A stretch of DNA of 64,000 bases from Secundilactobacillus odoratitofui DSM 19909 = JCM 15043. GTDB taxonomy: Bacteria > Bacillota > Bacilli > Lactobacillales > Lactobacillaceae. Every line of letters starts with the position of its first letter. Position 1 is the stretch's first letter. The position numbers and the translations under genes are program-made. The stretch is from contig NZ_AZEE01000027.1 of assembly GCF_001434895.1 (NCBI RefSeq), forward strand, positions 307,360 to 371,359, read 5' to 3'. Below the pieces are notes generated by a model. That model had not been told where the DNA came from and did not search any database. It was given only the letters and a program-made list of their open reading frames with translations. Shown here one piece after another: positions 1 through 64,000 of the stretch.

Positions 1-201
1 CAGGCATGCGTTTTATTATTATTTGTTAAGCGTAATATTCCCATCATGATTTGGGTATTTTCGATAGTTGTCAGCATATTGTACTTAATTATCGATTTCT
101 TCTTTACAGATTTAATTGCCGGATATGACACTTTACTCTTTATATTCAGCAATATTGGTGTTGTTTGGATCAGCTTACTTAAACATCAACTTACTAACTG
201 A
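1..201 (+). CDS. Membrane protein, C-terminal fragment cut by window start
   Basis: The reading frame is open from the first base and stops at TGA 199-201, giving the last 66 residues of a protein that begins outside the window. The residues are strongly hydrophobic and form about two membrane-spanning segments (around residues 14-32 and 43-58), ending in a short polar tail. No family is recognisable from this fragment. The next gene starts 100 bases downstream on the same strand with its own ribosome binding site. Confidence 0.5.
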   Translation, partial: QACVLLLFVKRNIPIMIWVFSIVVSILYLIIDFFFTDLIAGYDTLLFIFSNIGVVWISLLKHQLTN

Positions 202-301
202 TTTATATGAGATATATTTAGAAAGCTTATTATTTTTTCCGATCTTTGGGCTAATTTTTTAAAGAGTCCTCGAATATGTTAGATTCATTAAAGGTGAGAA
301 A

Positions 302-622
302 ATGAAAAAAATAAAAGCAGTACTGATAATTGTATTAATTTGTTTACTAGGGCTCAGTCTACGTTGGTTACCATTTTCCAATAAAAATGCAATTAGATTT
401 AATTTGCTAATGCACGGTCAAGTAATTGGCTCAGTTTTTTGTGAGCCGACTATTAAAAGCGCAAACGAATCATTGTCGTTACCAAAAAAGGGCGCCAAAA
501 TTTATTCTATTGGAAAGTACAATTATATGGACTACGATTTGGCATCAAATATCACAGATTACGAAGCGTATACTTTTAAAGGAAAAATCATTGCAAAACC
601 ATTGGCGGAATACATGCCTTAA
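302..622 (+). CDS. Small membrane-anchored hypothetical protein
   Basis: A 106-residue protein. The N-terminus (MKKIKAVLIIVLICLLGL) is a signal-anchor or signal peptide, so the rest probably lies outside the membrane. The remainder is a short soluble region ending in AKPLAEYMP, with no recognised family. The ATG follows an AGGTGAG ribosome binding site about 5 bases upstream. A strong hairpin terminator lies downstream (681-717). The small size, N-terminal anchor and position next to a YxeA-like gene 2 kb away suggest a family of small exported proteins, but this is only a resemblance. Confidence 0.6.
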   Translation: MKKIKAVLIIVLICLLGLSLRWLPFSNKNAIRFNLLMHGQVIGSVFCEPTIKSANESLSLPKKGAKIYSIGKYNYMDYDLASNITDYEAYTFKGKIIAKPLAEYMP

Positions 623-680
623 TAATTCGGACAATCGTTTCAATGATTAATTAATGAAGGTGCATTAGTATCAATAGTAG

Positions 681-717
681 ACGTTTCAAGGACCTCGTGT
701 CTTGAAACGTTTTTTTT
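681..717 (+). terminator. Intrinsic terminator
   Basis: A perfect 10-bp stem (ACGTTTCAAG with CTTGAAACGT) with a 10-base loop is followed by a run of seven T. It ends the transcript of the gene at 302-622. Confidence 0.85.
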
Positions 718-1353
718 AATGATACAGGTAATAATCATTATTAGAATCTAAGTTTAACAGAATTACTTCATTAGCATCTACCCAAAGGTTGGTTACATTC
801 TCTACCTAGACAATATGTAAACTACTATCCCTTCGATTCCATTTGTACCAAAACGGCTTAACAAGGACTAAGTTCAAACTGAAAAACAGCAAAATGATCA
901 TAATAAATCTATGCGCTTCACATTACCCTTCCCCCAATGTACATATTTATTCAGCAAACACCGAATATTTCGTACAGTATTTTAATCAAAAATTACCGGA
1001 CTTGTGTGTATTCATTAAAATCTATTGACGTAAATTCAAAAAAAGTTTCATCAATTTGATAAGTCTATTACAACAATAATTGGAGCACGTTAGTTTGCAT
1101 ATAAAGCCCGTAAACATTGGGGAGTGCTTAACCAATGGGCTTTGTAAGCCATAGCAGGTGTGCTATCCTAACTACGTATAATCCTGCAAAGGATGCCGAG
1201 ATTAGAGGAGAATTAACAAATAAAAAATTTGCTTCTCGGACACGAAGGCCCATCATAATTGAATAAACTATTTGATGTATGCGTGGAACGACCCTGTTTT
1301 TAAGGGAACGCGTCTTAGAACAATTGGGAAGGTAGGACCATATCACACGAAGA
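718..1353. other. A/T-rich gap without a supported gene
   Basis: About 630 bases hold no reading frame with a ribosome binding site. The one notable structure is an interrupted inverted repeat at 1103-1146: AAAGCCC and GGGCTTT arms plus an inner ATTGG/CCAAT pair. It lacks a T-run, so it is not an obvious terminator and may be a decayed copy of one of the structured repeats seen elsewhere in the window. Confidence 0.4.
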
Positions 1354-1923
1354 ATGAATAACAGTTTAATCAAAAAAATTTCTAGGAATAATTTATTCCG
1401 TGTCACACTTTTGGTTATCTTTGCAGTTTCCTTATTAAGCAGCTGTAAGTTTAAAAAAATAAATAACGATGCTAATCAAAGTGGCATCGGTGCAATGCAA
1501 GGAATGGTTTTTGATAAAAAAGTCCTAACCAGAGTTGTCCCACAACAAACATCTTTTTTGGGTCCTTCAAACTATCATAGAGGGTATCCTGTGATGAATG
1601 GCAAGCAGTATTCCAAGTACGTTGAGACAGGCGGTGATGGGAGCATTGTAGAAACCATCGGGAAAAATGAAACAGTTCAAACGCTTGATTTAAACAACTA
1701 TTCTAGATTGTTAGCGCAGACAAATACGGAGAAAATCTTTAGTCCTTTTTGGTATTCAGGAAAATGGATTAAGTCTGATTACCGCTTAAGATACATTTTA
1801 GTAGTTAACATTAAGGATGTTCACCGGAAACTTGCAGTCTCAAAAAATATGTATCAGCAGGCTAAATTAGGTGATTATATCAATGTCTTTAAAACTAAAT
1901 TTAAAATTATTCAAGAAAAGTAA
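1354..1923 (+). CDS. Predicted lipoprotein of unknown function
   Basis: A 189-residue protein with a basic N-terminus, a hydrophobic segment (residues 15-30) and a lipobox-like LSSC with the candidate lipidated cysteine at residue 31. The mature part should therefore be anchored on the outer face of the membrane. No domain is recognised. The start has only a weak ribosome binding site (GAAGA), so it could be slightly wrong. The stop is 10 bases before the next gene, which suggests co-transcription with the membrane protein at 1934 and perhaps the YxeA-like protein at 2693. Confidence 0.6.
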   Translation: MNNSLIKKISRNNLFRVTLLVIFAVSLLSSCKFKKINNDANQSGIGAMQGMVFDKKVLTRVVPQQTSFLGPSNYHRGYPVMNGKQYSKYVETGGDGSIVETIGKNETVQTLDLNNYSRLLAQTNTEKIFSPFWYSGKWIKSDYRLRYILVVNIKDVHRKLAVSKNMYQQAKLGDYINVFKTKFKIIQEK

Positions 1924-1933
1924 AGGCCTATAA

Positions 1934-2620
1934 ATGAAAACACAAAGAAAGTTTGACATCATCACCGTAGTACTCAGTCTAGTAACTGGGCTATTATTGT
2001 ATATCAAAATAGTTGATTACTACCAACTGTCTAACCTATGGGTGAATCATTCGGATGCCCGATTACATCATTTTATTTTGATGTTATGGTTGTTGGTAGC
2101 TGGTTTAATTCTAAGTATCTTACTATGGTTCTATTTTCGCAGTAAAGATGCAGGTACCAAACCATGGATTGGTTTTGGTATCTTATTAGTGACTTTATTC
2201 GGCAGCTTTTACCAGTATACACATGCACCAAACTATCAAAGCTATCATGAAACGCCCTATCCAATAAGTGCGACAGCGGTTGAAAAGCGTGTTAATTCAA
2301 AATCTTATGATCTATACAATGATGGTCCTATTTACTTCTATCGGAAGAATGATCATTCATATCCAAAGGTACGTAAACTTATTCGTCAGTATTCTTTGGC
2401 GCAACAAAATGACTTAGATTGTATTGATATGGCTACATTGAAAAAGTCATTAGGTCAAAAAAGGTATGCCGTAGTGATTAAAAATGCAAAAATAAGCTCT
2501 AGAAGCGCCATCTTCTTAAAGTATTCGAACGAAGACGGTGGAATCAGTCGAATCACATTTAACAACCTTCAGAAGTCCCATAACTTAAATTTTGCATTGA
2601 ATTTTATTGATAACCATTGA
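1934..2620 (+). CDS. Membrane protein of unknown function
   Basis: A 228-residue protein with three hydrophobic segments in the first half (about residues 8-27, 46-67 and 78-95) and a polar C-terminal half of about 120 residues with no recognised fold. It follows the predicted lipoprotein by 10 bases and precedes the YxeA-like protein by 72 bases on the same strand, so the three may form one transcript. Function cannot be assigned. Confidence 0.6.
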   Translation: MKTQRKFDIITVVLSLVTGLLLYIKIVDYYQLSNLWVNHSDARLHHFILMLWLLVAGLILSILLWFYFRSKDAGTKPWIGFGILLVTLFGSFYQYTHAPNYQSYHETPYPISATAVEKRVNSKSYDLYNDGPIYFYRKNDHSYPKVRKLIRQYSLAQQNDLDCIDMATLKKSLGQKRYAVVIKNAKISSRSAIFLKYSNEDGGISRITFNNLQKSHNLNFALNFIDNH

Positions 2621-2692
2621 GTTTTTATGGTGAAAGTAGAAATGCGGTGGTGATAAACGGATTAAGATATATGTTTTATATGAGGTATTACA

Positions 2693-2995
2693 ATGTTGGA
2701 AAAAATGAAATTATTTTTGATTTCGATAATTACTTTGATTACTCTCGCGGGTTATTTCTTTATCTGTACACCACTTGGCGGCGCATATTCGTATGTCTTT
2801 TCATATGATTTGAACGGTTTCCCACACTCACTCAGTTATCGTTTTACCGTGAAATATAAAACTCAAGATAAAATCATGTATAAATTAAATAAACCATTCA
2901 GCGATATGGGAAATTATGTATCAGAGTTCGAGGGGGAACGAAAAGGCATTGTTTGGAGTGTCGGACCATACTATAACCCTGAGGATTTACCTTAA
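2693..2995 (+). CDS. YxeA-like (DUF1093) small secreted protein, probable
   Basis: A 100-residue protein with an N-terminal hydrophobic segment. The following pattern (YSYVFSYDLNGFPHSLSYRF) resembles YxeA/DUF1093 proteins, which carry a signal sequence followed by a Y.Y.-type strand, a D.NG turn and an OB-like barrel. The usual basic C-terminal end of the family is not evident, so the match is tentative. The ATG has a GAGGT ribosome binding site 7 bases upstream. A bidirectional terminator follows at 3091-3130. Confidence 0.5.
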   Translation: MLEKMKLFLISIITLITLAGYFFICTPLGGAYSYVFSYDLNGFPHSLSYRFTVKYKTQDKIMYKLNKPFSDMGNYVSEFEGERKGIVWSVGPYYNPEDLP

Positions 2996-3090
2996 ACTAT
3001 TGGAATTTTTTCAGATATTGTCATCCCAGTATTAATCTGTGGTTTGAAATTGCTTATTAATTGTGCCGACATCTCATTAGTTAAATATTG

Positions 3091-3130
3091 AAAAAAACAG
3101 GATTGACTTTAAAATTCAATCCTGCTTTTT
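3091..3130. terminator. Bidirectional intrinsic terminator
   Basis: A 9-bp stem (CAGGATTGA with TCAATCCTG) is flanked by seven A on the left and a T-run on the right. It can end plus-strand transcription after the YxeA-like gene. Confidence 0.8.
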
Positions 3131-3307
3131 GAATACTTTAAAAATCAAAACCGACCCATTAACTAACTCTGTCAACGTAATAGTTATTTCCCCTATTAAT
3201 AAATTATAAGCAATCAACACAGCAGTTCGAATAAATACTAACCTTAGCAGTAATACCCGAAAAATCAAATTTACAAAAATAATTTCTAACACAAATTTTC
3301 ACCCAAT

Positions 3308-3340
3308 TAAAAAAAGAGGGCCTTTAAATTGGCCTTCCTT
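3308..3340 (-). terminator. Terminator of S-layer gene 1
   Basis: On the minus strand a GGCC/GGCC-cored stem with one mismatch is followed by seven T. It lies 28 bases after the stop of the S-layer gene at 3368-4588. Confidence 0.7.
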
Positions 3341-3367
3341 TGATATGACTTTATAAAAGTGAATTAT

Positions 3368-4588
3368 TTATTTGGCAGTGTAGTAAGCTGTCACATTAAC
3401 TTGAACGTTGCTTCCCGTTGTAGTCGTATTACCCTGTGTACTCGTTAAAGTGTAAACTGTTTTATCAGCAGCAACTAACGTTTCAAGTTGAGCATCTTTG
3501 ATAATATTTGTAACATCTTCGCTACTTACAGCAGTGCCTGGTGTAACTTGGAAAGCAGCCTTTTGACCAGAGGCAGTCAACGTTTTGGCATCAGCATCTC
3601 TCAATGTAATTGCCTGACCTGAGGTTGTTTCAACGTTAACATTAATCGACTGCGTCAAATTAGTCGAAGTCCCCTTCTTAACATAGAAGGTAACCGTATC
3701 ACCACTCTTAGCAGTCGTAGCACTCAATGAAGCGGAACTGTTGCTATCAGTGTTGTAAGCTGAGTAGCCGGTTGGGATACCCTTGATGATAGCTGAGAAG
3801 TTAGTCCCAGTCGTTAAGTTAGTTGAAGTATCTGAAGTGCTAAATGGCACTGAGATTGAGCCAACGCTCTTGTTGGTCGAGTAATCAACGTAGCTAACCT
3901 TGACACTGTTTGTCTTAGCTGCAGTTAAACCGCCGGCGTAGATCCAGCCAGTAACTTTGGCGTTGTTGTCATCAGTAACCTTGTAATACAGTGAGCCTTC
4001 ACGAGTCTTAGTGGCAGCTTCGCTAACAGTGAATGTGTCACCGTCTTTGTAGTCTGACATGTCAACTTTAGAAGCCTTGTATTGGGTGTATTGTGGGTTG
4101 TTCCACAACGTGTTCTTCTTAACGTTGGTAATGGTGTAACCCGTTAATTGATCTGGTAATTTAGCATCCGTTGTGGTCTTAGCAGAAGCAATCCCACCGC
4201 CAAAGACGCTGGTTGACTTACCGCCGTAGATCCAGCCACGGTACTTGCCATCAAATGAAACAACCTTGTAGTAAACTGAACCACGGTTAGTTGTAGCAAC
4301 TTGGTAAGCACGGAAGTAGTTCTTTGACGACTTTGAGTTAGCTAAGGTTGACATGGTTGACTTAGAAGCAACCAACTTAGCACCCTTCAAAGTACCGGCC
4401 TTTGTATAAAGGGCGTTCGTCCCGTTAGCCTTAACGTTACGTGATTCTGGTGCAGTCGTTAACGTTGAGTTTGTTGCAACTTTTGCGTAGGTCTTTGCGC
4501 TTGCAGTGGTTGAAGCAAAGCTGCTAGCTGCCAAAACAGACACAGCTGCTAAACCAAAGTAAAGTGACTTCTTTAAACTTGATTTCAT
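3368..4588 (-). CDS. SlpA-type S-layer protein (paralogue 1)
   Basis: A 406-residue secreted protein. Residues 1-31 are a signal peptide ending ASA, with the mature protein starting at KTYAKV. Residues 32-220 closely resemble the N-terminal cell-wall-binding half of L. brevis SlpA, including two SH3-like repeats ending in RGWIYGG and TGWIYAGG and the landmarks [14 protein letters not shown] and [16 protein letters not shown]. The C-terminal half is Ser/Thr-rich, as in S-layer assembly domains, and differs from the paralogue at 16157-17533. A promoter lies 57-85 bases upstream, and the ribosome binding site AGGAG fits the start. It may be an alternative or minor S-layer protein; the two genes are 12 kb apart in the same direction. 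Confidence 0.88.
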
Positions 4589-4645
4589 TTATCTTACACT
4601 CCTTTTTACTGGCCGTAGCCTCCTGCTAACCCCTAGATTAGCTTA

Positions 4646-4673
4646 ATCATATTCTAACACTTCACTCCGTCAA
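4646..4673 (-). promoter_or_regulatory. Promoter of S-layer gene 1
   Basis: On the minus strand a TTGACG -35 box and a TATGAT -10 box are separated by 16 bases. The start codon lies about 60 bases further on, leaving a leader that contains the ribosome binding site. Confidence 0.6.
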
Positions 4674-4831
4674 TCGACAGAATGACATCGAATCTTAAAG
4701 ATTGTTATAGAATTGTTCGATTGTGGGACGGTTTAGGGATGATGGTGGAAATACTCGTCGGTTTAAGTGATGTAACGCTTGTCGGTAAGCTTGAATATCC
4801 AGAGTACTCTCTGGCGGCATTGCCGAAACGT

Positions 4832-4943
4832 GATAAAAAAAGCAGCACCCGGCCGTATAACGACACCAACCCCAGTGGCCAAGTTCAGGTCACTGGGGTT
4901 GGTGTCGTTATACGGCCGGGTGCTAAACGCTTTTTTTATCACT
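4832..4943 (-). repeat. Structured repeat family 1, copy D (also terminator)
   Basis: A near-perfect long hairpin. An outer 12-bp stem (GATAAAAAAAGC with GCTTTTTTTATC) is followed, after a four-base bulge (GTTT on the minus strand), by a perfect 34-bp inner stem and a short loop. On the minus strand AGAGTG precedes it, overlapping the stop of the coiled-coil gene, and CACGTTTCGGC follows it. The same layout recurs at about 24520, 24641, 30733 and 40494 with unrelated stem sequences. The T-runs mean it can terminate in both directions. Confidence 0.8.
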
Positions 4944-6849
4944 CTACCACGCCTAACATCACCGGCAAATTATGCGGGTCAATTAGACTAACATTCAACG
5001 GTTTTTGTAACCGATGAATCAGTTTGATTTCAGTCTCATAATCAGCAACGAGGTACTGCTGCTGGGTCATCTCGGCTGCCCAATCGTTTAATTTATCTGA
5101 AGCTGCAACGTCTGCGGTTACCAGCGCAACTGGCATCCCTTTCGTCATTGAAACTAACTCGCGGTAATCGGCGTTTTCTAATGGGCCCACTAAGACGCCC
5201 TTTGAGTTAAAATCGTTAGCCAGCCACCACTTAGTGAAGGCATCGATTGAGTCAAAAGTGGCGACTTGCATGCCAACCGGACTTAGTAATTCAATCTGAG
5301 ACAATGAATCCTGTTCGTAATGAACGGTCAAGACACCTAAACCGTTTTGGCGGTAATACTCATCACGGTCCTTGGTGCCGTCTGCGTTGTAGAACCGGTT
5401 AGCGGCTAGTTGCCCTGACGTGGTTAACGTGCTCGATTCAGAAATCTCGTCACCCTTGAAATAATCGATGGTTGAAATTCGGTCACCCAAATCATAGTAG
5501 TGAACCTTCAACGTCCACTCGCCGTCTGGTAAGGTCAGGGTTCGTTCAGTGTGGCTCTCATTCCATGTATCACTGGTAACTTCTTCTGGTAACTGGAACT
5601 TAGCGCCTAATTCACCCTGGTGTTGCAAGTTATACAGTGGATTGTGCACCGTCACAACGCCACCATCGACAGCGAGTTCAGTCGTCCACTTAGCAATTTG
5701 TTCATTCAGGTTCAGGGTGAATTGGCTCGTATACAGGCCAACTCGGTTCACGCCGCGTTGAACTAGCAATGAGACGACTCGCTTCATTAAAGCCACCTGT
5801 TGGTCGCTGAGCTGATCCATGTCCAAAATGATCTCAGTATCCGTATCCAACATGAGGCCCTTCACTGGCACCGGCACACCCAGCCAATCATGGATGTCTT
5901 GGTTGATCTCAGTAAGTTGGGCCTGTTGCTCGTCCTGGCGATTTTCAGCGCCTGCAAGGTCGTGCTGAAGACTGGCCAGTTGATCAGACAGTTCGTCTAA
6001 ACGATGTGACTTTTCCTCGTCGGCAGTCGCAATTTTAACCATCACGTCTTCCAGCTCATCGTTGATATCACTCACGGTCTTTTGATCCGTGGTCAACGTA
6101 TCCCGAACACTTTGAAGTTGGTCTTTAAGTCCTTGGCGTTTAGATTCAACCTGAGCGATCACCTGCGCGTTCTTAAGCCGTTCATCCTTATTATCATCAA
6201 TAGTCTGGCGATATTGATCTGCCAAAGCAACAATCGCTGCTGGATCCTTCTCAGCTTCAAACTTAGCCGAAATACTATCTTCATCTTCCGTTAACTTCTG
6301 TTGACGCTGATTCAACACTGTCAACTCGTGGCTGAGCTCATTCACGTTAGCCACAAGGCCCTTAGCGGTTTCTTGATTAGCGGCAATTTTATCATTGAGC
6401 GTCTTCTGTTGCGCAACCAGCTTGGCAGAAGCACTTTGAACAGCATCTTCAAGCTGGTCTTGGATGCCAGACATTTCTTGACTCGCCTCATCAATTTGAG
6501 TTTGGGTCGTCTTAATCTTTTCAGCCGCCTGGTCCAGTCGTTCCTGCACCGTATCTTGTTGTTCAAACAACAGATCTTGCAAGGCTTCACGACTGTCGTT
6601 ATATTGTTGTGCGACCGCCGCTAACTTTTGCTTGGCAATGGTAGCCGACTCAATCGGTGAATTGGTGTTAACAGCTGTTTCTTCGTTCGCCGTGGCCGTA
6701 GTTGACTGTGGTGTTGCAGCCGGCCGCACGCGGTCGTTGTTTTCAGTTGCTTGACGCTTGACGCGTTCTGCCTCAGTTAAAGCAGGTTGTGACGCCGCTG
6801 TCGTATCTGATTGTTCTGATTTTCCTCGAAACATATCACGAAGTCCCAT
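4939..6849 (-). CDS. Large coiled-coil protein of unknown function
   Basis: A 636-residue protein with no signal peptide. Residues 1-65 are a low-complexity Ser/Thr/Ala/Glu-rich linker. Residues 70-325 are a long coiled coil rich in Gln, Asp, Glu and Lys with few hydrophobic breaks. Residues 330-636 form a globular part with repeated short strands (YYDLGDRIST, RFYNADGTKDRDEYY) faintly like the beta-meander domain of Asp1/GtfA-type glycosylation proteins, a weak resemblance only. The ATG has a GGAGG site 6 bases upstream. It is transcribed alone toward S-layer gene 1 and ends inside a structured-repeat terminator. A cytoplasmic scaffold role is possible but unproven. Confidence 0.75.
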   Translation of the reverse strand: MGLRDMFRGKSEQSDTTAASQPALTEAERVKRQATENNDRVRPAATPQSTTATANEETAVNTNSPIESATIAKQKLAAVAQQYNDSREALQDLLFEQQDTVQERLDQAAEKIKTTQTQIDEASQEMSGIQDQLEDAVQSASAKLVAQQKTLNDKIAANQETAKGLVANVNELSHELTVLNQRQQKLTEDEDSISAKFEAEKDPAAIVALADQYRQTIDDNKDERLKNAQVIAQVESKRQGLKDQLQSVRDTLTTDQKTVSDINDELEDVMVKIATADEEKSHRLDELSDQLASLQHDLAGAENRQDEQQAQLTEINQDIHDWLGVPVPVKGLMLDTDTEIILDMDQLSDQQVALMKRVVSLLVQRGVNRVGLYTSQFTLNLNEQIAKWTTELAVDGGVVTVHNPLYNLQHQGELGAKFQLPEEVTSDTWNESHTERTLTLPDGEWTLKVHYYDLGDRISTIDYFKGDEISESSTLTTSGQLAANRFYNADGTKDRDEYYRQNGLGVLTVHYEQDSLSQIELLSPVGMQVATFDSIDAFTKWWLANDFNSKGVLVGPLENADYRELVSMTKGMPVALVTADVAASDKLNDWAAEMTQQQYLVADYETEIKLIHRLQKPLNVSLIDPHNLPVMLGVVE

Positions 6850-6992
6850 GATGTTCCTCCTTGCCGCATCCGGTCATAATCGATTTAATAGATAGTTATA
6901 TTTTACCATTAAGCGACCCGAATGGCGTCATTTGGAAAAAGAAAACCCATTCAGCTGCAACAGATTGTAGCTAGTCGACCTTTGACCATACC

Positions 6993-8168
6993 TTACCGTT
7001 GTTTTGAAATCACGCCAATCAACAGCAATGCAACGATGCTCATCCCAATCCCACCGATTGGTGTCATGGCCAAACCAACGTGACTTACCAACTGACCACC
7101 GACCGATGATCCAATCACAATACCAATGTTAAATGCGGAGATATTGAGCGACGACGCTAACTGCAAGTCTTCAGGCAGACGTTGTTCGGCAATTTGCAGT
7201 GTATACAGTTGTAACCCTGGTACGTTCATGAAGGCTAATAAGCCCATTGCCAGCACTAAAATGAACCCGACAATCTGGGTCATCATCCCAAACAGCAGTA
7301 AAATCATCACACCACCTAAGGCAGCGAACATGATGGCCAACGCCCGTAATGGTGCTTCGTTGGCAAGCCGACCACCAGCTAGATTACCAATTGCGACCAT
7401 CAGACCATAACCAATGAGCAGTAACACAATGGTATTCGCCGACCACCCGTTATGCTTTAAGATGGTGGTTAGATAAGTGTAAACTGGAAAACTCGCACCG
7501 TAACCCACCGCGGTCAGTACCAGGCTCAACATCAGTGCCGGCTGTTTCAAGATGCGCAACATGCCACCACGCTTGCCAACGGCTGGTTTCGGTAACTTAG
7601 CTGGCACCAAGAACTGGTTAGCGACCAACGCAATCAACCCAATAATGGCAATCACAAAAAATGACATCCGCCAACTGGCATATTGACCAATAAAGGTCCC
7701 CAGTGGCACACCCGTCACCGTCGCAACTGTCAGGCCGGTAAACATGGCTGCAATTGCCGAAGCCCGTCGATTAGCTGGTACCACGCTGGCAGCAATCACC
7801 GTGGCAACTGACATGAATAAGCCGTGCGCAAATGCCGCTACGACTCGGCCAACCAATAGCAGGCCAAAAGTGGGTGCAATCCCCGTCAACACATTGCCTA
7901 ACACAAAGGTGATCATCACCGCTAACAAGAGGTGCTTGCGCTCAAACCGGCCAGTCAAAGCCGTCAGTACCGGCGCACCAACCATGACGCCCGCCGCATA
8001 CACCGAAACGGTTAAGCCAGCGGTGCTTAAACTTACGTGAAAGGCCTGGATAATCAGTGGCATGACCCCAACGCTAATAAATTCTGTAGAGCCAATCGCA
8101 AAGGCACTCAGCGCTAAGGCGAGTAACGTCCAGTTGGCTGTTGCTGTTTGTCGTTGTTCATTTAACAT
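6993..8168 (-). CDS. MFS efflux transporter (DHA1, AraJ/PbuE type)
   Basis: A 391-residue membrane protein with twelve hydrophobic segments. It shows the usual signatures of small DHA1 drug/sugar exporters: an AIGSTEFISVGVMPLI start, the loop 2-3 motif GRFERKHLLL and the segment-5 motif TGVPLGTFIGQ. It should use the proton gradient to expel small molecules; the substrate cannot be read from sequence. GGAGG lies 9 bases before the ATG. It is divergent from an HxlR-type regulator 161 bases away, with palindromic sites between, which is the typical layout for an efflux gene controlled by its neighbour. Confidence 0.88.
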   Translation of the reverse strand: MLNEQRQTATANWTLLALALSAFAIGSTEFISVGVMPLIIQAFHVSLSTAGLTVSVYAAGVMVGAPVLTALTGRFERKHLLLAVMITFVLGNVLTGIAPTFGLLLVGRVVAAFAHGLFMSVATVIAASVVPANRRASAIAAMFTGLTVATVTGVPLGTFIGQYASWRMSFFVIAIIGLIALVANQFLVPAKLPKPAVGKRGGMLRILKQPALMLSLVLTAVGYGASFPVYTYLTTILKHNGWSANTIVLLLIGYGLMVAIGNLAGGRLANEAPLRALAIMFAALGGVMILLLFGMMTQIVGFILVLAMGLLAFMNVPGLQLYTLQIAEQRLPEDLQLASSLNISAFNIGIVIGSSVGGQLVSHVGLAMTPIGGIGMSIVALLLIGVISKQR

Positions 8169-8280
8169 GTATCAATTCCTCCTCGAATACCGGTTGTCTT
8201 GTCTTATCTTCAGACACAACCCTAAACTTGTTTTCCCGACAAGGAATGATTATACTAGTACCATCTTTAATAACAATTAC

Positions 8281-8314
8281 GCACTAAAAAGTGCTATACC
8301 AACCTTTTAGTACC
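8281..8314. promoter_or_regulatory. Probable HxlR operator between exporter and regulator
   Basis: The palindrome GCACT-AAAA-AGTGC (8281-8294) is followed by a related arm CTTTTAGTAC (8304-8313). HxlR proteins usually bind GTACT/AGTAC-type inverted repeats between themselves and their target. It lies just upstream of the regulator ribosome binding site. Confidence 0.5.
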
Positions 8315-8329
8315 TATCAAGGAGATCTC

Positions 8330-8692
8330 ATGTCCAAAACTTATAACATTGGCGTTGAAGCCACGATGGAAGTAATCGGCGGTAAGTGGAAAGCAATCAT
8401 TCTCTGTCACTTGCGGAATCACACGATGCGAACGAGTGAGTTACGCCGAGCTATTCCCCAAATTACCCAGAAAATGCTGACACAGCAGTTGCGCGAGTTG
8501 GAAGCGGACGGCATCGTTGACCGCCACGTCTACGACCAAGTGCCCCCTAAAGTTGAGTACTGCCTGACCGAAACTGGCCAAAGCCTCAACCGCATTTTGA
8601 ACCAACTCTGCACCTGGGGTGAAGCGGCGATTGACCGTCGTCGCGAGGCTGGTGAAGCCATCGAACTGATTCACCGCGATGAAGTTTTATAA
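8330..8692 (+). CDS. HxlR-family transcriptional regulator
   Basis: A 120-residue winged-helix protein. It shows the HxlR hallmark (GGKWKAIILCHLRNHTMRTSELRRAI near the N-terminus), then ITQKMLTQQLRELEADGIVDR for the recognition helix and VEYCLTETGQSL for the wing. The start at 8330 is preferred because AAGGAG lies 5 bases upstream; a longer frame starting at 8291 has no such site and would cover the operator. HxlR proteins often sense reactive electrophiles or act on adjacent transporters, and here the divergent MFS gene is the obvious target. Confidence 0.9.
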   Translation: MSKTYNIGVEATMEVIGGKWKAIILCHLRNHTMRTSELRRAIPQITQKMLTQQLRELEADGIVDRHVYDQVPPKVEYCLTETGQSLNRILNQLCTWGEAAIDRRREAGEAIELIHRDEVL

Positions 8693-8701
8693 TGATTAAC
8701 T

Positions 8702-8745
8702 AAAACAGCGAGTACTATCCCGAATGGACGGTACTCGCTGTTTTT
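8702..8745 (+). terminator. Intrinsic terminator after hxlR-type gene
   Basis: A 14-bp stem (AAACAGCGAGTAC with GTACTCGCTGTTT) has a 15-base loop and a T-run. Confidence 0.9.
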
Positions 8746-8848
8746 GCGTACTAAAAATCAGGCATAAACTACCCTTACCATGTTATACTGATGAAGTATT
8801 ACTTACTAAGCGGTTTGGGAAACCGCCTATTACTGGGAGGATGTTAAA

Positions 8849-10063
8849 ATGACACATCATTTTACGGCAAAACTGGCAATCGCTGGGCTACTGACAGTGG
8901 GAATCTTAGGGGCAACCACGAGTCAAGCCAGTGCCAAAACGAAAGTGCGTTACTATCAAGATATCAAGAACGCTAGCTACACGGTGACAAATTCAAAAGC
9001 CACCGTGTATACGAGTGCCACCCTGAAGCATAAAAAGGGTACCCTTAAATCTTATGGGAGTAAGGTCACGGGTTACTACGCCGCTCATATCTCCAAGAAC
9101 GGTAAGGCCACTGTCTACTACAAATTCAAAGTTGGCAAAAAGACTGGCTGGGTCTGGCGCGGCTATCTCAAGAAAGCAGCCACCCTGCCAAATATCTTCA
9201 ATAGTTCTGAAAAAGCACAAATCACCAGTTACCAAAAGACGGCTAAGTCAATTGGTAACAGTACTTCTGGTATGTACGCCAGCAAGCCCGTCTACAAAAA
9301 TAAGTTTGCGGTTGGTAAACTCAGCAGTACCTACATCAATAAAACACTGGCAGCCATTAACCTCGCCCGTGGCTTCTACGGTCTACCTAACGTCACCGCA
9401 CCAGATTCATGGAACGCTTCAGCTCAATATGGTGCTGCAACTCTGGCGGCTGCTAACCAAGGCTTGTCTCATGGCTTAGATGGCCTGACCCAACCAAGCT
9501 TTGTGAGTGACGCAGCTTGGTCTAAAGGGGCTGCAGCTACTAGCCAAAGTAACATCGCGCAAGGTTACTCCGGCGCATTTAACACCATCAGTGGCTACCT
9601 CAATGATAGTGGTAACACAATGCCCGGTCACCGACTCTGGATCCTGGGTGGCATCACCCAAGTTGGTGTCGGCCAAGCCGGCGAATACAATGACCTCAAA
9701 GTGTTTGATATCGATTCCGGTTTAGGCCACGCTACGAAGACCGTTGCTTATCCAAACAGTGGACTTTTCCCTGCTGAATGGTCAGTTGGGACTTTCTGGT
9801 CATTAGCAGTCCCAAGTCGCTACGATGCTTCGAAGGTTAGCATCAAAGTGACGGATGCCACAACGAAACAAAACGTGCCCGTCGCAGCAGTGCAATCCGA
9901 CGATGGCTATGGCCTCTTCGACACTGAAATCTCGTACCTACCAAAAGCTTCAATGATCAAGGCTAACCACGCCTACACCATTTCAGTTTCTAACTTTGCT
10001 GGTGTACCGGCTGGTTATAGCTACACCACTAAACTCTTCAAGATTGGTTCTGTGACGAACTAA
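8849..10063 (+). CDS. Secreted CAP-domain protein with N-terminal SH3-like wall module
   Basis: A 404-residue exported protein. The signal peptide (residues 1-29) ends ASA. Residues 33-110 form an SH3-like module ending GWVWRGYLKKA, homologous to the N-terminus of the protein at 51194-52024. Residues 165-280 are a CAP (SCP/PR-1) domain, with INLARGFYGLPNVT, HGLDG and PGHRLWILGGITQVGVG giving the expected His positions. A beta-rich C-terminal domain follows. CAP proteins in lactobacilli are cell-surface or secreted, with unclear biochemistry. The TGGGAGG site fits the ATG and matches 7 of 8 bases of the sequence complementary to the hairpin-RNA loops described below. Confidence 0.85.
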   Translation: MTHHFTAKLAIAGLLTVGILGATTSQASAKTKVRYYQDIKNASYTVTNSKATVYTSATLKHKKGTLKSYGSKVTGYYAAHISKNGKATVYYKFKVGKKTGWVWRGYLKKAATLPNIFNSSEKAQITSYQKTAKSIGNSTSGMYASKPVYKNKFAVGKLSSTYINKTLAAINLARGFYGLPNVTAPDSWNASAQYGAATLAAANQGLSHGLDGLTQPSFVSDAAWSKGAAATSQSNIAQGYSGAFNTISGYLNDSGNTMPGHRLWILGGITQVGVGQAGEYNDLKVFDIDSGLGHATKTVAYPNSGLFPAEWSVGTFWSLAVPSRYDASKVSIKVTDATTKQNVPVAAVQSDDGYGLFDTEISYLPKASMIKANHAYTISVSNFAGVPAGYSYTTKLFKIGSVTN

Positions 10064-10073
10064 CCTAATTGAT

Positions 10074-10114
10074 AAAAAAGGACCTACCTCATTTTTGAGA
10101 TAGGTCCTTTTAAA
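10074..10114. terminator. Bidirectional terminator
   Basis: A 15-bp stem with one mismatch (AAAAGGACCTACCTC against GAGATAGGTCCTTTT) is flanked by A-runs and T-runs. It separates the convergent genes at 8849 and 10132. Confidence 0.85.
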
Positions 10115-10131
10115 ATGCAAAAAAAATGAAA

Positions 10132-11013
10132 TTAGTCGCCACGTTCTACAGACAAGATGTCATAGTAGTTGTGTCCGCCGACACTGTAGCGTGCCCAACT
10201 AGCAGTCGTATAATCGGCGTCACCTGAAGCAAACTTCTGCGTCCAAGTCTTGCTGATCTTGGCTGCGGTTTGCTTGATGGTTAAACGATAGTAACGACTG
10301 GAAACCTTCTTTTCAGTTAACCCGTAAATTGGTTTCTTGTAATACAGGTAAGCCGTGTTGCCCTTAATCTTAAAGGTTGAGACCTTCACAGAAGCAGTTG
10401 GCTTGATTCGGTTAATAAACGCTGGTGCGTAGGATGTGTTACTGCCATTTGGCAGATCAAACAAGTTCGTTGACTGATCAGGATCCTGGATCTTGTAATG
10501 CTTCAGCCGGGCTGCACTATAATACTCCACGTAGCCGTCTAACGTAACATGGAACATTGGCTTGTAGTCGTTGGTTGAATCATTAGTGAAGCCAGTACCA
10601 CTCTGTAACAAGTGGGTCCGAACGCCCATCTTCAACTTGTAGACTTTGTAATCACTCGCCTTAAAGCTGATTGGCTTGCCGGTTTCGTAAATGCCCTTTT
10701 CGCTGTTGTAATGCAAATCACCACGACTCAAATTGATGGAATATTTAATGGAACCACTGCTGGTTCGCTCAGAGCCAACGCCATCCGTCCGCAAAATAGT
10801 GCCTTTTGGCGTAATGATCTTGTGACCCTTCTTACCATTGACGTAAGTGTACTGCCCCGTATACATTGCCCGAGTGGTCTTCACGTAGTCGGCTTTTTCA
10901 ATTGCCGCAATTGAAGCAGCGTGCGCCGTAGTATTAACGCTGGCCAACCCAAGTAAACCAAAGGTAGCCCCTAACGCAACGGTAACGAGTTGCTTAGTTA
11001 GTCTGGTTGTCAT
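10132..11013 (-). CDS. Secreted protein of unknown function
   Basis: A 293-residue exported protein. The signal peptide (MTTRLTKQLVTVALGATFG through AHA) covers about 32 residues. The mature part is rich in Tyr, Lys, Ser and Thr, with short alternating strands typical of lactobacillar surface proteins, but no domain is recognised. The start at 11013 is chosen because GGGGAGG precedes it by 7 bases and a perfect signal peptide begins there; an open frame continues to 11136 but is not needed. It lies in a cluster of secreted-protein genes. Confidence 0.75.
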   Translation of the reverse strand: MTTRLTKQLVTVALGATFGLLGLASVNTTAHAASIAAIEKADYVKTTRAMYTGQYTYVNGKKGHKIITPKGTILRTDGVGSERTSSGSIKYSINLSRGDLHYNSEKGIYETGKPISFKASDYKVYKLKMGVRTHLLQSGTGFTNDSTNDYKPMFHVTLDGYVEYYSAARLKHYKIQDPDQSTNLFDLPNGSNTSYAPAFINRIKPTASVKVSTFKIKGNTAYLYYKKPIYGLTEKKVSSRYYRLTIKQTAAKISKTWTQKFASGDADYTTASWARYSVGGHNYYDILSVERGD

Positions 11014-11101
11014 AATGGTTCCTCCCCTAGATAACGACATTAGTTTTATATCAGTTTTGATTTTACACTTGATTGGTTGCGTTGGGGGTTGATTTGTGAG
11101 A

Positions 11102-11118
11102 TTTAAGTGAGTCTTAAG
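11102..11118 (+). promoter_or_regulatory. CiaR-like direct repeat, imperfect
   Basis: TTTAAG-N5-CTTAAG with an exact 11-base period. It resembles the perfect repeats at 49434, 52406 and 40856. A possible -10 (TAAAAT, 11127-11132) follows by 8 bases. It could serve either strand because CTTAAG is palindromic. Confidence 0.35.
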
Positions 11119-11202
11119 GATTACCTTAAAATTCATACTCGGTGTTGCACTTCACTTTTAAATCAGGTAGGTAGGAGGTATGGCGGATATAACAGTTTTT
11201 TC

Positions 11203-11231
11203 TTGACCTTGATGCCATACTAAGGTGTAAT
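11203..11231 (+). promoter_or_regulatory. Promoter of the DUF6978-DUF1828 cassette
   Basis: A TTGACC -35 box and a TGTAAT -10 box are separated by 17 bases, about 60 bases before the start codon at 11292. Confidence 0.6.
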
Positions 11232-11291
11232 ATATCTAGATCATAAAAGCGCATTCTCAGACAAAAATACCGTAAGGACATTAATATTGAA

Positions 11292-11774
11292 ATGGACAAA
11301 CTCCAATTAACTGATAAACAGGCACACACACTCATCCACTGTTTGAAAAATGTGCTTGATACTCACTCAAAAACACTGTCAAATGGTGATCGTGGTAAAT
11401 TCACATTAGAATCAACAAGAGTTGAAAATGTTCCACAATATTTTCAAGTGGATTATATGTATGATGTTGATGATATCCATATCAATCTTATGGATCTTAA
11501 AACCCATCATACTCTCATTCGTATCAATTTAGACACGAAGTTCCACAATAATTCTGATGGTAAGGTTCGCGGTCATCGTGTAGAAGTTTTCTCCGTAGCA
11601 GAATTTGAAGCTAAGCACGATTCGTTTACTCATATTAAAGCCTACCCTTTTCCATATGATGGTCTTAATGATACTAATGATTTTCTTGAGGCCATGCAAG
11701 AGTTGCTTGACTATACCAATGTTCATAAGCAAAATAGAATAAATATTGTTATTGCCTCTGATTTAGATATATAA
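11292..11774 (+). CDS. DUF6978-like protein, first gene of a two-gene cassette
   Basis: A 160-residue soluble protein beginning MDKLQLTDKQAHTLIHCLK, a helical start like that of DUF6978 proteins, followed by a beta-rich middle (YFQVDYMYDVDDIHINLMDL) and a conserved-looking HIKAYPFPYDG. No catalytic motif is visible. The gene ends 20 bases before a DUF1828 gene. The pair has its own promoter and terminator and is visibly richer in A/T than its neighbours, suggesting acquired DNA. DUF6978/DUF1828 pairs recur in Firmicutes with unknown function; a toxin-antitoxin-like or defence role is conjecture. Confidence 0.65.
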   Translation: MDKLQLTDKQAHTLIHCLKNVLDTHSKTLSNGDRGKFTLESTRVENVPQYFQVDYMYDVDDIHINLMDLKTHHTLIRINLDTKFHNNSDGKVRGHRVEVFSVAEFEAKHDSFTHIKAYPFPYDGLNDTNDFLEAMQELLDYTNVHKQNRINIVIASDLDI

Positions 11775-11794
11775 ATGAAAGGAGTGTTTGCATA

Positions 11795-12595
11795 ATGGAT
11801 AACCTTGTCGATCAAATTGATAGCATCGCACAGGACTGGCTACGGTTTATTAAAGAAAGTCATGAATTTAGAATTGCAAGTGACAATAGGATCCGTGTAA
11901 ACACGCCATTTACTGATCCATTTGGAGATGAAATCTCACTCATGATTTCTCTAACGGATAAACAATATACAGTTTCTGATCAAGGATATACTTTGTGGAA
12001 TTTAAAAGTTAACGGCTTAGATTTGTCAGACAAACGTTCACAACGCTATCGAAATCTGATGTCGATTTTAGACAAAACCAACACTTCTCTATCCAAATCT
12101 GACGTCATTCAAACAACCGGTTCAAAATCTGATATTCCACAAATGATTAATGATTTAACTCAGACACTAATTCAAGTATCTGACCTAATCTATCTAAGCA
12201 GAAACAATACCAAAAGTGTTTTTCTAGAAGATGTCAGATCATACTTCGAAACTCAGAAAGATACGTACAGCACCTTAAGGGGTATGTCCATGCGTGGACA
12301 AAGTCAACTAAAGTACAATATCGATTACATTTTCAACCTCACCGTTACTGATAGAAAATTTGTCAACGTCTATAACGCCCTTTCAAGATCATTGGTTGAG
12401 CAACTTATTGGCATTTGGGCAGACACCATTCAATATCGGAAGGCTAACGACCAAGAGAAAGTACCACTCAGTATCATCGTTCCAAATGTTAGCGATAAAG
12501 AAGAAAGATTTGTAAGTAGCCTTTCAAAACACAATATTGACGTCGTGCCTTTTGATGACAAAGAACAGGTGAATGACAAGTTAGCAATTCGTTAA
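11795..12595 (+). CDS. DUF1828/DUF1829 protein
   Basis: A 266-residue soluble protein. Residues 30-110 match the DUF1828 pattern (RVNTPFTDPFGDEISLMISL, then YTVSDQGYTLWNLKVNGLDL). Residues 140-260 fit DUF1829, with a charged helical region and VPLSIIVPNVSDKEERF near the end. AAGGAG lies 11 bases before the ATG. It is the second gene of the cassette with 11292-11774 and ends at a strong terminator. The DUF1828 fold has been linked to nuclease-like or antitoxin-like proteins, but no active-site motif can be pointed to here. Confidence 0.75.
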   Translation: MDNLVDQIDSIAQDWLRFIKESHEFRIASDNRIRVNTPFTDPFGDEISLMISLTDKQYTVSDQGYTLWNLKVNGLDLSDKRSQRYRNLMSILDKTNTSLSKSDVIQTTGSKSDIPQMINDLTQTLIQVSDLIYLSRNNTKSVFLEDVRSYFETQKDTYSTLRGMSMRGQSQLKYNIDYIFNLTVTDRKFVNVYNALSRSLVEQLIGIWADTIQYRKANDQEKVPLSIIVPNVSDKEERFVSSLSKHNIDVVPFDDKEQVNDKLAIR

Positions 12596-12607
12596 GTAAT
12601 TAGAAGG

Positions 12608-12647
12608 AACGATATCATCAAGTAACGTTGATATCGTTTCGTTTTTT
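12608..12647 (+). terminator. Terminator of DUF6978-DUF1828 cassette
   Basis: A 10-bp stem (AACGATATCA with TGATATCGTT), an 11-base loop and a T-run. Confidence 0.85.
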
Positions 12648-12787
12648 AGTAAAAGGTATGTTGAAATTATTGAACAATAGCAGTGATTCTTTTCGGAGGG
12701 CACTTAGAATCGAGGATTAAGCGTGACGTTAGTCATGGCTAGTCGTCGATTTTTTCTGCATTTTTTAACACATCATTTAAAAATATC

Positions 12788-12815
12788 AAAAACCGGCCTA
12801 CATAATACGCAGACC
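12788..12815 (-). terminator. Terminator of paired secreted-protein genes
   Basis: On the minus strand a GGTCTGC/GTAGGCC stem with wobble pairs is followed by GGTTTTT. Confidence 0.5.
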
Positions 12816-12823
12816 GCCGCTAC

Positions 12824-13276
12824 TTACTTCTTCAATAAATAAGTGTGTTTAATTTTATGCGTTACGGGGTTGATGTTGTATGTCACTAACGCCGCCTTGC
12901 CATGATACTTAGTTCGTTTGAGCGTCAACGGCATTTCACCGTGGGCTTGTCCAAACCGATAGTAGCCCTGCTTCGATTTACTCAACACTCCCAAACGATT
13001 ATTACGATTCTTCGACTTCATGGAAATTTTCCAAGCACCACCCAGATTTTTCCCATATCGATAGCAATACTGCGTCAACGTATATTTAGTTAACACAAAC
13101 TTGTTCGTGTAATGGTCCTGTGCCTTGGCACTCACCCACGATCCTCTTAAAGCTGTTGGAACAGCTTTAAGATATCTTGATTTGGCTGAAGCCTGCTGAG
13201 TTGTGACTGTTAATCCAGTCACTGCGACAATCATCACCAGTGTTCCCATAAAAAATCGCTTAATATGCTTCATCAT
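12824..13276 (-). CDS. Small secreted protein, paralogue of its upstream neighbour
   Basis: A 150-residue protein with a signal peptide ending QASA at about residue 31. The mature part opens with VPTALRGSWVSAK, the same LRG(S/T)W landmark as the neighbour at 13287-13763. The family is common in lactobacilli as small exported proteins of unknown role, probably one beta-barrel domain. A GGGGA site precedes tandem ATG codons (13276 and 13273), so the start may be one codon later. It follows the neighbour by 10 bases and should share its transcript. Confidence 0.7.
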   Translation of the reverse strand: MMKHIKRFFMGTLVMIVAVTGLTVTTQQASAKSRYLKAVPTALRGSWVSAKAQDHYTNKFVLTKYTLTQYCYRYGKNLGGAWKISMKSKNRNNRLGVLSKSKQGYYRFGQAHGEMPLTLKRTKYHGKAALVTYNINPVTHKIKHTYLLKK

Positions 13277-13286
13277 CTATTCCCCT

Positions 13287-13763
13287 TTACCTGCCTGATT
13301 GAATCGAACGTAAGTGCTTTGGCACCTTATACTGATGCTTGGTCTTGAAATGTGTAAACACATAAAAACCGTCTTCAACGAGAATCGGATGGTACTTACC
13401 ATTGATTTTCATCTTGCCATAGCGATAGGTACTAAAGGCAGCACTGATATCTTTATTATGAAATACCCATAGATGGGTCTTCTTGTTATCAAGCGTTGCC
13501 ACAAACTTTGATTTCGGAATATATTCGTGTGCATGATACTCGGCACTATTATTCCGATAATTCATCGTGTGGGCCGTCAACTTAATCTTGGTGTAACCCA
13601 TATCTGAATGATAGTTGTACCATGTGCCGCGCATACTACGTGGCGAGGTATGGTAATCTTTGGCCGAAGCACGAATATTCGTCTGGTCAGCCATCAGCCC
13701 AAGGCTAAAGCCACAGGCAAGCAACAACAGTACTGCATTACTTTTCTTCCCTAGTTGAAACAT
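13287..13763 (-). CDS. Small secreted protein, first of a paralogous pair
   Basis: A 158-residue protein with a signal peptide (residues 1-34, ending ASA). A single domain begins SPRSMRGTWYNYHSDMGY, parallel to LRGSW in the downstream gene, and continues with alternating strands (TKIKLTAHTMNYR, THLWVFHN, YGKMKINGKYHPILV). GGGGG precedes the ATG by 6 bases. The two genes look like a tandem duplication that has diverged strongly. Function is unknown; export is clear. Confidence 0.7.
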   Translation of the reverse strand: MFQLGKKSNAVLLLLACGFSLGLMADQTNIRASAKDYHTSPRSMRGTWYNYHSDMGYTKIKLTAHTMNYRNNSAEYHAHEYIPKSKFVATLDNKKTHLWVFHNKDISAAFSTYRYGKMKINGKYHPILVEDGFYVFTHFKTKHQYKVPKHLRSIQSGR

Positions 13764-13825
13764 CGAAATCCCCCTACAGATTTATTTGATGTTGAGACAA
13801 CTTATTATAGCATTAATTGTGACAG

Positions 13826-13860
13826 AAAAAGCGACGTCTAAATTAAGACGTCGCACTTTT
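13826..13860. terminator. Bidirectional terminator
   Basis: A perfect 9-bp stem (GCGACGTCT with AGACGTCGC) with a 6-base loop has A-runs and T-runs on both sides. It ends the minus-strand gene at 13969-14874. Confidence 0.85.
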
Positions 13861-13968
13861 CTGTGTTTAAAAAATACTGGTATTCGGCAATTTCCTAAGT
13901 TGAACATATACTTTACTAATTTGTGTTTGAAGGGCCATCAATTACCTTCTTCAAATCCATGACATTAA

Positions 13969-14874
13969 TTAATCCTCACCGTAGTCATATCCTAACAGCT
14001 TAAGCTGATCATAGAGTTTATGAATCTTTAAATCAATCCCATCCATTTCCTGCTTCAAATCTAAAACATGGTTACCAACCTTTTCATGTGCGGCTTTAAC
14101 TTTTTCAAGATGGTCAAGTGATTCCACATAGCGTTTTTCTACCTCGTACACTTCTAACTGCAACGATTGATTTTCTTGGTCCTTTTGCAACTCAATCTTT
14201 TTCTCATTTAAACGGTCCTTATAATAATCTACGTTAGATTGTGTCGTTTCAACAGTTTCACGCACAAGTGCAAAAAGATCATACTTTACACTATTTTCCT
14301 CACGTAATTTCTCAATCTGTTCTAAGTACGGCTTCCACTCCGGCTTCTCTTCATAAACATCCAACAACCGTGGTTCCATGCTATCAATCTGTGCCTGCAG
14401 ATTAGCAATCTGATTCTTCAAGACAGTAACTTCAGCACTATCACTATTAGGCTGTGTCTGATTCAATCGCGCTTCTAACTGCTCAATGCGCGCAAGTAAT
14501 TTCGCCACGTCACTGTTCTGGTTAGCAGCAGGTGTTACCTTTTTAACCACACCGAAGTGGATAACCTTAGCCTTATACCCCTTCTTCGTCACAGTGAGTC
14601 GATAATGCCAGTTTGCCTTAACTGGCTGCTTCAACTCGAATTTGAACTTGCCTGACTTAGCAACTTTACCAGTGCCAAAAGTCTTCGCATAACGCGTCAC
14701 TTTGACCTTAGCGCCGGCAGTTGCTGTACCTGTGATATACCGATCACCTCTATGAACTGCGGCGACCTTTAAATTGAGTTGCTGCTTAGTTTTCGTAGCA
14801 GCGCTAACTTGTGTAGAGGTACTGGAGATCGCAAAAATGGAAGTTGCGAGTAAAACGACGTAACGACTGTTCAT
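13969..14874 (-). CDS. Secreted protein with Ig-like domain and coiled coil
   Basis: A 301-residue exported protein. The signal peptide covers about residues 1-26. Residues 28-105 form a bacterial Ig-like domain (ITGTATAGAKVKVTRYAK, then GKFKFELKQPVKANWHYRLTVTK), as found in adhesins and wall-binding proteins. Residues 120-300 are a long charged coiled coil. No LPXTG anchor is present, so attachment could be through the Ig-like domain or the coiled coil. AGGGG precedes the ATG. It sits among secreted-protein genes between the S-layer genes. Confidence 0.75.
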   Translation of the reverse strand: MNSRYVVLLATSIFAISSTSTQVSAATKTKQQLNLKVAAVHRGDRYITGTATAGAKVKVTRYAKTFGTGKVAKSGKFKFELKQPVKANWHYRLTVTKKGYKAKVIHFGVVKKVTPAANQNSDVAKLLARIEQLEARLNQTQPNSDSAEVTVLKNQIANLQAQIDSMEPRLLDVYEEKPEWKPYLEQIEKLREENSVKYDLFALVRETVETTQSNVDYYKDRLNEKKIELQKDQENQSLQLEVYEVEKRYVESLDHLEKVKAAHEKVGNHVLDLKQEMDGIDLKIHKLYDQLKLLGYDYGED

Positions 14875-15134
14875 TAAAATGAACCCCTCTCAATATATAA
14901 TAATAGCTTTCAGAATATACAAAATATGTATAAACCATCTAAAAGGATAGCAAGAATAATTAACTTACACAACCATTAACTGGCGAAATGATTAACTATT
15001 TGTGCTTTAACACTTTCACTGTCACCACCCAGTCACCTCATTGGGCGACAGTAACTTCATCAGTTATCCTTCTTTTAAACAGTATTGATTAGTGTTACGT
15101 AACTAAGTGCCCCTTACTCAATTTACTGGACAAT

Positions 15135-15168
15135 AAAAAACACCTCTCAATATCGAGAAGTGTTTCTG
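15135..15168 (-). terminator. Intrinsic terminator
   Basis: On the minus strand an 11-bp stem (AAACACTTCTC with GAGAGGTGTTT) is followed by a run of T. It ends the gene at 15184-15891. Confidence 0.85.
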
Positions 15169-15183
15169 TCACTTTGACTGTAA

Positions 15184-15891
15184 TCATTTACTATAAAACT
15201 TATTAAACGACTTGTAGTTGTAAGCAGCCTTTAAATCCGAAACAATACTATCGACACCTTTTTGATCAGTAATTTCCTTACCAGACTTCAGGGTAGTTTT
15301 GTACAGTGCGAAGTAATCACTTAAATACTCACTAGCGTAGAACGAGCCATCCTTAGTATAGTACGATGGATGTAGGGTCATTTGCTTGCCCAACTTAATG
15401 TGAGCCAACCGCCAATCGTTAACATGCTTTAATCCATGAACGTTAGTGTTTGAAACGCTCTTCCTCAATTCTTTAGGAATCACGTAGCCACCGCTGACCT
15501 TAACAGTCTTAACTTTAGGTGAAGACTTCTTCGTGAAATATCCTGAATAGACATAACCTGAAACAGTCCCGTGTGAGTTGATCACGTACCGATACTTCAC
15601 TAGCTTACCGTTCTTGGCTTTAACAATGGCAGCTTTATCTGAAGTAAACACGTTGGACTTCCTGGAAACGTCATAAGTGGTCAAATACTCGCTTGTATAA
15701 ACCCGAATCCCTTTATTCTTCTTAGATGAGATTCGATGATACGTTGTGTACTTATAACTCTGCAAACTCTTCAACGTTGGTACTGAATGATCTGGCACAT
15801 ACTTACTTGCAGATGCAGTTGTTGTTGAAGATACCCCCACGATACCCGCAGCCACAATTGCATATGCGGTAAACTTTAATCCTTTAATCAT
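15184..15891 (-). CDS. Secreted protein with SH3-like wall module
   Basis: A 235-residue exported protein. The signal peptide ends near residue 29 (TTASAS). Residues 45-125 are an SH3-like module (TYHRISSKKNKGIRVYTSEYL through GTVSGYVYSGYFTKK) related to the S-layer wall-binding repeats and to the proteins at 8849, 33355 and 51194. The C-terminal 100 residues contain a second Tyr/Lys-rich region without a recognised fold. GGGG precedes the ATG by about 8 bases. Confidence 0.7.
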   Translation of the reverse strand: MIKGLKFTAYAIVAAGIVGVSSTTTASASKYVPDHSVPTLKSLQSYKYTTYHRISSKKNKGIRVYTSEYLTTYDVSRKSNVFTSDKAAIVKAKNGKLVKYRYVINSHGTVSGYVYSGYFTKKSSPKVKTVKVSGGYVIPKELRKSVSNTNVHGLKHVNDWRLAHIKLGKQMTLHPSYYTKDGSFYASEYLSDYFALYKTTLKSGKEITDQKGVDSIVSDLKAAYNYKSFNKFYSK

Positions 15892-16011
15892 AAAATAATC
15901 CCCTTTATTTATAGATTAGGTTAATTTTATCATTTGATTGGAAGCGTGTACAGGGCCTTTGACAGTTCAACTAATTTAATTCAAAAATCAATTTTGATAA
16001 AATTAATAAAA

Positions 16012-16042
16012 ATACAAAAAGCCCATCCAAAAGGATGGGCTT
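16012..16042 (-). terminator. Terminator of S-layer gene 2
   Basis: A perfect 8-bp GC-rich stem (GCCCATCC with GGATGGGC), a 4-base loop and a T-run on the minus strand. Confidence 0.9.
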
Positions 16043-16156
16043 CAGCTCTACTAAAAGTAAAGCACTAGTAATTCACGATAACTAATTAACTGACCAAATT
16101 GGACGAATTACTTAGTTGAAAATTACTTTATCAGAACTGAACTTAGTTAATTAATA

Positions 16157-17533
16157 TTAACCTAAGTAGTCAGTGTTTGCTGATTCTTGTGCTGGAGTAG
16201 TAGCAGGTGCATCTGTAGTAGTAGTCTTAGTGAATACTAATTGGATAGCATCGCCGTACTTAGCAGAAGCGTTGAGAGTTTGAGTTGCTTTATCGTTGTA
16301 GGTGTAGTAAGTGTAAACAGTCTTACCAGCTGCATCAGTTGAAGTTGCAGTTGCGTAGTACTTAGTAGTACCAAATGCATCCTTCAAAGCTGCGTAACCA
16401 TCAAAGGTCTTAGTAGCAACGCCAGTGAATGCCTTTTGTTGAGTGGCAGTCAATGCAGGAGCATTCTTCAAATCAGAAGCGTTTAAAGTTTCTTTGAAGT
16501 TGTTTGAGTCAACTTGTACAAGAGAAACCTTTGAAGTAGCAGTCTTAGCTACAGTTGCGTAGCCAGTACCACCGTAAACAGCACCTGAAAGGTATGTTGA
16601 ATCAGCAGTTACAGTGTAACCTTCTGGAGCGTTAGCAGCAGCAAATTGAGCCAAAGTTTGACCTGCAGTGTTCTTGTCAGTTGAGGCTACAGTTTGGCCT
16701 TCTTTAGTAGAAGTACCTTTTGCAGCGATAAACTTAGCTGATGCAGTAGAAACGATGTTCTTGTTTGCATCACGGTAAGCAACAGTTACACTGTTAGCAG
16801 TAGTAGCTTCTGGTTCAGCGTTAGTTTGAGTTAAGTTAGAAGCCTTTACCCAAGCGCCGTTGATATCAGTGTTTGATGACTTGATTTGGTACCAAGTTTC
16901 GCCTTCACGTGAAGTAGTCTTTGCAGCACTAACAGTGAAAGTTACGTTCTTGTAAGCATCAGTAGAAGTGATAACTTTGTTAGCAGCGGTCTTAGCACGG
17001 CCAATCTTGTATTGAGCGTATGCTGGTTCCTTGTAAAGAAGGTCGTTCTTAGTAGTAGAAGTTGAACCTGCCTTTAATTGGAAAGTAGCGTCAGTCTTAG
17101 GTGCAGTAGCATCCTTGGTAGTGTCGTATGAAGCAATACCACCAGCAAAGGCAGTCTTGTCCTTACCACCGTAGATCCATCCACGGTATGAACCGTCGAA
17201 TGAAACAACCTTGTAGTAAACTGAACCGCGGTTAGTAGTAGCAACACGGTATGCACGGAAGTTAGCAGTACCGTTGGTTGACTTAGCTAACTTAGCAGCA
17301 GTAGTAGTTGAAGCAACAACCTTAGCACCCTTTAAAGTACCGGCTTTAGTGTATAAAGCGTTTGAACCATTAAGAGTAACGTTACGAGTTGATGCGGTAG
17401 TGGTCAAGGTTGCGTTTGATGTAACCTTGGCGTAGGTCTTAGCTGAAGCAGTAGTTGAGGCTGCGCCGGCAGCGGCAACGAATGATACGGCAGCTAAACC
17501 AAGATAAAGAGATTTCTTTAAACTTGCTTGCAT
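16157..17533 (-). CDS. SlpA-type S-layer protein (paralogue 2, probably the major one)
   Basis: A 458-residue secreted protein. The start [18 protein letters not shown] is set by GGAGG 8 bases upstream; an in-frame extension to 17602 is upstream noise. The signal peptide ends ASA near residue 31. Residues 32-235 match the SlpA wall-binding half, with [25 protein letters not shown] and [14 protein letters not shown]. The rest is Thr/Ala/Ser-rich assembly sequence. Residue and codon bias is extreme, as expected for one of the most abundant proteins in the cell. A near-consensus promoter and a strong terminator frame the gene. It shares high N-terminal identity with paralogue 1 but has a different C-terminus. 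Confidence 0.92.
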
Positions 17534-17580
17534 GTGTAATTCCTCCAAACATATATTTATGTAACTCATCAAGCATAAAC

Positions 17581-17609
17581 AGTATACACAATATCGATTC
17601 AAATGTTAA
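17581..17609 (-). promoter_or_regulatory. Promoter of S-layer gene 2
   Basis: TTAACA (-35) and TATACT (-10) on the minus strand are separated by 17 bases, about 48 bases before the start codon. Confidence 0.7.
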
Positions 17610-18003
17610 GTAATTTAATTACAAAACCCTCTTACCAAATACTGTGTATCGAGCTCCTAACTCTGTAAAGCAGTATAACGTAGGATTTTTTAGTATTCAA
17701 GGAAACCGCTCTAATTGTTGTTGACTTGCAATAATTTCACAAGTTTGAAATATATTGAAATAATGGGCTAAGCCCGTTATAACGTGGTAATGAACGGGTT
17801 ACAACGTCTCATATATGTCAGATTTTGTAATAAAAGCACCGTTTAAAATTGAAGTTTTCAATCTCTAATTTACTACTTTCGTGGTTCAAATTTGGCTCAT
17901 CATTGTTAATAAAACTGATTAAGATTTATTTTGATTTCCCCAAAATTTTTTTGAATCTTAAGGGAACGTTTACCTTGTTTTCCGGTTCTATACCATTACG
18001 CCA
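17610..18003. other. Upstream region of S-layer gene 2, no gene
   Basis: About 400 bases of A/T-rich sequence with no supported reading frame. A small palindrome (GGGCTAAGCCC, about 17765-17775) and a CCCGTT/AACGGG pair just after it may be regulatory. The length and lack of coding potential fit an extended control region for a highly expressed S-layer gene. Confidence 0.4.
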
Positions 18004-18038
18004 CAAAAATACCAGCGCATCAAACTGACCGCTGGTAT
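18004..18038 (-). terminator. Terminator of aminotransferase gene
   Basis: On the minus strand a perfect 9-bp stem (ATACCAGCG with CGCTGGTAT) with a 12-base loop and TTTTT. Confidence 0.9.
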
Positions 18039-18054
18039 CTCAATCTCGATTAAT

Positions 18055-19260
18055 TTAAACCAATTCTGCCGCATTTTTCAGCAACTGGCCCAACCGGTGC
18101 ATGCCATCGGCAATCTGCTCCGGTGTTAGGCCCGTGAAGTTCAGTCGCATGCCGTTAGTGTGATCCTTGTAGGCGTAAAAGTTCTTTGATGGTACGTACG
18201 CGATGTGCTGGTTAGGGGTTGCTTCATTATAGAGTAAGTCAGTGGTGTTAATCGCCTCATCCACGGTCACCCAGGTGAAGAAGCCACCCTCTGGCTTGGT
18301 GGCCGTTGCACTGTCCGGTAATTCCCGTTCAATCGCCTCAATCATCGCTTGCTGTCGAATTCGATATTCTTGATTCAGTTTAGCAATGTGTTCGTCTAAG
18401 CTATTGTTAGCTAGAAATTGATTGATAGCCGAAGCAGTGAGGTTCGGTACTTCAAGATCTGCAGCTTCCTTTAACTTGTAAAGTTGGTCGATGATTTCAG
18501 TTGAAGCAACCAACCACCCCGTTCGCAGCGTGGGCATCAACACCTTTGAAAAACTTGATAGGAAGATAACGCGTCCCTCGGTGTCAAAGTGTTTGATGCT
18601 TGGCAATGACTCGCCAGTATAGCGTAAGTCCCGGTATGGTGTATCTTCCAATATAATGAAGTTATACTGGTTCGCCAGCTCCACTAGTCGTTGACGTTTA
18701 GCCAGCGACATCGTCACGCCACCTGGATTATGGAAGTCGGCAACGGTGTATAGCAATTTAATTTCAGGATGGGCCTTAAGCGTGTCTTCCAATTGATCAA
18801 CGTTCAGGCCATCTGACTGTAGCTCAACTTCAAAGTAAGTTGGTTCATACATATCAAACGCCGAAAGTGCGCCGACGTAGGTTGGGGCTTCCACTACCAT
18901 GGCGTCACCCTTATTCAGTAGCGCCTTAGCGACCAAATCAATGCCCTGTTGGCCACCAGCCGTGAGCATTACGTTTTCGGCTGTCACGTTTTCAATCTGC
19001 ATCCGCGACATTGCCCGTTCAGCTAACCGTTCTCTCAGCTCAACCGGACCAGCAACGGTGTGGTACTGAAACGTGTGGTCACCCTCCTGTGCCATTGCGT
19101 CGAGGTACGCTTGTTTCATGGCCGCCGTTGGAAACAACGGTTCAGCTGGCGCACCAGCGGTGAACTTAATGGCATCATCATAATCCATCACTGGGAATAG
19201 ACCCGCGAGACGTGATGGGACCTCTGGCTGAACACGTGTTGCAAACAGTTTATTATCCAT
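18055..19260 (-). CDS. PLP-dependent aminotransferase (class I/II)
   Basis: A 401-residue cytoplasmic enzyme of fold type I. It shows the substrate/cofactor loop FTAGAPAEPLFP, the glycine-rich TAGGQQGID, the conserved Asn in DFHNPGGVTM, the Asp/Tyr pair in LEDTPYRDLRY and the PLP-binding lysine in SSFSKVLMPTLRTGWL. It is closest to LysN/2-aminoadipate-type and aromatic aminotransferases; the exact amino acid is not determined. The ATG at 19260 has GAGGT 8 bases upstream. It is divergent from a LysR-type regulator that probably controls it. A fused MocR-type DNA-binding domain is absent. Confidence 0.9.
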   Translation of the reverse strand: MDNKLFATRVQPEVPSRLAGLFPVMDYDDAIKFTAGAPAEPLFPTAAMKQAYLDAMAQEGDHTFQYHTVAGPVELRERLAERAMSRMQIENVTAENVMLTAGGQQGIDLVAKALLNKGDAMVVEAPTYVGALSAFDMYEPTYFEVELQSDGLNVDQLEDTLKAHPEIKLLYTVADFHNPGGVTMSLAKRQRLVELANQYNFIILEDTPYRDLRYTGESLPSIKHFDTEGRVIFLSSFSKVLMPTLRTGWLVASTEIIDQLYKLKEAADLEVPNLTASAINQFLANNSLDEHIAKLNQEYRIRQQAMIEAIERELPDSATATKPEGGFFTWVTVDEAINTTDLLYNEATPNQHIAYVPSKNFYAYKDHTNGMRLNFTGLTPEQIADGMHRLGQLLKNAAELV

Positions 19261-19295
19261 ATCGCTATACCTCAACTTTTCTTTTGCTCTATGGT

Positions 19296-19318
19296 ATACT
19301 TCTTATTAGTTTTAGTAT
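19296..19318. promoter_or_regulatory. Dyad between aminotransferase and LysR genes
   Basis: ATACT-N13-AGTAT inverted repeat in the divergent intergenic region, of the A/T-rich type LysR proteins bind. It is the best candidate operator. Confidence 0.35.
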
Positions 19319-19517
19319 ATATCAACTTATTCACGTTTAGATGAAAATTATTCATTTGATCTAAATTGTATTATAAGGCTGATTTAAAAAAGCGGTGTTA
19401 TCTTAATGACACACTTGAACGTCCTGTAAAGCTAGGTAAAGCCTGGCTTGCACGGGTGTTTTTACTGACAAAATATAACTTTTATTTCTATATTAATTAT
19501 CGGCCAGGAGGTCCTGC

Positions 19518-20420
19518 ATCATTATTCCCTTTGCTTACCAAGTTTTTAGCACCGTCATCCAAGAAGGCACCTTTCAAAAGGCCGCCCTTAAACTCAATGT
19601 CACGCCCAGTGCGGTAAGTCACTCGATTACGCAACTCGAAAGTGAACTCGGCTTTCCCATCTTTCTGCGTTCACGCTCTGGCGCTGAGTTAACGCCGAAT
19701 GGTCGGACGATTCTCCCCATCATTCAAGAAATTTTGAACAGCCAAGCTCGACTCGAACAAGAAGCCGCCAATATTAACGGGTTAAACGCCGGATCAATTC
19801 GAATCGGGGCTTTCTCATCGGTTTGCATTAACTGGCTACCACCCATCATCCAGACGTTTAAGAAACAATACCCTGACATCGACATCACGGTGAGCCAGAC
19901 TGGCTTCAACGAAATTGTTCAAGAAGTTAAGACGGGGACGTTGGATGTGGGTTTCGTAGTTTTACCGGTTGCCGAAAATCTCATGGTCGATACGCTGATT
20001 AAAGATGAAATTTACTGCGTGGCGCCACAGGGCTTCGTACCGAAAAACCAAAAATCAGTCACACTGGACGATATGGTCGATCAAGATTTCATTTTGCAAC
20101 CCGGTGACTACGACCGCGATACCAAGGCTGCACTGGATTACTACGGCATTCAGCCTAACTTAATTCACTTCTCCATCGATGATCAATCAATTATTGCCAT
20201 GGTCGAAGCTGGTTTGGGGCTGGGTATCTTACCAGAACTGGCGCTTCAGAAAATCACTGGTAACGTGGTCGTCTATCCCTTTGAGCACTCATTCTACCGT
20301 TCAATCGGCTTGGCAACTTCTGCCGTACAGGCCAAGACCCCTTCGACGCAACGCATGATTGCGTCGATTAAGGACTTTGTGCGTGCTCAGTATCCTGAAG
20401 CAATTTTGGTGCGTGGGTAA
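19518..20420 (+). CDS. LysR-family regulator lacking a canonical start codon
   Basis: Read from ATC at 19518 the frame gives 300 residues, the usual LysR length. The HTH is complete (VFSTVIQEGTFQKAALKLNV, then TPSAVSHSITQLESELG) and the effector-binding domain follows (SIRIGAFSSVCINWLPPII through LGLGILPELAL). However, no ATG, GTG or TTG occurs in frame before the TTG at 19734, which lies after the HTH. AGGAGG (19506-19511) sits 6 bases before an ATC-ATT-ATT run, exactly where ATG would be expected. Either ATC/ATT is used, or a point change has removed the start. The divergent aminotransferase is the likely target. Confidence 0.75.
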   Translation: MIIPFAYQVFSTVIQEGTFQKAALKLNVTPSAVSHSITQLESELGFPIFLRSRSGAELTPNGRTILPIIQEILNSQARLEQEAANINGLNAGSIRIGAFSSVCINWLPPIIQTFKKQYPDIDITVSQTGFNEIVQEVKTGTLDVGFVVLPVAENLMVDTLIKDEIYCVAPQGFVPKNQKSVTLDDMVDQDFILQPGDYDRDTKAALDYYGIQPNLIHFSIDDQSIIAMVEAGLGLGILPELALQKITGNVVVYPFEHSFYRSIGLATSAVQAKTPSTQRMIASIKDFVRAQYPEAILVRG

Positions 20421-20513
20421 TCACTCAACATTTGTTCTCAATTCGTAACATGCATCTCGACCACTTACTCGTATAATAGTCATATAATTATCGCATTAAG
20501 GGGGAGATTGCCC

Positions 20514-20699
20514 GTGGACTGGACAATTTTTAAATTTTTGATTGTCGTCGGTGTTGTGTTCGTCGTATGTACCTTTTTCTTCTTCATTAAGAAGGCAACG
20601 AAGTGGGAAACTGGCACGTTCGCGGTACTAGCCTTCGCTGCATTCGGTATCGCTGCACTTCAGGTGGCATTGAGAGTCCTTCAAAAAATCATGAGTTAA
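20514..20699 (+). CDS. Small two-span membrane protein
   Basis: A 61-residue protein with two hydrophobic helices (about residues 6-24 and 33-53) joined by a basic KKATKWETG loop. The GTG at 20514 is chosen because GGGGGAG lies 7 bases upstream; a TTG two codons earlier is too close to that site. No family is recognised. It stands alone, with a strong terminator directly downstream. Confidence 0.65.
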   Translation: MDWTIFKFLIVVGVVFVVCTFFFFIKKATKWETGTFAVLAFAAFGIAALQVALRVLQKIMS

Positions 20700-20706
20700 T
20701 AAATTT

Positions 20707-20752
20707 GACCCAATCATTGACGATTGTTACCGCCAATGATTGGGTCTCTTTT
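20707..20752 (+). terminator. Intrinsic terminator
   Basis: A perfect 13-bp stem (GACCCAATCATTG with CAATGATTGGGTC) followed by TCTTTT. It overlaps the end of the convergent gene at 20751. Confidence 0.85.
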
Positions 20753-21254
20753 ACGCCGAAAAATCGGTTTGATTGGTGAAGTGGTTGGTTAACCGCTCCA
20801 TGGCAACTTCGTGAATCAGTTTAAAGTCATTGAGACTCACAACCGCAAACTTACCATGGCCATTCTCGTTTAAGAAAACGGGTTGCGCATCCTTCACTTT
20901 CGCTAGTAGATGATCAGCACTCACCTCACTCGTTTCCATACTGCTCCGCTTATCAGCGATTAAGTAACGATACCGATCAAGTTCAATATCTATAAACGTG
21001 GCCACTTCGTCTGGCTGACCCTTGGGCAACGTTTCGTCTACTCGCGGAAACGCCCGCAAGTTAATCAGACGCTCAATGAGACAGCGGCCAATGTATTCTC
21101 GACTCTGTTCAATCACTTCGAACAGTGAATCGCCGGTAACTTCAGCATCGAATGCTGGAATATAAGCCATGTATGGCATTTTTTCAAGTTCATCGTAGCG
21201 AATCAGACTGGCATACGTTAATTGATTCGGCATCGCTTCTGTCGTTGGTAGCAT
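20751..21254 (-). CDS. Antitoxin-like protein combining HicB-like and Phd-like parts
   Basis: A 167-residue soluble protein. Residues 20-65 fit a HicB-like fold (YMAYIPAFDAEVTGDSLFEV). Residues 115-155 resemble a Phd/YefM-type segment (LLAKVKDAQPVFLNENGHG, then FAVVSLNDFKLIHEVA). GGGGG lies 7 bases before the ATG. No toxin gene (HicA, Doc or RelE) is adjacent, so it is either an orphan antitoxin or a regulator derived from one. The domain reading comes from short patterns and is moderately secure. Confidence 0.6.
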   Translation of the reverse strand: MLPTTEAMPNQLTYASLIRYDELEKMPYMAYIPAFDAEVTGDSLFEVIEQSREYIGRCLIERLINLRAFPRVDETLPKGQPDEVATFIDIELDRYRYLIADKRSSMETSEVSADHLLAKVKDAQPVFLNENGHGKFAVVSLNDFKLIHEVAMERLTNHFTNQTDFSA

Positions 21255-21859
21255 ATATATTCCCCCTAAACACGATTTGATAACTATTCATAGCTACGTC
21301 GCGTTGAGGGATTCAGTTTTAAAGTTGGCATCAAAAAAGCACCTTACCATCCCTGGTAAGGCGCTGCTATGTTGGTGAAACTTCGGAATCTTCAGCTGCA
21401 AGTGCTGAGTCTTCTCTGGTTCGTCATGACCGAGAAAAGTGCCACCTATTCGGTAATGATGCCGATCAGTTGTCTTCAGATGCACCGGCAACCCATGTGC
21501 ATGGTAAACGTATGTATCACTTCTGTGGCACCAACCAATCAAGTTGCCTTAATGAGTTGAACCACCGTCACTTAACATGACTCATAGTCATCTATGTGCT
21601 TCGCCCGCTAACTTTTCCTAAACTGACGTCCAGAAATCATCTGCAGACCAGAGATACTTACATTGCCGATCTTGACCGTCTGAATGGTTGTCATGTCTTT
21701 CTCCAATCTTGACGCCCTTGGGCTTGATGAAAATGTTTTAATACAGAACGGCTTGACGAATCGCACCGCCCTAAAATGTTTGGGGACTACAACTAGGATA
21801 TTAATTTTGGGGAAAATATCCCAGCTCGCAATAAAAATTGGCATTACAACGACGCATCG
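21255..21859. other. Decayed or non-coding region
   Basis: About 600 bases with no convincing gene. On the minus strand a hairpin with six T (21333-21364) is preceded by about 200 bases that can form several small hairpins and also hold a TTG-initiated frame with a protein-like, His-rich sequence running through the terminator. The region could be a small non-coding RNA or a decayed gene. Another minus-strand frame (21608-21844) contains the gene-start-like MTTIQTVKIGNVSISGLQ but lacks a body. Confidence 0.35.
21333..21364 (-). terminator. Intrinsic terminator of an unidentified minus-strand transcript
   Basis: GCGCCTTACC pairs with GGTAAGGTGC (one wobble), with a 6-base loop and six T on the minus strand. 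No clear gene ends here. Confidence 0.7.
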
Positions 21860-22114
21860 TTATAACTTAGTCCATTCTAACCCGAAAACGTAATTAAAGC
21901 TATTAATGTTACTCTTTTTTTGAGGATAAACCTTAATTTTTTCAAAAATTTCACTAACTTGTGATGTAGTTAAAAGTTTTCATTTTGGATTGACCATCAA
22001 GAAAGCTGTTCCTTCAAATGGTAATTTACTACCAACTTTGATTTGACCTTTCAATATAAAATCAAGTCTAAAAAAGTCTACTAATTCTTTCGATATTTTC
22101 AACTTTGTTTCCAT
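21860..22114 (-). pseudogene. Small gene interrupted by an in-frame TGA
   Basis: The frame starts METKLKISKELVDFF at 22114, reaches VNPK and then an in-frame TGA at 21980-21982, after which the same frame continues for about 39 more codons (KLLTTSQVSEIFEKIK...) to TAA at 21860. The continuity of sequence character on both sides of the TGA suggests one gene of about 84 codons broken by a nonsense change, for example Trp to stop. The product is not recognised. Neighbouring sequence also looks decayed. Confidence 0.45.
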
Positions 22115-22129
22115 AACAATAAATAGTAA

Positions 22130-22170
22130 AACGACCTGCGTTCCCATCATTGAGAACTTTCAGGCCGTTT
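22130..22170 (-). terminator. Terminator of the DUF1659/DUF2922 operon, probable
   Basis: AACGACCTG pairs with CAGGCCGTT (one wobble) around an inner GTTC/GAAC stem. The minus-strand 3' side is T-rich. Confidence 0.55.
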
Positions 22171-22199
22171 CATTGTTTGCGCCACTAATTGGCGCAAGG

Positions 22200-22313
22200 T
22201 TATTTCTGTGCTGACCACAAGTAGATGGCCAGTAAACCCAATTCTGGGCACCTAAGTTGCAATGCTGCGTATAGTGCTAACAATACAAGCATCGGTTGTA
22301 CGTGTTTTGCCAT
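22200..22313 (-). CDS. 37-residue membrane peptide, third gene after DUF1659 and DUF2922
   Basis: A short frame begins MAKHVQPMLVLLALYAALQL and ends WSAQK, with one or two hydrophobic stretches. A GAGGG site precedes the ATG. In Firmicutes a DUF1659 gene and a DUF2922 gene are often followed by a tiny YvrJ-like membrane protein gene; this one holds the equivalent place but does not clearly match YvrJ. It lies 59 bases after the DUF2922 gene. Confidence 0.5.
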   Translation of the reverse strand: MAKHVQPMLVLLALYAALQLRCPELGLLAIYLWSAQK

Positions 22314-22372
22314 ATCCCTCGCCCCCTTGACCGTTCACTTGCGAAGACAGAATGAATTAGGGGCGTTATTGG

Positions 22373-22615
22373 TTAGGCGCTGTAGATGGTGTTGGTCTTA
22401 ATGTTGACGTAAGCACCACTAACTGGTTTACGGTATAGCTGGGTGCCGTTACGAGTGAATAAGTTAAGCTCAGCAATCGTCTTCATGGCTTCACCAACAG
22501 TATCACTTGGTAAATCCTGTGCAGCCTTCGGAAAACTAAAGGTATGCAATTTGCCTTCGTCATCTTTGAATCGTAATTGTAATGTGGCGGTTAAACTATC
22601 AATAATTGGAATCAT
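22373..22615 (-). CDS. DUF2922 family protein
   Basis: An 80-residue protein with the DUF2922 pattern: LTATLQLRFKDDEGKLHTFS, a central VGEAMKTIAELNLF and a C-terminal VSGAYVNIKTNTIYS. The family is small, soluble and of unknown function, and nearly always next to DUF1659. The ATG at 22615 is preferred because GGAG lies 8 bases upstream; an ATG two codons earlier overlaps the site. Confidence 0.8.
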   Translation of the reverse strand: MIPIIDSLTATLQLRFKDDEGKLHTFSFPKAAQDLPSDTVGEAMKTIAELNLFTRNGTQLYRKPVSGAYVNIKTNTIYSA

Positions 22616-22639
22616 CGTCATCTCTCCTTATGGGTTAAA

Positions 22640-22846
22640 TTAAGCGACTGGCGTCTTGGTATCAGTTGTGGCAACAGTGGCTGAGTCAAGGTGCAGATTA
22701 GTGAGCGATTCGACCACTTTTCCAAACATCTTGATTTGTTCATCCGCTGGTTTTTGAACCACATTACCAAAGGTCAAGCGAACTTTTTCGCCGCTGTCAT
22801 TCACCATGATTAAAGCTAGGTTGGTCTTATTCCACGTTGTGTTCAT
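22640..22846 (-). CDS. DUF1659 family protein
   Basis: A 68-residue protein: NTTWNKTNLALIMVNDSGE, then RLTFGNVVQKPADEQI and a short helix. This matches DUF1659 (YvlD-neighbour type) proteins of unknown function. TGGAG lies 8 bases before the ATG at 22846. It is the first gene of a three-gene minus-strand set with DUF2922 and the small membrane peptide. Confidence 0.75.
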   Translation of the reverse strand: MNTTWNKTNLALIMVNDSGEKVRLTFGNVVQKPADEQIKMFGKVVESLTNLHLDSATVATTDTKTPVA

Positions 22847-23058
22847 CTGTATCACTCCAAGTTTAGTTTAGTAAGTGTTGGCCAACGCCTTACACTGATA
22901 CAAACAAATGAGTGAGGAAAAGTGTAAAGTGAAATTGTGGAAATTTAGTCGGTTAGAGACTGAAATGCAAAAGAGTCCGCCTCAATTTGCACCAACCCCA
23001 AGTTTTCGGTAGAATATAGAAGTTAATACCAAATGAGAAACAGGAGGCTATTTATATA

Positions 23059-23322
23059 ATGGCTCAACGGCTTGTATATCCAGCAATTTTTGATCCAACA
23101 GCGATTTTAAACCACGTTCAAATCACAATGCCAGACGTGCCCGGCGTAAAAGTATTAGGCACAAGCAACGAAGATGCCGCCAACAAGGCCGCAACGGCTG
23201 CCGGCAAGCTACTTATTAAACTAAAAGATGAATTACCAGTACCAAGCACCCCAAACGAGTTAGAGGTAAAACCAGGTCAATCAGTAAGTTTTATTGTGTT
23301 AGACTTGGATGACTTTAAGTAA
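23059..23322 (+). CDS. HicB-like antitoxin-family protein (orphan)
   Basis: An 87-residue protein with the HicB fold pattern: LVYPAIFDPT, then VQITMPDVPGVKVLGTSNEDA and a helix ending LLIKLKDELPVPSTP. HicB proteins neutralise HicA mRNA interferases and often bind DNA through an added domain; no such domain and no hicA gene are seen here. AGGAGG precedes the ATG by about 10 bases. It may be a stand-alone regulator. Confidence 0.75.
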   Translation: MAQRLVYPAIFDPTAILNHVQITMPDVPGVKVLGTSNEDAANKAATAAGKLLIKLKDELPVPSTPNELEVKPGQSVSFIVLDLDDFK

Positions 23323-23356
23323 AAAAGGTGCAGAACCAAGCGTTTAGAGACTGGCG

Positions 23357-23413
23357 CACAAAGAGAACCCACCATAAAGCCCGAATTTGGCTTTATGGTG
23401 GGTTCTCTTTGTG
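23357..23413. terminator. 25-bp perfect hairpin after hicB-like gene
   Basis: A 25-bp perfect inverted repeat with a 7-base loop. Flanking bases (GTTTAGAGACTG before, CAGGTCTTT after) resemble the outer stem and GTTTA bulge of structured repeat family 1, so this could be a sixth, degenerate copy. Confidence 0.7.
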
Positions 23414-23652
23414 TGCAGGTCTTTGATTTGTGTCGCCTGATTAGGCTATATCTGAGTGGTGTCCCACATTCAAACTTAACTATCCGTTAGCACCCATTCT
23501 ACTCACTAGCGCTCAATTAAGTTAAACCCGCTTCGCCTACCCCCGAATCTGCGGATAAAGCTCAACAAAAGCACCATTTTCAACCCGATCAGCCAACGAA
23601 AAAGTGGCCCACCACTTGCCGAATCCCTTCGACGAGCAATGAACCACTCTCC
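23414..23652. other. Intergenic, no feature seen
   Basis: No supported gene or clear regulatory structure was found between the hairpin and the small minus-strand gene. Confidence 0.4.
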
Positions 23653-23835
23653 CTAACTTGCCACTTCTGTCTGATCAACTATCTTCCAGCCATCAAGCAG
23701 CTTGTCACTATTAATATACTGTTCCACGACCCACTTGGGACGCTTAGTGATTTGGGTAACCATCTGAAGGCTATCCGTCCGGTGTACAAGGTGCTCCTCT
23801 GGCTTGGTGATAACGTAACGTTTCGCCACGACCAT
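23653..23835 (-). CDS. Small hypothetical protein
   Basis: A 60-residue soluble protein (MVVAKRYVITKPEEHLVHRT...). The start at 23835 is chosen because AAAGGGGG lies immediately upstream; a GTG two codons later is an alternative, and a longer frame to 23889 lacks a binding site. No family is recognised. A hydrophobic/charged alternation suggests a small beta-helix fold. Confidence 0.45.
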   Translation of the reverse strand: MVVAKRYVITKPEEHLVHRTDSLQMVTQITKRPKWVVEQYINSDKLLDGWKIVDQTEVAS

Positions 23836-24108
23836 TGCCCCCTTTACAAATTCAAGGAAGTTACACAACTCGATATCGTACTCGATCACTTACCGGTAAC
23901 AGAGTGTAGTGTAACACTTTTTTTGTAATATTACAGGCGAACACGGTTAAATTTTGTTAGCGGTTGATCTATTCACGCCATTTTCACTATCACATCAGTA
24001 TTTCAAAGACGTATCAATTTCTTTCAAATCACTTTTCAGCTTCCCAAGCAGACCGCTTATGCCGTATAATGTGTTTACGATTAAAAAACAGAAAGGGGTT
24101 GGCAGGTA

Positions 24109-24378
24109 ATGGATGCCCAAACCAGTAAGATCGAACGTAATGATAATGGTGATTTAATGCTTAAACTTCCAGCTGAACTCCTCAAACAACTTGATTTAAC
24201 AGCGGGCGATCAAGTTGACCTTGTCCCAACTGCAATGGGCGTTGAGGTCCGTAAAGTGGGCCAAGATATCCCACAGTTCTGGGACCCATTCTCCGAATCA
24301 GTGAACGAATATCAGCGCGCCTTGAAGATGATCAAGGACGGTGTGAGTGATTCAAATGACGATGTTCCAACAAAATAA
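24109..24378 (+). CDS. AbrB/MazE-type (SpoVT domain) DNA-binding protein
   Basis: An 89-residue protein. Residues 5-50 are a swapped-hairpin AbrB domain (LMLKLPAELLKQLDLTAGDQ, then VDLVPTAMGVEVRKV), as in MazE antitoxins and transition regulators. The C-terminal 35 residues are acidic, a possible toxin-binding tail. No toxin gene follows; the next feature is tRNA-His. AAAGGGG precedes the ATG by about 10 bases. Confidence 0.75.
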   Translation: MDAQTSKIERNDNGDLMLKLPAELLKQLDLTAGDQVDLVPTAMGVEVRKVGQDIPQFWDPFSESVNEYQRALKMIKDGVSDSNDDVPTK

Positions 24379-24434
24379 TCAAATTTGTGCGTTCGCAACC
24401 CTTAAATCTATGCTATAATGAATATCGCTGTGAT

Positions 24435-24510
24435 GGCGGTATTGGTGAAGTTTGGTTAACACACCGGATTGTGGTTCCGGCACGCGTGGGTTCGAGTCCC
24501 ACATACCGCC
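24435..24510 (+). tRNA. tRNA-His (anticodon GTG)
   Basis: A full cloverleaf is present: acceptor stem GCGGTAT/ATACCGC with the histidine-specific extra G(-1) opposite C73, D-arm GTG/CAC, anticodon stem CCGGA/TCCGG around loop TTGTGGT, and T-arm GTGGG/CCCAC around TTCGAGT. The 3' CCA is not encoded. Confidence 0.95.
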
Positions 24511-24519
24511 CTATATAAA

Positions 24520-24646
24520 AGAGTGGGCTAATCAGCAGTTAGCTCCCAGAGTGTAAGCAGAAAAAGTACGATTCCTGGACTTGGAATCGTACTTTTTTTG
24601 TTTACACGGCCGGGAGCTGCTGATTTGACCACGTTTCAGCCAGAGT
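24520..24646 (+). repeat. Structured repeat family 1, copy A
   Basis: AGAGTG (24520-24525) leads into an outer stem AATCAGCAG, a TTA bulge, GCTCCC, an inner variable hairpin (AAAAAGTACGATTCC with its complement) and the closing arms GGGAGC-TGCTGATT, then CACGTTTCAGCCAGAGTG, which is also the start of copy B. It lies directly after tRNA-His. Confidence 0.75.
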
Positions 24647-24803
24647 GCTAAAACAGACGGTTAGTTCTCAAAACGTAAATGAATAAAGCGTGTTATCGTT
24701 GTTTCGACGGTAACACGCTTTATTTGTTTACGTGGCAGAGAGCTGTCTGCTTTTGCACGTTTCGATCAGAGTGGGCTAATCAGCGATTAGCTCCCGGTTT
24801 GAA
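24641..24803 (+). repeat. Structured repeat family 1, copy B plus truncated third copy
   Basis: AGAGTG, outer stem CAGAC, bulge GGTTA, GTTCTC, an inner hairpin (AATAAAGCGTGTTA with its complement), closing GAGAGC-TGTCTG and CACGTTTC. A third left half (AGAGTGGGCTAATCAGCG, bulge, TTAGCTCCC) follows at 24769-24796 without its right half, next to the end of the aldo-keto reductase gene. Tandem placement suggests duplication through the shared AGAGTG ends. Confidence 0.7.
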
Positions 24804-24807
24804 ACAA

Positions 24808-25674
24808 CTAATCATCCGCATGTACATCGTAAGCCGCCAACATTTCCTGTACCCCAGGCGCATCCGGATCATGCCGACCTTTGCCAGTATCTAACGATGC
24901 TAACTGGGCCATTTCATCTTCATTAAGCGTAAAGTCAAAAATATTGAGATTGCTGCTAATTCGTGCTGAATGTGTGGATTTCGGCAGCACAATAACACCG
25001 AGTTGTGTTTCAAAGCGCAGAATAATTTGACCAGCATCTTTTTGGTATTTATTCGCTAATGCGACCACAATTGGGTTTGTTAGTAGTGCTTGATTGCCTT
25101 GTCCGAGCGGTGCCCAAGCTTCTAGTTTGACTTGATCATCAACCATCAATTTACGTAACTCGTGTTGTTGAAATAGCGGATTAAACTCCACTTGGTTTAC
25201 TGCTGGTTTAACATCGAAGTGCGTGACGTAATGTTGCCAAATCTTCGGTGTCATATTTGAAACGCCAATCGAACGAATTTTGCCTGCCTGCTGGGCTGTG
25301 ACCATCGACTGCCAGGCACCGGGAACATCACCATATGGTTGATGAATCAAATACAGATCAAGATAAACCAAACCCAGTTTCTTCAGTGACAAGTCGATTG
25401 CCCTTGTTGTCGGTTCAATACCATAATCCTGTAGCCAAAGCTTGCTGGTAATCCATAGTTGATCTCGAGGAATACCACTATCTCGAACAGCTTGACCAAC
25501 TTCAGCTTCATTAAAGTAGGCTACAGCGGTGTCAATGTGGCGATATCCCGCCTTCAGCGCTTCACTAACTGCCTTATAAGTAGACCCATCAGCTGGAATT
25601 TGGAATGTTCCGAAGCCAATAGCTGGCATTTCGTTGCCGTCGTTCAATTGAATAGTTGGTGTCATATTTTTCAT
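24808..25674 (-). CDS. Aldo-keto reductase (AKR5-type)
   Basis: A 288-residue NADPH-dependent oxidoreductase. The catalytic tetrad is visible: Asp in RHIDTAVAYFNEAEVG, Tyr in the same motif (AVAY), Lys in ITSKLW and His in YLIHQPYG. IGVSNM and IVLPKSTHSARI form the cofactor pocket. It is of the 2,5-diketo-gluconate reductase type, acting on aldehydes or ketones. Its start overlaps the stop of the upstream paralogue by one base (TAATG), so the two are translationally coupled; GGAGG lies 7 bases before the ATG. Confidence 0.9.
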   Translation of the reverse strand: MKNMTPTIQLNDGNEMPAIGFGTFQIPADGSTYKAVSEALKAGYRHIDTAVAYFNEAEVGQAVRDSGIPRDQLWITSKLWLQDYGIEPTTRAIDLSLKKLGLVYLDLYLIHQPYGDVPGAWQSMVTAQQAGKIRSIGVSNMTPKIWQHYVTHFDVKPAVNQVEFNPLFQQHELRKLMVDDQVKLEAWAPLGQGNQALLTNPIVVALANKYQKDAGQIILRFETQLGVIVLPKSTHSARISSNLNIFDFTLNEDEMAQLASLDTGKGRHDPDAPGVQEMLAAYDVHADD

Positions 25675-26549
25675 TAATTTTCCTCCTTAAGCTGTCGTAA
25701 ACTCGACCCGAAAATCTGTTCAATGGTAATTGGATCGCGATGATCAAAAAACTGACTCTCTTGACGGTCCAGTGCACTAATAGCCGCCATTTCCGCAGGT
25801 GTTAGATTGAAATCAAAAACCGCGATATTTTCCCGCATACGTTCCTGATGCACCGACTTGGGAATAACCGTAATGCCACGTTGGAGCAACCACCGTAAAA
25901 CAACTTGTCCAGTCGTTTTTTGGTGTGTTTCTGCAATGTTAACCAGTGCTGGCGCAGTAAAAATATCATGTTGACCCTCTGCGAATGGTGCCCAGGCCTC
26001 TACTCTCACACCCTCAGATTGGTTATAGGCGACTTCTTCGGGCTGCTGATACCAAGGATTAACCTCAATCTGATTCACGGCTGGCATCGTCGTCATCGTT
26101 AGCATTAAATTTTTAAGTTGATCTGCGTAGAAATTCGAAACCCCAATTGCCCGAATTTTACCGGCTTTTTGTGCTTCTTCTAGTGCACGCCACGCACCCA
26201 TTGTATCGCCATAAGGTTGGTGCAATAGGTACAGGTCGAGATAATCTAGGCCTAACTTTTCCAGTGAGGCATCGATTCCCCGCTTTGCACGCTGGTAGGT
26301 GAAATCTGAGACCCACAATTTGGATGTGATAAAAAGGTCTTCTCGACTCACGCTACTCTTTTGAATCGCTTGACCGACCGCCGTTTCATTCCGATAAGCC
26401 GTTGCTGTATCAATAAGTCGATAACCGGTTTGAATTGCAGCTGAAACTGCTGCTTCACATTCAGCTGAATCTGGTATTTGAAAAACACCGAAACCTAGCT
26501 GAGGCATTTCAACCCCATTATTTAGTTTAATCGTTGGTATACGTGTCAT
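25674..26549 (-). CDS. Aldo-keto reductase (AKR5-type), paralogue
   Basis: A 291-residue enzyme of the same family as the downstream gene. The tetrad Asp/Tyr (LIDTATAYRNETAVGQ), Lys (ITSKLW) and His (YLLHQPYG) is intact, and VIPKSVHQERMREN contacts NADPH. The pair arose by duplication and forms an operon that is divergent from a LysR regulator 124 bases away, which probably controls it. The true substrates are unknown; stress-derived aldehydes or keto-acids are plausible. Confidence 0.9.
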   Translation of the reverse strand: MTRIPTIKLNNGVEMPQLGFGVFQIPDSAECEAAVSAAIQTGYRLIDTATAYRNETAVGQAIQKSSVSREDLFITSKLWVSDFTYQRAKRGIDASLEKLGLDYLDLYLLHQPYGDTMGAWRALEEAQKAGKIRAIGVSNFYADQLKNLMLTMTTMPAVNQIEVNPWYQQPEEVAYNQSEGVRVEAWAPFAEGQHDIFTAPALVNIAETHQKTTGQVVLRWLLQRGITVIPKSVHQERMRENIAVFDFNLTPAEMAAISALDRQESQFFDHRDPITIEQIFGSSLRQLKEEN

Positions 26550-26673
26550 AGAATTAATTGCCTTCTTTCAATGAGTAATCTCACTATAATGCAGTCAAGG
26601 CAAGTTGAAAATTACCAATTAATCATGCTAGTATACAGGCAATGTATACTAACTTGAATTGAGGTGATTTAAC

Positions 26674-27543
26674 ATGTTAGACACTTACTTATTAAAAGAG
26701 TTGGTAACCTTTGCACAAGCTGGCACACTAGCTCAAACCGCTCGTTTACTGAACGTTACTCAGCCCACGGTGACGCGAGGACTACAAAAATTAGAAAGCG
26801 AGCTGGGCGTTACTTTGTTTGATCGACAACCTAATCGTCTCAGTCTAACGGCAACTGGTAAACTGGCTGCCAATGAAGCAGCAACCCTGCTCCAAGCACA
26901 ACAACTAGCTGTCAATCGTATTCATAACTTTGACGCGAGTCAACGTGTGTTAAAAGTGGGCGCTATCCTGCCTGGGCCACTAGCAGTACTCCACCATTTT
27001 GCGGCCGAATTACCACAAAACGTGACGTTACTGCCTCTAGTCGATACTGCAACACCGGCAGAAAATTTACTTAATTCTGAATATAGCCTACTGTTTACCA
27101 ATCAGCCAGTCGTTGATTCCCGTATTGAAAATCAATTAGTCGGTACTGAACGACTAGCAGTTAATTTAAATCAGTTCATGTTTCAGGCTAATCAGTCAAC
27201 CATCACCTTCGCCGAGCTTAACAATCTAAGCTTCGTGGTGCTCAGTGACATTGGCCCGTGGCGTGATATCATTCAGCAGCAAATTCCAAAGGCCAAGTTT
27301 TTTTATCAAAAAGAACAGGACGCGCTGCGAGAAATTACGCAATATTCCGACTTTCCTTACTTTAGTACAAATATTTCTCAACTTGATGATAACTTTGTCG
27401 CACAATCAACGACTCATAATCGCATTTGTTTACCAATAACCGATGAAACAGCTCAGATGCCAATTTATGCCAATTATCTACGATCAAATCAGGCTCAAGT
27501 TGCTTCGATTGTGAGCAAACTCAAATCGGTTTGGCCAGTATAA
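26674..27543 (+). CDS. LysR-family regulator, divergent from two aldo-keto reductases
   Basis: A 289-residue protein. The N-terminal HTH (LLKELVTFAQAGTLAQTARL, then NVTQPTVTRGLQKLESELGV) is typical; the effector domain from about residue 90 is less conserved. The ATG follows a GAGGTGA site. The intergenic TAGTATACAGG...TGTATACTA dyad at about 26630-26651 is a likely operator. The neighbours suggest that it activates the reductase operon. Confidence 0.88.
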   Translation: MLDTYLLKELVTFAQAGTLAQTARLLNVTQPTVTRGLQKLESELGVTLFDRQPNRLSLTATGKLAANEAATLLQAQQLAVNRIHNFDASQRVLKVGAILPGPLAVLHHFAAELPQNVTLLPLVDTATPAENLLNSEYSLLFTNQPVVDSRIENQLVGTERLAVNLNQFMFQANQSTITFAELNNLSFVVLSDIGPWRDIIQQQIPKAKFFYQKEQDALREITQYSDFPYFSTNISQLDDNFVAQSTTHNRICLPITDETAQMPIYANYLRSNQAQVASIVSKLKSVWPV

Positions 27544-27569
27544 CGCATACGACACATTGTGATAACGCA

Positions 27570-27610
27570 AAAGAAGCATGATTCACAGCGAATGTGAGTC
27601 ATGCTTCTTT
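27570..27610. terminator. Bidirectional terminator
   Basis: An 18-bp stem with one wobble (AAAGAAGCATGATTCACA arm) and a short loop, flanked by A-runs and T-runs, separates convergent genes. Confidence 0.85.
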
Positions 27611-27659
27611 CGTACCTAAGTTTATCGCTTAAAATTAGATTGGTTTTCACTACCTATAA

Positions 27660-28349
27660 TTAGTTGGTTGCAACTTTTACTTGACCATTATCACTTACGA
27701 TAACTAATTGGGCGGCATGATCATCATTATAAGTCTGCCCCTGTTTTGCAACCTTTTTCCCGTTTAACTGTGCTTGACCGTTTTTAACCCCAATTTTCAC
27801 ACCCGGTACGTGCATACGGGTTAAGGTCGTTGTACCGTTTTTCTTGTTCAATGTGCCATCTTTGAGCACAGTAATGTCATTCATTAAAGTTGTCCCGTTG
27901 TTATGGTTAATCGTTAAATGCCCGACCTGCACAGCCGCCATCTTCAACGTACCGTTCAACTGTGCCACACTCATCGTGGTTAACTGACTTGGTACCGTCA
28001 CCACAATTCGAGCAGACTTGCCCAGTTCTAACTGGTGATTTCCTGCCTGTGACTGTCTGACGGTCACTGTATCGCCAATTTGTTTCACCTGATAATCGTC
28101 ATTTATAACGTTAGTGGCTTGAATCTTAAACTGTGAACCCGATTTAACCGTCACGACCGCCGTACGAACGTTTACGGCCAAATTTTTAACTTCATGTTTA
28201 GCCGTGAACGTTGCGTTGGTTAATTTTTCAACCTTCAACTGGCTTAAGTTAACGCGGTGCGAACTTGCATTAGCCCACCAGACCGTTCCGCCAATCAAAA
28301 TCGCAACAACGACAATTAAACCAACTAACCAGCCAATGACCTTTTTCAT
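27660..28349 (-). CDS. DUF4097 membrane-anchored protein
   Basis: A 229-residue protein with one N-terminal membrane helix (residues 5-25) and a repetitive beta-helix-like region typical of DUF4097 (VRTAVVTVKSGSQFKI, LTINHNNGTTLMNDITV, IGVKNGQAQLNGK). The ATG at 28349 overlaps the TetR stop as ATGA, with GGGGG 7 bases upstream. It is therefore the second gene of a TetR-DUF4097 operon. Such proteins may sense or act on the cell envelope; function is not established. Confidence 0.8.
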   Translation of the reverse strand: MKKVIGWLVGLIVVVAILIGGTVWWANASSHRVNLSQLKVEKLTNATFTAKHEVKNLAVNVRTAVVTVKSGSQFKIQATNVINDDYQVKQIGDTVTVRQSQAGNHQLELGKSARIVVTVPSQLTTMSVAQLNGTLKMAAVQVGHLTINHNNGTTLMNDITVLKDGTLNKKNGTTTLTRMHVPGVKIGVKNGQAQLNGKKVAKQGQTYNDDHAAQLVIVSDNGQVKVATN

Positions 28350-28915
28350 GCTGCTTCCCCCATTACCCACTTTTCTAAGTACGCTTGCACCATCAAAACT
28401 AACGTCTCCGTTTGACTCACAAAATTTTCTGCAGTTAAGACTTGATCCAATTCGTTCAAAAAGACCACACCCCGCTTTAAATACTGTTGCTGTGTGTCAG
28501 TTAATCCTTGTATCCGAATTTGCTCGTCAAGCCATTCTGTTAACACCTGACTAAACCCATAAGTACCGTCAGCCATTCGTTTTTGATAGGTTTCATGCAG
28601 TAGTGGCCCAATCTCGGGTCGGTACCATTCCATCAAAACTTGATTTTGCTTCACAGTTTCAAAAACCGTCCTAACGATCATCGTGGCGCCATCAACCAAG
28701 CCAACGCCACTCCGTAATTGCTTGCTCAGATCACTACGGAGTCGTTCATTTTCTGCGTCATAAACGGCCAGAAAAATCGCTTGCTTAGACGCATAGAATT
28801 TATAGAATGAGCCGGTCGCAATCCCGGCCGATTTAGCAATCTGTGCAACGTTCGTATGCTTATAGCCGCTGGTTAAAAAAACTTCCCGCGCTGCCGCTAA
28901 AACTGTTGACGTCAT
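28346..28915 (-). CDS. TetR/AcrR-family regulator
   Basis: A 189-residue regulator. The HTH is complete: AAREVFLTSGYKHTNVAQIA, then KSAGIATGSFYKFYASKQAI. The C-terminal ligand domain is unassigned. The start at 28915 has GGAGGT 4-5 bases upstream; an in-frame extension to 28951 overlaps the operator. It overlaps the DUF4097 gene by 4 bases and probably represses its own operon through the palindrome at 28926-28955. Confidence 0.88.
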   Translation of the reverse strand: MTSTVLAAAREVFLTSGYKHTNVAQIAKSAGIATGSFYKFYASKQAIFLAVYDAENERLRSDLSKQLRSGVGLVDGATMIVRTVFETVKQNQVLMEWYRPEIGPLLHETYQKRMADGTYGFSQVLTEWLDEQIRIQGLTDTQQQYLKRGVVFLNELDQVLTAENFVSQTETLVLMVQAYLEKWVMGEAA

Positions 28916-28925
28916 ATTTACCTCC

Positions 28926-28955
28926 ATGAATGAATATTTTATTTCGTTCATTCAT
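28926..28955. promoter_or_regulatory. TetR operator palindrome
   Basis: ATGAATGAA and TTCATTCAT are perfect inverted arms 12 bases apart, just upstream of the TetR gene. The TGAATGAA/TTCATTCA type is commonly bound by TetR regulators that use it for self-repression. Confidence 0.75.
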
Positions 28956-28962
28956 ATTACCG

Positions 28963-28999
28963 AAAAATAAAACAATTCGCAAGACCGAATTGTTTTATT
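28963..28999. terminator. Bidirectional terminator
   Basis: A perfect 14-bp stem (AATAAAACAATTCG with its complement) and a 6-base loop, immediately after the membrane-protein gene at 29005-29556. Confidence 0.8.
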
Positions 29000-29004
29000 C
29001 GCGA

Positions 29005-29556
29005 TTAATGACGATCTGGTCGCTGAATTGCCGCAGCAATTGCCGATTCCTTTCGGTGTAAAACCCACGTATACGTAAAACCGGAAACGGCCGAAATCGC
29101 CCAGATATACCAGCTGTACGCATTGCCAAACTTCATAAAGGTAAATAGCTCTTCTCTGACTACCTCACCGAGTTCACGCAAAATATGAGCGTTACTGATA
29201 CGACCTACGTGCCAGATTTCGCAGGCAATCCCGAGCACAAAAACCGCAACCCAGCCAACAATGTACGGCCAATTTTGCTTCACTAAAACGATTGGCCGTT
29301 TAAACTTATCGTGCTCAGCAGTTCGTTGAATCGTCACGCCACTTGCTTGGTACCAGCCAATCAACGCCGACAACACCACAATGGGTACCAATAACCCAAT
29401 CTCACTGGTTTTCCACGACATCGTAATCAAAAACATGATCAGCGAATAGCCTGGTAAGGTGATTTGTTCAAACCGCGAGACTTTTTCAAACTTAAACGCC
29501 TTACTGGCCACCCGATAAACCCCGTAAATTAAAATTAAATATAGCAATAACCCCAT
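29005..29556 (-). CDS. Integral membrane protein of unknown function
   Basis: A 183-residue protein with about five hydrophobic helices (near residues 2-14, 34-48, 54-70, 98-115 and 148-165) and basic loops. The third in-frame ATG (29556) is chosen because AAGGAG lies 7 bases upstream. No transporter signature is visible. It is a single-gene unit ending in a bidirectional terminator. Confidence 0.65.
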   Translation of the reverse strand: MGLLLYLILIYGVYRVASKAFKFEKVSRFEQITLPGYSLIMFLITMSWKTSEIGLLVPIVVLSALIGWYQASGVTIQRTAEHDKFKRPIVLVKQNWPYIVGWVAVFVLGIACEIWHVGRISNAHILRELGEVVREELFTFMKFGNAYSWYIWAISAVSGFTYTWVLHRKESAIAAAIQRPDRH

Positions 29557-29769
29557 TATCATTCTCCTTCATGACATTCGTCCATCTCATTAAGCCCGTC
29601 TGAGGATTTTTTGTCAATATTTTGAGGTGTTTCAATCGTTGCTATGTCAACGTCTCATTCAATTTTAATATTCAATATGCATGAATAGACTGTTGACATG
29701 GTAATCGTCAACTGTTATCTTTAACAGCATTCATACATATTAAAATTTGAATAGAAGAAGGTCATACAT

Positions 29770-30711
29770 ATGAGAAAATACGCAATTATCGGCGTCGGAC
29801 ACGTTGGCGCAACAGTCGCTTATACCCTGGTCTGTCAGGGTATCGCTGATGAATTAATTTTGATTGATAAAAATGAGAAAAAGGCCCGTGCGGAACAACT
29901 TGATCTTCAAGATACGCAGGCTCGACTCGATTCACATACGACAATTAAGATCAACGATTACGCTGAGTTAGCGGATACGGACATTTTATTTGTCACATCC
30001 GGCAATATTCACGCCCTTGATCATGCAAGTGGCAACCGCTGGGCTGAATTTGAATACACCCGTGAAATCGTGCAAGACATTGCACCGAAAATCAAGGCGT
30101 CTGGTTTCAATGGCGTCCTAATTGACGTAATGAATCCTTGTGATTGCATCACTTACTTCTTACAGCAAGCGACCGGCTTACCAACTAACCAGGTTTTAGG
30201 GACCGGTACCTTCTTGGACACCGCCCGTATGCAAAAGGTAGTTGGCGAAAACTTTAACGTTGACCCTAAAAACGTCACTGGTTACACCTTAGGCGAACAC
30301 GGCGAGTCACAATTTGTCGCCTGGTCAACGGTGTCCGTGAACGGTCTGCCAATTGAACAATTAGCTGAAGAACGACAATTAGACTTAGCTGACCTCGAAA
30401 GCCAAGCACGTGGTGGCGGCTGGGCTGTTCATTCTGGTAAAGGTTATACCAGCTATGCCATCGCAACCTGCGCCGTCAAGTTAAGTCGGGCCGTCCTTGA
30501 TGACGCCAACCTCGCTTGTCCTTGCTCATGTTACAGTGACAAGTACGGCACATACGTCGGTCACCCCGCCATCATCGGCAAGTCCGGTGTAGTTGAGGCA
30601 TTACGCCTGCCAATTACAGCTGAGGAGGAAGCCAAATTGGCTAAATCAGCTGGCTTTATCCGTGAGAAATTTGAAACTTTGCCAAGTCAGGAAGCTGTGG
30701 AAGAGGCGTAG
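29770..30711 (+). CDS. L-2-hydroxyisocaproate dehydrogenase (L-HicDH)
   Basis: A 313-residue NAD-dependent dehydrogenase of the LDH/MDH family. It shows the Rossmann motif GVGHVGATVA, the Asp that selects NAD (LILIDKNEKK), DVMNPCD, the substrate loop LGTGTFLDTARM and the catalytic His in LGEHGESQFVAW. The overall pattern matches L-HicDH of Weissella/Lactobacillus rather than L-lactate dehydrogenase, so it should reduce branched or aromatic 2-oxo acids from amino-acid breakdown. A cluster CPCSC near residue 252 is unusual, as the homologue I know has no cysteines there. AGAAGG precedes the ATG. Confidence 0.88.
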   Translation: MRKYAIIGVGHVGATVAYTLVCQGIADELILIDKNEKKARAEQLDLQDTQARLDSHTTIKINDYAELADTDILFVTSGNIHALDHASGNRWAEFEYTREIVQDIAPKIKASGFNGVLIDVMNPCDCITYFLQQATGLPTNQVLGTGTFLDTARMQKVVGENFNVDPKNVTGYTLGEHGESQFVAWSTVSVNGLPIEQLAEERQLDLADLESQARGGGWAVHSGKGYTSYAIATCAVKLSRAVLDDANLACPCSCYSDKYGTYVGHPAIIGKSGVVEALRLPITAEEEAKLAKSAGFIREKFETLPSQEAVEEA

Positions 30712-30732
30712 GTTCGTTTTCTGGCTACCGTG

Positions 30733-30853
30733 CCGTAACGTGCAAAATAAAGCAGACAGCTAACATATAAAGGCTCCCCCGCATAAACACAAGCTCGGGG
30801 TTTATGCGGGGGAGCCTTTATATATCGCTGTCTAACCGCTTTATTTTGCACTC
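30733..30853 (-). repeat. Structured repeat family 1, copy E (terminator of Pip gene)
   Basis: On the minus strand: GAGTG, outer stem GTGCAAAATAAAGC, bulge GGTTA, second stem AGACAGC, a long inner hairpin (GGCTCCCCCGCATAAAC with its complement), then the closing arms and CACGTTACGGC. It follows the stop of the gene at 30859 by 5 bases. Confidence 0.8.
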
Positions 30854-30858
30854 ATTTT

Positions 30859-33024
30859 TTATTGTCCCAGTCCCGTCCTACTAAAATCAGACAGGATTCT
30901 CTGAGTGAATTTCTTCAACCTAGCTTTCAAGAAGTAGCCCAGCATCACCGTCACGATGATCATCGCGACTAGCGCGAAAGCGTCCGTGAAGACCGTTTCC
31001 ATGTTTGGGCCGCCGACTGCTTCCCGAAAACCGCCCACGCTATATGCGAACGGGAAGAACCGATACATGATTCGGTAGAACAATGGGTTTAACTGAATCG
31101 GGTACAGTGCACCCGATCCCGCTAACTGGAGGGCGACCAGGAAGATGACAATTGCCTTACCCAGGTTACCGAACGTCGCCGCTAACGTAAATATGATGGT
31201 CGTAAAAAGTATCGACGTCAGCGCGCCAAATATCAGCATCACAAACAGGCTTTCCACCTGGACACGCAGGAGTAAGATCGAACTGAAGATGATAATCGCT
31301 GTTTGAATCAGTGAAATCGTCCCGTACGTCAGCATTTTGCCGAAATACTCTTCATGAATCGTAATGTTTCTGAAGCGTCGACCCTCGCGTGGCGCCGTTG
31401 TGTGCAACACCATCACCAACATGGTACAGCCGACCCAGATTGACAAGGTAATGTACGTTGGCAAGAAAGCTGCCCCAAAGGTGCTGACTTTATAGATACT
31501 TTCATCCTTAACGTTAAACAACGTCACCAGTGTATTGCCCATGGTCTTAGGGTTGTTTTGGAGCACCGTAATAATTGATGCGATATCACTATCACTGGTG
31601 AGCTTCAATTGATCAGCGATGGTCTTGATGTCGCCTTGATAACTGTCCAGTTTAGACGATAACTGCGCACTGCTATCAGCAATCAGCTGATTACCTTTTA
31701 TCGCATTGTTCAAGTAGTCCTGGTTGATACCTTTAGCTTGCTGCAGTTCGCTCAAAATCGTCTGTGACTTGGTCACCGCAGAGATCAAGTGGCCACTGAT
31801 GTTGTTCAAATGGCTCTTCACTGAAGTATTGTACTGTGTCAGTGCTGAATTCAAGTCATTCGTGATTCGACGGCTGTTGGCGGTCGCGCTATTAATGTCA
31901 GCTGACGTTAAGCGTCCCGTTTCATTCAGCGTTGATTTGAGTGATTTCAGTTGCGTTTTTTCAGCATTGAGTAATGACACCACGTTGCCCAACGTACTAT
32001 TCAAGCCGCTGAGTGCCTGCAATTTAGATTGGCCGTTCACACTCTTTAAGAACGACTGTAACGGTGTCACTTGGCCCTTCAGCAGATTGACCTGCGAAAT
32101 GGCCTGGTTCAAAGTGGCGTTAACTGCGCTCTTACTGCTTGAGCTTGCTGAACTGTTGAGTCGTTTCACGGTACTGTTCAACCGATTAGCACTCGTGGCA
32201 GCGCTATTCAAATTCGTGTTCAGACTGTTAAAGGCCTTGTTAATGGTCTTTTGAACGGAATTAAGTGAAGAAATCGTTTCGGTATTGGTCGTCTGCAACA
32301 CGTCAACGTTTTGAGATGCCGTCATGACTGGCTTTAACCCGGTTAAAATTGCGGCCATGTTGGTCGAAGCATGATTGACTTCGCTCAGCGCACCAGTTGC
32401 TAAATTCATACTGTCGTCTAGCGTGATAATCCAATCCTTCAGCTCAAGGATCTCAGCCTTTTGACTCTGTGCTTTATCACCCAGCACATTTAATTTCGAA
32501 AAGATCGTCGTGTTGACCGTCTCTAAGAAGTTGGTCTGGACCTGATTCACTAAAGTCTTTGCCGCAGTTTCCGTAATCTTGCCACCCATTGGACTGTCAC
32601 GACTATTGGCGCGATAGACAATTTTAGCCTTGTGTGGGTTACTACCAGCAATACTTGCCAATGACGCTGAAAAATTAGCTGGAATCACGATTTCGGCGTA
32701 GTACTTGCCACTTCTTAGTCGGGTATCCGCCGTTTTAGCGGACGTAAAGCGCCAGTCTAACTGATGATCAGACTTCAGCTGACTGATCACCTGGTCGCCG
32801 ACATTCAGTTTGGTGCCTGCCAAGGTCGCCCCCTGATCGTGGTTAACCACCGCCACCGGAATATTTTTAATCTCCGACGTGTCGTAGGGATTCCACATTG
32901 CTCGGACGTTGATCAACGTGTACAGGCTAGGCAAGATACACAGCGCCAAGAACACAATGATTACCAACGGCGAAGAAATAATGGCCTTAAAATCTCGTTG
33001 ATAAATTAATTTTACGTTTTCCAT
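30859..33024 (-). CDS. YhgE/Pip-family membrane protein 1
   Basis: A 721-residue protein. One N-terminal membrane helix (residues 15-36) is followed by the Pip/YhgE signature (WNPYDTSEIKNIPVAVVNHD, KYYAEIVIPANFSASLAS). A long Ser/Asn/Lys coiled-coil region (about 170-500) and six C-terminal membrane helices complete it. The family includes the phage-infection protein of Lactococcus and the EsaA-related component of type VII secretion; it resembles ABC-2 permeases without an ATPase. Here it has its own terminator and lies head to head with a secreted protein and a second copy. Confidence 0.85.
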   Translation of the reverse strand: MENVKLIYQRDFKAIISSPLVIIVFLALCILPSLYTLINVRAMWNPYDTSEIKNIPVAVVNHDQGATLAGTKLNVGDQVISQLKSDHQLDWRFTSAKTADTRLRSGKYYAEIVIPANFSASLASIAGSNPHKAKIVYRANSRDSPMGGKITETAAKTLVNQVQTNFLETVNTTIFSKLNVLGDKAQSQKAEILELKDWIITLDDSMNLATGALSEVNHASTNMAAILTGLKPVMTASQNVDVLQTTNTETISSLNSVQKTINKAFNSLNTNLNSAATSANRLNSTVKRLNSSASSSSKSAVNATLNQAISQVNLLKGQVTPLQSFLKSVNGQSKLQALSGLNSTLGNVVSLLNAEKTQLKSLKSTLNETGRLTSADINSATANSRRITNDLNSALTQYNTSVKSHLNNISGHLISAVTKSQTILSELQQAKGINQDYLNNAIKGNQLIADSSAQLSSKLDSYQGDIKTIADQLKLTSDSDIASIITVLQNNPKTMGNTLVTLFNVKDESIYKVSTFGAAFLPTYITLSIWVGCTMLVMVLHTTAPREGRRFRNITIHEEYFGKMLTYGTISLIQTAIIIFSSILLLRVQVESLFVMLIFGALTSILFTTIIFTLAATFGNLGKAIVIFLVALQLAGSGALYPIQLNPLFYRIMYRFFPFAYSVGGFREAVGGPNMETVFTDAFALVAMIIVTVMLGYFLKARLKKFTQRILSDFSRTGLGQ

Positions 33025-33354
33025 TTAAACTTCCTTATATTATCTATAAATTCACGATTGTTGTTTACCTTTAAACATTTTAGGGTAGCAACCGTTTGAT
33101 TTCAACCAGTCACGTAACGTTACTGAACACTGTTCACAATCTAAATAATCAAACACTCTCTATGTAATTGTCCTAAAATATGGGTGAATCAGCGTGCATA
33201 ACCCCGTTTACTTTGACAATTCAAGTTGTTGTTACACTGAGGTTACAGGATTTCCAAACGTTTGATGGTATAATGTGAACCATCAAGTTGTTGTAGGCCA
33301 CTAACCTATTTCATCTTAACTTGACTATCCAATTTTTAAAAGGAGTTTTTCAAC
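33025..33354. promoter_or_regulatory. Control region between Pip gene 1 and secreted protein
   Basis: A 330-base divergent region. A TATAAT box (33269-33274) lies about 80 bases before the gene at 33355. A palindrome CAAACGTTTG just upstream and a 12-base direct repeat TCAAGTTGTTGT (33221 and 33283) bracket it and look like operator elements. Confidence 0.45.
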
Positions 33355-34029
33355 ATGAAGAAGAAACCAATTTTATTTCTAGCACTTTTATCCGCCGTTT
33401 TCTTCCTATTTACAACGACTAATCAAGTTGACGCTAAAACTAAGAGCGCCAAGATTCTATCAACTCGAACACTAACCAAGACACCCTATCATGCTGTCAG
33501 TGGTTACCTCTATACCTCAGCTCACTTAACTAAAAAGGCCCACAACGCCGATAATTACCCGTTAACTACCTTCTATGCCACCAAGTCTGACACCGTTCGA
33601 AAAGCTAACGGTAACAAAGCCGTTTACTACTACATCAAAAACGGTAACGGCAAGGTTAAAGGTTGGATCTGGCGCGGCCACTTAGTGCGAATCGTGGACA
33701 CCTCCGCTAAACTCAAACAGTTTAACGCACTCATCTCACTGATTGATTCCACAACCACCAACACGCATAACAAGATTGTTTCAGTTTTGAACACCATTAA
33801 TAACGACACCACCTTAAGTGATCTGGTGACCAAGTTAACGACTTTGAAGAACAATTTAACTAATAGCTCGGACATTGCGAAGTTAAACGACATTATCACG
33901 ATCATCAAGAGTGACTTCAGTACCAGTGTGAACGACCTGACGAATCTGGTAAATGCGTTGCACACTGTAAATGGTACCATTTCAACCGCTTTAAACGGTC
34001 TCATCGGTAAGCTATCGAGCGCTTCATAG
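33355..34029 (+). CDS. Secreted protein with SH3-like module and helical tail
   Basis: A 224-residue exported protein. The signal peptide ends VDA near residue 27. Residues 30-115 contain an SH3-like module with GWIWRGHLVRI, the same kind as in the surface proteins at 8849 and 51194. Residues 120-224 are a helical Asn/Thr/Leu-rich repeat that recalls the coiled regions of the Pip proteins on either side. AAGGAG precedes the ATG. A functional link to the two Pip proteins is suggested only by position. Confidence 0.7.
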   Translation: MKKKPILFLALLSAVFFLFTTTNQVDAKTKSAKILSTRTLTKTPYHAVSGYLYTSAHLTKKAHNADNYPLTTFYATKSDTVRKANGNKAVYYYIKNGNGKVKGWIWRGHLVRIVDTSAKLKQFNALISLIDSTTTNTHNKIVSVLNTINNDTTLSDLVTKLTTLKNNLTNSSDIAKLNDIITIIKSDFSTSVNDLTNLVNALHTVNGTISTALNGLIGKLSSAS

Positions 34030-34100
34030 TCAATTAAATTTAACGTTTTAAAATTGTTTTATGGTCTGAGACGCTAACACTCAAGTCTCGGCCGTATGAT

Positions 34101-34148
34101 AAATCTCCCCGTGGGTTCTGGCGATCAGGAATCCACGGGGAGATTTAC
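34101..34148 (+). terminator. Intrinsic terminator-like hairpin
   Basis: A 14-bp stem (AAATCTCCCCGTGG with CCACGGGGAGATTT) has a large loop and follows the secreted-protein gene. Confidence 0.7.
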
Positions 34149-34274
34149 TTGTTCGCTGGATCTAAATCATTGGCGTTAAGCCAGATTTATCAAGATTCAG
34201 CCCACAACAGCACTTTCATTCATTTCCCAACTTATGTAAAATAAAGGCAATCAAAATTATTCCCGGAGGAAAAC

Positions 34275-36410
34275 ATGCGCAACCTTTTCAACCTGATTAA
34301 AACCGACTTCAGACGCATTTTTCATACGCGTTCTATACTGATCACCCTACTGGCATTTGCCCTCATACCAATGCTGTACGCCGTGCTTAACATCCAAGTT
34401 TCCTGGAATCCGTACTCGCCGAAGAATACCAGCCGCCTCAAAATTGCCGTTGTGAACAGCGATGAGGGGGGCTCGTTGAAGGGTAAAACGTTCAATGTCG
34501 GTGACCGAATCATCAAACAATTGAAGCAAAACCACGATATCAACTGGGTAATCACCAACGACTGGGCCGCTAACAACGGACTGGATAATGGTAAGTACTA
34601 TGCGATGATCGAAATTCCAACTGATTTCTCGTCGAAACTATCGACCTTCGCTACAAGTGATCCGCAGAAACCCAGCGTAATTTATAAATCAAACGAAAAA
34701 TTAAATCCTGCCGCCACCAAGATCATTGGTCAAGCACAAAGTACCTTAACGGACACCATTCGCCAAAACTTCATCAAAACCGGCTCCAAAGAAGCGCTCC
34801 AAATCGCCAACCAGGTCGGTGAAAAAGTGCAGACGAAGAAACCAGAGATTTTGCAAATCCGTAGTTCACTGACGGATGCAATCAGCACCATTAACAAAAC
34901 CCAAAAGACCTTGCAAGACGTGAACAAGACCAACCTAAAAACTAAAGCAGCCCTGCAAGAAGTCAAAACCAATATCCCTAAAATTTCCAGTCAAATTGAT
35001 GATCTTCAAGCGGTGATCAATAACACCAAGTCGCTGAATTCATCAACGCAACAACTGAACAGCTCGTTAAAAACCACGTTGGCTAACGGTATAAATTCCC
35101 TTCAATCTCAGGGCACCAAGCTTCAAAACACACTAAACGCTCTGCCATCTGGAAGTGTCTCTAAGACAACTTTAAACAGCACAACGTCAACAACCACGTC
35201 TCTACTCAACGGTATCAACGACACACTCAGTGACAACCTGCGTGTCTTAGATATCATTAATAACTTCATCCCCAACAACCGAACCACTGCACTGATCAAA
35301 TCGATTGGTTCGGCTAAGCAAAACATTAATAAGCAAAAAGGTTTAGTGAAGCAATTAAAGGCAACCAATTCGACTGCTAAGCAAAAGTCGTTGATCACAC
35401 AACTTAAGGCTGCCGCCAACACGCTCAACACCGATTTAGATAACACTTACACTGATTTTAACGCCACAACTAGCCCAGCGCTGGACAGCCTTAATAACAC
35501 GTTGAGTAATAACTTGAACGGTAGCAGTAACGTCGTTCAGTCCATGAAATCGGTATTACCTGAATTAAAAGCTTTGGCAAACGCTGGCAGCATCACTACC
35601 TCACAAACCAGCGACATCAGCCAACGTTTAGGCAAGGTCAAAACGACGCTGAAGGCGCTCAACAGTCAGATGAGTTTTCTAAACGAGAAGAACCTTGATT
35701 CAGTGATCAAGTTATTGGGGACTGATCCAAGTTTATCCAACATTTTGTCGTCACCAATCAAACTTCAGACTAAAGAAGTCTACCACATGAAAAACTTCGG
35801 ATGGCAGGTGACACCGTTCTATACCGTCCTCGCACTCTGGATCGGTTCGCTCTTGCTATCAACCATTTTGGCTTGGAAATACATTTTGCCAGATGACAAG
35901 AACGGGTTGCACCGGCCAAACCTCCTAGAGTCGTACCTCGGTAAGCTCACAGTTTACCTCAGCATGGGCTTCTTCCAAGCCACTTTCGCCTTTATTGGTG
36001 AGATTGCGTTAGGCGTTCGACCGGCGCACTGGTTCTTATTCTTACTGGCGTTTTACGCGGTCAGTTTTACGTTTACCATTATGATGTTCAACCTAGTCTT
36101 TATGTTTGGTAATGCCGGAAAAGTAATCATTGTCTTGCTGATGCTGATACAATTATTCGGTACTGGTGGTGTGTATCCACTGGAGGTCGTGCCAAAAGAC
36201 CTGGCCGCTCTGGCGCCGTTCGTGCCGTTCACCTATGGTATTCAGCTCTTCCGTGAAGTCATGACGACACCTAACTGGGCTGTCATCGGCCACGACGTTT
36301 TGATGTTATTCGTCTTCATCGTGGTCTTCACTGCCATCATGCCGCTTCGACGCGTGTTCGAGAAGCGTGTTTACCAGATGGAAGAGGATTTGAGGAAGTC
36401 GCGGTTATGA
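34275..36410 (+). CDS. YhgE/Pip-family membrane protein 2
   Basis: A 711-residue paralogue of the protein at 30859-33024 with the same plan: an N-terminal membrane helix, WNPYSPKNTSRLKIAVVNSD, KYYAMIEIPTDFSSKLSTF, a long Asn/Lys/Thr coiled-coil region (170-490) and six C-terminal helices (FYTVLALWIGSLLLSTI onward). GGAGG lies 6 bases before the ATG. The family may export or handle cell-surface material. The two copies are divergent around a secreted protein and are not identical, so they are old duplicates rather than a recent copy. Confidence 0.85.
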   Translation: MRNLFNLIKTDFRRIFHTRSILITLLAFALIPMLYAVLNIQVSWNPYSPKNTSRLKIAVVNSDEGGSLKGKTFNVGDRIIKQLKQNHDINWVITNDWAANNGLDNGKYYAMIEIPTDFSSKLSTFATSDPQKPSVIYKSNEKLNPAATKIIGQAQSTLTDTIRQNFIKTGSKEALQIANQVGEKVQTKKPEILQIRSSLTDAISTINKTQKTLQDVNKTNLKTKAALQEVKTNIPKISSQIDDLQAVINNTKSLNSSTQQLNSSLKTTLANGINSLQSQGTKLQNTLNALPSGSVSKTTLNSTTSTTTSLLNGINDTLSDNLRVLDIINNFIPNNRTTALIKSIGSAKQNINKQKGLVKQLKATNSTAKQKSLITQLKAAANTLNTDLDNTYTDFNATTSPALDSLNNTLSNNLNGSSNVVQSMKSVLPELKALANAGSITTSQTSDISQRLGKVKTTLKALNSQMSFLNEKNLDSVIKLLGTDPSLSNILSSPIKLQTKEVYHMKNFGWQVTPFYTVLALWIGSLLLSTILAWKYILPDDKNGLHRPNLLESYLGKLTVYLSMGFFQATFAFIGEIALGVRPAHWFLFLLAFYAVSFTFTIMMFNLVFMFGNAGKVIIVLLMLIQLFGTGGVYPLEVVPKDLAALAPFVPFTYGIQLFREVMTTPNWAVIGHDVLMLFVFIVVFTAIMPLRRVFEKRVYQMEEDLRKSRL

Positions 36411-36433
36411 TTAATGTATTTTAGTTCAACACG

Positions 36434-36466
36434 AAGCACTCATCGACTACGGTGAGTGCTTTTTAT
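36434..36466 (+). terminator. Terminator of Pip gene 2
   Basis: A 9-bp stem (AAGCACTCA with TGAGTGCTT), a 10-base loop and a T-run. Confidence 0.85.
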
Positions 36467-36489
36467 ATTGTAGTACTGGTTAGACGTTA

Positions 36490-36690
36490 ACTGCCGCCTC
36501 CGGCAGCCAGTGGGGTTGGGCGTTAGATGCTGTGGGACCGGTTTCAGCCGCTAACGCGTCTTCCACCTCGCGTCAGAGCCTTGCCAAGTACGCAAGTCTC
36601 TGACCCGTCCAGTACTTGTAACCGCTACGCGCTAACAAGTACTAGTCGCTGCTACTAACGCCCAACCCCACTGACTGCACTCCGGCTTAC
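36490..36690 (+). repeat. Structured repeat family 2, copy F1
   Basis: Outer 19-bp perfect arms at 36508-36526 and 36655-36673 (CAGTGGGGTTGGGCGTTAG and its complement) enclose the motif GCTGTGGGACCGG (36529-36541), CCACCTCG, a second stem (GTCAGAG/CTCTGAC), CGTCCA, a third stem (AGTACTTGT/ACAAGTACT) and CGCTGCT. The same order of motifs with different stem sequences is found at 37004-37171 and 52100-52325. Confidence 0.7.
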
Positions 36691-37003
36691 CATAATGTCA
36701 AACTAAACAGTTACTTTACTTTGTCCAATCATTCAAAACACAGTGCCTATTGAAAAATAGGTGCACTGTGACGTGAACCTCAAGTTGGACAACCATTCAA
36801 ATCTGGAGGTCTGACTATGATTAACTTCAATAATTAGCTCGTCGCCCGTTCAATCAACGTACAAAATGACCGCTTCAATTCGCTATGAATGCGCCTATTT
36901 TATAATAGGTCGTGTATTCATCTCTCAAGTTAATGGACACCTGAGCTTCAACACACACTCAAACATCCAAGAGATATCCCTACCTCTTCGTAACGAAAAC
37001 GGA
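36691..37003. other. Non-coding stretch between two structured repeats
   Basis: It contains nested inverted repeats (TTGTCCAA/TTGGACAA around CACAGTG/CACTGTG, about 36719-36791). A six-codon frame MINFNN (36817-36837) follows with a strong GGAGG site. It may be the remnant of a gene or a short leader peptide. No larger gene is supported. Confidence 0.35.
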
Positions 37004-37171
37004 GACAAGCGGGCTTTTTTCGCAGCAGTGACAAGTGGCACTTGGCGCTTTAGCGCTTAGAGCCACTGGACGGTTCTAAGACTCGGCCTTTGAGGCTTAG
37101 AACCGAAGCGGAAGCCCCGTGCCTTCCGGGGCTGCAGCTGGTCCCACAGCAGCGAAAAAAGCCCGCTTGTC
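37004..37171 (-). repeat. Structured repeat family 2, copy F2
   Basis: Perfect 20-bp outer arms (37004-37023 and 37152-37171) enclose, on the minus strand, GCTGTGGGACC, CCGCTTCG, a second stem GGTTCTAAG/CTTAGAACC, CGTCCA, a third stem GTGGC/GCCAC and TCACTGCT. The order is as in copies F1 and F3; the stems are unrelated in sequence but remain paired. Confidence 0.75.
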
Positions 37172-37232
37172 GAAGTGACAGTGGGCGTAGCGCACGTATT
37201 TTTTTAATTTTATGTCTGAACAATATCCATAG

Positions 37233-37263
37233 AAAAAGGCCGCATGACCTTCGTCATACGACC
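37233..37263 (-). terminator. Terminator of ABC transporter operon
   Basis: On the minus strand an 11-bp stem with wobbles (GGTCGTATGAC with GTCATGCGGCC), a GAAG loop and TTTTT. Confidence 0.85.
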
Positions 37264-37273
37264 AAATAGTAAT

Positions 37274-38050
37274 TTATAAGTTACGTTGCGTAAACACTTT
37301 ATACCCCGCCCACAAAAACAGCGCAATATAAATGACGTTACCCAACAACATTTGCCAAGCTTGCATGTTCAACAACGGCTGATAGACCCCTGGGTGCGCA
37401 AGCATCTGCGGATAAAGGAGCATAGTCAGTGGATTCCACTTCGTCCAGTCCCATTTTTGAATCAGCATGGTCAATAATTGGGTCACAATGTTAGTGGCAA
37501 AGTAGCCAATAATCCCAACTGAAACCGCAGCCGCCGAGTTCGTAAACAGGTTGGCCAATAGAAATACCAAGCTCAGCAACAGCCACAACGTGATGAAGGT
37601 GGCAGCCGAAACTTCTAAGCTTTGAGCAAAAATGCTCAGCCCGTGGCCCGCACTCTGGTGGATACTTAGCTGGTGTCGGAAAAGCATCAGTTTTAACAAC
37701 ATAGCCACACCCAAACTTAAGATGTACCAGTATACACTGTACAAGAGCATCGCCAACCACTTGCTGACCAAAATTTGGCCACGACTATAACGTCTATATA
37801 AGACTTGTTTCATCGTGCCAAACTGAAATTCCATGGTGATGATGGTCGCAGTCGCCGCAATCATGTAAAAAATAATGATGGGACGTGCAAAGTACAGCGA
37901 CTCAAAGGTGCTGGCTGGCACAAACGTCTTTGGATAAACTTTCGATAAAATTGCGAATAAAATCTCAACCGCAACCAAAAAGCCCGTGCTGATCCACGTA
38001 CTTTTCTTACGGGTAAGTTTAAAAATTTCTTGTCTTACTAAGGTCCCCAA
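37274..38050 (-). CDS. ABC-2 type transporter permease
   Basis: A 258-residue membrane protein with six hydrophobic helices and the polar start RQEIFKLTRKKSTWIS typical of BcrB/ABC-2 permeases. It is the membrane partner of the ATPase encoded 34 bases upstream. The TTG at 38050 is chosen because GAGGT lies 7 bases before it; an in-frame extension overlaps the ATPase gene. The pair resembles bacitracin/lantibiotic-resistance exporters, though the substrate is unknown. Confidence 0.82.
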   Translation of the reverse strand: MGTLVRQEIFKLTRKKSTWISTGFLVAVEILFAILSKVYPKTFVPASTFESLYFARPIIIFYMIAATATIITMEFQFGTMKQVLYRRYSRGQILVSKWLAMLLYSVYWYILSLGVAMLLKLMLFRHQLSIHQSAGHGLSIFAQSLEVSAATFITLWLLLSLVFLLANLFTNSAAAVSVGIIGYFATNIVTQLLTMLIQKWDWTKWNPLTMLLYPQMLAHPGVYQPLLNMQAWQMLLGNVIYIALFLWAGYKVFTQRNL

Positions 38051-38084
38051 TTCAACTACCTCTTTCAAAAAATAACGGTTATCG

Positions 38085-39014
38085 CTATGCTTGCTCTTTA
38101 GCGAGTTTTTGAGCAACACGGTACTGCTTCAAGACTTCTAATAACGAGCTTTCGAGGTTTCCCTCCAAGCGTTTAACATCCATAATCTCAATGTCAGCCT
38201 CAACTAAAGTCCGAAGCACCTGAGGCATCGTCTCATCATCGGTGGCAACGACTTCCAGCCGTGGATCTGCGGTCATCTTGAACTTGGCCTTCTTGAGTAT
38301 CTGACGAGCTGTTTTGTCGTCATTGGTTGCCAGCATAATGGTCTGCTTGCCCTGAGAAGCCAGCAATTGGTGCATGGTGGTTTGCTGGACAATGGCGCCT
38401 TGATCGATAATCAGTAAATCACTGGCGAGTTGTTGAAGTTCACTTAGAATGTGGGACGAAATTAGAAAAGTCGTTCCCCGTTGTGATTCTGAAATAATTA
38501 AATCACGCAAATCTTTAGTCGCTTCCGGATCCAACCCGTTCATCGGTTCATCCAAAATCACCAGGTCTGGAAAGTTCACCAGTGCCAGCGCAATCCCTAA
38601 TTTTTGTTTCATTCCCAGTGAATAGCCCTTGGTCTTACGCTTGATGTAACTATCCATATTAAGCTGTGAAATAATTTCTTGAATGTGGATCAATTGGTGA
38701 TCCCCATCAGCAAAAAGCTGCAAGTGATCCCAGCCGGTCAAAAATGGATAAATGCCCGGATATTCAATCAAAGCGCCAACTTTACTGAGTGCTGCGTGGC
38801 TTGCAGGTGTCACCGTTTGATTGGCAATTTTAATCTCACCAGACTGATAATTGATCAAGCCCAAAATGGCCTTCATAATGGTTGATTTACCCGCACCGTT
38901 TGGACCGACTAAGCCCACAATGTGGCCCTTCTCGACGGTAAACGAGACGTCATGCAAAACGTGCTTGTTACCGAAACTTTTATTCAGATTCTGCACGGAT
39001 AAAATACTGCTCAT
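38085..39014 (-). CDS. ABC transporter ATP-binding protein (BcrA-like)
   Basis: A 309-residue ATPase. Walker A GPNGAGKST, signature YSLGMKQKLGIA, Walker B LVILDEPMNGLDPEA and the switch histidine (LISSHILSEL) are intact. The C-terminal 90 residues follow the usual regulatory extension of antibiotic-peptide exporters. It works with the permease at 37274. The ribosome binding site TTGGGAGG (minus strand of 39020-39027) is perfectly complementary to the CCTCCCAA loops of the hairpin RNAs at 49.5 and 52.9 kb, so it is a candidate target. Confidence 0.92.
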   Translation of the reverse strand: MSSILSVQNLNKSFGNKHVLHDVSFTVEKGHIVGLVGPNGAGKSTIMKAILGLINYQSGEIKIANQTVTPASHAALSKVGALIEYPGIYPFLTGWDHLQLFADGDHQLIHIQEIISQLNMDSYIKRKTKGYSLGMKQKLGIALALVNFPDLVILDEPMNGLDPEATKDLRDLIISESQRGTTFLISSHILSELQQLASDLLIIDQGAIVQQTTMHQLLASQGKQTIMLATNDDKTARQILKKAKFKMTADPRLEVVATDDETMPQVLRTLVEADIEIMDVKRLEGNLESSLLEVLKQYRVAQKLAKEQA

Positions 39015-39131
39015 GGTAACCTCCCAAAGATGGTATTAACTTCATATATTTAACCATATCGTCGAAATTGAAACAAGTAAGCGCCCACTTGATTTAATCA
39101 CGTTGTCACCTGCTTTGTCTCAATACGATAA

Positions 39132-39180
39132 CACGAAAATAAGCTACTTTCATGATAATCGTGAAAGTAGCTTATTTCAG
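39132..39180. terminator. Bidirectional terminator
   Basis: A 16-bp stem (GAAAATAAGCTACTTTC arm against GAAAGTAGCTTATTTC) ends the LytTR/LiaF-like operon. Confidence 0.85.
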
Positions 39181-39189
39181 TTGATTGAA

Positions 39190-39945
39190 CTAAACATAAC
39201 GAATATTTAAGCCTGATAGTGATGCTTGGCCACGTAAGTAAATCGTTTTAGTGATCACGGTGTCCTCACCGTAGTCCTGGACACCACTTAACATTGCGCC
39301 AATTTCGTTCACAATATGCCACTCACGCGGAATGTAGAGCTCGATGCCACTTAACCGGGCGTTAACGTTGATCACAGCGTCGTCAACTAAGTCAGCATGT
39401 TCAAAATAGACTTTGACGCCGGACATATCTGACACAATGTTAACTTGTTCGATATCATCTCCCTGAACATAGCGAATGCTGTTACTCATCCGACTTTCGA
39501 TATCCACCTGCGTCGCATCACTGGACACCGTTTCAGTATCAACCATCCCGCCATGATGAAAGCCATTAGCGTGTGGTCCACCATGCCAGTGATGATGCCC
39601 TTTTCCAGCGTTCTTCATTTGTTTCAGCCACCAATTATGGCGTGGTCGAAAAAAGATGATCGACAAGCCAATCGTCAGCAAAATGGCAATCCCCAGAATC
39701 GTCCAGGGCGCCAGTTTGGCAATCCCCAGCGGACCGGCATACAAAATACTTAAAAATGCCACCGAGAACACAGTCCCACCAATGCTTAACATGATCAGGC
39801 TCTGAATCAGTGCACCCGCTAGTACCAACGTTGCAATCACAGTCCAAAAACCTAAGTGGTAAGAGATCAGTCCCATCTGACTCACGCCTAATAAAATGGC
39901 ACCTAAGATGAAGAACGTGCCCCAAAACCAATTTCGACTCCTCAT
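39190..39945 (-). CDS. LiaF-like membrane protein
   Basis: A 251-residue protein with four hydrophobic helices in the first 100 residues, a His-rich loop (GKGHHHWHGGPHANGFHHGG) and a C-terminal beta-repeat domain (VNIVSDMSGVKVYFEHADLV through LRGQASLSGLNIRYV) matching the LiaF/DUF2154 cell-envelope-stress domain. LiaF normally holds the LiaRS system off; here the partner is a LytTR regulator instead, with which it overlaps by 4 bases. The His-rich loop could bind metal. Confidence 0.75.
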   Translation of the reverse strand: MRSRNWFWGTFFILGAILLGVSQMGLISYHLGFWTVIATLVLAGALIQSLIMLSIGGTVFSVAFLSILYAGPLGIAKLAPWTILGIAILLTIGLSIIFFRPRHNWWLKQMKNAGKGHHHWHGGPHANGFHHGGMVDTETVSSDATQVDIESRMSNSIRYVQGDDIEQVNIVSDMSGVKVYFEHADLVDDAVINVNARLSGIELYIPREWHIVNEIGAMLSGVQDYGEDTVITKTIYLRGQASLSGLNIRYV

Positions 39946-40391
39946 TGTTTGTCCTCCAATCGTTGTCTTAGCACCGGATAGTACTTTCGTGAAACGTAGA
40001 CTTGTTTTTGGGTTTGTTGAAACTCGACTAAACTGCTCGAAATAGAGTGCGTGAGCGCAAAAATCTTATCAATGTTTAAAATCGCTGACTTTGAGATTCG
40101 CATAAACGTCCCTGGCAACTGATTTTCTAACTCATACAAGTGTTGATGCGTTTCAAAAATATCGTCCACCGTGTGCGCGTTTACCTGACGGCCCTCGGTC
40201 TCAAAAAACAAGATGTCGTCCAGCGCCAAGTAATACTCCGTCGCACCTTTATAGAATCGCAGCTGCAACTTTGCATCTTCCGCTGTCTGAAGTTGCTGAT
40301 AGAGTTGTTGCACCGTTTCGTCAAGAGCTGGTGCCTTGATCACCACTTCTTTTTCAGTCAACGATTCATCGATTTCAATTCGAACTTTCAC
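39942..40391 (-). CDS. LytTR-domain DNA-binding regulator
   Basis: A 149-residue protein. The C-terminal 100 residues are a LytTR domain (YYLALDDILFFETEGRQVNAHT, LPGTFMRISKSAILNI, QVYVSRKYYPVLRQRL). No receiver domain is present, so this is the stand-alone type usually paired with a DUF3021 membrane protein. Here the partner is a LiaF-like protein read from the overlapping ATGA. The regulator probably controls its own operon. Confidence 0.85.
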   Translation of the reverse strand: MKVRIEIDESLTEKEVVIKAPALDETVQQLYQQLQTAEDAKLQLRFYKGATEYYLALDDILFFETEGRQVNAHTVDDIFETHQHLYELENQLPGTFMRISKSAILNIDKIFALTHSISSSLVEFQQTQKQVYVSRKYYPVLRQRLEDKQ

Positions 40392-40493
40392 GGCTACTCC
40401 CGCCCCCTCCGTGTTACTAGTTAACGCTATTTTACCCTATGAGTAAATACCGCGTGCGTAAGTGGTGAGGTTTGGGGGGTAAGTGGCAAAATC

Positions 40494-40573
40494 AGAGTGA
40501 GATAAAAGTCGTTTAGCACCCAGAATAGAAGGCCTTCTATAGCCGGGTGCTGACTTTTATCGCGGATTTCGGC
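40494..40573 (+). repeat. Structured repeat family 1, copy C
   Basis: AGAGTG, outer stem GATAAAAGTC, bulge GTTT, AGCACCC, an inner AGAAGGCCTTCT palindrome, then GGGTGCT-GACTTTTATC and GCGGATTTCGGC. Confidence 0.75.
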
Positions 40574-40621
40574 AATTTTAAATAAAAGAAACTATGGTAG
40601 CCGAATCAATCGCCCTAACCA

Positions 40622-40754
40622 AAATTGGTATACCCAACTCTAAAATAAGTAAATCGGTTTAAATAATACGTCACAATAGCCTTCAAAAATTTAATATTGC
40701 GTATTATTCAGCAAGTGGTATACTCATAATCGAAATCAACACAAATTGGTATAC
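40622..40754 (+). promoter_or_regulatory. Putative operators upstream of the sulfoquinovose operon
   Basis: Three copies of an AATTGGTATAC-like element occur (40622-40633, 40713-40723 in the form AAGTGGTATAC, and 40743-40754); the first extends to the palindrome GGTATACC. Between them are the inverted arms AATAATACG (40662-40670) and CGTATTATT (40700-40708). They look like binding sites of a sugar-operon regulator (GntR- or LacI-type). No such regulator gene is adjacent. Confidence 0.55.
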
Positions 40755-40823
40755 GTTTAATAATGCTATTTTAAATGAATAATGTACGATTTTTAAGCAA
40801 TCGGTCTATATACAATTACGGTT

Positions 40824-40837
40824 TGTTAACGTTAATA
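40824..40837 (+). promoter_or_regulatory. cre-like site
   Basis: TGTTAACGTTAATA matches the CcpA catabolite-repression consensus at about 12 of 14 positions. It would place the sulfoquinovose operon under carbon control. Confidence 0.4.
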
Positions 40838-40855
40838 ATTAACTATTTTGACCCA

Positions 40856-40872
40856 TTTAAGGTCACTTTAAG
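40856..40872 (+). promoter_or_regulatory. Perfect CiaR-type direct repeat upstream of the operon
   Basis: TTTAAG-GTCAC-TTTAAG matches the streptococcal CiaR binding site TTTAAG-N5-TTTAAG exactly. The 10-base offset to a -10 box seen at the two hairpin-RNA promoters leads here only to a weak TAGGCT; a better CATACT lies 21 bases downstream. Confidence 0.5.
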
Positions 40873-40922
40873 TTATTTCCCTTAGGCTGATTGCATACTA
40901 AAAATCGAATTGGAGGCCCCCT

Positions 40923-42944
40923 ATGACAACTGCCCAACAACAAGCACTGTTTTATGACGTCGAACAGCAAGCGATTACGTTTCAAGGTCGTAAGTTATTT
41001 CAACAGCAACCCAATTGTCCCATCGCTGTCCTCGGTCAAGGCCAAGCAGACGTTTCAATGTACCGTGGCAACTTCGACATTCAAGATCATTTACTGACGA
41101 AGTGGCCATTAACGATTCAAGATCATCAGGCTAATACAGACCGCTTAGTCTTGACGCTGGGCACCCACGATACCGCCTACTTATGCCTGACGTTTCAAAT
41201 TGATGCGCAAGCGCAACTGATTGTTACACCAGAAGTCCTGACCGGCAGTTGGAATCGCCTCTGGTTGCGCATCGTGGCTGAGCCAAGCGATAACGTTTAC
41301 GGTGGTGGTGAGCAACTTTCCTACTTCAATTTACGTGGACACCATTTTCCGCTCTGGTCTTCAGAACCAGGCATCGGCCGCAACAAGCATACCTTAACCA
41401 CCTTCCAAGCCGACCAAGACCATGCCGGTGGCGATTATTACACCACTAACTTCCCGGAAGCCACCTTCATTTCCAGCCAAAAGTACTACTGTCATGCGAC
41501 TACATACGCCTACGCTGACTTCGACTTTAGTCAACCGGGCTACTACGACTTACAGTTCTGGGCAATACCAGAACGGCTACAATTCGGTACGGCAGATGAT
41601 TACCCGTCACTAATCTCTAAACTGGCCGATCAACTTGGGCGAACTCAGGGCTTACCAGAATGGACTAATAACGGTGTCATCATCGGACTTCAAGGCGGTA
41701 CTGAACGAGTTGAAGCCATTAAACAAAAGCTGCAACAACATCACGTTCAGCTAGCCGGTCTATGGTGTCAAGACTGGGAAGGCACCCAAACCACCAGTTT
41801 TGGCAAACGAAACTACTGGGAGTGGCGAGCGGATTCAAAGCTCTACCCGCAACTAAAAGCGCACATCCAAAACTGGCAACAAGAAAAGTTGCAGTTTTTA
41901 GCCTACATTAACCCCTATGTTGTTGAAGATTCCGATCTATTTAATGAGGGCGCTGCTCATGGCTACTTTGCTAAAACGCAGGCGGGTGACGTTTACCTCG
42001 TTGATTTTGGTGAATTTCTCTGTGGGGTTGTTGATTTCACTAACCCGGCCGCTTACGACTGGTTCAAACAAGTGATTCAGCATAACTTAATCGATATCGG
42101 CATCAAGGGTTGGATGGCCGACTTTGGTGAATATTTACCAACCGACGTTGTCCTGTACGACAACTCTGATCCAATGGTCCGCCACAATCAATGGCCAATG
42201 TTATGGGCAAAATGCAATTATGACGCCGTTCAGGAATCTGCCCATCCCGAAGAACTCGTTTACTTCATGCGTGCTGGCGCCACGGGAAGCCAAAAATATG
42301 GTCAGCTACTCTGGGCGGGTGATCAAAGCGTGAACTGGAGTAAAGATGACGGTATTGTTTCAACGATTCCAGCCGCCCTTTCTAGCGGCATGGTCGGCAT
42401 CAGCCTTAGCCACAGTGATATCGGTGGCTACACCAGCATGTACGGTAACATCCGTTCCAAGGAATTGTTCATGCGCTGGGCCGAAATGGCTGCCTTCACA
42501 CCCGTTATGCGGACACACGAAGGTAACCGACCTCAACAAAACTTCCAAGTCTACGACGACGATGACGCCATGGCTCATTTGGCAAGCTGCACCCAGATAT
42601 TTACCAAATTGACACCGTACCGACAGGCGGTCGTCAACGAGGCCGTCACATCTGGTTTACCGGCACAACGCCCGCTCATGATGTACTACGACGAACCGGC
42701 CGCTGATAACTGTCAAACCGAGTATCTTTTTGGCCGCGACCTACTGGTAGCCCCCGTTGTACAACCACATCAAGCCAGTTGGACCGTCTACTTACCAGAT
42801 GATCAGTGGGTCAACCTCTGGACGGGGGAGTCTTACACCGGCGGTACTTACGACGTGCCAGCACCGATTGGTCAGACACCGGTATTCTACCGTCAAAGTA
42901 GTGCCTTCACCGAATTATTTAAAGAAATAGGAGCCCTGAAATGA
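40923..42944 (+). CDS. sftG: Sulfoquinovosidase (GH31, YihQ-type)
   Basis: A 673-residue GH31 glycosidase without a signal peptide, so it should act in the cytoplasm on imported sulfoquinovosides and release sulfoquinovose. The sulfonate-recognition residues of E. coli YihQ (Q262, Q288, R301, W304, Y508) align to Q257, Q283, R296, W299 and Y503. The nucleophile D405 (MADFGEYLP) is D400 and the acid/base D472 (WAGDQSVNW) is D467, all at the same offset of five. This set distinguishes sulfoquinovosidases from alpha-glucosidases. TTGGAGG lies upstream of the ATG. It is the first gene of the operon and overlaps the dehydrogenase by 4 bases. YihQ numbering is from memory. Confidence 0.88.
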   Translation: MTTAQQQALFYDVEQQAITFQGRKLFQQQPNCPIAVLGQGQADVSMYRGNFDIQDHLLTKWPLTIQDHQANTDRLVLTLGTHDTAYLCLTFQIDAQAQLIVTPEVLTGSWNRLWLRIVAEPSDNVYGGGEQLSYFNLRGHHFPLWSSEPGIGRNKHTLTTFQADQDHAGGDYYTTNFPEATFISSQKYYCHATTYAYADFDFSQPGYYDLQFWAIPERLQFGTADDYPSLISKLADQLGRTQGLPEWTNNGVIIGLQGGTERVEAIKQKLQQHHVQLAGLWCQDWEGTQTTSFGKRNYWEWRADSKLYPQLKAHIQNWQQEKLQFLAYINPYVVEDSDLFNEGAAHGYFAKTQAGDVYLVDFGEFLCGVVDFTNPAAYDWFKQVIQHNLIDIGIKGWMADFGEYLPTDVVLYDNSDPMVRHNQWPMLWAKCNYDAVQESAHPEELVYFMRAGATGSQKYGQLLWAGDQSVNWSKDDGIVSTIPAALSSGMVGISLSHSDIGGYTSMYGNIRSKELFMRWAEMAAFTPVMRTHEGNRPQQNFQVYDDDDAMAHLASCTQIFTKLTPYRQAVVNEAVTSGLPAQRPLMMYYDEPAADNCQTEYLFGRDLLVAPVVQPHQASWTVYLPDDQWVNLWTGESYTGGTYDVPAPIGQTPVFYRQSSAFTELFKEIGALK

Positions 42945-44326
42945 ACTATCAAGTAATCAATCCTTACACCGGCGCACTAGAAAACGAGTATGCGCAAACC
43001 AGTGATGATGCGCTACAAAGTGCATTGCAAACTGGTGATACCTATTACCATGCCCACTACAATGAACCATTAGCCATTCGGGTAAAACAGTTACAAGCGA
43101 TTGCTGATGCGTTCCGTCAAAACGTTGAACAGCTTGCCTTCACCGCTACCACTAACATGGGCAAGCTGCACCGCGAGGCTATCGGCGAATCAACCGCAGC
43201 GGCCAACATCGCCCAATACTACGTGGACCACGGTCCAGCTGCATTGCTACCTAAGTCCTACACCTACCAAGACGGTAAACAGGCCACGCTCCATTACGAT
43301 GCCACTGGCATTGTCATGGCCATTGAGCCCTGGAACTTTCCTTATACCCAAGTAATGCGCGTTTTTGCGCCAAATTTTTTGCTTGGTAATCCGGTTATTT
43401 TAAAGCACGCCCCAATTGTGGCAGGGTGCGCCGAATTATTCGAAAAACTGGTCTGGTCGACTAATGTCGATCACGGTGCGTTTCAAAACCTCTTCTTGTC
43501 AAACGAGCAAACTGCTGATGCGATTGCTGACGACCGTGTCCAAGGCGTGGCCTTAACGGGTTCGCCAAAAGCCGGTCGCGCAGTTGCCGCTGAAGCAGCA
43601 GCGGTCCTAACGAAGTCCACCCTTGAGTTAGGCGGTAACGACGCCTTCATCGTTCTTAAAAGTGCTGATGTTGATCAAGCAGTGAAAGATGGTGCAGTAT
43701 CTCGACTGCGTAATGCTGGTCAAGTCTGTACATCGGCAAAACGTTTCATCGTCCACGAAGCGGTGGCAGACGAGTTCATCGCCAAAATGACCGCAGTTTT
43801 TGAATCACAGGTCCTGGGTGATCCAATGGCTGACGCAACGACGCTAGCACCACTATCTTCCAAGGCAGCTCAAACAACCCTCCAACAGCAAGTCGACACT
43901 GCGATTGCCAACGGCGCCAAGGTACTGGTTCCCGGCGGTGCGGTCACTGATCAACCAGGTAACGGCTTTAAGCCCGTGCTCTTGACTAACTTGTTACCAG
44001 ACAATCCGATGTATGACACTGAGTTATTTGGACCAGTTGGCCAAATTCAAGTCGTTCGGTCAACCGAAGAAGCCTTGAGTATCGCGAACCATTCTCAATA
44101 CGGGCTAGCCGGGGCCGTCTACGCTGGCACTACGGCCGAGGCCCAGGAAGTCGCTGAAAAGCTTGAAACTGGTCAAATTTTTCTTAATCAACCGTCAAAC
44201 GGTTATCCCGAACTCCCCTTCGGTGGCGTCAAAAATTCTGGCTACGGCCGTGAAATGAGCGACCTGGCGCTTTACGAATTTGCCAACCAAAAAATGATTG
44301 CTCAAGGTACTAAGGAGGCGCACTAA
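42941..44326 (+). CDS. sftD: Aldehyde dehydrogenase, predicted sulfolactaldehyde dehydrogenase
   Basis: A 461-residue NAD(P)-dependent aldehyde dehydrogenase of the succinate-semialdehyde (GabD) type. It shows the catalytic Cys263 in NAGQVCTSAKR, the general base Glu229 in TLELGGND, Lys155 in ILKHA and the cofactor loop ALTGSPKAGRA. In transaldolase-type sulfoglycolysis the equivalent enzyme oxidises 3-sulfolactaldehyde to 3-sulfolactate. The start overlaps the GH31 stop (ATGA) with TAGGAG upstream. The substrate is inferred from operon context only; by itself the sequence would be called a semialdehyde dehydrogenase. Confidence 0.78.
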   Translation: MNYQVINPYTGALENEYAQTSDDALQSALQTGDTYYHAHYNEPLAIRVKQLQAIADAFRQNVEQLAFTATTNMGKLHREAIGESTAAANIAQYYVDHGPAALLPKSYTYQDGKQATLHYDATGIVMAIEPWNFPYTQVMRVFAPNFLLGNPVILKHAPIVAGCAELFEKLVWSTNVDHGAFQNLFLSNEQTADAIADDRVQGVALTGSPKAGRAVAAEAAAVLTKSTLELGGNDAFIVLKSADVDQAVKDGAVSRLRNAGQVCTSAKRFIVHEAVADEFIAKMTAVFESQVLGDPMADATTLAPLSSKAAQTTLQQQVDTAIANGAKVLVPGGAVTDQPGNGFKPVLLTNLLPDNPMYDTELFGPVGQIQVVRSTEEALSIANHSQYGLAGAVYAGTTAEAQEVAEKLETGQIFLNQPSNGYPELPFGGVKNSGYGREMSDLALYEFANQKMIAQGTKEAH

Positions 44327-44329
44327 ACT

Positions 44330-45751
44330 ATGGATGCTACTGAAACACACGCTGCAACACAAAAAAACGATCAAGCACCACGAACTGTAACCCTGCGAAA
44401 CAAAATTGCTTACGCTGTCGGTGATATGGGGAATAACTTCCTGTTTGATATGGGACAGCTTTACCTCTTAAACTACTTCACTGACCAGGTTGGCTTACCC
44501 AGCGCTGCTGCCGGGACCGTCTTCTTAGTGGCCAAAATCTGGGACGCCTTCGCTGATATGGGCGTTGGGACCTGGATCGATAACCGGACCAACATTAGTA
44601 AACGTGGTAAGTTCCGACCATTCTTGCTTTGGGCCGCAATTCCACTCGCCATGCTCTTAATCGCCAACTTTACTACGCCAAACTTCTCGGTTACGGGTAA
44701 GTTGATTTGGGCCTACGTTGCCTACATGCTGTTTGGGACTTGTTACAGTATCTCAAACGTGCCATTTGGCTCGATGATCCCAACGATGACGCGAAACAGT
44801 CAGGAACGTTCCGAACTGGCTTCTTGGCGTCAAGCGGGATCTAACATGGGACTGATGTTAGCCACTATTGGCTTTATGCCGATTGTTAATTCAATGACTA
44901 ACGAAGGCACTGGTTACACCATTGCGGTGGTGGTTTTCGCCGTTCTTGGGGTTGCCGCACAGTGGTTCTCCTACGCCAACATTAAGGAAAATTACTCGTC
45001 ACCTGCCAAAGCTAAGATCAATAAAAAGGACTTAAAGGCATCTTTTAAAGCCCTGTTGAAAAACAAACCATTATTGACACTCAGTATCGTGAACCTATTT
45101 ACCTTCTCAGCCTTCAACCTGAAGCTGACCGTACAGGTTTATTACTGCAAGTACATTCTTCAAAACACAACCGCTGAATCCTTGTTGGGTGTATTCAGTA
45201 TCGGGATGGTCTTCGTCTCAGTCATGCTGGCACCACTTTTAACGAAGCGATTTGATAAAAAATACGTGTACATGATGGGCTGCGCCATTTGGGCCATCGC
45301 TGACATTTTAGGCTTCTTCTTTGCAAACAATACTTTCTTATTCGTCTTCTTTACCGCGATTGCTTACCTCGGTGACGGTTTTACCAGTGCCCTAAACTGG
45401 GCGTTAGTTTCTGACTGTGTGGAGTACGGTGAATGGCAAACTGGCATCCGCTCAGAAGGGATGGTTTACTCCTTCTTCACCTATTTCCGTAAGCTATCAC
45501 AAGCCATCGCTGGCTTCGTTCCCGGCATCATCTTAGCCTGGGTTGGCTACGTGCCAGGTAAAACCCAGACTGCCACAGCACTAATGGGTATCCGCGGGCT
45601 AATGTTCCTCTACTCCGCCGTACTATCCATCGCCACGATCATCTTGATGTATTACGCCTACTCACTCACCGAAAAGCGTTACGGCACCATCGTGTCAGAC
45701 TTGCTAAAGCGACGCGGTTCCGAACGCATTGAACCAGCCGGTGGCAGATAA
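44330..45751 (+). CDS. GPH-family sugar:cation symporter, predicted sulfoquinovose or SQ-glycoside importer
   Basis: A 473-residue MelB/GPH-type symporter with twelve hydrophobic helices. It opens with the typical RNKIAYAVGDMGNNFLFDMG, then DAFADMGVGTWIDN and RGKFRPFLLWAAIPLA. The E. coli sulfoquinovose operon also uses a GPH permease (YihO), which fits import of the sulfosugar or its glyceryl glycoside. GGAGG lies before the ATG, 3 bases after the dehydrogenase stop. No dedicated exporter for the sulfolactate product is seen in the operon. Confidence 0.85.
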   Translation: MDATETHAATQKNDQAPRTVTLRNKIAYAVGDMGNNFLFDMGQLYLLNYFTDQVGLPSAAAGTVFLVAKIWDAFADMGVGTWIDNRTNISKRGKFRPFLLWAAIPLAMLLIANFTTPNFSVTGKLIWAYVAYMLFGTCYSISNVPFGSMIPTMTRNSQERSELASWRQAGSNMGLMLATIGFMPIVNSMTNEGTGYTIAVVVFAVLGVAAQWFSYANIKENYSSPAKAKINKKDLKASFKALLKNKPLLTLSIVNLFTFSAFNLKLTVQVYYCKYILQNTTAESLLGVFSIGMVFVSVMLAPLLTKRFDKKYVYMMGCAIWAIADILGFFFANNTFLFVFFTAIAYLGDGFTSALNWALVSDCVEYGEWQTGIRSEGMVYSFFTYFRKLSQAIAGFVPGIILAWVGYVPGKTQTATALMGIRGLMFLYSAVLSIATIILMYYAYSLTEKRYGTIVSDLLKRRGSERIEPAGGR

Positions 45752-45806
45752 ATCGAACAGTCAACAACGCAGATAACTAAATATCACTCATTAAGGAGAA
45801 TGACTC

Positions 45807-46475
45807 ATGAAATACTTTTTAGACAGTGCCAAATTAGATGAAATTAAACTCGCATACGAGCAATACGGCTTCGACGGCGTCACCACTAACCCTAAGCACA
45901 TCATGGCCAGTGGCAAGCCCTTCATGACCGCTATTAAAGACATCGCGGCCTACGTAGCTGACAAACCCGACTTCCCCGTTTCAGTGGAAATCAACCCACA
46001 CTTGGACAACGCCGATGACATGGTCAAAATGGCCACTGACATCAGCGCACTTTCAAGTAACTTCGTCATCAAAATCCCGACCAATAAAGAAGGCATCAAG
46101 GCGGCTCGGCGTCTAGAACACGCTGGCATCCGAACTAATATGACCTTGGTTTTCTCACCCGCGCAAGCCATCATGCCTGGTAAGTTACACGCCAAGTACG
46201 TTTCACCCTTCGTTGGCTGGAAGGAAGATTACGGTGACGATGGCATGAACTACGTCAAAGACGTGGTCGATATCTACCGCAACTACGACTTTGATACTGA
46301 GATCATCGTGGCGGCCATCCGTAATGCCAAGCAAATTCAACAAGCCGCCATTTACGGCGCCGATATTGTAACTTGCTCACTGGCCGTCTACGAAAACAGT
46401 TTTTACAACCCTTACACAGACTTAGGTCTCCAAATCTTCCAAGATGCTTGGGACCACACAGAAACGGGTGATTAA
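45807..46475 (+). CDS. sftT: Transaldolase-family protein, predicted sulfofructose transaldolase
   Basis: A 222-residue single-domain transaldolase of the FSA/TalC size class. The Schiff-base lysine is K89 in FVIKIPTNKEG; D6 (FLDSAKLDE) and N28 (GVTTNPKH) are the usual partners. The segment after the barrel (SPFVGWKEDYG) has Trp138 where transaldolases normally carry the phosphate-binding Arg of SPFVGR, which would fit a sulfonate rather than a phosphate. Predicted reaction: 6-deoxy-6-sulfofructose plus glyceraldehyde 3-phosphate to sulfolactaldehyde plus fructose 6-phosphate. AAGGAG lies before the ATG. The next gene starts directly at the stop. Confidence 0.8.
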   Translation: MKYFLDSAKLDEIKLAYEQYGFDGVTTNPKHIMASGKPFMTAIKDIAAYVADKPDFPVSVEINPHLDNADDMVKMATDISALSSNFVIKIPTNKEGIKAARRLEHAGIRTNMTLVFSPAQAIMPGKLHAKYVSPFVGWKEDYGDDGMNYVKDVVDIYRNYDFDTEIIVAAIRNAKQIQQAAIYGADIVTCSLAVYENSFYNPYTDLGLQIFQDAWDHTETGD

Positions 46476-47159
46476 ATGACAACTCTAGAACGCTTAAGAT
46501 TAGAAAATCCAGACGTCAATATCCGAACCGTCAACGACCCCAGCTTCGCGCTTTATGGCCGCGTCGTTACCCTACCCTACCAAGATCAATTAATGGCAAC
46601 TTTGACGGATCAAACAACCATCCCGACTGAAAATAACGTCTACGTCAGAGAGGACGGACAATTTCTCAATGACGAACAACGTAGCGCCATCAGCTGGGAT
46701 TACTACGGTGAACAAACCATTGAGATTGGCTATTGTAACGGCAACAGCGACCGCATCAATGCATTTGAATTTCACAACTGTTCAGAGCTTAATCTAGCTG
46801 GTACCGACATGCTCCTGTTCTTGAGCCACCGCAGAGAACTAAATGGTAAAACAATGTCGACTGAACAAGCGCACGCCTATTTTGTGCCTAAGGGGACCGC
46901 AATTGAAGTTTATCCAACCACGTTGCACTTTGCGCCCATTCGTGTTCATACGACTGGCTTTAAATGTTTAGTCATTCTAACCGCTGGCACCAACACGCCA
47001 TTAAGCCGTGAACGTGACGCCGACGACCTCTTATTCCAACACAACAAGTGGTTACTGACCCACCCTGAAAACCGACGCATGGTCAACAATGGTGCCTTTG
47101 TTGGCCTAACCGGCGAAAATACTCAGATCGAACCAATTCAACACGTGGAGGTAAACTAA
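46476..47159 (+). CDS. DUF4867 family protein, candidate sulfosugar isomerase or accessory
   Basis: A 227-residue cupin-like protein. It shows the DUF4867 pattern: SFALYGRVVTLPY near the start, IEIGYCNGNSDRINAFEFHN in the middle, then AYFVPKGTAIEVYPTTLHF and CLVILTAGTNTPL. The ATG begins at the base after the transaldolase stop, so the two are tightly coupled. DUF4867 genes occur in sulfo-TAL clusters as I recall, and this protein is one of two candidates for the sulfoquinovose-to-sulfofructose isomerase; the other is encoded next. The pattern of conserved His and Glu in the barrel suggests metal-dependent chemistry. Confidence 0.7.
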   Translation: MTTLERLRLENPDVNIRTVNDPSFALYGRVVTLPYQDQLMATLTDQTTIPTENNVYVREDGQFLNDEQRSAISWDYYGEQTIEIGYCNGNSDRINAFEFHNCSELNLAGTDMLLFLSHRRELNGKTMSTEQAHAYFVPKGTAIEVYPTTLHFAPIRVHTTGFKCLVILTAGTNTPLSRERDADDLLFQHNKWLLTHPENRRMVNNGAFVGLTGENTQIEPIQHVEVN

Positions 47160-48491
47160 TTGACTCAAATTCTATACTTACCAGTTGTCCGTCGAAAGTT
47201 CGACGCTGATACGGCTGAACAAATCATGCAACAAACCAAAAAACAGCTTGCCGAATATAACTTGGTCGCACCTGATGCAGCCCTTGGCGACCCAACCGAA
47301 CTCAGCAGTTACTTGAGTTCGGTCCGCAATCAACACTTTGCCGGGATTATTTTCCACAACACGACCTTTACCGATGCTGAGTTCATCAAACTCGTGCACG
47401 AATGGTACCCAACCACACCCATTTTGCTACTAGCACCGCATGAACCAAGCGTTGGCGGTTGGCTACGGCTTAACGCCCTCACCGGTATCATGAGTTCCGG
47501 CAATTATCTTGCCAGTCAACATCACCAGTTCGATCACATCTACGGGAATCCTGACGAGCCAGCCGTTCATGATGAAATCACCCGCTTCGTCAAAGCCGTC
47601 CAGGTGAAAGATGAACTGGCATCACTCAACATTGGTGTTGTCGGGACCTACCCACCTGGTTTCTTCTTTTCGGACGCCAACGCTGCACAGTTAAAAGCGC
47701 ACTTTGGCACTAATTTGATTCACTACAACATCGATGACGCTTTCGACCGCGCATATGCGCTCAAACCTGCCGACTATTCGGACCAACTCGACTATGCGAA
47801 AGCCCACTTCACTGGCCTAGACGCGCAGGGTGATGAAACCATTCGCTTCGTTAAGTTTGCGACCTTAATGCGTCAGTATCAAAAAGCTGATAACCTCGGC
47901 GCCTTAGCTTCGCGTTGTTGGCCAGACTTTTTCGATAAATACCACAGCGCACCAGGTGCGGTTTGGTCACAACTCTGCGACCAGCAATTACCAACTGCAA
48001 TGGAGTGCGACATTCACGGCGCACTTTCGATGTACATTTTGCAAGAAATGACCGCTAATCGTGATGCTATCTTCTTGGGTGACTTTTCTAGCATGGACCC
48101 GAGTGATAACACCATGACGACTTGGCACGATTACGGCGCCTACTCCCTAGCAAACCCCAAGTACGGTGTTGAAGCCAGCGTGCATCCTAACCGTAAAGTG
48201 CCAGTTAGTCCTAACATGGCACTCAAACCTGGTCAAGTGACCTTCCTGCGCGTGCACTATAACGAACTCGACGGTTATTCATTAGCCGTGACTACTGGTA
48301 ACGTGTTAGATGCTGAGCCACAATTTAACGGCGCCTCAGGTCGGGTTCAAATGGACTCACCAGTTGAAGCACTCGTTGACCAATTCGTTGAAGCTGGCTA
48401 CGAATCACACTTCGCCGTAGCCTATGGCGATTACGTCGCTGATTTAAAGGAATTGGGCCGACTCTTAGGCTTAACTGTTAACGTCTACTAA
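47160..48491 (+). CDS. L-fucose/arabinose isomerase-like protein, candidate SQ isomerase
   Basis: A 443-residue protein of the fucose/arabinose isomerase superfamily. Residues 1-150 form a Rossmann-like N-terminal part. The metal-site motifs follow: E282 in AMECDIHGALSMYI and D308 in FLGDFSSMD, and a later His-rich segment (VTFLRVHYNELDG) may supply the third ligand. The start is TTG, with GGAGG 8 bases upstream and directly after the DUF4867 stop. An aldose-ketose isomerase is exactly what the pathway needs between the glycosidase and the transaldolase. It could instead act on a pentose or deoxyhexose. Confidence 0.72.
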   Translation: MTQILYLPVVRRKFDADTAEQIMQQTKKQLAEYNLVAPDAALGDPTELSSYLSSVRNQHFAGIIFHNTTFTDAEFIKLVHEWYPTTPILLLAPHEPSVGGWLRLNALTGIMSSGNYLASQHHQFDHIYGNPDEPAVHDEITRFVKAVQVKDELASLNIGVVGTYPPGFFFSDANAAQLKAHFGTNLIHYNIDDAFDRAYALKPADYSDQLDYAKAHFTGLDAQGDETIRFVKFATLMRQYQKADNLGALASRCWPDFFDKYHSAPGAVWSQLCDQQLPTAMECDIHGALSMYILQEMTANRDAIFLGDFSSMDPSDNTMTTWHDYGAYSLANPKYGVEASVHPNRKVPVSPNMALKPGQVTFLRVHYNELDGYSLAVTTGNVLDAEPQFNGASGRVQMDSPVEALVDQFVEAGYESHFAVAYGDYVADLKELGRLLGLTVNVY

Positions 48492-48506
48492 GCATCAAAT
48501 TAAATC

Positions 48507-48575
48507 GCGTCCGATGTGAAGACTTCAGTCACCAAACTTGATGACGAAGAAGTCCTCATAACGGACGCTATTTTT
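48507..48575 (+). terminator. Terminator of the sulfoquinovose operon
   Basis: GCGTCCG pairs with CGGACGC around an inner GACTTC/GAAGTC stem, followed by TATTTTT. Confidence 0.85.
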
Positions 48576-48582
48576 GTGACGA

Positions 48583-49113
48583 TTATACGGCCTTAGATTC
48601 AGCTAATTTAGCTAAGTCAAGTGCCATATCGGCGGTTCGAATCAACCGAATATTGTCAGGAAAACTCACGTTAACTGCTAAATAACCGTGCGTACTGTTC
48701 AGTAGCCCGTATACATTAACCGGTTTACCAGATTGTTCAAATATTGGAAAACGAAAAATGGGATTGTGGTCGTACAAATAAGTGAAACTGCCAATATAAG
48801 TAAATGAAATCAGGTAAAGCCGGCGAGTACCCTCTTCAATCAACCGAATTGATTTAAATTGAAATTCATCGTCGTTGATCAAGTTATGAAACGCGACTTC
48901 ACCGCGGTCACAAAAGACTTCTTCATCGTAGAGCGCCCTTAACGTATGTAAGTTGGCAACGGCTGCTTCTGCTTGTTCCTTAGCAATCATCACGTCATCT
49001 GAACTAGCGGTGCCAGCATCCCAAAATGACTTGCGGGTTTGTTCTAATTGATTCTGAGTAGCCGTAATCATCGATGTAACACTGGTATATAGCTTCGTAT
49101 CGTCAAGATTCAT
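48583..49113 (-). CDS. Hypothetical protein
   Basis: A 176-residue soluble protein: a helical first half (TSVTSMITATQNQLEQTRKS, then VANLHTLRALYDEEV) and a beta-rich second half (RLIEEGTRRLYLISFTYIGS, GLLNSTHGYLAVNVSF). No family is recognised. The ATG at 49113 has AGGA 10 bases upstream; a GTG three codons earlier is too close to that site. It is convergent with the sulfoquinovose operon and monocistronic. Confidence 0.6.
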   Translation of the reverse strand: MNLDDTKLYTSVTSMITATQNQLEQTRKSFWDAGTASSDDVMIAKEQAEAAVANLHTLRALYDEEVFCDRGEVAFHNLINDDEFQFKSIRLIEEGTRRLYLISFTYIGSFTYLYDHNPIFRFPIFEQSGKPVNVYGLLNSTHGYLAVNVSFPDNIRLIRTADMALDLAKLAESKAV

Positions 49114-49433
49114 TCGTCTCACGTCCTGGCTTTCGTTTTAGATAATTGTCTAGTCCAATTTATCATGTGCGCTTATCCCTGCCAAGGTAGTTTTGATTGG
49201 GATTTCCAGAGAGAAAAACGGTGCCATTAACAGAAATGTATCAATGACGTTGAAATGTTTCAAAAGTTTTTTAACCTAATTAATCACCAGTTATGTCATT
49301 CAAGGCATCTCCAGAATTAATGCCATAAATACTGCTATCACGGCCTTCAAGCCTGTAACTAATCTTTATGAGAAGCCCATCATTTGGGCTCAAACATTTC
49401 CTCATTTTTCGAAAAATAGCAATTTTAATTCAC
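49114..49433. other. A/T-rich intergenic upstream of hairpin RNA 1
   Basis: No gene is supported. A small hairpin (GCCCA/TGGGC, about 49376-49389) is the only structure. The region leads into the CiaR-type repeat at 49434. Confidence 0.4.
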
Positions 49434-49466
49434 TTTAAGGTCCATTTAAGCTCGGGCCAGTATATT
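49434..49466 (+). promoter_or_regulatory. Promoter of hairpin RNA 1 with CiaR-type repeat
   Basis: TTTAAG-N5-TTTAAG (49434-49439 and 49445-49450), then exactly 10 bases to a TATATT -10 box (49461-49466). This is the architecture of streptococcal CiaR-activated promoters. The promoter at 52406-52460 has the same spacing. Confidence 0.65.
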
Positions 49467-49472
49467 AATCCT

Positions 49473-49767
49473 TGTACTTAACGTACAACTCCAAACAAGC
49501 AAAACAACGTTTCATATTCTATTCTCCCAAATAGATGACACAAAGAATTGTTTTCTCCCCTAAGAAGACAACCCCGGTCATCGCTCCCCCTAATAGCGAT
49601 GATCACAATCCAAATGTTGTGGGCGACCTCCCAATCGTCTGCAACGCCCCTAAAATTCTTCTTCCTATTCTCCCAAATAGATGAAGAGACAGATTGCGCG
49701 CAGTCTCCCAGCTGCCACAACGTATATATTAAAAACCAGCAGTTCTCCCAAACTGCTGGTTTTTTGT
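49473..49767 (+). ncRNA. Hairpin-array RNA 1 (csRNA-like, anti-SD loops)
   Basis: The predicted transcript starts with a small TTGTAC/GTACAA hairpin and then holds at least seven hairpins with unrelated stems but shared C-rich loops. The stems are CTATT (49519), TTGTTTTCT (49548, loop CCCCTA), TCATCGCT (49578, loop CCCCCTAAT), GTTGTGGGCGA (49616, loop CCTCCCAA), CTATT again (49665, loop CTCCCA), GCAG (about 49700, loop TCTCCCAG) and a terminator stem AACCAGCAGTT (49733, loop CTCCCA) with a T-run. The loops are complementary to Shine-Dalgarno GGGAG, as in S. pneumoniae csRNAs. No reading frame is present. The precise ends are estimates. Confidence 0.7.
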
Positions 49768-49788
49768 TGGCTTATCAAGGTGAATCTA

Positions 49789-50190
49789 TTAGTCCTGGTT
49801 TGGCTGAATATAGCGATATTCCTGCGTCAGTCCACCATAACCCCACGCCTCTGAGGCAACATCTTGTAGCACCACGTAACTTGTCTTTGCAAGGTCACCG
49901 TATAATTTAGCCATAAAATCAAAAACAGCTTTAACAAAGGTCGCCTTCTCATCACGGGTATTAGTCGCTTCCGTAATTTTAATCTCGGTGAAAAAACCGG
50001 TTTGATGCGTTTCGGTCAACGATTGACCACCAATAAACCAGTCATCAGGTGACGTGAACTTAACGTCAACCGCGGCGACATCAGCAGCCTTGCCAAGCTT
50101 AGTAACCGCTAAATCGGTCAACCCCTTGGCAATTTGCTGGGTACTAATATCCTTTTGTGCAGTGGCAACTCTAACTCTTAAATATGGCAT
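49789..50190 (-). CDS. Tautomerase-superfamily protein
   Basis: A 133-residue protein of the 4-oxalocrotonate tautomerase/MIF fold. The N-terminal Met is followed by Pro2 (MPYLRVRV), the catalytic base after Met removal. Two beta-alpha-beta units are suggested by ISTQQIAKGLTDLAVTKLG and EKATFVKAVFDFMAKLYG. The length fits a fused two-unit form. GAGGAAC lies before the ATG. The substrate is unknown; related enzymes isomerise 2-oxo acids or dehalogenate. Confidence 0.78.
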   Translation of the reverse strand: MPYLRVRVATAQKDISTQQIAKGLTDLAVTKLGKAADVAAVDVKFTSPDDWFIGGQSLTETHQTGFFTEIKITEATNTRDEKATFVKAVFDFMAKLYGDLAKTSYVVLQDVASEAWGYGGLTQEYRYIQPNQD

Positions 50191-50303
50191 TGTCAGTTCC
50201 TCTTTTCCTATTCAATACCCTGAGCATACCGACCTACATTGACATCGCCAATTACCAGTTTATGATAGGGGTATCACAAATAACGATAAGGAGGACTCAA
50301 TCG

Positions 50304-51053
50304 ATGCAGCTCAATGACTTAGAAATTTTCTGTCAGCTCTATCAACTGCGGTCAATCAACCAAGTGGCCCAAGCCCTTGGCTACGCGCAATCCAACGTTT
50401 CAGCCCGCTTACAACAACTAGAACGCAAATTTGACACCCAATTATTTAACCGCACTCACCAAGGCATTACACCAACAGAAAACGGCCAATTATTCTACGA
50501 GTATGCCACTGATGTCTTAACGAAAACTAGCCGTTTACAAGAACAGCTCCATCCGCACCACACTGATGGCACCACCGCTATTTCAGAATTACTATTCAAC
50601 TATTTCACCACCGAAACGCACGCCATCGATCTTAATACGCACCAATACCAGATTATGAGTTCCAGTGACATTATGGCGTTAGATGAGCCTAAGGTCGATC
50701 GGGTGATCACCTACGCACAATTCAGCAACCCGTCGTTTAAGGAAATTGACCGCCAGCACTTCGCCGCTACTTTTCTAGCAAGTAGCCAGACTACTGATCA
50801 GTTACCTTACATCGTCAATAGCGATCACCACTGCCCCTTCCGCGCCCGAACGCTAAGATTTCTGCACGGTGATTTCAGCAACGTCCAAGAAATCAATTCG
50901 TGGGAAAGTATCATTAATTTAGTTGCTCACGGCCAAGGTATCGCACTGTTGCCAAGTTATTTAGCGAAACAGCGTCACTTAACAAGTGTGTGGCCAAAGC
51001 GGCACTATCAAGTCCCATATGCGACTTATCAACGTGACAAGCTGCCACGCTAA
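50304..51053 (+). CDS. LysR-family regulator, short form
   Basis: A 249-residue protein, shorter than the usual 290-300. The HTH is clear (FCQLYQLRSINQVAQALGYA, then QSNVSARLQQLERKFDTQLF). The effector part is reduced; GQGIALLPSYLAKQR marks its C-terminal lobe. AAGGAGG lies about 10 bases before the ATG at 50304. It is divergent from the tautomerase gene by 113 bases and is the likely regulator of it. Confidence 0.85.
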   Translation: MQLNDLEIFCQLYQLRSINQVAQALGYAQSNVSARLQQLERKFDTQLFNRTHQGITPTENGQLFYEYATDVLTKTSRLQEQLHPHHTDGTTAISELLFNYFTTETHAIDLNTHQYQIMSSSDIMALDEPKVDRVITYAQFSNPSFKEIDRQHFAATFLASSQTTDQLPYIVNSDHHCPFRARTLRFLHGDFSNVQEINSWESIINLVAHGQGIALLPSYLAKQRHLTSVWPKRHYQVPYATYQRDKLPR

Positions 51054-51193
51054 CCGTTGCCCTGGCTACACCAAAATTTAATAATTTTCGGTATCCTAGC
51101 AAAATAGGCATCCACCGCCCCACGTCTTGTAAACCCACTTGTTCGCTCTGAGGATTGGGGCTATAGTATGGTCAATTCTAGGGAGGACTCATC

Positions 51194-52024
51194 ATGAAAA
51201 AAACGATTGCACTTACACTCACCTTACTCGCAGGTGGCGGTTTATTTGGCCTTGCGGGTACTCAAACAACAGCTCACGCTAGCTCATACGTCCGTTACTA
51301 TCAAAACATCAAAAACCAAACTGCTACGGTTTCGAACCGCAATGCGCCTGTTTACACCACTGGATCATTGAGGCATCGCGCTGGTACGATGAAAAACTAT
51401 GGGACGCAAGTTGAACAATACTACGCCGCGCATGTTCGCAAGCAAAACGGTAAGGCTTCAATCTACTATAAGTTCCGGATCGGTAAAAAAACTGGTTGGG
51501 TGTGGCACGGTTACTTGAAACCCGTCTCGACTACCAGCAATACGGCAACGAATGGGACAACACCGACAACAGCCTCCACGAACAATTCGACCACAGTTGA
51601 AAACACAGATTGGCGTAAAACCTCTGCCAGTGGCACCTTCTCCGCCTCAGCAACCTTGATGCAGTTATTCCCGAAAACCATTTATAGTTCAACACTATTT
51701 CAACTCGCCAATGGCTACATCAATATTGACGACGGCTCAGACAGAACTAATTATTTTGATTGGCACCAGACTGAGCTTAATCAAGCATTCGGTAACGGCA
51801 GCACTGTAACGCCGACCTTAATTGACGTTCACATTCCAGATCAAGAGCCATTCACCAAAGCCGCAATTGACGCTGGCCTAACTAAAGCTGGGTATGATGC
51901 CACCGCCCGTGCTAAGTTTGCGGGGTGGTACATCGGTGGCTTTATTGAACCAAATGCGTATGCTGATGAAGGCGCCAGCGGTGGTGATATCGAAGTCGTT
52001 TTGGTACCAGCAACGGTTCAGTAA
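51194..52024 (+). CDS. Secreted protein with SH3-like wall module
   Basis: A 276-residue exported protein. The signal peptide ends AHA near residue 30. Residues 33-115 are an SH3-like module (VRYYQNIKNQTATV through GKKTGWVWHGYLKPVS), closely similar to the N-terminus of the CAP protein at 8849. A Thr/Asn-rich linker (115-142) leads to a C-terminal domain of about 130 residues without a known family, rich in Asp and aromatic residues. TAGGGAGG lies 8 bases before the ATG. Confidence 0.75.
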   Translation: MKKTIALTLTLLAGGGLFGLAGTQTTAHASSYVRYYQNIKNQTATVSNRNAPVYTTGSLRHRAGTMKNYGTQVEQYYAAHVRKQNGKASIYYKFRIGKKTGWVWHGYLKPVSTTSNTATNGTTPTTASTNNSTTVENTDWRKTSASGTFSASATLMQLFPKTIYSSTLFQLANGYINIDDGSDRTNYFDWHQTELNQAFGNGSTVTPTLIDVHIPDQEPFTKAAIDAGLTKAGYDATARAKFAGWYIGGFIEPNAYADEGASGGDIEVVLVPATVQ

Positions 52025-52099
52025 TTTTTCAACATAATCAAGGTAACTAAGTTTGTGGTCAGGTCACAAACTACCAAATATAAACAAATACCACTACAT

Positions 52100-52325
52100 C
52101 AGCCGTAGTGCCAGAAGCAGACGGGGGTGTGGGTGGTTGCAGTGATAAATGATGTTAAGGCGAAGTAATGCAAGAAGTGATCTACTTCTTGTGTTGCTTC
52201 GCCTTAACATCATTGGACGAATTTAAGACTTGCGGTTTTTGCGAGGCTCAAATCCGAGGTGGAAAACGCGATAGCGGTTGAAGCCGGTCCCACAGCAACC
52301 ACCCACATCCCCGTCTGCTGGCGGC
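52100..52325 (-). repeat. Structured repeat family 2, copy F3
   Basis: Outer 22-base arms (52119-52140 and 52295-52316, one wobble) enclose, on the minus strand, GCTGTGGGACCGG, CCACCTCG, a second stem GGATTTGAG/CTTAAATTC (with wobbles), CGTCCA, a third stem of more than 25 bp (AATGATGTTAAGGCGAAG core) and TCACTGC. Motif order and flanks match copies F1 and F2. Confidence 0.75.
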
Positions 52326-52405
52326 CGAAGGCGGCAGTCAACACTGCGGTTGCTATATTTCGTAAAGTAGTGGATCAAAGCAGCAGATTGCAAATAATTT
52401 CGCAC

Positions 52406-52460
52406 TTTAAGTTCCACTTAAGCTACCATTAAGTCTCACTTAAGCCAGGCCAGTTATAGT
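52406..52460 (+). promoter_or_regulatory. Promoter of hairpin RNA 2 with four-part CiaR-type repeat
   Basis: Four half-sites in exact 11-base register: TTTAAG (52406), CTTAAG (52417), ATTAAG (52428) and CTTAAG (52439), then 10 bases to a TATAGT -10 box (52455-52460). The same 10-base offset is seen at 49434-49466. Confidence 0.65.
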
Positions 52461-52466
52461 AATACA

Positions 52467-53000
52467 TGTACTAAAGGTACAACACGTTAACATCTCTCAA
52501 AACGAAAGGAAGTCTGCTCATGAAAAAAATGATTGCTGTCATTCCTGCTTTAGTTACGGTGGCGACCCTCGGGTACGTGACCTATCGAAGTCGAAGAACA
52601 AGTTAACCGGAGGCGACAAACTTAAATAGATAACTTAACAACTTAACATTAACATCCTTCCCCTAGGATAACCCACACAAACGAACAACGTTTTCACTCT
52701 TGATTCTCCCTAACAAACGATAATACACAACCATAGTTGTCCTCCCAAACAACCATGATTAAAACGGTCACCATATCCTCCCAAGTATGGCGCGCCCATA
52801 TCCAACCGCGACTGAGTCACCTCAACCTGATCCAGTCACACAACAACTTTCTTCCTATTCTCCCAAATAGAACGAAATACCCCAAACAATTGACGTCCTC
52901 CCAAGCGTCGATTACAAACCAAATTTCTTTTCTATCCCCCTAAAATAGAAAAACGCAACAACGCCTGACATCCTCCCAAATGTCAGGCGTTGTTGCGTTA
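52467..53000 (+). ncRNA. Hairpin-array RNA 2 (csRNA-like, anti-SD loops) with embedded peptide gene
   Basis: The predicted transcript opens with a TGTAC/GTACA hairpin, carries a 28-codon gene (52520-52606) and then an array of hairpins. The stems are ATCCT (52654, loop TCCCCT), CATAGTTGT (52732, loop CCTCCCAA), CCATAT (52771, loop CCTCCCAA), CTATT (52855, loop CTCCCA), AATTGACGT (52888, loop CCTCCCAA), TTTTCTAT (52928, loop CCCCCTAAA) and a perfect 20-bp final stem (52952-52971 with 52980-52999, loop CCTCCCAA). Stem sequences are unrelated, loops are conserved. The last stem probably ends the RNA, although no T-run follows. Ends are estimates. Confidence 0.7.
52520..52606 (+). CDS. 28-residue membrane peptide inside hairpin RNA 2
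   Basis: The frame MKKMIAVIPALVTVATLGYV... has one hydrophobic helix (residues 4-22) and a basic tail (YRSRRTS). AAAGGAAG lies about 8 bases before the ATG. Its size and charge pattern resemble type I toxin peptides or small regulatory membrane proteins. It lies between the promoter and the hairpins, so the RNA would be both messenger and regulator. No counterpart occurs in hairpin RNA 1. Confidence 0.6.
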   Translation: MKKMIAVIPALVTVATLGYVTYRSRRTS

Positions 53001-53035
53001 TAATGAGAGGTATGAATATCAAGGGAGTTGGTACT

Positions 53036-53467
53036 ATGCGAGTCCATACTGGATCAGAAACTTGGCAACACGCGGCCGCTTTATACATCCGCCTCAACGT
53101 CTTTGTCCTTGAACGCGGCATCGCGATTGAAGATGAGTTCGACGATAACGATGAACCAGACCGGGTTTACACCGTCGTTTATAGTGATGATGGTCAACCA
53201 GCTGCGACTGGTCGGTTTCAAACCATCGACGACCAAACCATGCGACCGGGTCGAATTGCGACACTAAAGGCGTTCCGGGGTCAACATCTTGGCGCTCAGG
53301 TTATTGTTGAACTTGAGACCTATGGTAAAGCACACGGCTATACGAAGTCACTCATTCATAGTGAACTCACAGCCCAGGGCTTCTACGAACGACAGGGCTA
53401 TCACGTCGTCTCAGACATCTATGAAGAAGATGGCGTCCCTTGTGTCAACGTCGCTAAGGACCTCTAA
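53036..53467 (+). CDS. GNAT-family acetyltransferase
   Basis: A 143-residue GNAT protein of the ElaA/YitI type: RLNVFVLERGIAIEDEFDDND near the N-terminus, then AATGRFQTIDDQ, the acetyl-CoA loop RGQHLGAQVIVELE and a final EERQGYHV-like segment (FYERQGYHVVSDIYEEDGV). GGGAG lies 9 bases before the ATG at 53036; an extension to 53003 has no good site. It follows directly after the terminal hairpin of RNA 2. Confidence 0.82.
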   Translation: MRVHTGSETWQHAAALYIRLNVFVLERGIAIEDEFDDNDEPDRVYTVVYSDDGQPAATGRFQTIDDQTMRPGRIATLKAFRGQHLGAQVIVELETYGKAHGYTKSLIHSELTAQGFYERQGYHVVSDIYEEDGVPCVNVAKDL

Positions 53468-53479
53468 CACAATACAATT

Positions 53480-53532
53480 CAAAAATGCACCGCAATCGCC
53501 CAATTTGATGTCGATTGCGGTGCATTTTTGAA
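53480..53532. terminator. Bidirectional terminator
   Basis: A perfect 19-bp stem (arm CAAAAATGCACCGCAATCG) with A-runs and T-runs separates convergent genes. Confidence 0.9.
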
Positions 53533-53538
53533 GCAACA

Positions 53539-54504
53539 CTATTTGAACGAAATCACGTTTTGCGGTTCGCCCGCCAAATACGCGTTAACATTTTCAACCG
53601 TCATCGCCAATAAGCGACTTCGCGTCTCATACGGTGCCCACGCAATGTGCGGCGTGATGAAACAATTTTTCGCCTGCAACAACGGATTGTCGGGACTGAT
53701 TGGTTCTTTTTGAACGACATCCGTGGCGTAAGCATAAACTTTATCAGCGTTTAACGCCTGAGTTATCGCGACTTCATCCACCAATTTACCACGGGCAGTG
53801 TTCAAGATGATCACGCCAGCTTTCATTTTGGCGATTGCATCATGGTCGATCAACTGAATTGTCGCTGGTGTTTGAATGACATGCAGACTAATGACGTCTG
53901 ATTGAGCAAGCAATTCATCAAATGAAACTTGTCGTGCCCACGCTTCAGCGGGTTGCTTAGGTCGATGGTTATAGTAGATCACGTTCATTGAAAATGCATG
54001 GCCAATTTCAGCCACTTTCTGAGCTATTCGACCGTAACCAATCAGCCCCAAAGTTTTGCCCTTTAATTCCAACAGTGATTGGTTCCAAAAGGTAAAATCA
54101 GGTGCCTGCGACCACTTATCCTCGTGAACAAGTCGATTATGCAAGCCAACTTGACCAGTGACTTCTAACAATAACGAAAATGTGAATTGCGCAACCGCAT
54201 CACTGGCATACGTGGGAATATTAGTCACCGTAATCTGGTTGCGATGGGCACTTTGAACATCAACCACATCGTAGCCGGTGCCCATAATGCCAATGTACCT
54301 TAACCGTGGTGCGTGACGAATCACGTCATCATTTAACGGCGTTTTATGGGTAATCACAATCTCAGCGCTACTGATTCGGTTGATGATTTCATCCTGATCA
54401 TCAACTGCTGTTCGATCGTATAACGTGCAATCACCTAGCTGTTTTAAACCATCCCAATTTAAATCCTTGTTCAGTTCATATCCGTCTAATAACACAATTT
54501 TCAT
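53539..54504 (-). CDS. D-2-hydroxyacid dehydrogenase (glycerate dehydrogenase-like)
   Basis: A 321-residue NAD-dependent enzyme. It shows the Rossmann loop LGLIGYGRIAQKVAEIG and a catalytic triad Arg (NTARGKLVDE), Glu (VVQKEPISPDNPL) and His (FITPHIAWAPYE). It is nearest to HprA/glycerate dehydrogenase-type enzymes and should reduce a 2-oxo acid such as hydroxypyruvate or a branched 2-oxo acid. It lies downstream of an amino-acid permease in the same direction, 35 bases apart, and may share its T-box-controlled transcript. Confidence 0.85.
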   Translation of the reverse strand: MKIVLLDGYELNKDLNWDGLKQLGDCTLYDRTAVDDQDEIINRISSAEIVITHKTPLNDDVIRHAPRLRYIGIMGTGYDVVDVQSAHRNQITVTNIPTYASDAVAQFTFSLLLEVTGQVGLHNRLVHEDKWSQAPDFTFWNQSLLELKGKTLGLIGYGRIAQKVAEIGHAFSMNVIYYNHRPKQPAEAWARQVSFDELLAQSDVISLHVIQTPATIQLIDHDAIAKMKAGVIILNTARGKLVDEVAITQALNADKVYAYATDVVQKEPISPDNPLLQAKNCFITPHIAWAPYETRSRLLAMTVENVNAYLAGEPQNVISFK

Positions 54505-54538
54505 GATTTAGCTTCTTTCAACAGCCTTGTTTATTCTT

Positions 54539-55909
54539 TTACTTGTTTTGTGGTACTTGCGTCGTTTGTGGCCGGTAAACAACCTGGTAAACCACTAGCA
54601 TCACCACAAACACCACCAGTGAAATAATCATCGACACCCGGGTTGAAGCATTCACTAGCAGGAACACCAGTACTGCGCAGAAGAAGATCAAGCTGATCCA
54701 ATCCGTAACTGGATACCCTGGCATCTTAAACGTAACTGCCCCTTCAGGATGCACTTGGCGGTATTTAATGTGGCACCAAAGCAAGACAATCCACACCAAC
54801 ACAAAGTTAATGGTTGAAACACCTGAGATCAACGTAAAGACGCTGGCAGGCATGAAATAATTCATAATCACAATGATAAATAAGACAAGGGTCGAGAAAT
54901 TCAATGAGTCACTCGGTACCCCACTTTTACTCAGCATCTGGAACCGTTTTGGCGCGTTGCCACCGGCACTCAGTGCGTGAAGTGTCCGACTAGTACTAAA
55001 TAAACAACTGTTGGTGGCTGATAAAGCGGCCGTTAACACCACGAAGTTTAAAATACCGGCAGCACCCGTGATGCCGATGCCTGAAAAGACTTGCACGAAC
55101 GGACTAGCCGTCGTGGTGATACCGTGCCAAGGGTAGACACTCATAATAGCAATCATTGATCCGACGTAAAACAACCCGATCCGAATTGGTAAACTGTTGA
55201 TGGCCTTAGGCAAGTTAGCCTGTGGATCATTTGTTTCACCGGCCGTTAGCCCAACCATTTCAATTCCAACGAAGGCGAAAACCACCATTTGAAATGACAT
55301 TAAGAAGCCATAACCACCAGTTGGGAAGAAGCCATCGTGACTGAACAGGTTACTGAATGACGCCGTCTGACCAGCAACCTTGGTGTGCATGATGGCTAAC
55401 GCAAACCCAACCACCACTAATACAATAATCGCCAATACTTTAATCATTGAAAACCACGATTCCATTTCACCAAAGGCCTTAACGTTTACCCGATTGGTGA
55501 AGTAGAGAAAGACTAAAATCACGAACGGTGCCACCCATTGTGGGATTGATGGAAACCAGAACTTAATGTAAATCCCGGTGGCGGTTAAGTCGGCCATAGC
55601 CAAACTGATCCAACAGAACCAATACATCCAGCCGGTCACAAATTCCATTCGGTCACCCAGGTACTGTTTCACAAAGTCCAAGAATGAATGCTTACTCGTG
55701 TCAGACAGTAATAGCTCACCGATGGCGCGCATCATGAAGAAACAGAACAGGCCAACAATCAAGTAGGCTAATATGATGGATGGTCCAGAAGTGTGAATGG
55801 CACTCCCTGACCCCAAGAACAGTCCCGTTCCAATGGCACCACCAATCGCAATCATTTGAATATGGCGGCTCTGTAACGATCTCGATAATTTTTTGTTGCT
55901 GTTTTCCAT
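54539..55909 (-). CDS. Amino-acid permease (APC superfamily), T-box regulated
   Basis: A 456-residue permease with twelve hydrophobic helices and the AAT-family start LQSRHIQMIAIGGAIGTGLF, then FVGIEMVGLTAGETNDPQ. AGGAG lies 6 bases before the ATG at 55909; a longer frame to 55933 enters the leader. The T-box leader upstream means expression rises when one tRNA is uncharged, so the transporter should import that amino acid; the specifier could not be resolved. The downstream dehydrogenase may be co-transcribed. Confidence 0.9.
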   Translation of the reverse strand: MENSNKKLSRSLQSRHIQMIAIGGAIGTGLFLGSGSAIHTSGPSIILAYLIVGLFCFFMMRAIGELLLSDTSKHSFLDFVKQYLGDRMEFVTGWMYWFCWISLAMADLTATGIYIKFWFPSIPQWVAPFVILVFLYFTNRVNVKAFGEMESWFSMIKVLAIIVLVVVGFALAIMHTKVAGQTASFSNLFSHDGFFPTGGYGFLMSFQMVVFAFVGIEMVGLTAGETNDPQANLPKAINSLPIRIGLFYVGSMIAIMSVYPWHGITTTASPFVQVFSGIGITGAAGILNFVVLTAALSATNSCLFSTSRTLHALSAGGNAPKRFQMLSKSGVPSDSLNFSTLVLFIIVIMNYFMPASVFTLISGVSTINFVLVWIVLLWCHIKYRQVHPEGAVTFKMPGYPVTDWISLIFFCAVLVFLLVNASTRVSMIISLVVFVVMLVVYQVVYRPQTTQVPQNK

Positions 55910-55931
55910 AACGTGCTCCTTTTCTAGACGC

Positions 55932-56120
55932 AAAACGGCGCCCCTCGGCAGACTACTCTAGTCTACCAAGGGGCGTCGTAACGCTGTTCCACCCAAGTTT
56001 CACAGTTCTTCTTGAACTGTCTTTAATCGCTGATAACGGTCGCGCAACCTTGTTTGTTTCTGCCATTTGCTTTCGGTGTCAGTTCTCAGCCAAGCCTGAC
56101 TCTCTGTTTGCTTAAGTATA
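55932..56120 (-). promoter_or_regulatory. T-box leader of the amino-acid permease
   Basis: The minus-strand leader carries a T-box core GGGTGGAACAGCG (55982-55994) and a terminator hairpin (55936-55978, arms GACGCCCC/GGGGCGCC with TTTT). Upstream are AGAGAG and a GTCAG/CTGAC stem-loop like a compact stem I. Pairing of uncharged tRNA to the T-box should block the terminator. The specifier codon is not certain (ACC and CAC are candidates after CTGA). Confidence 0.8.
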
Positions 56121-56130
56121 CTTGTTTCAC

Positions 56131-56158
56131 ATTGTACTTTAATATTTAGAAATTGCAA
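56131..56158 (-). promoter_or_regulatory. Promoter of T-box leader
   Basis: TTGCAA and TACAAT boxes on the minus strand are separated by 16 bases. Confidence 0.6.
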
Positions 56159-56462
56159 GCACCAAAAAACGAACTTTTTCGTGAAATCGTTTTAAAAAGT
56201 TGCTGTTTCGCGGTTTTAGTCGTTTAAAAATTAATTTTTAATTAGTTGTTATCAGCATATTTTTTCTGACCAGTCGTTTTCACAGTCATTTTAGCCGTTC
56301 CCGCTATGCGCCTAACCAATCTGTTAAGTAAAAACCGGTCGGTAAATCAACCGTCCAAAAATACAGTTAAGTCAAAATGTTACAAAAATTCAGCCATCAG
56401 ACTACAATACAAGTATGAAACGTTTGAATTAAACAGTTAATGCTACTGATGGAGGTATCCCA
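56159..56462. other. A/T-rich divergent region, no further feature
   Basis: No gene is present. Between the T-box promoter and the aldo-keto reductase start there is only A/T-rich sequence with short direct repeats. Confidence 0.4.
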
Positions 56463-57365
56463 ATGACAACACAAAATTCGCTCAATATTCCGACTTACGG
56501 CTTAGGCACCAACAAAGTTGGCGGTCACAACCTCTTCCCAAATCTGAAGGATGAAGATGGTTACGCCGTCGTTCGCCAAGCCCTTGATGCTGGCATTCAA
56601 TTGCTGGATACGGCCTACATGTATGGTAAAGGGCGTTCCGAAGAAATCATCGGCGACGTTTTACAAGACTACGACCGCTCAAAAGTGATGATTGCTACCA
56701 AAGCAGCGCAAGACCCAAACAACGGTTTAGCGCTCAACAATACGCCCGCTTTCTTAAAGGCCTCAGTTGATGCCGCCCTGACTAGACTTAAAACCGACTA
56801 CATTGACATCTTCTACATTCATTTCCCAGATGATCAGACACCTAAAAATGAAGCAGTTGCAGCCTTGAACGAGCTTAAACAGGCCGGCAAGATTCGCGCC
56901 ATTGGTCTGTCAAACTTCTCCTTGGACCAAATTAAAGCTGCGAACCAAGATGGTTTGGTCGACATTGTGGAAGATAATTATAGCTTAGTCCACCGTGACG
57001 TTGAAAAGACCATGTGGCCTTACTTAAAGGCCAACAACATTGGTTTTGTGCCCTACTTCCCACTTGCTTCTGGCTTGTTAACTGGTAAGTACACAGCAGC
57101 CGATGCAGCTAAATTTAACCAGTTTGACCAACCGGCATACACACAAATTATGTCAGCCTTAACTCGGGTTAAAGCTATCGCTGAGGGACACCACGCTACC
57201 GTTGCGCAAACGATTTTAGCCTGGTACATTAAGAACCCAATGATTACCACTGTGATTCCGGGTGCTCGAAACGCTGAACAAGTATTGGCCAATGCTAAAG
57301 CACGTGAAATTACCTTGACCGATGCCGAATATAATGAAATTGATCAATTATTTGGTGCTTTTTAA
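56463..57365 (+). CDS. Aldo-keto reductase
   Basis: A 300-residue reductase. It shows Asp and Tyr in LLDTAYMYGKG, Lys in IATKAAQ, His in FYIHFPDD and the cofactor-binding IPGARNAEQV. It is nearer to the YajO/IolS-like group than to the two reductases at 24.8-26.5 kb. GGAGG lies 7 bases before the ATG. The gene is monocistronic with a strong terminator. Confidence 0.88.
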   Translation: MTTQNSLNIPTYGLGTNKVGGHNLFPNLKDEDGYAVVRQALDAGIQLLDTAYMYGKGRSEEIIGDVLQDYDRSKVMIATKAAQDPNNGLALNNTPAFLKASVDAALTRLKTDYIDIFYIHFPDDQTPKNEAVAALNELKQAGKIRAIGLSNFSLDQIKAANQDGLVDIVEDNYSLVHRDVEKTMWPYLKANNIGFVPYFPLASGLLTGKYTAADAAKFNQFDQPAYTQIMSALTRVKAIAEGHHATVAQTILAWYIKNPMITTVIPGARNAEQVLANAKAREITLTDAEYNEIDQLFGAF

Positions 57366-57418
57366 GTATAGTCACGGTTTTTAGTCCCGTCAAAGACCAA
57401 ATTTTTACTCTACAAGCG

Positions 57419-57462
57419 AAAAGGTGTGAATTCTGACAACATCAGAATCCACACCTTTTTAA
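57419..57462. terminator. Bidirectional terminator
   Basis: An 18-bp stem with one mismatch (AAAAGGTGTGAATTCTGA arm) separates convergent genes. Confidence 0.9.
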
Positions 57463-57551
57463 TTTGCATCTCTGGCACTCAAACATTTTTCTAAACAAGT
57501 ATCGAAAGTAATTTGTATTTTAAATTCAAATATCCAATTCACTATTCTCAG

Positions 57552-58397
57552 TTATTCAGAAATAGTTTTCCGCTTTGGCATGACATTGATTACAAGTAAT
57601 CCGGCGAATAACGCTAACCAAATGAGTGACATTCCTTGGTTACCTAGGATACCATTGTGGAAATTATAACCAAAGTAATCAGCAAAACTTGCACCAACTG
57701 GGCGAGTCAAAACATAGGCCAACCAGAAACTAAGAATTTCACCAACGCTATTTAATTTCGGGTTACGAATCATGCGATATGCAATCAACCCTAAGAAAAT
57801 TGCACCAAGAACCAAGCCGGTATTTAAGAATCCAAGCCCCAAACCTGTTGGGTCAACGTTGTACCCACCTGCACTTGCGGTGGCAATCCAATCGCCTGCA
57901 GCCGTTCCTAACATGAACGAAAATGCGACGGTTAACCAGTAGAAAGCTTCTTTTTTACGTGAAGTGATGTGGTGAATAGATAGATCATGCGTACTGTGAT
58001 ACCACCCAAGAAAACTAGCGCCCATTAAACCGGCAAATATTACGGTGGTTTCCAAATAGTGAAGACCCGTTAGACTCTTGAAAGTATCCGCTGAGAACGT
58101 TCCAAACACGGCTAACAGCGCAACTGAAAGCCAGTAGTACAGTGGCCGGTACCGTTTCGACCGCATTTGTAAAGTTAAAAAGATGGCAAACAAACTGAGT
58201 GACCAACCAACGGTGAATAATTCACCCATATTTTGGTTTTGTTGACCGAATATTTGACTTGAAAAATCTGAGACGGACTCACCCAAGCCAGTGCTAACTA
58301 ACTTGGTGAGCCAGAAGATACCTGTGATGGCTGGAACCTTGTTTAAGGTTTCCGTAGCGACATCAGAAGTCAGTGGTCCATCAATAACTGCTTTCAT
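57552..58397 (-). CDS. DUF347 (COG4705) membrane protein
   Basis: A 281-residue protein with about eight hydrophobic helices in four DUF347 repeats, each with a helix-K..T..(G/A)D or GES core (NKVPAITGIFWLTKLVSTGL then GESVSDF; LGTAAGDWI; TRPVGASFADYFG). Function is unknown; membrane-anchored. The ATG at 58397 is chosen because GGAGGT lies 6 bases upstream. Its promoter carries a direct repeat likely bound by the response regulator encoded just upstream. Confidence 0.82.
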   Translation of the reverse strand: MKAVIDGPLTSDVATETLNKVPAITGIFWLTKLVSTGLGESVSDFSSQIFGQQNQNMGELFTVGWSLSLFAIFLTLQMRSKRYRPLYYWLSVALLAVFGTFSADTFKSLTGLHYLETTVIFAGLMGASFLGWYHSTHDLSIHHITSRKKEAFYWLTVAFSFMLGTAAGDWIATASAGGYNVDPTGLGLGFLNTGLVLGAIFLGLIAYRMIRNPKLNSVGEILSFWLAYVLTRPVGASFADYFGYNFHNGILGNQGMSLIWLALFAGLLVINVMPKRKTISE

Positions 58398-58501
58398 GAT
58401 AATACCTCCATAATAATGACAAATTGATTGTAATTGGTGCTCATGACCAATTGATGTCACTATCATAGAGCCAAAAACCGATTGAAACACTCTACTTTTG
58501 G

Positions 58502-58520
58502 TGAAGGTTATCTGAAGGTT
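58502..58520 (-). promoter_or_regulatory. Direct repeat for the adjacent response regulator
   Basis: TGAAGGTT occurs twice with an exact 11-base period (58502-58509 and 58513-58520). Such spacing is typical of OmpR-family sites. A TATGAT -10 box for the DUF347 gene lies about 35 bases further on the minus strand (58462-58467). Confidence 0.55.
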
Positions 58521-58590
58521 CTTCATTTAACCGCTGAAATCGTGATTGTAACAGTGTTACCTGTGGCCTAAAACATTTATCTAATTCATG

Positions 58591-59952
58591 TTATTTTGGC
58601 AACGTCAGCGTAAAAACACTACCACGGGGATCGTTATCTGTTATTGAAATACTACCATGGTTTAAACTAACCAGTTGTGAAACAATGGAAAGTCCCAGAC
58701 CGGTACCGGGAATTTGACTGGAACGTGCGGTATCGACTCGGTAGAAACGATCAAAAATCAAATTTTTTTGATTGTTGGGGATTCCCGGCCCCTGATCTGA
58801 AACAGCAATCGTCACGTTATCATCTTGCGGTTTACAAGTGATTTTGATTGGCTGATTCGTTGGCGAATACTTTGCAGCGTTGTCGAGCAACGCAAGGATC
58901 ATCTGTTTTAAACTGTTTTCATCGACCAATACCGACAAAGTAGGCGGACAATCCACCTGAACCTTTTGAGTCATTTGTTCTTGGTATGGCTTTAATAGCT
59001 GGGTTAAAACTGGTGCCAATTCAAGTCGTTGGGGACTTAATGTTAATCGCTCGTTTCGAGTGATTGTCAATAAGGACTCCACGAGCTGCTGTAACCGGTT
59101 AGATTCGCTATCCAAAAAATCAATCGCTTCGCTCAGAACTTCAGGATGCTCGGCTCCCCGACGTTTCAAAAGACTAATGTAACCACGGATTACCGTCAAT
59201 GGCGTTCTCAATTCGTGTGAAGCATCAGAAACAAATTGCTGCTCATGGATTAACTCTTGGTTTAATGCTGATAAGAGCTGATTAAAACTTTTAGCAAGCT
59301 GCTGAACTTCTAGCGGCGTGGTGGGTACCGGCAGTGGCGTTGTCGAAGGTTGCGTTGTTTCGGTTCGTTCTTGCACAGCGTCTGTTAGATTGGTGAGTGG
59401 TTGTGTCAGCCGGCTTGCGTGCATATTCATTAACAAAATACCCAGTATTGAACTGATACCAACAGCTAATAACACCGCTAGCACAACAACTTCTAGCTGA
59501 CTGATAATATAATCAAGCTTTAACCAAACCTGATAGCGCGCCTTTGTTGAGCTTTTGTTACTGTAATAAAATAAGCCCCGTTTAGGAACGTATACAATGG
59601 CGGGCGTGAGTTGACGACCAGTTTTATCGGCCAAATTTGCGAACTGTCTGGCATGAGTTGAGTAAAATAAGTTTGCCGGATAACCTGCTGTTGAATGTAC
59701 ATTGATTTTGACATACGTTGTAGATGGTCCCTGTTCACTCGATGCTTGCCAGGCATCTGTATTGGGTGTTTTGTGGACAAATGTTGTTTCTAAGGACTTA
59801 ACCATTTTGTTGGCAGCTTGTTCGCCATTTTGAAGAAGCAAGACGGCCATTACGCCGAGGGTGACGAGTAAACTCACCAAAGCGGTTATGATTAACGTGC
59901 GACGATACGCACTGGCGATGACGTGCCGGTTAGATTCCGGTTGATTGGCCAT
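58591..59952 (-). CDS. Sensor histidine kinase
   Basis: A 453-residue membrane kinase with two membrane helices (about 14-36 and 152-175) around an extracellular domain of about 115 residues, then HAMP, the HisKA box FVSDASHELRTPLTVIRGYI with its His, and the ATPase boxes NAAKYS, DQGPGIP and GTGLGLSIV. Its start overlaps the response-regulator gene by 23 bases, with GAGGTG upstream. The ligand is unknown. It resembles ArlS/CsrS-type kinases in layout. Confidence 0.92.
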   Translation of the reverse strand: MANQPESNRHVIASAYRRTLIITALVSLLVTLGVMAVLLLQNGEQAANKMVKSLETTFVHKTPNTDAWQASSEQGPSTTYVKINVHSTAGYPANLFYSTHARQFANLADKTGRQLTPAIVYVPKRGLFYYSNKSSTKARYQVWLKLDYIISQLEVVVLAVLLAVGISSILGILLMNMHASRLTQPLTNLTDAVQERTETTQPSTTPLPVPTTPLEVQQLAKSFNQLLSALNQELIHEQQFVSDASHELRTPLTVIRGYISLLKRRGAEHPEVLSEAIDFLDSESNRLQQLVESLLTITRNERLTLSPQRLELAPVLTQLLKPYQEQMTQKVQVDCPPTLSVLVDENSLKQMILALLDNAAKYSPTNQPIKITCKPQDDNVTIAVSDQGPGIPNNQKNLIFDRFYRVDTARSSQIPGTGLGLSIVSQLVSLNHGSISITDNDPRGSVFTLTLPK

Positions 59953-60655
59953 GTTGGTTCACCTCACTCAACGTATAGCCAATACCACGAACAGTTCGAA
60001 TTTGAATCTCTGAGCCAATTAAAGGTTCTAGTTTTTGTCGTAACTGTCGGATATAAACGTCAACGATGTTAGTTTGACCAACAAAATCAGTGCCCCACAC
60101 TGCATCTAAAATCTCATCGCGATTCAGTGTTTGATTGGCGTGTCGCATTAAGGTGAGTAACAAACCGTACTCCCGCTGAGTCAACTGAATTTGTTGTGTT
60201 TGAAATTTCACTTGGTGTGCTTTGGTATCAAGCGTTAGTTCGCCAATTTGATAATGAACCTGATTTTCAGATTTTTGGCTTTGTCGGCGAAGCCAAACTC
60301 GAATTCGAGCTAGCAATTCCTCCATTTCAAACGGCTTAGTGAGGTAGTCATCCGCACCACTGTCTAAGCCAGCAACCTTGTCCCCAGAATAATCCCGAGC
60401 GGTCAAAAAAATAATTGGAATTTGAGTATCTATTTTACGAATATGTCGGAGTACCCCTAACCCGTCAATCTCAGGAATCATCCAATCTAAGATAATTAAG
60501 TCAAGTTGACCTCGATTGGCATTGTACATCGCTAATGCCTCTTTACCGGTGCCCGCAAGTAAAACATCATAGTGTTCAAATGAAAGTTCAGTTCGCAAAA
60601 GCGCCTGCACGCCCGGTTCATCTTCGACCACTAGTATTCGTTTTGTCACCATCAT
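59930..60655 (-). CDS. OmpR-family response regulator
   Basis: A 241-residue regulator. The receiver has DE in VVEDEPGV, the phospho-acceptor Asp in LDLIILDWMIPE, Thr in FLTARD and Lys in YLTKPF. The C-terminal winged helix (LTQREYGLLLTLMRH, then VDVYIRQLRQKL) is intact. The start is uncertain among tandem ATG codons (60655/60652). It is the first gene of the two-component operon, and the likely target is the DUF347 gene. It is not obviously CiaR, so the CiaR-type repeats elsewhere need another regulator. Confidence 0.9.
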   Translation of the reverse strand: MMVTKRILVVEDEPGVQALLRTELSFEHYDVLLAGTGKEALAMYNANRGQLDLIILDWMIPEIDGLGVLRHIRKIDTQIPIIFLTARDYSGDKVAGLDSGADDYLTKPFEMEELLARIRVWLRRQSQKSENQVHYQIGELTLDTKAHQVKFQTQQIQLTQREYGLLLTLMRHANQTLNRDEILDAVWGTDFVGQTNIVDVYIRQLRQKLEPLIGSEIQIRTVRGIGYTLSEVNQHGQSTGI

Positions 60656-60658
60656 CAC

Positions 60659-61021
60659 TTCTTTCTGTTTCTTTAGATCATTCTGGTAAGAAGCAAGAAT
60701 GCGGATTTAATGCACTCCTGTCCTTTCTGAACAATGTAGCCCAAAAAGCTGATTTGACCAGTTTAATTTTTAGGTCAGTTATGCCTACTTTGTGATTATT
60801 CGTTTGAGTACATCAAACCTTTCTTTAAAAAGCAATGACCTCGCAGACATAATTCAGGTTAAGTTTATCACTACAAAACGACATTTAATACAACATTCGA
60901 TTTTCGTTTTCCCACCAAAAATTCCAGATAATAATCGATTGACGTTTAATTCCATAGTCCTCGCTTTCCGTCAATGATTTAATAAAAATCCAGCAATCAA
61001 CTCCGGAATATAATTTATCGT
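60659..61021. other. Intergenic, promoter region of two-component operon
   Basis: About 360 A/T-rich bases with no supported gene. Confidence 0.4.
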
Positions 61022-61068
61022 AAAAAGCGCCGTCGATTCCATAATCTAGAATCGACGGCGCTTTTTAT
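61022..61068. terminator. Terminator of hydroxyacid dehydrogenase gene
   Basis: A perfect 18-bp stem (arm AAAAAGCGCCGTCGATTC) with T-runs. Confidence 0.9.
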
Positions 61069-61110
61069 CATATACTGGGACTAATAAACGCTATATCCCA
61101 TGTGTTACAG

Positions 61111-62073
61111 TTACTTATTCACAACAAACTTAGCAGGCTTACCAGCATCCACCAGCAAAACGTTACCAGCCACAATATTAGCCATCGCGTCTCGAGCTTC
61201 TACAGTGGCGTTACCAACGTGAGGTGTCAAGATAACGTTCTTCAAACTCTTGAAGCCGTCATCGACTTCTGGCTCGTGTTCGTAAACATCAAGCGCAGCA
61301 CCAGCGATTTCGCCAGCTTTTAAGGCGTCCAACAGTGCAGCTTCATCAATAATTGGACCACGACCAACGTTGATGATCGAAGCGGTTTTCTTCATTGCTT
61401 TAAAGGCTTCAGCATTGAATTGGTGATGGTTTTCAGGGGTCTGTGGTGCGTTGATTGAAATATAGTCACTGGTCTTAATGAGGTCATCCAACGACTTGTA
61501 AGTCACCTTCATTGAACGTTCTTCAGGGTCTGACAGACGGTTAGGCTTATAATACTGAACGTTCATCCCGAGTCCATTTGCTTTACGAGCGACGTCACTA
61601 CCAATGTTGCCGAGGCCAACAATCCCAAGTGTCTTCCCAGCAATTTCATGGCCTAAGAAGTACAATGGTGCCCAGCCTGGGAACCCTTCGTGACGCATCT
61701 TTTGGTCGCCTTCAACGATGCGGTGACTCAAGGCCAACATTAAACCAATCGTCACTTCAGCAACCGCATTGGTTGATACAGCTGGCGTATTGGTGACTGG
61801 AATGCCCTTTTCTTTAGCATAAGCCGTATCAATGTTGTTAAACCCAGCACCAAAGTTCGCAATCAACTTCAGCTTTGGCGCAGCATCAATAATCGCCTTA
61901 TCCACTTGAGTTGAAAGTGGTGTGATCAGAAAATCGATATCAGACACATTTTTGAGTAATTCATCGTGAGAAATTAAACCTTCGCCTTCGTAAACGCTAA
62001 CGTCTAAGCCACCGTTTTTCAGTTCTTGCGTTGCGACTTCAGGTAACTTAGCTGACAAATATACTTTACTCAT
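61111..62073 (-). CDS. D-2-hydroxyacid dehydrogenase
   Basis: A 320-residue NAD-dependent enzyme. The Rossmann loop is LGIVGLGNIGSDVARKA. The catalytic residues are Arg in INVGRGPIIDEAAL, Glu in YEHEPEVDDG and His in LTPHVGNATVEA. GGAGG lies 8 bases before the ATG at 62073; a longer frame to 62136 is upstream noise. It is of the glyoxylate/hydroxypyruvate reductase or D-HicDH type and differs from the paralogue at 53539. Confidence 0.88.
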   Translation of the reverse strand: MSKVYLSAKLPEVATQELKNGGLDVSVYEGEGLISHDELLKNVSDIDFLITPLSTQVDKAIIDAAPKLKLIANFGAGFNNIDTAYAKEKGIPVTNTPAVSTNAVAEVTIGLMLALSHRIVEGDQKMRHEGFPGWAPLYFLGHEIAGKTLGIVGLGNIGSDVARKANGLGMNVQYYKPNRLSDPEERSMKVTYKSLDDLIKTSDYISINAPQTPENHHQFNAEAFKAMKKTASIINVGRGPIIDEAALLDALKAGEIAGAALDVYEHEPEVDDGFKSLKNVILTPHVGNATVEARDAMANIVAGNVLLVDAGKPAKFVVNK

Positions 62074-62198
62074 AGTTGGATGCCTCCTGTATTTTGTTAA
62101 CGTTTTCATTATCTCCCCAAACGGCAAAAAGTGCAATCAAGCATGCCTATTTTGGCGTAATTAACAAAACATATCCACTTATGTACATTGAAATACGG

Positions 62199-62250
62199 AA
62201 AAAGGGATGCTTATCCGATTACGACTACTTCGAATAAACATCCCTTTTTT
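62199..62250. terminator. Bidirectional terminator
   Basis: AAAAAGGGATG pairs with CATCCCTTTTT around an inner TTAT/AATAA stem. Confidence 0.85.
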
Positions 62251-62271
62251 AGTATCTTGTGTAACCTTTCG

Positions 62272-62997
62272 CTACACATGTGCCCGTTTCACTCGCGCAA
62301 TGAAATTTTCAAAAATCGCGAATTGTTGCTGATTAACTTCAAACATCGTTTCAGGGTGCCACTGGACGCCGACAATCAACTCGCCGTCTTTGCTTTCAAC
62401 CGCCTCAACAACATCGTCACTGGCAGCTGCGGTTAGCTTTAACTGCGGTGCCAAGTGTTTAATCGATTGATGGTGGTGGCTGTTAACTAACACCCGAGAC
62501 TCGCCACCAAAGATCTGGCGTAAAATCGAATCCTCAGCCACTTCCGCATAGTGGGTACCTTGATCCATTGGTGCATTTTGAAAGTGCTGAAGTGGTTGCC
62601 GGTCGAACTGTGTCTCAATGTCTTGGTACAAATTACCGCCAAGCGCCACGTTAAGGACTTGCGTACCACGGCAAATACCTAAAATCGGCTTGTGCTGCGC
62701 CACCGCCAATTGTGTTAAGGCAATCTCTGTTTCATCCAAGTATGCATCCGTCATGCTCAACTTAGGCAGTGGTTCCTCATCGTAAAACCGTGGTGCAACG
62801 TCCGCTCCACCAGGCAACAACAAGCCATCTATGACTGCTGCGTAACTTTCTGCTAGATCTGGTTCCCGCGTGGGAATTAAAACTGGCACACCACCGGCTT
62901 TGATGACCGCCGCCACTTCACCCTGATTAACACTGTTCCGGTATGAATCACCTAATAAGCGCCGTTCAGCCGGAATACCAATTACTGGTTTTGACAT
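62272..62997 (-). CDS. Class I glutamine amidotransferase-like hydrolase (PuuD type)
   Basis: A 241-residue hydrolase with the nucleophile Cys in LGICRGTQVLNVALGG and the His-Glu pair in GVQWHPETMF. The opening KPVIGIPAERR is typical of gamma-glutamyl-GABA hydrolases. It cleaves gamma-glutamyl amides; the natural substrate may be a gamma-glutamyl peptide. The ATG at 62997 has GGGGG 7 bases upstream. It follows the oligopeptide-binding protein gene by 11 bases and should be co-transcribed, consistent with uptake and hydrolysis of peptides. Confidence 0.9.
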   Translation of the reverse strand: MSKPVIGIPAERRLLGDSYRNSVNQGEVAAVIKAGGVPVLIPTREPDLAESYAAVIDGLLLPGGADVAPRFYDEEPLPKLSMTDAYLDETEIALTQLAVAQHKPILGICRGTQVLNVALGGNLYQDIETQFDRQPLQHFQNAPMDQGTHYAEVAEDSILRQIFGGESRVLVNSHHHQSIKHLAPQLKLTAAASDDVVEAVESKDGELIVGVQWHPETMFEVNQQQFAIFENFIARVKRAHV

Positions 62998-63008
62998 CGT
63001 CAGTCCCC

Positions 63009-64000
63009 CTACTTCCAATAAACGTAACGATACTGAGTATCACGTAGCAGGGTCGGTTTGGCCCCGCCAACTTTGGTACTGATGAGGTTAGCTTGGGTAC
63101 TTTGATACAGTGGTGTCACACCCTGCTTGTCAGCCAACAATTTGGCAGCTTGCTGCATGGTTTGATAACGGTCCGCAGCGGACTGCTTATCAGCGGCAAT
63201 CGTTGAAATTAACTTCTCGTAAGCAGCATTGTCGAACTTACCGAAGTTGATACTGTTGGTAATTGACCCCTTGTTCAAGAAATCAATTGGGTCCTTAAAG
63301 TCACTGGTCCAACCAATACTACCGGCATCGAAATCACCCTTAGTCAAGGTTGCAATTTCATTGTTCAGTGGAATGGATTTCAAGGTTACTTTCAAACCTG
63401 GCAAGTTCTGTTGGGCCGTACTTTGAACGTATTCGCCGACCGCCTTTGACACATCAACATCGGCCGTCAGTAGTTCAATCGTCACCTTCTTGGTACCAAG
63501 TTGTGATTGCGCCTGTTTCCAATACTGTTTGGCTTTCTTCAAATTATAAGGGTACAAGTTGCCCGTATCGTCATTGAAATCCTTACCAGTCGTTGGGTTA
63601 GTAAAGTCACCTTGTGTCACCATACTCTTAGCTGGCACTGAACCATCTTTCAAAACGTTTTTAACCAACGTTTGTCGGTTAATGGCGTAGCTCACTGCTT
63701 GACGCAAAGCGGTGTTAGCCGTTGCTTTACGCTTAGAATTCCAAACTAAAAATGCCATCCGGTTTTGCTTAGTGAGCACCAAATTCTTCTTCAACTTACC
63801 ACTTTGATCAGCTTGAACTTGGGTGCCCGTAACCGTCGTCACCTGGACACTATTTGAAGCAAATAGATTTTGAGCGGTGTTATTATCCTTAACCGTTTGA
63901 ACCTTGACCGTCTTTAAGCGAACCGACTTAGCGTTATAGTACTTACTGTTCTTAACGTAGGACCAGGTTTCGTTGCTACCCGTCCAGCCCTTTAAATTGA
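63009..64000 (-). CDS. Oligopeptide ABC transporter substrate-binding protein (OppA-like), partial
   Basis: The C-terminal 330 residues of a family 5 solute-binding lipoprotein; the N-terminus lies beyond the window end. It shows KYYNAKSVRLKTVKVQTVKD near the cut, then LRQAVSYAINRQTLVKNVLK, AKSMVTQGDF and IGWTSDFKDPIDFL, all typical of OppA. The protein captures peptides outside the cell for an Opp transporter. The downstream PuuD-type hydrolase is 11 bases away. Confidence 0.9.
   Translation of the reverse strand, partial: NLKGWTGSNETWSYVKNSKYYNAKSVRLKTVKVQTVKDNNTAQNLFASNSVQVTTVTGTQVQADQSGKLKKNLVLTKQNRMAFLVWNSKRKATANTALRQAVSYAINRQTLVKNVLKDGSVPAKSMVTQGDFTNPTTGKDFNDDTGNLYPYNLKKAKQYWKQAQSQLGTKKVTIELLTADVDVSKAVGEYVQSTAQQNLPGLKVTLKSIPLNNEIATLTKGDFDAGSIGWTSDFKDPIDFLNKGSITNSINFGKFDNAAYEKLISTIAADKQSAADRYQTMQQAAKLLADKQGVTPLYQSTQANLISTKVGGAKPTLLRDTQYRYVYWK

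Follow-up and report, generated by a model that had tools for sequence, protein, structure and literature searches.

What would a series of short hairpins with nearly the same C-rich loop on different stems be for, if it is an RNA at all? This question is raised by a locus of Secundilactobacillus odoratitofui DSM 19909 = JCM 15043, a member of a genus of bacteria of food and plants, in a stretch of 64,000 nucleotides (contig NZ_AZEE01000027.1) which is called the window here. The original prediction had placed seven hairpins at 49434-49767 behind a promoter of the streptococcal csRNA type; position, number of hairpins and promoter type, the last as an exact TTTAAG repeat, were all confirmed. 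The features of this locus (array 1) are as follows.

49423-49428, + strand: third half-site, weaker than the repeat (sequence)
49434-49450, + strand: TTTAAG-N5-TTTAAG direct repeat (exact match)
49461-49466, + strand: TATATT, -10-like, 10 bases 3' of the repeat (sequence)
49472-49488, + strand: leader hairpin, without UCCC (fold)
49518-49535, + strand: hairpin 1, TCTATT(CTCCCA)AATAGA, loop CUCCCA (fold, hairpin check)
49548-49571, + strand: hairpin 2 (B), TTGTTTTCT(CCCCTA)AGAAGACAA, loop CCCCUA (fold, hairpin check)
49576-49604, + strand: hairpin 3 (C), GGTCATCGCT(CCCCCTAAT)AGCGATGATC, loop as RNA CCCCCUAAU (fold, hairpin check)
49615-49646, + strand: hairpin 4 (D), TGTTGTGGGCGA(CCTCCCAA)TCGTCTGCAACG, loop as RNA CCUCCCAA (fold, hairpin check)
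49665-49680, + strand: hairpin 5 (core), CTATT(CTCCCA)AATAG, loop CUCCCA (hairpin check)
49700-49715, + strand: hairpin 6 (F), GCAGT(CTCCCA)GCTGC, loop CUCCCA (fold, hairpin check)
49731-49764, + strand: hairpin 7, AAAAACCAGCAGTT(CTCCCA)AACTGCTGGTTTTT, terminator-like stem-loop with a U-run to 49767 (sequence, fold, hairpin check)

The predicted array-1 RNA is about 295 nt long and consists of the leader and the seven hairpins. As had been claimed the loops display CUCCC or CCCCU, and they do so beyond chance: six hairpins with a UCCC loop were observed where shuffles averaged 0.17 and never exceeded 2, and since 0 of 1000 shuffles reached six a chance structure was rejected. The seven stems, which had been described as all different, comprise six stem sequences, because hairpins 1 and 5 both contain CTATT(CTCCCA)AATAG. 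The fold energy z was -7.95 on the + strand and -4.35 on the - strand, and 7 of the 61 stem pairs are G-U on + and would be A-C on -, indicating a + strand RNA; a minus-strand RNA was rejected on both grounds. All nine [UC]CCC clusters of array 1 were at least 0.8 unpaired, as were 45 of 50 clusters in seven arrays pooled compared with 62% in shuffles. A looser hairpin scan of the host genome (G000) gave 11 clusters of three or four in 800 kb, with the sole cluster of four weak-stemmed; under a stricter scan, 400 kb of G000 and 400 kb of the related genome G007 were both free of clusters of three.

A second array follows downstream on the same strand, with an open reading frame between its TTAAG half-sites and its hairpins.

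52406-52999, + strand: array 2 as a whole (sequence, fold)
52406-52444, + strand: four phased TTAAG half-sites (TTTAAG, CTTAAG, ATTAAG, CTTAAG), N5 apart
52520-52606, + strand: 28-aa ORF MKKMIAVIPALVTVATLGYVTYRSRRTS (ORF comparison)
52654-52999, + strand: seven hairpins, four with loop CCUCCCAA (DNA CCTCCCAA)

The fold z was -7.07 for the stretch 52462-53005. The ORF, with a hydrophobic stretch and a basic tail, has similar relatives of 28-29 aa in S. folii (L028 11141), G009 (L131 1610) and G002 (L235 364); it gave no convincing Pfam match, and a DUF1127 search with it and its S. folii relative gave no match at E up to 10. The last hairpin (52952-52999) lacks a + strand U-run behind it and was called by a terminator scan on the - strand only. 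We also observed a T-run on the - strand after this hairpin, at which leftward transcripts could end, and a long near-perfect inverted repeat at 52150-52213 (GATGTTAAGGCGAAG...CTTCGCCTTAACATC) in the gap ahead of the array.

Related arrays were found in four other Secundilactobacillus genomes (S. silagincola, S. folii, S. angelensis and G014), the DNA search matching 5 of 15 genus genomes including this one, and both array types are present in S. folii. A pattern search of the 15 genomes found the array-1 promoter GTATATTAA with 0 mismatches in the same five, and the core CTATTCTCCCAAATA of hairpin 5 is invariant across the five array-1 orthologues. The exact core motif was restricted to five genus genomes, with seven two-mismatch matches elsewhere. 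Two exact-pattern matches outside Lactobacillaceae kinds were taken as chance (9 of 12 records were other bacteria or archaea), and plasmid-borne relatives were rejected for want of any match. In G002 and G009 the 28-aa ORF is accompanied by few hairpins, and G013 has CCCCCUAA loops 3' of an altered ORF. In G004, G006, G007, G008, G010 and G011 nothing of the kind came from pattern and DNA searches, supplemented for G004, G007, G010 and G011 by inspection of the GNAT neighbourhood, a coverage that was not exhaustive.

The orthologues allowed loops and stems to be compared. Twenty-eight hairpin species pairs were matched by order and by hand, with bulged or doubtful rows omitted (G014 in C and F, S. 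silagincola in F and B, S. folii in D, S. angelensis in B), and in 20 of them stem identity was 50% or lower, the changes being mostly two-sided and pairing-keeping, and the loop retained [UC]CCC. The sequence beyond the seed was not conserved in the matched hairpins. Several loops had lost the motif: the loop of hairpin B reads AUAU or UUUU in three relatives (G014, S. silagincola and S. angelensis), that of hairpin F reads UUCUC in G014, and none of the four array-1 relatives keeps UCCC in the terminator loop. A strict hairpin finder gave four hairpins for array 1 of S. folii (reached by 0 of 1000 shuffles) and three for its array 2 (1 of 1000), three for S. angelensis (1 of 1000), two for S. 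silagincola (14 of 1000) and one for G014, which 140 of 1000 shuffles reached and which is not significant. Thus most relatives' loops, not all, keep UCCC or CCCC while the stems change with compensation. The original prediction had argued for selection on a structure that displays CUCCC and had named loops that change as fast as stems as the finding that would speak against it; for most pairs they do not, and the claim stands for these 20 and falls short for hairpins B and F and the terminator loop in the relatives listed. We are highly confident that the arrays are real RNAs, as predicted, with selected C-rich loops.

We compared the arrays with known systems. A known Rfam family as their identity was rejected by Rfam search; the ar14 model gave 23.1 bits, on array 2 only, below its cut-off of 58.8. 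The Streptococcus csRNAs of the CiaR regulon have an NTTAAG-N5-TTTAAG promoter, an anti-Shine-Dalgarno (SD) sequence and a length of 51-202 nt with mostly two stem-loops and the anti-SD sequence between them, 13 csRNAs having more complex structures (PMC3091779). Array 1 shares with them the NTTAAG-N5-TTTAAG repeat upstream of a -10 and differs in its length, its leader with seven hairpins and its anti-SD sequence in serial loops. The LhrC family of Listeria monocytogenes is described as having redundant UCCC seeds that bind SD regions, control by the two-component system LisRK and surface-protein targets among others (PMC4132741, PMC8079631). Several accessible UCCC motifs are common to LhrC and the arrays, but the LhrC RNAs as described there are 105-121 nt long with two stem-loops and two or three seeds, and are multicopy instead of one long array; array 1 conforms neither to that length nor to the LhrC layout of stem-loop A, a single strand and a terminator loop. 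In sX13 of Xanthomonas, stems with C-rich loops repress mRNAs that have G-rich motifs near the start (PMC3771888), though with three loops and in an unrelated host and locus. The arrays would work like LhrC and sX13, yet by the tests made are a member of none of the families compared.

The loops of CcsR1-4 bear CCUCCUCCC. These RNAs belong to the CIN1 locus (CcaF1-CcsR1-4) of Rhodobacter sphaeroides, described as a small-protein gene followed by tandem RNAs on one transcript (PMC10253847, PMC8307010), and in this order of a small ORF and tandem RNA structures it is like array 2. CIN1 differs in its four separate RNase E-cut RNAs, its sigma-factor promoter and its DUF1127 protein of 71 aa, whereas the 28-aa ORF of array 2 has no DUF1127 match. 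The alphaproteobacterial alpha-r14 or cuckoo RNAs (NfeR1) likewise carry one anti-SD motif on differing stems; alpha-r14 is described as three hairpins with highly different stems and one anti-SD motif unpaired (PMC10746234). The array motif is shorter and variable (CUCCC, CCCCU) compared with CCUCCUCCC of alpha-r14, which has three hairpins and belongs to another phylum. Since variable-stem anti-SD hairpins and tandem anti-SD RNAs are thus known from alphaproteobacteria (PMC10746234, PMC10253847), the statement that such a tandem array is undescribed was too strong. We found no paper on Secundilactobacillus with small RNA in open-licence PMC. What is new here is a larger number of seeds per transcript than in the known examples compared, a Gram-positive host and a regulator tied to the motif.

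CsrB-type decoys are also long hairpin series with one loop motif, in their case GGA loops that bind CsrA. An array could in the same way capture many copies of an RNA-binding protein which prefers UCCC and so free the mRNA targets of that protein, and two things are as such a decoy would have them: a single RNA shows many near-identical loops, on variable stems, and outside the seed the sequence is not conserved. The array loops are, however, C-rich on the + strand and without GGA, their complements are real SD sequences (GGGAG in 12.1% of the sampled ORF starts), and the known C-rich-loop RNAs compared, LhrC and sX13, act by pairing according to the papers cited above. We consider a protein decoy improbable.

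Slightly less probable again is that the arrays are leaders or 3' ends which control their neighbours in cis, such as the GNAT gene behind array 2, and do not act in trans. In G000, G001, G003, G012 and G014 an array is followed within about 1 kb by a GNAT orthologue, and array 2 lacks a + strand U-run after its last hairpin. Against control in cis, array 1 ends in a terminator-like structure and the next gene (49789-50190, - strand) is oppositely oriented, array 1 of S. folii is about 7 kb from the GNAT gene of that species, and C-rich RNAs with one UCCCC hairpin are predicted behind sites in G002, G005 and G009.

To examine candidate targets of pairing in trans we analyzed the start regions of 684 ORFs (864 kb of G000), where GGGAG occurred in 83 and GGGA in 156. 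A GGGA SD was found in 50 of 120 secreted or anchored genes and in 106 of 564 others (OR 3.09, p = 2.9e-7), the genes being ORFs from a simple script and the class resting on a crude hydrophobicity rule of our own. The bias was present in the first half (24/84 vs 39/274, p = 0.005) and in the held-out half (26/72 vs 31/254, p = 1.2e-5), while GGAGG, AGGAG and AAGGA had no bias towards secreted genes in G000. Loop matches of at least 8 nt were likewise commoner in secreted genes (28/84 vs 92/600 other genes, p = 0.00017). The GGGA bias recurred in S. folii with its two arrays (OR 3.14, p = 0.002), but also where no array was found, in G007 (OR 2.27, p = 0.02; GGAGG was enriched in secreted genes there too, p = 0.025) and G011 (OR 2.58, p = 0.007); it is therefore common to the genus and by itself no proof of array action on secreted genes. 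A GGGAG SD was present in 12.1% of genes in G000 and 9.3% in S. folii, the two species with arrays, compared with 5.4% and 7.2% in the pair G007 and G011.

Among 336 start regions, with a start choice that favoured GGGA in these counts and not in the secreted/GGGA tests, 42 had a loop match of at least 8 nt compared with a mean of 16.3 (maximum 28) in 60 shuffled-loop sets; among 336 mid-gene windows 4 had one. With the threshold lowered to 7 nt, 92 start regions matched, a count that shuffled loops can reach (mean 67, maximum 94). Long matches at gene starts in the window included TGGGAGGATG (8849) and TTTAGGGGGA (20751). Of the suggestion that many mRNAs could be silenced at once, pairing with ribosome-binding sites is plausible and the 7-nt count lends it no weight. 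We favour, with some confidence, the view that the array RNAs act mainly by pairing with SD sequences, a multi-seed antisense in the logic of LhrC; that secreted proteins are the main targets is a slightly less than even proposition. The short seeds match many SDs (the 156 of 684 starts with GGGA), so that an array might instead be a sponge for G-rich small RNAs or pair with many SDs unspecifically and damp translation in general, with no target class. The commonest G000 cores, GGAGG (31.6%) and AGGAG (23.8%), are however not the best match of most array-1 loops, although CCUCCC loops do match GGAGG, and we regard this as about as improbable as control in cis.

The repeat in front of the arrays could be connected to a regulator. 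In a genome of genus g33 the repeat precedes the very gene that encodes an OmpR-type regulator (L178). The best relative of this regulator in G000 is C7:61480-62160 (56% identity), which adjoins a histidine kinase gene; the response regulator within the window (59930-60658), the first candidate, was rejected at 37% identity to L178. There was no specific name among the 25 best NCBIfam matches, and CiaH homologues were not found in Lactobacillus according to PMC3091779. Orthologues of the regulator at 84-91% occur in 8 of 15 genus genomes, and a TTTAAG-driven C-rich RNA was predicted in all eight of these and in one of the seven others (G013, where the regulator was not found). Sites of the TTTAAG-N5-TTTAAG type were present in 101 of 397 Lactobacillaceae genomes. 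Of the 93 that have a close regulator (E below 2e-80), 71 had a site and 22 had none at the stringency used; of the 304 others, 30 had one. When the genus was left aside, sites were present in 38 of 43 genomes with the regulator at 63% identity or more against 54 of 339; the genomes are related and p-values for such counts overstate. A site and the regulator gene are separated by 40-194 bp in 15 genomes from six genera, the site pointing at the gene in 9 and away from it in 6, and the regulator gene of G000 has no adjoining TTTAAG repeat with up to two mismatches allowed. We consider it likely that this OmpR-type regulator drives the array RNAs.

Genes downstream of other sites encode LytR-CpsA-Psr, FtsX-type, mannosyltransferase-like, ApbE and ABC-transport proteins, a small set that leans towards the envelope. 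In the window a second exact TTTAAG-N5-TTTAAG (40856-40872, + strand), with a poor -10, lies about 50 bases 5' of a glycoside hydrolase family 31 operon (40923-48491). A near-identical promoter, TTTAAGTTAGCGTTAAGCTC, is present at two further G000 sites (L002 1500-1710 and L005 1500-2372); of these two, one stands before a small ORF (MSVTIAPSPVQTML...) and one before an ApbE-family gene. A palindromic element at 40493-40565 (GTGAGATAAAAGTCGTTTAGC...) recurs in related form next to the regulator gene (L214) and within the array locus of G013 (L111) and looks like an interspersed repeat.

Beyond the genus we inspected 30 loci, 20 further stretches and 30 loci from six g33 genomes, a minority of all sites. 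In other genera at least two [UC]CCC per 200 nt were found behind 16 of 29 ORF-less sites and behind 5 of 33 ORF-bearing sites, the mean behind ORF-less sites being 1.69 in sense, 1.07 in shuffles and 0.17 in antisense. On folding the motif was in loops at L149, L196, L199 and L202-L204. Judged by this small, unevenly drawn sample, the arrays seem to stand at the long extreme of a series. Five g33 loci (L165, L172, L174, L176, L180) have short, predicted ORF-less RNAs behind TTTAAG repeats with common ACCC(C)AAA and (C)TCATCTAATTTCA-like sequence and in most cases a terminator-like hairpin, and these look like one small csRNA-like family.

That the arrays are no RNA but a DNA repeat or a decaying mobile element that folds by accident is very improbable: interspersed inverted repeats are indeed present in these genomes, but the strand-specific G-U pairs, the promoter and terminator-like end in register, the compensating changes and the co-occurrence with one regulator all argue against it.

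From the computed structure, partial conservation, seed accessibility, regulator-motif link and SD statistics we infer the following course for antisense pairing. An OmpR-type two-component system that recognises TTTAAG-N5-TTTAAG would have both arrays in its regulon, and an inducing signal that activates this system would lead to their transcription, array 1 as a small RNA of about 295 nt that acts in trans, array 2 as an mRNA for the 28-aa peptide with the hairpin array as its 3' part. Each hairpin would display an open C-rich seed of 4-8 nt, (C)CUCCC(A) or CCCCU, which may pair with G-rich SDs (GGGA, GGGAG, AGGGG) and so repress by blocking translation, with secreted and surface proteins as the favoured target class and with multivalency arising from the seven or more seeds per molecule.

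More tentatively, and as a rather unlikely extension, the arrays may be part of a multivalent RNA class of lactobacilli with an evolving seed dosage, in which one regulator and promoter type would govern from one to at least seven interchangeable seeds, whose hairpins are gained and lost one at a time. Array 2 would in that case be dual-function, its conserved 28-aa membrane-type peptide serving the same response for which mRNAs of secreted proteins are silenced.

If the antisense reading is true, lactobacilli would gain a sensor-controlled RNA that tunes the load of secreted and surface proteins. The link of a regulator to a DNA motif makes this testable by the removal of one gene, and by comparison with the systems above tandem anti-SD hairpins would have arisen not only in alphaproteobacteria but in Gram-positives too. 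RNAs with one to at least seven seeds under one promoter type form a natural series, which may then be used to learn what an antisense RNA gains from multivalency.
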